DNA from: an uncultured Faecalibacterium sp.
Lineage (GTDB): Bacteria; Bacillota; Clostridia; Oscillospirales; Ruminococcaceae
Direction of reading: 5' to 3'
NCBI GenBank assembly: GCA_934525735.1
Contig: CAKSZM010000062.1
Coordinates: forward strand, 1-11,710
Length of the DNA: 11,710 nucleotides
The position numbers were made by a program, and so were the translations under genes. The first letter of the stretch is position 1, and the number at the start of each line of letters is the position of its first letter. The notes beneath the pieces were generated by a model. That model was given only the letters and a program-made list of their open reading frames with translations, searched no databases and was not told the DNA's origin. This document shows, in pieces, positions 1 to 11,710 of this stretch.

Positions 1-36
1 CTGTTGCATTGCATCGGCGGATTTTTTATTTGGCGG

Positions 37-60
37 GGTGCCCAGTGGGACTCGAACCCC
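37..60 (-). other. tRNA 3'-end fragment, probable att-site remnant
   Basis: Read on the minus strand this is a tRNA 3' end: T-loop TTCGAGT (50-56), 3' T-stem strand CCCAC (45-49) and acceptor strand TGGGCAC (38-44). Only three bases of the 5' T-stem strand match (GGG before the loop). Further upstream the sequence is a phage terminator, not an anticodon arm, so this is not a complete tRNA gene. A duplicated tRNA 3' end next to phage genes is the classic footprint of integrase-mediated insertion into a tRNA. The isoacceptor cannot be named from this fragment. No second copy is visible elsewhere in the window. Chance resemblance is possible but unlikely given the contiguous match to T-loop plus both stem strands. 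Confidence 0.6.
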
Positions 61-76
61 ATTTTCCAAAAACATC

Positions 77-109
77 AAGACCCTTGTCCCGCCGCAGGAC
101 AAGGGTCTT
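77..109 (-). terminator. Intrinsic terminator of the phage late operon
   Basis: A perfect 13-bp stem (AAGACCCTTGTCC at 77-89 with GGACAAGGGTCTT at 97-109) encloses a 7-nt loop. On the minus strand it follows the TAA of the 446-aa gene by 5 nt and is followed after four bases by TTTTT (68-72). On the plus strand the stem is followed by a short T run (110-111), so it could also stop transcription entering from the left. It marks the 3' end of the phage operon. Confidence 0.85.
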
Positions 110-114
110 TTCCG

Positions 115-1455
115 TTACTTCATCTGTTTCAGGATCTGCGCGATCTGCGCGCTGGTGTAGCCTTCCTTCCGCAGGGCACTGGTGATGCTGCTGTCGCTCT
201 TGCCCTGGCTGCGCATCAGCATTGCCGTATAGGGCACGGCGGCTTTCTGCGTGCCGCTCACATTTGTGCCTGTACCGCTCGTCTGGCCGGTGCTGCCGGA
301 TTTCGCACTGCCGGACGAACCGCCCGCAGCGCCGGAAGTGCCAGCCGCAGCCGCCTTGTTGCCAGCCTGGCTTGCCTTCTGGGCTGCGTTGGATTTTTTC
401 AGGTTCCACTCACCCAGTGCAATGTTCAGCTTCTGACTCGTGATGTCATTGTTGAACTTCTGCTGGTTGAGCTTGTCCTGATATTCCCGCTCGCTGGCCT
501 CGTTTTCGTACCGCTGCTGATTCAGGCTGTCCTGATACTGCTTTTCCTGCAGCTGCTGGCTCCACTGGGTATCAGCGCGGTCGGCCTCATACTGGCGGTT
601 GCCGGAGTAAATATTGTATCCCGTGTTCAGCAGTCCGCCGATCATGGAGCCAAGGCCCGTTGTGCCGCTGAACGCGATCTGCACAAGGTCGCCCAGAACC
701 CCCAGCACGCTCATGGCGTTATTGAACCGCTGCTGGCGCTGGGCAGCCTGCTGCTGTTCCTGCGCGCTGTAGTAGTCGTGCAGGGTGCCCAGCTGATTCA
801 GATAATCCTGATACTGTCCGTAGTCCTGCGCATAAGCGTTGTTGTAATCGCTGCCCTTCTGTTCCAGCTGGGTGTAATAGTCTGCCAGCTGATTGTTGTA
901 AAGGTTCTGCGCATCATGCTCGCTGCCTGTCAGCTGATCCAGCTGGCTCACCAGCTCGTTGCCGCCGCTTTCGTAGGTATCCAGTGCCAGACTGTACAGC
1001 GTCGGGATGGCGCTGTTCAGCGCGCCGATCTGCTGCTGGTATGCCTGCTGCGCCGCACTGGTGGCATAGCTGGAGCCGTATCCGCCGGTGAGCGCCGCCG
1101 CCTGCGCCGCCGCATCTGCGCTGGCATTGTGAGCGTTCTGAAGGTATGCCTGCTCATACTGGCGGTAGAGCGGATCCTGCGTGTATCTGTACTGGAAAGC
1201 CTGCCGCTGCAGCAGCTGTCCCAGCAGCGAATCGATCTTATCCTGATAGTTGCTCTGATAATCTTTCGGGCGGTTGGCCTGCCACTCCTTCAGCGCTGCC
1301 GCCGCGTCGTTCACTGCCTGGCCCGGCTGATAGCTGGCATTCGCCAGCGCGTTTTCCACGTCCTGACGGCTGTTCAGTCCCTCTGCCGAATAGCTGCTCT
1401 GCACCGCAGGCTGCGCGGCGCCCAGCACTTCCTCTTCTTTCTTTTTGTTTGCCAT
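115..1455 (-). CDS. Putative internal virion / DNA-ejection protein (446 aa)
   Basis: Last gene of the late operon, with start ATG at 1455 preceded by AAAGGAAC. The protein is rich in Ala, Gln, Tyr and Ser and very poor in Cys. Visible parts: charged N-terminus (MANKKKEEE); a helical region with AAALTGGYGSSYATSAAQQ (about 119-137); long Gln/Tyr-rich helical stretches (about 140-245); a hydrophobic Gly-rich segment (about 246-284); an 18-residue-spaced repeat (YQDSLNQQRYENEA at 307, YQDKLNQQKFNND at 325); a Gly/Ser/Thr-rich linker (about 370-402); and a C-terminal helical pair ending ITSALRKEGYTSAQIAQILKQ. I recognise the ALTGGYGSSYA-type core as recurring in Firmicutes phages after neck genes, usually without assigned function. 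Its position after the nozzle and its helix-rich, partly hydrophobic make-up suggest a protein carried inside the head. The role is inference; a tail or minor structural role is possible. Confidence 0.72.
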   Translation of the reverse strand: MANKKKEEEVLGAAQPAVQSSYSAEGLNSRQDVENALANASYQPGQAVNDAAAALKEWQANRPKDYQSNYQDKIDSLLGQLLQRQAFQYRYTQDPLYRQYEQAYLQNAHNASADAAAQAAALTGGYGSSYATSAAQQAYQQQIGALNSAIPTLYSLALDTYESGGNELVSQLDQLTGSEHDAQNLYNNQLADYYTQLEQKGSDYNNAYAQDYGQYQDYLNQLGTLHDYYSAQEQQQAAQRQQRFNNAMSVLGVLGDLVQIAFSGTTGLGSMIGGLLNTGYNIYSGNRQYEADRADTQWSQQLQEKQYQDSLNQQRYENEASEREYQDKLNQQKFNNDITSQKLNIALGEWNLKKSNAAQKASQAGNKAAAAGTSGAAGGSSGSAKSGSTGQTSGTGTNVSGTQKAAVPYTAMLMRSQGKSDSSITSALRKEGYTSAQIAQILKQMK

Positions 1456-1471
1456 AACTGTTCCTTTCTCT

Positions 1472-1657
1472 TTACAGATTCTGCAGCTTTGCGCGCAGCT
1501 CATCCGAGAGGTTCTCGGTGTCCAGATTGGTCAGCACATACTGCAGCTGTTCCTGCATCTGGTACAGGTAGCCGCGCAGGGCGCGTGCGTCCTCCGGATC
1601 CATATTCTCGCTGAGCTTCGGCAGGCCGATCTTGTTGATCCCCATCACACTTGCCAT
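1472..1657 (-). CDS. Small conserved phage protein (61 aa)
   Basis: Starts at ATG 1657 with a good GGAGGAA site, overlapping the end of the 630-aa gene by 13 nt, which indicates translational coupling. It ends 16 nt before the 446-aa gene. The peptide has a short N-terminal part (MGINKIGLPKLSENMD) followed by a helical stretch LRGYLYQMQEQLQYVLTNLD (about 27-46) and an acidic-basic tail. The LYQMQEQLQYVLTNLDTEN pattern recalls the short coiled-coil segments at the ends of Firmicutes phage tail or neck proteins. A role as a structural linker or chaperone of the neck is guesswork. Existence as a gene is well supported by the ribosome-binding site and tight packing. Confidence 0.75.
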   Translation of the reverse strand: MASVMGINKIGLPKLSENMDPEDARALRGYLYQMQEQLQYVLTNLDTENLSDELRAKLQNL

Positions 1658-3537
1658 GATGCTTCCTCCTGTCCTGTGATGCCGCCCCGGGCGGCGGCCA
1701 TCGTCTTTGCCATGCTGCGCAGGGTGATCTGCCCGGTGCCCCGCAGGCGGAGCCGCAGCGTACCGTGCCGCCGGGGCACGAACGGCAGGTCGTAGCTGCG
1801 CCGATGCGATTGCGCCGTGATCCCGGCCACTGTCTCCCAAGGGCCTCCGTCATAACTGGCCGAGACTTCCACCGTGGTGCTGCATCCGGCGTCCAGACGC
1901 AGGGTCAGCCGGGAAAGATACCGGTCTTCTGCACCGTCCATCCCGATATCACCGGTGGTCAGTTCAAAATGGAGTTTCTCCTCCACGCCGTCGGTGCTCT
2001 GCCAGTCCGCTTCCCGGTCCGGGTCTGCCGCCCACAGCGCCTGTCCGTCCCAGAGATAGAGCTGCCCGCCGGTGCTGGCCATCTCGTAGGAACAGACATC
2101 CTCTTCGCTCCACAGACTGCGCTCCGTGTCGTACACCAGCAGCCTCGCCTGACTGCCGCCCTCCCGGGAGATGTGCAGATAATACCTGCCGTCCAGTGCG
2201 CCGCCCACGGCGCTCTGCACATGCGCCAGACGGCTGGCATCCAAGGCTCCGGACACCTTGACCGGAATACTTCCGTCCCACGCCATCACCCCGTCCGGTG
2301 AGAGATAATAGAGGGTTTCATTCAGCACGCACAGGCTGCGGGCTGCATTTTTGGCCACGCCCCGGCAGCGCAGGGAAGTGAGCTGAAAGTCCGAGGGCTT
2401 GGAGCCGTAGAGCTTGTGCAGGGTGTTCTCCTTAAAGAACAGCGCATAGCCCATGCAGGTCGCCGCCCCGGTAAATGCCCCGTCGCTGCCCACCGTGACC
2501 GCATAGCTGTCGGCCGCGATGCCCCGGTAGCTGAACCAGTTCGTGGGGTCGCCCAGCTTGCAGGCATAGATGACATTTTCCCTGCTGCTGCAGCCCCAGA
2601 CCCGGTTGTCGCACTCGGTCACGAAATCCAGATCCGGCACCCGGCGCTCCAGCTGCACCGTCCCGTTCACGGCAATGCTTTTGGTCTCTTTGCCGTCCAT
2701 GCTGGTCCACTGTGCGCTGTCCGTGCCCTGCACCAGTGTGCCGTAGAAAAAGTCTCCTTCCGGCGTCACACGCACCCGCAGGGCATTTTCCTGCACATCA
2801 TAGACCACAAGGTCACCGTCCAGTTCCTGCCACATTCCGGCCTGTTCTGCCGCCGTTCCCCGCACGGTCACAGTGTCCCATTGTGCAAACTGTTTTTCGG
2901 CTCCCGCCGCCGTGATACGGCAGTATTCCAGCGGCACCGCCGTCCAGTTTCCGGAGGCCGAACTGTACACTTCCAGCGTACCGGTGCAGCTCCACGGGTG
3001 CTTTTCGTCCTCGATCTTCAAAAAGATCTGGCCGTCCTCGGGCTGTTCCGGCTCCTCCCTGCCACAGCTGCCCGCCTCGTAGGTCTTGCCGGAAGCGTCG
3101 CAGGGCACGAACTGCACGCTCTGCCCCTCGGCCTGCCACACCGCACCCAGCGGCTTTACCGAGCCGTCGGCCGTGTCAAAGGACAGCTTGTCGGGGAAGA
3201 TCAGGATCTTTGTTCCAAGACCCACCAGAGACTTTCTGCCATCGGTCACAACGTCGGTACAGGTCACAGGTCGTTCGCCTGCATCGTCCGGGGTGTAGAG
3301 CAGGTCTTTTCCGCAGACGGTCAGCAGGCCATTCAGATGATACATCCCGTTCAGTCCGGTCAGCTCCCGCAGTTTCCGGCGGGGCTTGCGGGTGCTCAGC
3401 GCCGGGAAATCCCGGGCCGAAAAGTTCACGCCTGCGCTGTATTCCGCTTCCGAGCAGGAATACGTTTCGTTCAGCCCGCCGAACGCCCGCACAAGGCTGC
3501 GGCTGTTCGGCAGCTTTGTCCTGTTTGCCAGAACCAT
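1645..3537 (-). CDS. Putative tail nozzle/stopper protein, short-tail type (630 aa)
   Basis: Start ATG at 3537, chosen because TAAGGAGGGG lies 7-8 nt upstream; a longer reading frame runs to 3678 but would overlap the preceding gene without a site. The N-terminus (FGGLNETYSCSEAEYSAG, about 19-36, then FPALSTRKPRRKL) is a pattern I associate with podovirus-like tail-tube/nozzle proteins of Firmicutes phages. The middle (about 330-480) has repeated beta-blade-like units, e.g. DNRVWGCSSRENVIYACKLG then YALFFKENTLHKLYG and LYYLSPDGVMAWDG, suggesting a propeller as in P22 gp10 or T7 gp12-like proteins. A C-terminal beta-sandwich (about 520-615) ends LRLRLRGTGQITLRSMAKT. Placed directly after the adaptor, it would cap the portal-adaptor stack. 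Family assignment is by pattern and order; a receptor-binding function is less likely but not excluded. Confidence 0.75.
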   Translation of the reverse strand: MVLANRTKLPNSRSLVRAFGGLNETYSCSEAEYSAGVNFSARDFPALSTRKPRRKLRELTGLNGMYHLNGLLTVCGKDLLYTPDDAGERPVTCTDVVTDGRKSLVGLGTKILIFPDKLSFDTADGSVKPLGAVWQAEGQSVQFVPCDASGKTYEAGSCGREEPEQPEDGQIFLKIEDEKHPWSCTGTLEVYSSASGNWTAVPLEYCRITAAGAEKQFAQWDTVTVRGTAAEQAGMWQELDGDLVVYDVQENALRVRVTPEGDFFYGTLVQGTDSAQWTSMDGKETKSIAVNGTVQLERRVPDLDFVTECDNRVWGCSSRENVIYACKLGDPTNWFSYRGIAADSYAVTVGSDGAFTGAATCMGYALFFKENTLHKLYGSKPSDFQLTSLRCRGVAKNAARSLCVLNETLYYLSPDGVMAWDGSIPVKVSGALDASRLAHVQSAVGGALDGRYYLHISREGGSQARLLVYDTERSLWSEEDVCSYEMASTGGQLYLWDGQALWAADPDREADWQSTDGVEEKLHFELTTGDIGMDGAEDRYLSRLTLRLDAGCSTTVEVSASYDGGPWETVAGITAQSHRRSYDLPFVPRRHGTLRLRLRGTGQITLRSMAKTMAAARGGITGQEEASWQV

Positions 3538-3550
3538 CGTTCTCCCCTCC

Positions 3551-3934
3551 TTACCACTTCCACCGGCTCCCGTTTCGGGGCGGGTAGCTGCGCCGCAGCC
3601 ACGCCGCCAGATCCGCCACAAGGCTGTTGTACTGCGCCTGCTCCCCGGCGTACCGGTCGGTCTCTCCCAGTGCCGCATCAGTCATCGCGCACAGATAATG
3701 CGGATACAGCGCATCATAGGGGGCCGGCACCAGCAGAACATCCTCGTCCTGCAGGCCATCGTCCCACGCAAGATCCGCGCCCACATCATCGTAGGCGTCG
3801 GTGCTGCTGCTGCGGAACAGTCTCTCCCGCAGCATGGCATCGGCTTCTTTCAGCCACGCCTGCCGGGTCGCCAATGCAATGCGGCTGCCCGGGCGCAGCT
3901 CTTCGGCGCGCTCCAGCGCCTGTCCTGCCGTCAT
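3551..3934 (-). CDS. Putative head-tail adaptor (connector) protein (127 aa)
   Basis: Start ATG at 3934, with AAAAGGAGTG about 8 nt upstream; an in-frame upstream ATG at 3997 lies within the hairpin region and has no site. The protein is mostly alpha-helical: N-terminal helices (MTAGQALERAEELRPG, then WLKEADAMLRERLF), an acidic loop (about 47-65), and a C-terminal helix pair around DALYPHYLCAMTDAALGETD and YNSLVADLAAWLRRSYPP. Size, helical pattern and position between capsid and nozzle genes match gp4/gp6-type adaptors that bind the portal ring. The gene ends 13 nt before the nozzle start, so the two are probably cotranslated. Assignment rests on context and fold pattern rather than a diagnostic motif. 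Confidence 0.7.
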   Translation of the reverse strand: MTAGQALERAEELRPGSRIALATRQAWLKEADAMLRERLFRSSSTDAYDDVGADLAWDDGLQDEDVLLVPAPYDALYPHYLCAMTDAALGETDRYAGEQAQYNSLVADLAAWLRRSYPPRNGSRWKW

Positions 3935-3960
3935 AAACTTCACACTCCTTTTATCAGAAA

Positions 3961-3992
3961 AGCCCGGCCGGGCAGGTGCTCCCGGCCGGGCT
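3961..3992 (-). terminator. Strong hairpin between capsid and neck genes (attenuator/terminator)
   Basis: A perfect GC-rich 12-bp stem (AGCCCGGCCGGG, 3961-3972, with its complement 3981-3992) encloses an 8-nt loop. On the minus strand it is followed by TTTCTGAT, a weak U tract, so it may only partly terminate. It lies between the stop of the 70-aa gene and the ribosome-binding site of the adaptor gene. That is where a phage would lower expression of low-copy neck proteins relative to capsid protein. An RNA-processing or mRNA-stabilising role is an alternative. Confidence 0.65.
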
Positions 3993-4019
3993 TGCATTTA
4001 CCGGTTCTTCGTGTGCTGC

Positions 4020-4232
4020 TTACTGCGCCGCGTTCTCCGCCGCCGCGATGCGGGCAGCAGTCAGCTCGTCCTGCATCTGGCTGTGCTCCAGCACTTCGGC
4101 CACCTCGGGCGGCACTTCCACCTCCACACCGCGGCGGATCTTGTAATTCACGCCGTTGACGCTGACGAACAGGTCGCCCTTGTAGCGGCTGTTGTCCTTG
4201 AACAACCGGATGCGTACATTCTTTTCTGCCAT
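4020..4232 (-). CDS. Small capsid-associated protein of unknown function (70 aa)
   Basis: Start ATG at 4232, with AAAGGAA about 10 nt upstream. The first half looks like a compact beta domain: VRIRLFKDNSRYKGDLFVSV then NGVNYKIRRGVEVEVPPEVA (about 28-47). The second half is an Ala/Glu-rich helix (about 48-70). The NG-x-Y-x-I-x-RG-x-x-V-x-V-P pattern is one I recall in short proteins encoded next to the capsid gene in many Firmicutes phages. A decoration, head-completion or neck role is plausible but not established. It is separated from the capsid gene by a host-type repeat rather than being tightly coupled. Confidence 0.75.
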   Translation of the reverse strand: MAEKNVRIRLFKDNSRYKGDLFVSVNGVNYKIRRGVEVEVPPEVAEVLEHSQMQDELTAARIAAAENAAQ

Positions 4233-4256
4233 ATTGATTCATTCCTTTCTTCCTGG

Positions 4257-4319
4257 CTCTCCCTTTGGGAGAGTTGTCGAACCGCGCTGCCCCATTGGCG
4301 GACGGTGAGGCTGAGAGGG
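4257..4319 (+). repeat. Host-type interspersed palindromic repeat, copy 1
   Basis: On the plus strand the element opens with a perfect hairpin CTCTCCC-TTT-GGGAGAG (4257-4273) and closes with CTGAGAGGG (4311-4319). The 13-mer CCCTTTGGGAGAG and the 9-mer CTGAGAGGG recur in the same orientation at 8295-8339. It begins 4 nt past the capsid gene's TAA when read on the minus strand. Elements with these end motifs are, as I recall, scattered through Ruminococcaceae genomes; naming it a MITE- or REP-like element is inference. Confidence 0.65.
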
Positions 4320-4323
4320 CACT

Positions 4324-5322
4324 TTAGTTTGCCGCTGCGGTTGCAGAATAGCTGGAAGCGCTCTCAATGCGCACCATGTACTGCTCCACCAGACGTTCCG
4401 CCGCGCGCATGCCCTTCCAGCCAACAGAAGCGCGCTGGTTCAGCGGGTCGTCGCCGTAGCCCAGCTGCTTGACGATGTGTTCCAGACCGCCGCCTTCCAG
4501 CTCGGTGACACCGTAGGCGTGGGCACCCAGCACCAGCGTGCCGAACACCGCCAGCCCGGCGGGGCAGGTGGCATCCTTCCAGATCTTGGCCTCGCTGGTC
4601 TCGATGAAGCGGATATTGCCCAGCTTGCCGATCTCGCCGCGGAACATGGTCTCCGGGTCGGCGTACTTGTGCACCTCGATGAACTCCTTGCAGGTCTTGA
4701 GGTCGTAGGCCGCGTAAGGGTGAATGATGGCAATGTAGCTGTCGCCGATGGGGTCGGCGTTCATGGCGCCCAGCTGCGCCGCCGCCTGGAAGAACAGCTT
4801 CGGGGTCAGGGTGCAGCTCTTGTCCAGCGCCTTGCGGCTGGCCACGGCAGTCTCAGTGCCGTCCGCGGCGATTTTGGGCGCATAGATGACGTTGGTGCCG
4901 CCCGCCAGCACATCGCGGGTGATGCTGTCCATGGTGCGGCCTGCCTGGCTTGCCAGCACGCGGGTGGCCTGCACCACATTGTTGTCGATGGCGGTCATCT
5001 GCAGCACATCGGTCAGCGGGGTCCAGCCACCGTACTGGTGCAGGTCGCTGGTGATGGTGGTCACGTTCAGGGTCTGGCCGTCAGGAGTCACACCCTCGGT
5101 CAGGGGAGTGGATGCCTTGGGCAGACTGTCGTACTTGCGGAACTCGATGGTCTTGCCGCCGTTCTGGGGCACCGGGTAGTAATCCGCAAACTGGTCGTGC
5201 ACCAGACGCGGCTCGGCCTGGTCGATGAGGCGCTTCTCATAGAAGGTCTTCATCTCCTGCGACATGGTCGCAGTGGTGTTCAGGTTGTCAGCAAACATCT
5301 GAATGTCAAAGTTCTTGTTCAT
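4324..5322 (-). CDS. Major capsid protein, N4-gp56 family (332 aa)
   Basis: HK97-fold shell protein. Start ATG at 5322, with AAAGGAAA 7-8 nt upstream. I recognise the N4-gp56 family from the N-terminal run ending KTIEFRKYDSLPKASTPLTEGVTP, the LHQYGGWTPLTDVLQMTAID stretch (about 95-114), the RDVLAGGTNVIYAP segment, and the C-terminal half with YIAIIHPYAAYDLK and FIETSEAKIWK. Length fits the family. Residues 5-11 (FDIQMFA; IQMFA at 5290-5304) match the Prp-type cleavage motif found in L27 and in Firmicutes phage head proteins. The N-terminal ten residues are therefore probably removed between F10 and A11 by the protease encoded just upstream. The gene lies 26 nt after the protease-scaffold gene and is followed by a repeat. 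Confidence 0.93.
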   Translation of the reverse strand: MNKNFDIQMFADNLNTTATMSQEMKTFYEKRLIDQAEPRLVHDQFADYYPVPQNGGKTIEFRKYDSLPKASTPLTEGVTPDGQTLNVTTITSDLHQYGGWTPLTDVLQMTAIDNNVVQATRVLASQAGRTMDSITRDVLAGGTNVIYAPKIAADGTETAVASRKALDKSCTLTPKLFFQAAAQLGAMNADPIGDSYIAIIHPYAAYDLKTCKEFIEVHKYADPETMFRGEIGKLGNIRFIETSEAKIWKDATCPAGLAVFGTLVLGAHAYGVTELEGGGLEHIVKQLGYGDDPLNQRASVGWKGMRAAERLVEQYMVRIESASSYSATAAAN

Positions 5323-5348
5323 CGTCGTTTTCCTTTCTTTTTTTCAAA

Positions 5349-5930
5349 TCACAGTTCGATCTGTGCCCCATGGAGCACGCGGCGTTCCAGCGCTTCCCGC
5401 TGGGCGCGGGTCATGCCTGCCACATCCGGGCGGACGGTGGCCGCGCCGCCGGGGCGGATGCCGTTTTCCGTCGGGCGCGCAGCCCGCTGCCGGATGCGCT
5501 CCACCACGCCCTGTTCCACCGTCTGCGCAGCCGAACGCAGATTGTCGTCATAATGCGCCAGACGGTAGGCGTCCTGCACCCGCATCCCGGGCAGCTGCAT
5601 CAGGCGGCGCATCTCCGGGTTCTTCAGCTCGGCCTGCAGGCTGAAGTCAGGGTCACTGCGGCGCAGGGCCGCTTCCTCGGCCGCCCACCGGGTGTGCAGT
5701 CTCTGCACGGCGTTCCGGGCCAATGCGGGCAGCGGCGGCGGCACCGGGCGCGGTTCCGGTCTTTCCGGTGCCGGAGCCGGAATTTCTTCTTCCGGCTGGA
5801 CAGCCACAGGCGCAGCCGGAGCGGCCTGCACTTCGCTAGGCTTCATGGTGCCGGATGCCACAGCCTGCTGCGTCTGTGCGTGGCTCAGGGCCGGGGGAGT
5901 GGCTTCTCCCTCTGCAAAGAGCTGTAGCAT
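5349..5930 (-). CDS. Nested scaffold protein from internal start (193 aa, predicted)
   Basis: Inside the fusion gene, the in-frame ATG at 5930 (Met165) is preceded by GGGGAG (5936-5941) with 5-nt spacing, a usable ribosome-binding site. Its product would begin MLQLFAEGEATPP, which looks like an ordinary Firmicutes phage scaffold N-terminus carrying a Prp cleavage motif. Independent translation would supply scaffold in excess of protease, as in the lambda C/Nu3 arrangement. Direct evidence is only the site, the start codon and the family-like N-terminus. The alternative is that scaffold is released solely by proteolysis of the full-length protein. Confidence 0.45.
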   Translation of the reverse strand: MLQLFAEGEATPPALSHAQTQQAVASGTMKPSEVQAAPAAPVAVQPEEEIPAPAPERPEPRPVPPPLPALARNAVQRLHTRWAAEEAALRRSDPDFSLQAELKNPEMRRLMQLPGMRVQDAYRLAHYDDNLRSAAQTVEQGVVERIRQRAARPTENGIRPGGAATVRPDVAGMTRAQREALERRVLHGAQIEL

Positions 5931-6422
5931 AAAGGCTCCCCACGGGTTGCGGCTCCCAGCGTCCACTTCGTGCCTTGAGCGGCACTCGTGTTCTGCTGGC
6001 CGCTGCCCCAGCCTCGGCTCCCTGTTTCCGCCGCAGGCGGCGGTCGCCTCCGCTGCAAACAGCTGCAGGTCCATCATGCTCTGCTCGCCCCGGCGGCTCA
6101 CATCTGCAAAGCGGACATTCTCCGGGTAGCGCTCGGCCAGCAGCACAAAGCAGCTCTTGGCCAGTTCAAACGCGCCCTTCACCCACTCATCGCAAGGGGC
6201 ATCCACGCTCACGGCCACACGCGGGCCGTCCGGCTCGTCAAAGGCGTCGCTGCTGGCGTTTTCTTCTCCGGCCAGCAGATACACCAGCCCCTGCATCACG
6301 GTGCTGGCACCGGCGCACACGATGTCCTGCCCGGCAGGCGCATAGCCCGCATGGCCGGCGGCTTCCAGCCGGCAGCCGATGCCTGCCGGGGTGTCCATTT
6401 CGCTATAAATTACTTTCATCAT
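5349..6422 (-). CDS. Prp-type cysteine protease fused to capsid scaffold (357 aa)
   Basis: Start ATG at 6422 (AAGGAGG 7-8 nt upstream; a GTG at 6431 overlaps that site, and ATG 6419 is the next codon). Residues 1-105 match ribosomal-processing cysteine protease Prp: GHAGYA with catalytic His24, and DIVCAGASTVMQGL with catalytic Cys36, the same 12-residue spacing as host Prp. Then come MMDLQLFAAEAT (116-127) and MLQLFAEGEAT (165-175), both resembling the Prp target. Residues about 177-357 look like a scaffold: a Pro/Glu-rich linker, a helix with RRSDPDFSLQAELKNPEMRRL, AYRLAHYDDN, RPTENG and a basic C-terminal helix. The product would be both maturation protease and scaffold, self-cleaved into parts. 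Phages usually encode these separately or use host Prp. Residues 128-164 are compositionally odd (Arg-, His- and Cys-containing). Confidence 0.85.
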   Translation of the reverse strand: MMKVIYSEMDTPAGIGCRLEAAGHAGYAPAGQDIVCAGASTVMQGLVYLLAGEENASSDAFDEPDGPRVAVSVDAPCDEWVKGAFELAKSCFVLLAERYPENVRFADVSRRGEQSMMDLQLFAAEATAACGGNREPRLGQRPAEHECRSRHEVDAGSRNPWGAFMLQLFAEGEATPPALSHAQTQQAVASGTMKPSEVQAAPAAPVAVQPEEEIPAPAPERPEPRPVPPPLPALARNAVQRLHTRWAAEEAALRRSDPDFSLQAELKNPEMRRLMQLPGMRVQDAYRLAHYDDNLRSAAQTVEQGVVERIRQRAARPTENGIRPGGAATVRPDVAGMTRAQREALERRVLHGAQIEL

Positions 6423-6438
6423 GGTTCTCACCTCCTTC

Positions 6439-8265
6439 TCAGTTCAAGTCCATGGCGCGGGCGGCAGCAGCCACCGGCAGGGCACTGCCCAGACCGGCCA
6501 GCTTTGTTCCGGCCTCTTTCCCGTCTGTCTGCGTGAACGCGCTGCTCACGCTGCGGGTCAGCCCGCCGGAATCCGGGTTCTGCCCCTGCATCTCAATGAC
6601 CGCCGCCATCCGCACCATCTGATCCTGCATCTGCGCCAGCTGCCGGGCAAGGGTGCCGTTCTGCCGCACCCGCTGGCGCACCTTCTCGATGCCCTCAAAA
6701 TCCATCATATCCAGTGCCGCAAGGGCTGCGTCGGCGTTCTGCGGGTTGAAGAATCCCAGCTGATAACATTCCTTCGCCGTCTCGTTCTGGGAAAGGCGGC
6801 TGAAGGTGCTCTTTTTTGCCGCGCTGACCACGATGTCAAAGATGGGTTCCCGGCTGCCCAGCTCCACCCCGCCCAGACTGCCGCCGGGCACGGCGCGCAG
6901 TGCTTCGGCCGAGAAAGGCACGAACTGGTTCCCGCCGTCTGCGCCCACGATGCGGAACACCCGCTGTTCGTCGTAGAACTGACGCATCAATTCGATGATG
7001 AGGTAGCACTGCTTTGCAAAGGCACGGTAGGCGCTCTTGAGCATATCCCGGCTCAGCTTGCTGCCGGCCTCCTGCAGGGCGGCAATGGCGCTGGCAGCCG
7101 TCACGCCGCCCGCGGTGCCGCCCTGGGTCATGTCCCGGTTGCCGCTGATCTCCTTCAGCTCTTCGATGCGGCTTTGGCGGTAGCTCAGGCTGTTGCCCTG
7201 CAGGCCGGCCGTCTGCAGCGGACGAAAGCTGTCGTCGTTCAGCCTGCCCGCAACATGCACGATATCCCGCGAAAAATCCGCCAGTTCTTCCTCGTTGACC
7301 CCTGCCGTGTCGCTGAGCACATACCGCTGTTTGGCCGCCAGCAGAACATTCTCGTCCATGGCGTGGTTCATCTTGTCGATGGCCGTCTGGCAGTCCTTCA
7401 TCACGTCGATGTAACCGAAGCCTGCCGGGCTGTCCTCCTCCACGAACAGTGCATCGAACACAAAGGGATATTGCCCGTGATCATACAGGCCGCGCTGTGC
7501 CAGTGCCGGGTCGTTCTGGCTGGCATACAGCACCACGCCGTTGCAGAACTTGCAGTAGTGCAGCACCATGCGTCCGTTTTCGTCCGGGCGCTTGTAGTAC
7601 CAGTCCACCACCACGCTTTTCGTGCTGGTATCCTGCCCTTCCTCGTGGATGTACCGGGGCACATCCAGCACACCGGCTGTGCGGCCTGCCAGCTGCGGAT
7701 ACTGCGCGATCAGCTGCGCCGTGTCTTCCAGACTCAGGCTGAAGAAATCAGGCGAAGCCTGGATATCCTCCACGCCCGGCTCCCAGTAGAGCATCAGCAG
7801 GTTCATGCTGCGCACGGCGATATCGCCCAGCCCGCCCCGCATCTGAGGATCCCAGAAGATGCCGGTCACTCCGGTGCCCTGCTTGAGTTTGCGCCACCAG
7901 CAGTCGCTGTACACCTGCTCATAATCCGCCTGCTCCAGCACCACCGGCAGTACGCTGGAAAGCGCCCTTGCCGTGTCCTCGTCGTCTGCCGCGCGGGGCA
8001 GGACGTTCGGTTCCGGGTAGTTGTCCATGGCGTCGGCATGCTTGTTGGCGATGCTGTTGAACAGCCACCCGCTGGAAGGCTGGCTCTTGCCGGGCATCAT
8101 AGGGTTGGAGTAATTTTTCCAGTGCCCCATGCGGAACCACAGTTCGTTGTCCACCAGGCGCTTGTCCAGCGCCGCTTTTCCGGCTTTGTACCGCTGCAGG
8201 GTCTGCATGGCCTCAGCCACCTGTGCTTCGCCCACCGGCAAAGCTTCGTTCTGAAAATCTTCCAT
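6439..8265 (-). CDS. Portal protein, P22-like (608 aa)
   Basis: Dodecameric ring protein at the capsid vertex, docking the terminase during packaging and the neck afterwards. Start ATG at 8265, with AAGGAGA 7 nt upstream; the stop lies 16 nt before the protease-scaffold start. Family signals: WLFNSIANKHADAMDNYPEP (about 67-86); KLKQGTGVTGIFWDP (about 126-140); the helical core GFGYIDVMKDCQTAIDKMNH (about 282-301); a Gly/Ala-rich stretch GGTAGGVTAASAIAALQEAG (about 382-401); and a C-terminal helix around QLAQMQDQMVRMAAVIEMQ. Length is a little shorter than P22 gp1, which carries a long C-terminal barrel that seems reduced here. A repeat separates it from the terminase gene. Confidence 0.9.
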   Translation of the reverse strand: MEDFQNEALPVGEAQVAEAMQTLQRYKAGKAALDKRLVDNELWFRMGHWKNYSNPMMPGKSQPSSGWLFNSIANKHADAMDNYPEPNVLPRAADDEDTARALSSVLPVVLEQADYEQVYSDCWWRKLKQGTGVTGIFWDPQMRGGLGDIAVRSMNLLMLYWEPGVEDIQASPDFFSLSLEDTAQLIAQYPQLAGRTAGVLDVPRYIHEEGQDTSTKSVVVDWYYKRPDENGRMVLHYCKFCNGVVLYASQNDPALAQRGLYDHGQYPFVFDALFVEEDSPAGFGYIDVMKDCQTAIDKMNHAMDENVLLAAKQRYVLSDTAGVNEEELADFSRDIVHVAGRLNDDSFRPLQTAGLQGNSLSYRQSRIEELKEISGNRDMTQGGTAGGVTAASAIAALQEAGSKLSRDMLKSAYRAFAKQCYLIIELMRQFYDEQRVFRIVGADGGNQFVPFSAEALRAVPGGSLGGVELGSREPIFDIVVSAAKKSTFSRLSQNETAKECYQLGFFNPQNADAALAALDMMDFEGIEKVRQRVRQNGTLARQLAQMQDQMVRMAAVIEMQGQNPDSGGLTRSVSSAFTQTDGKEAGTKLAGLGSALPVAAAARAMDLN

Positions 8266-8294
8266 TGTTTGTCTCCTTCCTGTTTTCAGCTCGC

Positions 8295-8339
8295 CCCTTT
8301 GGGAGAGCAGTCAACGCCGGCGGGCGTTGACTGAGAGGG
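8295..8339 (+). repeat. Host-type interspersed palindromic repeat, copy 2
   Basis: Shares CCCTTTGGGAGAG (8295-8307) and CTGAGAGGG (8331-8339) with the element at 4257-4319, in the same orientation. Between the shared ends lies an 11-bp perfect stem, CAGTCAACGCC (8308-8318) with GGCGTTGACTG (8323-8333), and a GGCG loop. The interior differs from copy 1, as expected for a dispersed family with conserved ends. On the minus strand it begins 2 nt after the terminase TAA. It could also act as a terminator or processing site between terL and portal. Confidence 0.65.
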
Positions 8340-8341
8340 TT

Positions 8342-9790
8342 TTAAACTCTGTAAAACTGTGCCCGTTTGTGCAGATCCAGCGGGTCGTCCGGCATGGGCG
8401 GGGCGGCGCAGCGTCCCGGCGGGCTGATGGGATTTTCCATCAGCACATAGCGGCATTCGTCGTAGATATGATCCTCCTGCCGGGTGTCGATATCCTCCAC
8501 ATTGCTCTCGTCGTACACCAGATTCGGAATGGTGCGGATAAAATGCTTGCAGGTATTGAACACCTGAAACATCGGCCTGCCCTCCGGGTCAAAGCTGAGC
8601 CGGTAGTGGAACTGCATCTTTCCGGCAAGGCGGGTGTGGTCGCCGGGCATCCAGTGCAGAAAATTCGGGCTGCGCTCCATCATGGCCGCAATGCTCTCGC
8701 CCCGGCTCTCATCGAAAATGGCCGGGTCGGCAATGCCGTGGATCACCCTGCCCCGCAGCATGGGATCGTTCTGCTCGACCTCCCGGATGCGCCTTGCCTG
8801 CTCCACCGGGTCGATGCGCAGCCCCTCGTTGGGGCGGCCGGTGCATCCGTACAGCTCCTTGATGCAGTAGAGCCTGCCTTCTTCGTCGGCGGCGTACCAC
8901 CCCACCGAAAACGGCTTGGAAAAACCAAAGTCGAACCCGCGGTAGATCTGCCAGTGCTTCGGGATGGCAAAGGGTGCGATGACATGGGTCCAGCGCTGAT
9001 CCTGATAGTGCGCCGGGTCGTTGCGCCACTCGGTGAACACCTGCCCCGAAAAGCTGTCCCAACTGCCGTAGAGCAGCGCCTGTTTTTCGGCTTCCGGCAG
9101 GCTGGCCAGACTGGCCAGATATCCGGGGTCGTTCTGCAGCAGCGCGGGGTTGTCGAAGATGCTGGACGGGATGAACACCCGCGCCCGCTGCAGTTTCTGT
9201 TCGGCGCCGTCGGGCAGCTTCACGGTATATTCCTCGGTGATGGGCGTGCCGGGCGGGGCGGGCGTGATGAACCGTGCCTTGACCCAGCCGTGGCCGATGC
9301 CGCCGGGGTTTGTGGTTGCACGCATGTATACCCGGGTGCCCGGGCCGGTGGGGCGGTTGCGGCTCATCATGTAGCTGTACTCTTCCCATTCAAAGTGGGT
9401 CAGCTCGTCAAAGCCGATAAAATCGTAGGCCTTGCCCTGATAATTGGTGCGATCCTTGGTGTACTGCATGGAACCGAACCAGATCTTTGCACCGCTTGGG
9501 AAGGTCCACACATGGGCAGTCGCGTTGTACTGCGCCCCGGGGAAGGCCCTGCGGTAGTACATCTGGCTCTTGTCCACCAGATCCGACAGCTGCGGGTAGG
9601 TCTTGCGCAGGATCAGCGCCCGGTAGTGCGGGATGTGCACCTGCCGCAGCGCTTCGATGATCAGCGCATCGCTCTTGCCGCCGCCCGCCGCGCCGCCATA
9701 CAGCGCTTCCGGCTCCGGCCGCCGCATGAACTCTGCCTGCCGCGGCTGCGGCCTCCAGACCACCGCTGCTCTGCTCTCAAGTTTGTTCAT
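8342..9790 (-). CDS. terL: Terminase large subunit (TerL, 482 aa)
   Basis: DNA-packaging motor: N-terminal ATPase plus C-terminal RNase H-like headful/cos nuclease. Start ATG at 9790, with GGAGG 7 nt upstream and a 4-nt ATGA overlap with the preceding gene. ATPase motifs: Walker A GGAAGGGKS (32-40), Walker B FIGFDE (124-129, Glu129 catalytic), and the TTNPGG coupling motif (159-164). Nuclease acidic residues: Asp287 in RGFDFGFSKP, Asp355 in GIADPAIFDE, and Asp444 in DHIYDECRY, matching the usual three-Asp pattern. Length is normal for the family and all catalytic residues are present, so the protein should be active. Confidence 0.96.
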   Translation of the reverse strand: MNKLESRAAVVWRPQPRQAEFMRRPEPEALYGGAAGGGKSDALIIEALRQVHIPHYRALILRKTYPQLSDLVDKSQMYYRRAFPGAQYNATAHVWTFPSGAKIWFGSMQYTKDRTNYQGKAYDFIGFDELTHFEWEEYSYMMSRNRPTGPGTRVYMRATTNPGGIGHGWVKARFITPAPPGTPITEEYTVKLPDGAEQKLQRARVFIPSSIFDNPALLQNDPGYLASLASLPEAEKQALLYGSWDSFSGQVFTEWRNDPAHYQDQRWTHVIAPFAIPKHWQIYRGFDFGFSKPFSVGWYAADEEGRLYCIKELYGCTGRPNEGLRIDPVEQARRIREVEQNDPMLRGRVIHGIADPAIFDESRGESIAAMMERSPNFLHWMPGDHTRLAGKMQFHYRLSFDPEGRPMFQVFNTCKHFIRTIPNLVYDESNVEDIDTRQEDHIYDECRYVLMENPISPPGRCAAPPMPDDPLDLHKRAQFYRV

Positions 9791-10068
9791 GATTCTTCCT
9801 CCACTTCCGGCAGCAGCACCACGCCGCACCCGGTTCCCTCGGTGTCCGTGCCCTGCTCGTTCAGGGTCTTGACCACACCGGCCAGATCCTTGAGCACAGC
9901 CGTGGCTTCCTTGAGTCCCTTCATGGTGCCGGGGTCCGGTTCGCCGCCCTTCCGCGCCGCCTTCTGGCGGTCGTTCAGGCCGCGGACCTGCTGCGCCAGC
10001 AAAGTGCTGAGCACATCCGCTGCACGGCTCAGGCTGGCCAGCCCTCTGGCCTGTTTTGTCTGCCCCAT
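9787..10068 (-). CDS. Putative terminase small subunit by position (93 aa)
   Basis: First gene of the operon, coupled to terL by a 4-nt overlap. ATG 10068 is the only reasonable start, but the nearest ribosome-binding site, AAAGGAG, is about 14 nt upstream, an unusually long spacing that could limit expression. The protein is helical and basic in its first half (RGLASLSRAADVLSTLLAQQ, then NDRQKAARKGG). A second helix follows (MKGLKEATAVLKDLAGVVKTL), then an acidic tail ending GVVLLPEVEEES. I see no clear helix-turn-helix, so DNA recognition is not demonstrated. Proteins of this look commonly precede terL in Clostridia prophages; TerS is the best guess, from position. Confidence 0.65.
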   Translation of the reverse strand: MGQTKQARGLASLSRAADVLSTLLAQQVRGLNDRQKAARKGGEPDPGTMKGLKEATAVLKDLAGVVKTLNEQGTDTEGTGCGVVLLPEVEEES

Positions 10069-10362
10069 CGTGGTCGGGTCAACTCCTTTCTGTTTTTGTT
10101 CCGCTGGGGTATGGCAAAAGGATACCACCCTTTTTTCTCTCCCGACAGGGCGTACTTTTGCAGGCCCACAGAGTATTTTTCAGTATTTATTATTCTCGGC
10201 GTATAAATCTAACTAATTTTTTCTTTTGCTATATCGTCATTTTTAAAAAAGTTTTCTTTTTCTCCCCAAAAAAATGAGCCAGTAATTCCCGGGCAGCCTG
10301 CCATTTTCCGGAAGATTTTTAAAAGTCATACTCATTTTATAAATTTGGACAAAAAATGAAAA

Positions 10363-10393
10363 AAGTGTGTTTATTTCGTGGACAAACACACTT
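10363..10393. promoter_or_regulatory. Inverted repeat overlapping permease -35 (candidate operator)
   Basis: A perfect 10-bp inverted repeat, AAGTGTGTTT (10363-10372) and AAACACACTT (10384-10393), is separated by 11 nt. Its right arm shares a base with the predicted -35 at 10379-10384 and lies just upstream of the -10. This placement suits a repressor operator. The sequence is not one I can assign to PurR or another named regulator. Confidence 0.5.
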
Positions 10394-10408
10394 CAAAAAT
10401 GTTACAAT
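10379..10408 (+). promoter_or_regulatory. Predicted sigma-A-type promoter of the permease gene
   Basis: TGGACA (10379-10384, five of six bases of the -35 consensus), an 18-nt spacer and TACAAT (10403-10408, five of six bases of the -10 consensus) precede the permease start by about 65 nt. Transcription would begin near 10415. Located by eye only. Confidence 0.55.
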
Positions 10409-10421
10409 ATTTTACGTTCCT

Positions 10422-10444
10422 TCCCGCTGCTCCTACTGGCGGGA
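10422..10444 (+). promoter_or_regulatory. Leader hairpin upstream of permease
   Basis: TCCCGC (10422-10427) pairs with GCGGGA (10439-10444) around an 11-nt loop in the predicted 5' leader, followed by ATATTTTATTT. It is too small for a purine riboswitch, and I see no purine-aptamer core. It might be a weak attenuator or a leader stabiliser; function is unknown. Confidence 0.35.
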
Positions 10445-10472
10445 TATTTTATTTGGAATCAGGAGGTTCTGC

Positions 10473-11710
10473 ATGTTAGAAAACATCTTTCACCTGAAAG
10501 AAAACCACACCGATGCTAAGACCGAAATCATGGCTGGTATCACCACCTTCATGACCATGGCCTACATCCTTGCGGTCAACCCCAACATCCTGTCCGCTTC
10601 GGGCATGGATTCGGAAGCAGTTCTGATTGCCACCGCACTGGCATCCTTCGTCGGCACGGCCCTGATGGCCCTGCTGGCCAACTACCCCTTTGCTCTGGCT
10701 CCCGGCATGGGCCTGAACGCCTACTTCTCCTACACGGTCGTTCTGACCATGGGCTACAGCTGGCAGCTGGCCCTGATGGCCGTCTTTGTGGAGGGCATCA
10801 TCTTCATTGTTCTGTCCCTGACCAACGTCCGTGAGGGCATCTTCAACGCCATTCCCATGACCCTGAAGAGCGCCGTCAGCGTCGGCATCGGCCTGTTTGT
10901 TGCCTTCGTCGGTCTGCAGAACGCCAAGCTGATCGTCAACAGCGACTCCACCCTCGTCACCTACCAGCACTTCAAGGGCGACACCTTCCACAGCGTGGGT
11001 GTGGGTGCCATTCTGGCCCTGATCGGCGTTGTCATCACCGCCATCCTGCTGGTCAAGAAGGTCAAGGGCGGCATCCTGTACGGCATCCTGATCACCTGGG
11101 TGCTGGGCATTATCTGCGAGCTGGCAGGCATCTACGTGCCGGATCCCGATGCCGGCATGTACACCGTCATCCCCACCGCCTTTGTCAGCTTCGATTTCTC
11201 CGCTCTGGGCAAGACCTTCGGCCAGGTGTTCAAGACCGATTTCTCTGGCGTCGGCATCCTGAACTTCTTTGCCGTCATGTTCTCCTTCCTCTTCGTTGAC
11301 CTGTTCGACACGCTGGGCACCCTGATTGGCGTGGCTTCCAAGGCCGATATGCTGGATGAGGACGGCAAGCTGCCCCATATCAAGGGCGCTCTGATGGCCG
11401 ACTCCATCGCCACCTGCGCCGGTGCTGTGCTGGGTACTTCCACCACCACCACCTTCGTGGAGAGCGCTTCCGGCGTTACCGAGGGCGGCCGCACCGGTCT
11501 GACCGCTATGACCACCGGCGTGCTGTTCCTGCTGGCTACCATCTTCAGCCCGCTGTTCCTCACCATCCCGAGCTTTGCTACCGCTCCGGCTCTGATCATC
11601 GTGGGCTTCTACATGATGGGCTCTGCCGTCAAGATCGACTTCAACGACCCCAGCGAGGGCATCCCCGCCTTCCTGACCATTCTGGCCATGCCCACTGCTT
11701 ACAGCATCTC
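10473..11710 (+). CDS. NCS2 family purine permease, AzgA/PbuG-like (partial, 3' end beyond window)
   Basis: Inner-membrane proton-coupled importer, probably of hypoxanthine/guanine or adenine. Start ATG at 10473 with AGGAGG (10461-10466) 6 nt upstream. 412 codons are visible with no stop; family members run roughly 430-480 residues, so only the last segment is missing. Family signals: AGITTFMTMAYILAVNP (21-37), APGMGLNAYF (76-85) in the substrate region, FVDLFDTLGT (274-283), and GTSTTTTF followed by VESASGVTEGGRTG (321-342). Many hydrophobic membrane spans alternate with short loops. These motifs belong to the AzgA-like branch rather than the UraA/xanthine branch; the exact base carried cannot be told from sequence. 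It is a chromosomal-type gene divergent from the phage operon and probably marks the host side of the junction. Confidence 0.93.
   Translation, partial: MLENIFHLKENHTDAKTEIMAGITTFMTMAYILAVNPNILSASGMDSEAVLIATALASFVGTALMALLANYPFALAPGMGLNAYFSYTVVLTMGYSWQLALMAVFVEGIIFIVLSLTNVREGIFNAIPMTLKSAVSVGIGLFVAFVGLQNAKLIVNSDSTLVTYQHFKGDTFHSVGVGAILALIGVVITAILLVKKVKGGILYGILITWVLGIICELAGIYVPDPDAGMYTVIPTAFVSFDFSALGKTFGQVFKTDFSGVGILNFFAVMFSFLFVDLFDTLGTLIGVASKADMLDEDGKLPHIKGALMADSIATCAGAVLGTSTTTTFVESASGVTEGGRTGLTAMTTGVLFLLATIFSPLFLTIPSFATAPALIIVGFYMMGSAVKIDFNDPSEGIPAFLTILAMPTAYSI

Follow-up and report, generated by a model that had tools for sequence, protein, structure and literature searches.

In bacteriophage lambda (C/Nu3) and in the herpesvirus protease-scaffold proteins, the protease and the scaffold are carried in one polypeptide chain, and the proteases in question belong to families unrelated to Prp. 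In gut phages a Prp gene is found followed by a scaffold gene whose product starts with an LQxFA-type stretch, the two being separate genes rather than one chain. The locus described here resembles phage 80α in its protease family and in the LQ-F|A motif present in both scaffold and capsid (PMC5744158). The described element that the cluster fits is FpGTA I of Faecalibacterium, characterized as a podovirus-like gene transfer agent and encoded in a 10.5 kb, ten-ORF operon with the order TerS-TerL-portal-head scaffolding-capsid (Borodovich et al., Nat Commun 2026, PMC12946183). Its particles measure 40 nm and package ∼9 kb of DNA, the element was present in all twelve Faecalibacterium genomes examined in that report, and its describers present it as the first gene transfer agent-like element of the human gut microbiome (PMC12946183). 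The main text names head scaffolding, and no description of a fusion, of cut sites, or of an insertion was found in it; the words protease, peptidase and Prp, as well as any beginning with cleav-, are absent from the main text (PMC12946183). As outlined below, one gene of this cluster is likely to encode the maturation protease and the scaffold of FpGTA I in a single chain.

The window, that is, the whole 11,710-nucleotide stretch of DNA analyzed, contains on its minus strand, where the other genes and sites given below are also located, an open reading frame of 357 amino acids (positions 5349 to 6422) that starts with an ATG at position 6422 preceded by a clear Shine-Dalgarno sequence. The N-terminal part of the protein, delineated from residue 1 to residue 105 (6108 to 6422), is a Prp cysteine protease domain. 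The PF04327 profile matches residues 17 to 103 with an E-value of 3e-10 and a score of 40.6 bits (cut-off 27), and a search of the PDB with a profile of 13 relatives returned 2g0i (E 2e-10) and Staphylococcus aureus Prp, 4peo (E 1e-6), together with streptococcal proteins. The AlphaFold model of the fusion, which is confident mainly for residues ∼1 to 110 and about 231 to 310, was compared with known structures using Foldseek, and 14 chains were matched at E ≤ 0.001 (entries 2g0i, 2g0j, 7kld, 7jvs, 4peo, 2idl, and 1s12). These correspond to S. aureus Prp in its substrate-peptide and covalent-ligand forms, SMU.848, 2idl from Streptococcus pneumoniae, and TM1457; SMU.848 and 2idl also match the 13-relative profile, and TM1457 (1S12) is named TmPrp in PMC9405229. 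The predicted catalytic residues are His 24 (codon 6351 to 6353, within GHAGYA) and Cys 36 (codon 6315 to 6317, within DIVCAGAS), neither of which varies among the 27 aligned fusions. The Prp domain with this His/Cys pair had been proposed in the first-pass annotation, and it is confirmed here by family, PDB sequence, predicted fold, and invariance alike.

The active-site histidine and cysteine are kept in all 240 homologues listed (236 by exact pattern and four by reading), one of the listings being the best 120 of 4,237 matches and hence favoring the query's own type. The dN/dS ratio of the Prp part lies below 1 in each of the 228 pairs with dS values between 0.05 and 1.0 (median 0.33, maximum 0.61), and the Prp part is thus under purifying selection. 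A 491-residue variant, P0085, displays a large internal duplication of the protease end and the scaffold start. The C-terminal part of the chain in the window is the scaffold part (5352 to 5912), where residues 236 to 357 match phrog_13908 with an E-value of 3e-19; this is a phage family with no assigned function, and it sits where a scaffold is expected, between the genes for portal and capsid.

Upstream of the fusion lie a putative small terminase of 113 residues (9787 to 10128), designated on the basis of position and conservation and having no family match, the large terminase (8342 to 9829; PF03237, E 8e-16), and a P22-like portal protein (6439 to 8265; PF16510, E 3.5e-31). Downstream are the major capsid protein (4324 to 5322; phrog_1357, E 8e-86; PF25209) and then five more genes. 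These encode conserved cluster proteins of 70 residues (p70, 4020 to 4232; phrog_15239) and 148 residues (p148, 3551 to 3997; phrog_12105), a phrog_511 "internal virion protein" (p677, 1645 to 3678) whose true start is probably ∼45 codons further downstream, a small ORF recognizable in 16 of 30 main loci (1504 to 1659), and a final protein of 462 residues (p462, 115 to 1503). The 70-residue protein shows 94 to 99% identity across the nine nearest loci (L039 to L047). The intergenic stretch between the capsid and 70-residue genes (4260 to 4325) contains CTCTCCCAAAGGGAGAGCC, which resembles another short palindromic repeat.

The fusion or scaffold protein was found in 30 of 31 genomes of the genus (that of L001, F. 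prausnitzii). In the 30 main loci the detectable genes follow a constant order, three apparent exceptions being due to a terL frame extended upstream. All 30 have portal, fusion, and capsid; p70, p148, and p677 are present in 28 each, terL in 27, and terS and p462 in 26 each, with several of the missing genes attributable to contig ends. Host sequence on the right flank, with tRNA-His and tRNA-Arg, is common to 13 loci and another is common to a set of six; on the left, flanks are common within groups of 14, five (the window included), and four, and the remaining loci share theirs with at most one other. The right side is therefore the same while the left side varies by group, and a chain of shared flanks joins most species. 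Of the 20 splits in a tree built from terL, portal, and MCP of 23 genomes, 14 are shared with rpoB. When only splits with support above 0.9 are considered, 12 of 15 in the GTA tree recur in that of rpoB, and conversely 12 of 14 recur in the GTA tree. Distances between the GTA genes correlate with those for rpoB (r = 0.77, 0.88, and 0.84; permutation maximum 0.55, n = 2,000). This agreement of trees and distances points to vertical inheritance of the cluster, and the shared flanks are in line with it.

In make-up, size, and spread across Faecalibacterium, the cluster fits FpGTA I rather than an ordinary, unnamed prophage. Particles that package host DNA were published for ATCC 27766, a strain other than that of the window (PMC12946183). 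Of the three named loci found, L002 and L003 come from two strains of that report, ATCC 27768 and APC923/51-1. The accessions given for the capsid and portal of ATCC 27766, RCH50849.1 and RCH50851.1 (PMC12946183), would leave between them space for one protein, as expected for the fusion. Short IMG/VR contigs with FpGTA I-type fusions (L216 to L223) are filed as viral genomes and may be pieces of chromosome carrying the GTA.

A PF04327 search of the 31 Faecalibacterium genomes revealed one Prp in 28, two in G001 and G016, and none in G012, the sole genome with neither a fusion match nor any Prp, which may be incomplete. All matches, including the second copies in G001 and G016, sit at head clusters, and no Prp was found elsewhere in the 31 genomes, a result that rests on many genomes, taken without completeness figures, rather than on one proven complete. 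The same profile applied to 14 control genomes gave matches in Bacillus subtilis, Thermotoga maritima, and Lactococcus lactis, and none in the Escherichia coli genome. Ribosomal protein L27 was found in 27 of the 31 genomes, four having no match, and at each of the 24 loci readable among these 27 it begins with MAHKKG and has no extension, a short form for which trimming is unnecessary. At the L27 loci searched there was no Prp pattern beside the gene. The hallmarks of a housekeeping Prp, namely a gene next to rpmA combined with a long L27, were accordingly not encountered at these loci. Species with a long L27 all have Prp, the inverse not being true (PMC9405229). Given that no Prp was found outside the clusters and that L27 is short where readable, the only Prp candidate is the particle's own enzyme. 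The self-contained system put forward in the first-pass annotation thus stands on firmer ground than the sequence alone could provide, since the search of the genus turned up no further Prp.

These data bear directly on whether the cuts are made by a protease of the host, the fused Prp being a relic or a mere targeting module. There is a precedent in phage 80α, the capsid and scaffold of which are cut by host Prp (PMC5744158). Whereas 80α relies on the enzyme of its host, the FpGTA cluster encodes its own in one chain with the scaffold, and no further Prp was found in the host genus. Apart from the genome search and the short L27, the invariant active-site residues and dN/dS values below 1 also argue against a relic, and we consider such an arrangement highly improbable; as the main reading, host proteolysis is rejected on the strength of the short L27 where readable and the lack of any match outside head clusters in the 31 genomes.

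The motifs at which cleavage would occur lie where the first-pass annotation had placed them. The first LQLFA, comprising residues 119 to 123 (6054 to 6068), is where protease and scaffold are predicted to part. The pattern M-x-[DE]-LQ[LM]F[AG] is present at this position in 27 of 27 aligned fusions, with Leu 119, Gln 120, and Phe 122 invariant. The second LQLFA, residues 166 to 170 (5913 to 5927), arrives with a 141-bp insertion discussed below. Near the N-terminus of the capsid protein there is an IQMFA (5290 to 5304), cleavage of which is predicted to remove 10 residues, and an equivalent LQxFA or IQxFA is found in 32 of 32 related loci (29 by pattern and three read by eye as LQRFA). When each protein was shuffled 20,000 times, at least one such motif appeared in 0.075% of cases and two in the fusion never, so that their occurrence by chance is unlikely. 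Within the cluster such sites were found solely in the scaffold and capsid proteins; the two other pattern matches are in other reading frames. One listed relative from a second fusion family, P0234, has no cut site.

Because Prp is the only one of its kind found, its active-site residues are invariant, and its dN/dS is below 1, the scaffold and capsid proteins of the cluster, which bear the motifs, are its most likely substrates. We infer the following course of events. The scaffold would carry the Prp domain, with His 24 and Cys 36, into the assembling procapsid, where Prp would cut between Phe and Ala in the LQLFA behind its own domain and thereby yield free protease and scaffold. It would also cut the capsid protein behind IQMF, with the loss of ten residues. 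In the lineage of the window the inserted peptide should be removed as well, since the repeat-derived insertion brings another LQLFA with it. Proteolysis at LQ-F|A by the fused domain, its timing, and co-incorporation into the particle are all predictions. In phage 80α an alteration of the F|A site in capsid or scaffold leaves the phage viable, and so cleavage may be dispensable here too (PMC5744158).

Just ahead of the first site lies Met 116 (codon 6075 to 6077), an ATG in 27 of 27 aligned Faecalibacterium fusions with a variable codon following it. It could serve as an alternative start, such that most of the scaffold would be made from it, as for lambda C/Nu3, with the fusion a minor, protease-bearing product. 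The pairing with the anti-Shine-Dalgarno sequence 5' of Met 116, however, is only moderately above that of other codons (mean rank fraction 0.21) and falls below the median codon in four of 27. In addition, neither of the two codons that precede [DG]LQ is ATG in the fused loci L228, L235, L236, L237, L245, and L268, and proteins of the P0170 type have Val-Val there. Predominant synthesis from an internal start appears less likely than not, and it would in any event be compatible with a maturation protease and scaffold encoded in one chain. Met 116 may be a relic of a former start codon.

At the main locus, Prp and scaffold share one frame in 25 of 30 genomes (one, L039, being frameshifted) and are separate genes in the other five (L066 to L070). 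Four of these five split-type scaffolds have LQLFG or LQQFA near their start, that of G025 having LHRFG instead. In 114 of 197 genomes of the family there is a match to the Prp profile (E ≤ 1e-4); those listed lie in ORFs of at most 151 codons, except for four from Faecalibacterium genomes. A scan of viral contigs with the fusion protein alone gave no relative and an alignment-based scan did. Among the best 80 of its 135 loci, 20 are fused and 60 separate, where fused denotes over 170 codons of open frame, counted from where the match begins, and contig ends may blur the call. An LQxFA-type stretch lies shortly 3' of Prp in 37 of the 60 separate loci, near-duplicates included. A second family of fusions, about 450 residues in length, includes L064 and L065 as well as L226, L227, and L232, which are on viral contigs of 38 to 70 kb. 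L064 (G016) and L065 (G001) belong to second, diverged head clusters with this longer Prp-scaffold fusion, and the protein of L065 is identical to that of L227, on a 39 kb IMG/VR contig. More distant fused forms are L235/L245, L236/L237, L265, and L268. In view of the many separate Prp-then-scaffold loci and the several fused lineages, the fusion is a recurrent derived form of a common order and not unique to FpGTA. No publication on a Prp-scaffold fusion protein was seen among those listed in the literature searches. The fusion is not one of a kind: fused forms also occur in the second, phage-borne family of Faecalibacterium genomes and on several gut viral contigs besides.

Comparison with relatives having an empty site shows that the window carries an in-frame insertion of 141 bp, or 47 codons (5913 to 6053), that ends in the second LQLFA. 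The relatives have MMDLQLFAEGEA at this place, and the window reads MMDLQLFA, then 47 residues ending in LQLFA, then EGEA. The insertion has no counterpart in the other 26 fusions of the alignment, close relatives included; L039, which does bear it, was left out of that alignment because of its frameshift. In L039 (G029) a C run just 3' of the insertion is one base shorter than in L041 and the frame ends at ∼178 residues, through either an assembly error or a real loss. Of the three-part product suggested in the first-pass annotation, the predicted release at site 1 stands, the site being present in 27 of 27 fusions. The proposed spacer of residues 123 to 169 is the insertion, absent from most related species examined, so that in its basic form the chain would yield a protease and a scaffold, parted at a single release site.

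Most of the insertion, within a stretch from 5942 to 6057, matches a repeat dispersed in Faecalibacterium genomes. At E ≤ 0.01 there are 26 matches in G001, 12 in G002, and 13 in G003, and matches at E ≤ 1e-10 occur in 15 of the 31 genomes, the counts at that threshold being lower bounds given that at most 27 candidates were scored per genome. Rfam gave no match, either for the window (E ≤ 1) or for six copy-bearing loci (gathering score), RNA folding of the repeat gave an indecisive z of -2.4, and no publication on it was apparent among the matches listed. As many as 25 of 35 dispersed copies lie under some open frame of at least 150 codons, open frames being uninformative on coding state here. 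In the mapped cluster ORFs of L039 to L070, the cut site is the sole coding position at which the repeat was found, the copies in L004 to L006 and L225 being outside that classification. L052 has one more copy, between terL and portal. A frameshift as the source of the spacer, whose other frames are open, is ruled out by the empty-site relatives and the dispersed repeat.

The insertion in the window is 99.3% and 100% identical to those in L039 and L007, whereas the flanks are only 78 to 86% identical, and the best repeat copy among the fetched loci, L039's own aside, is 90% identical. A near-identical insertion in diverged flanks, with the best other copy at 90%, indicates that the insertion probably spread recently between these GTA loci. 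Related events are seen in other lineages. L218 has a diverged insertion at the same place, which its relatives L047 and L049 lack. On both sides this insertion is bordered by a perfect direct repeat of 16 bases that takes in the variant site of the locus, LQMFA; in the window the two copies of the cut site match in 14 of 16 bases. In P0151 and P0163, from the second family, a further insertion lies at the same place with LQLFA before and LQFFA after it. The decayed locus L297 (G030) has a similar arrangement with a stop codon in the first site, and P0002 carries the insertion twice in tandem.

The recurrence of related insertions at this position in at least two further lineages suggests trimming of the inserted peptide. 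Read most simply, an insertion that duplicates the cut site is tolerated since its peptide can be excised; a preference for this target, or recombination by way of the repeated site, may replace or supplement that explanation. Short dispersed repeats inserted in frame into coding sequence are familiar as the Rickettsia palindromic elements. The Faecalibacterium insertions differ in being placed at a protease site that is repeated at the far end. Taken together, we tentatively propose, as a possibility and less than an even bet, a repeat-derived cassette lying between two protease sites that would be translated and then excised by the fused protease, that would have entered at least three lineages, and that would have spread recently between GTA loci, perhaps by recombination via the repeated site. 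Its position between two copies of the protein's own protease site would be what allows such a cassette to survive within a conserved coding region.

The insertion might instead have a function of its own, for example in setting scaffold length or head size, and not be trimmed. Its near identity between lineages would fit such a role, as would its presence in 119 of the best 120 homologues listed of 4,237 (116 by pattern and three by reading), but this listing favors the query's own type. The 26 fusions in which the insertion is missing, close relatives among them, and its match to a dispersed repeat count against a dedicated function, which we regard as quite unlikely.

The trimming of the inserted peptide, if true, would amount to removal of an insertion at the protein level without an intein, and protease sites would be possible safe havens for inserted DNA. 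For the genus as a whole, the protease seems to have outlived its housekeeping counterpart: L27 is short where readable, no ribosomal Prp was found, and Prp is kept in the operon of the particle. The analysis puts a name to the likely maturation enzyme of FpGTA, and Cys 36 becomes the target with which to ask if head maturation matters for DNA delivery.
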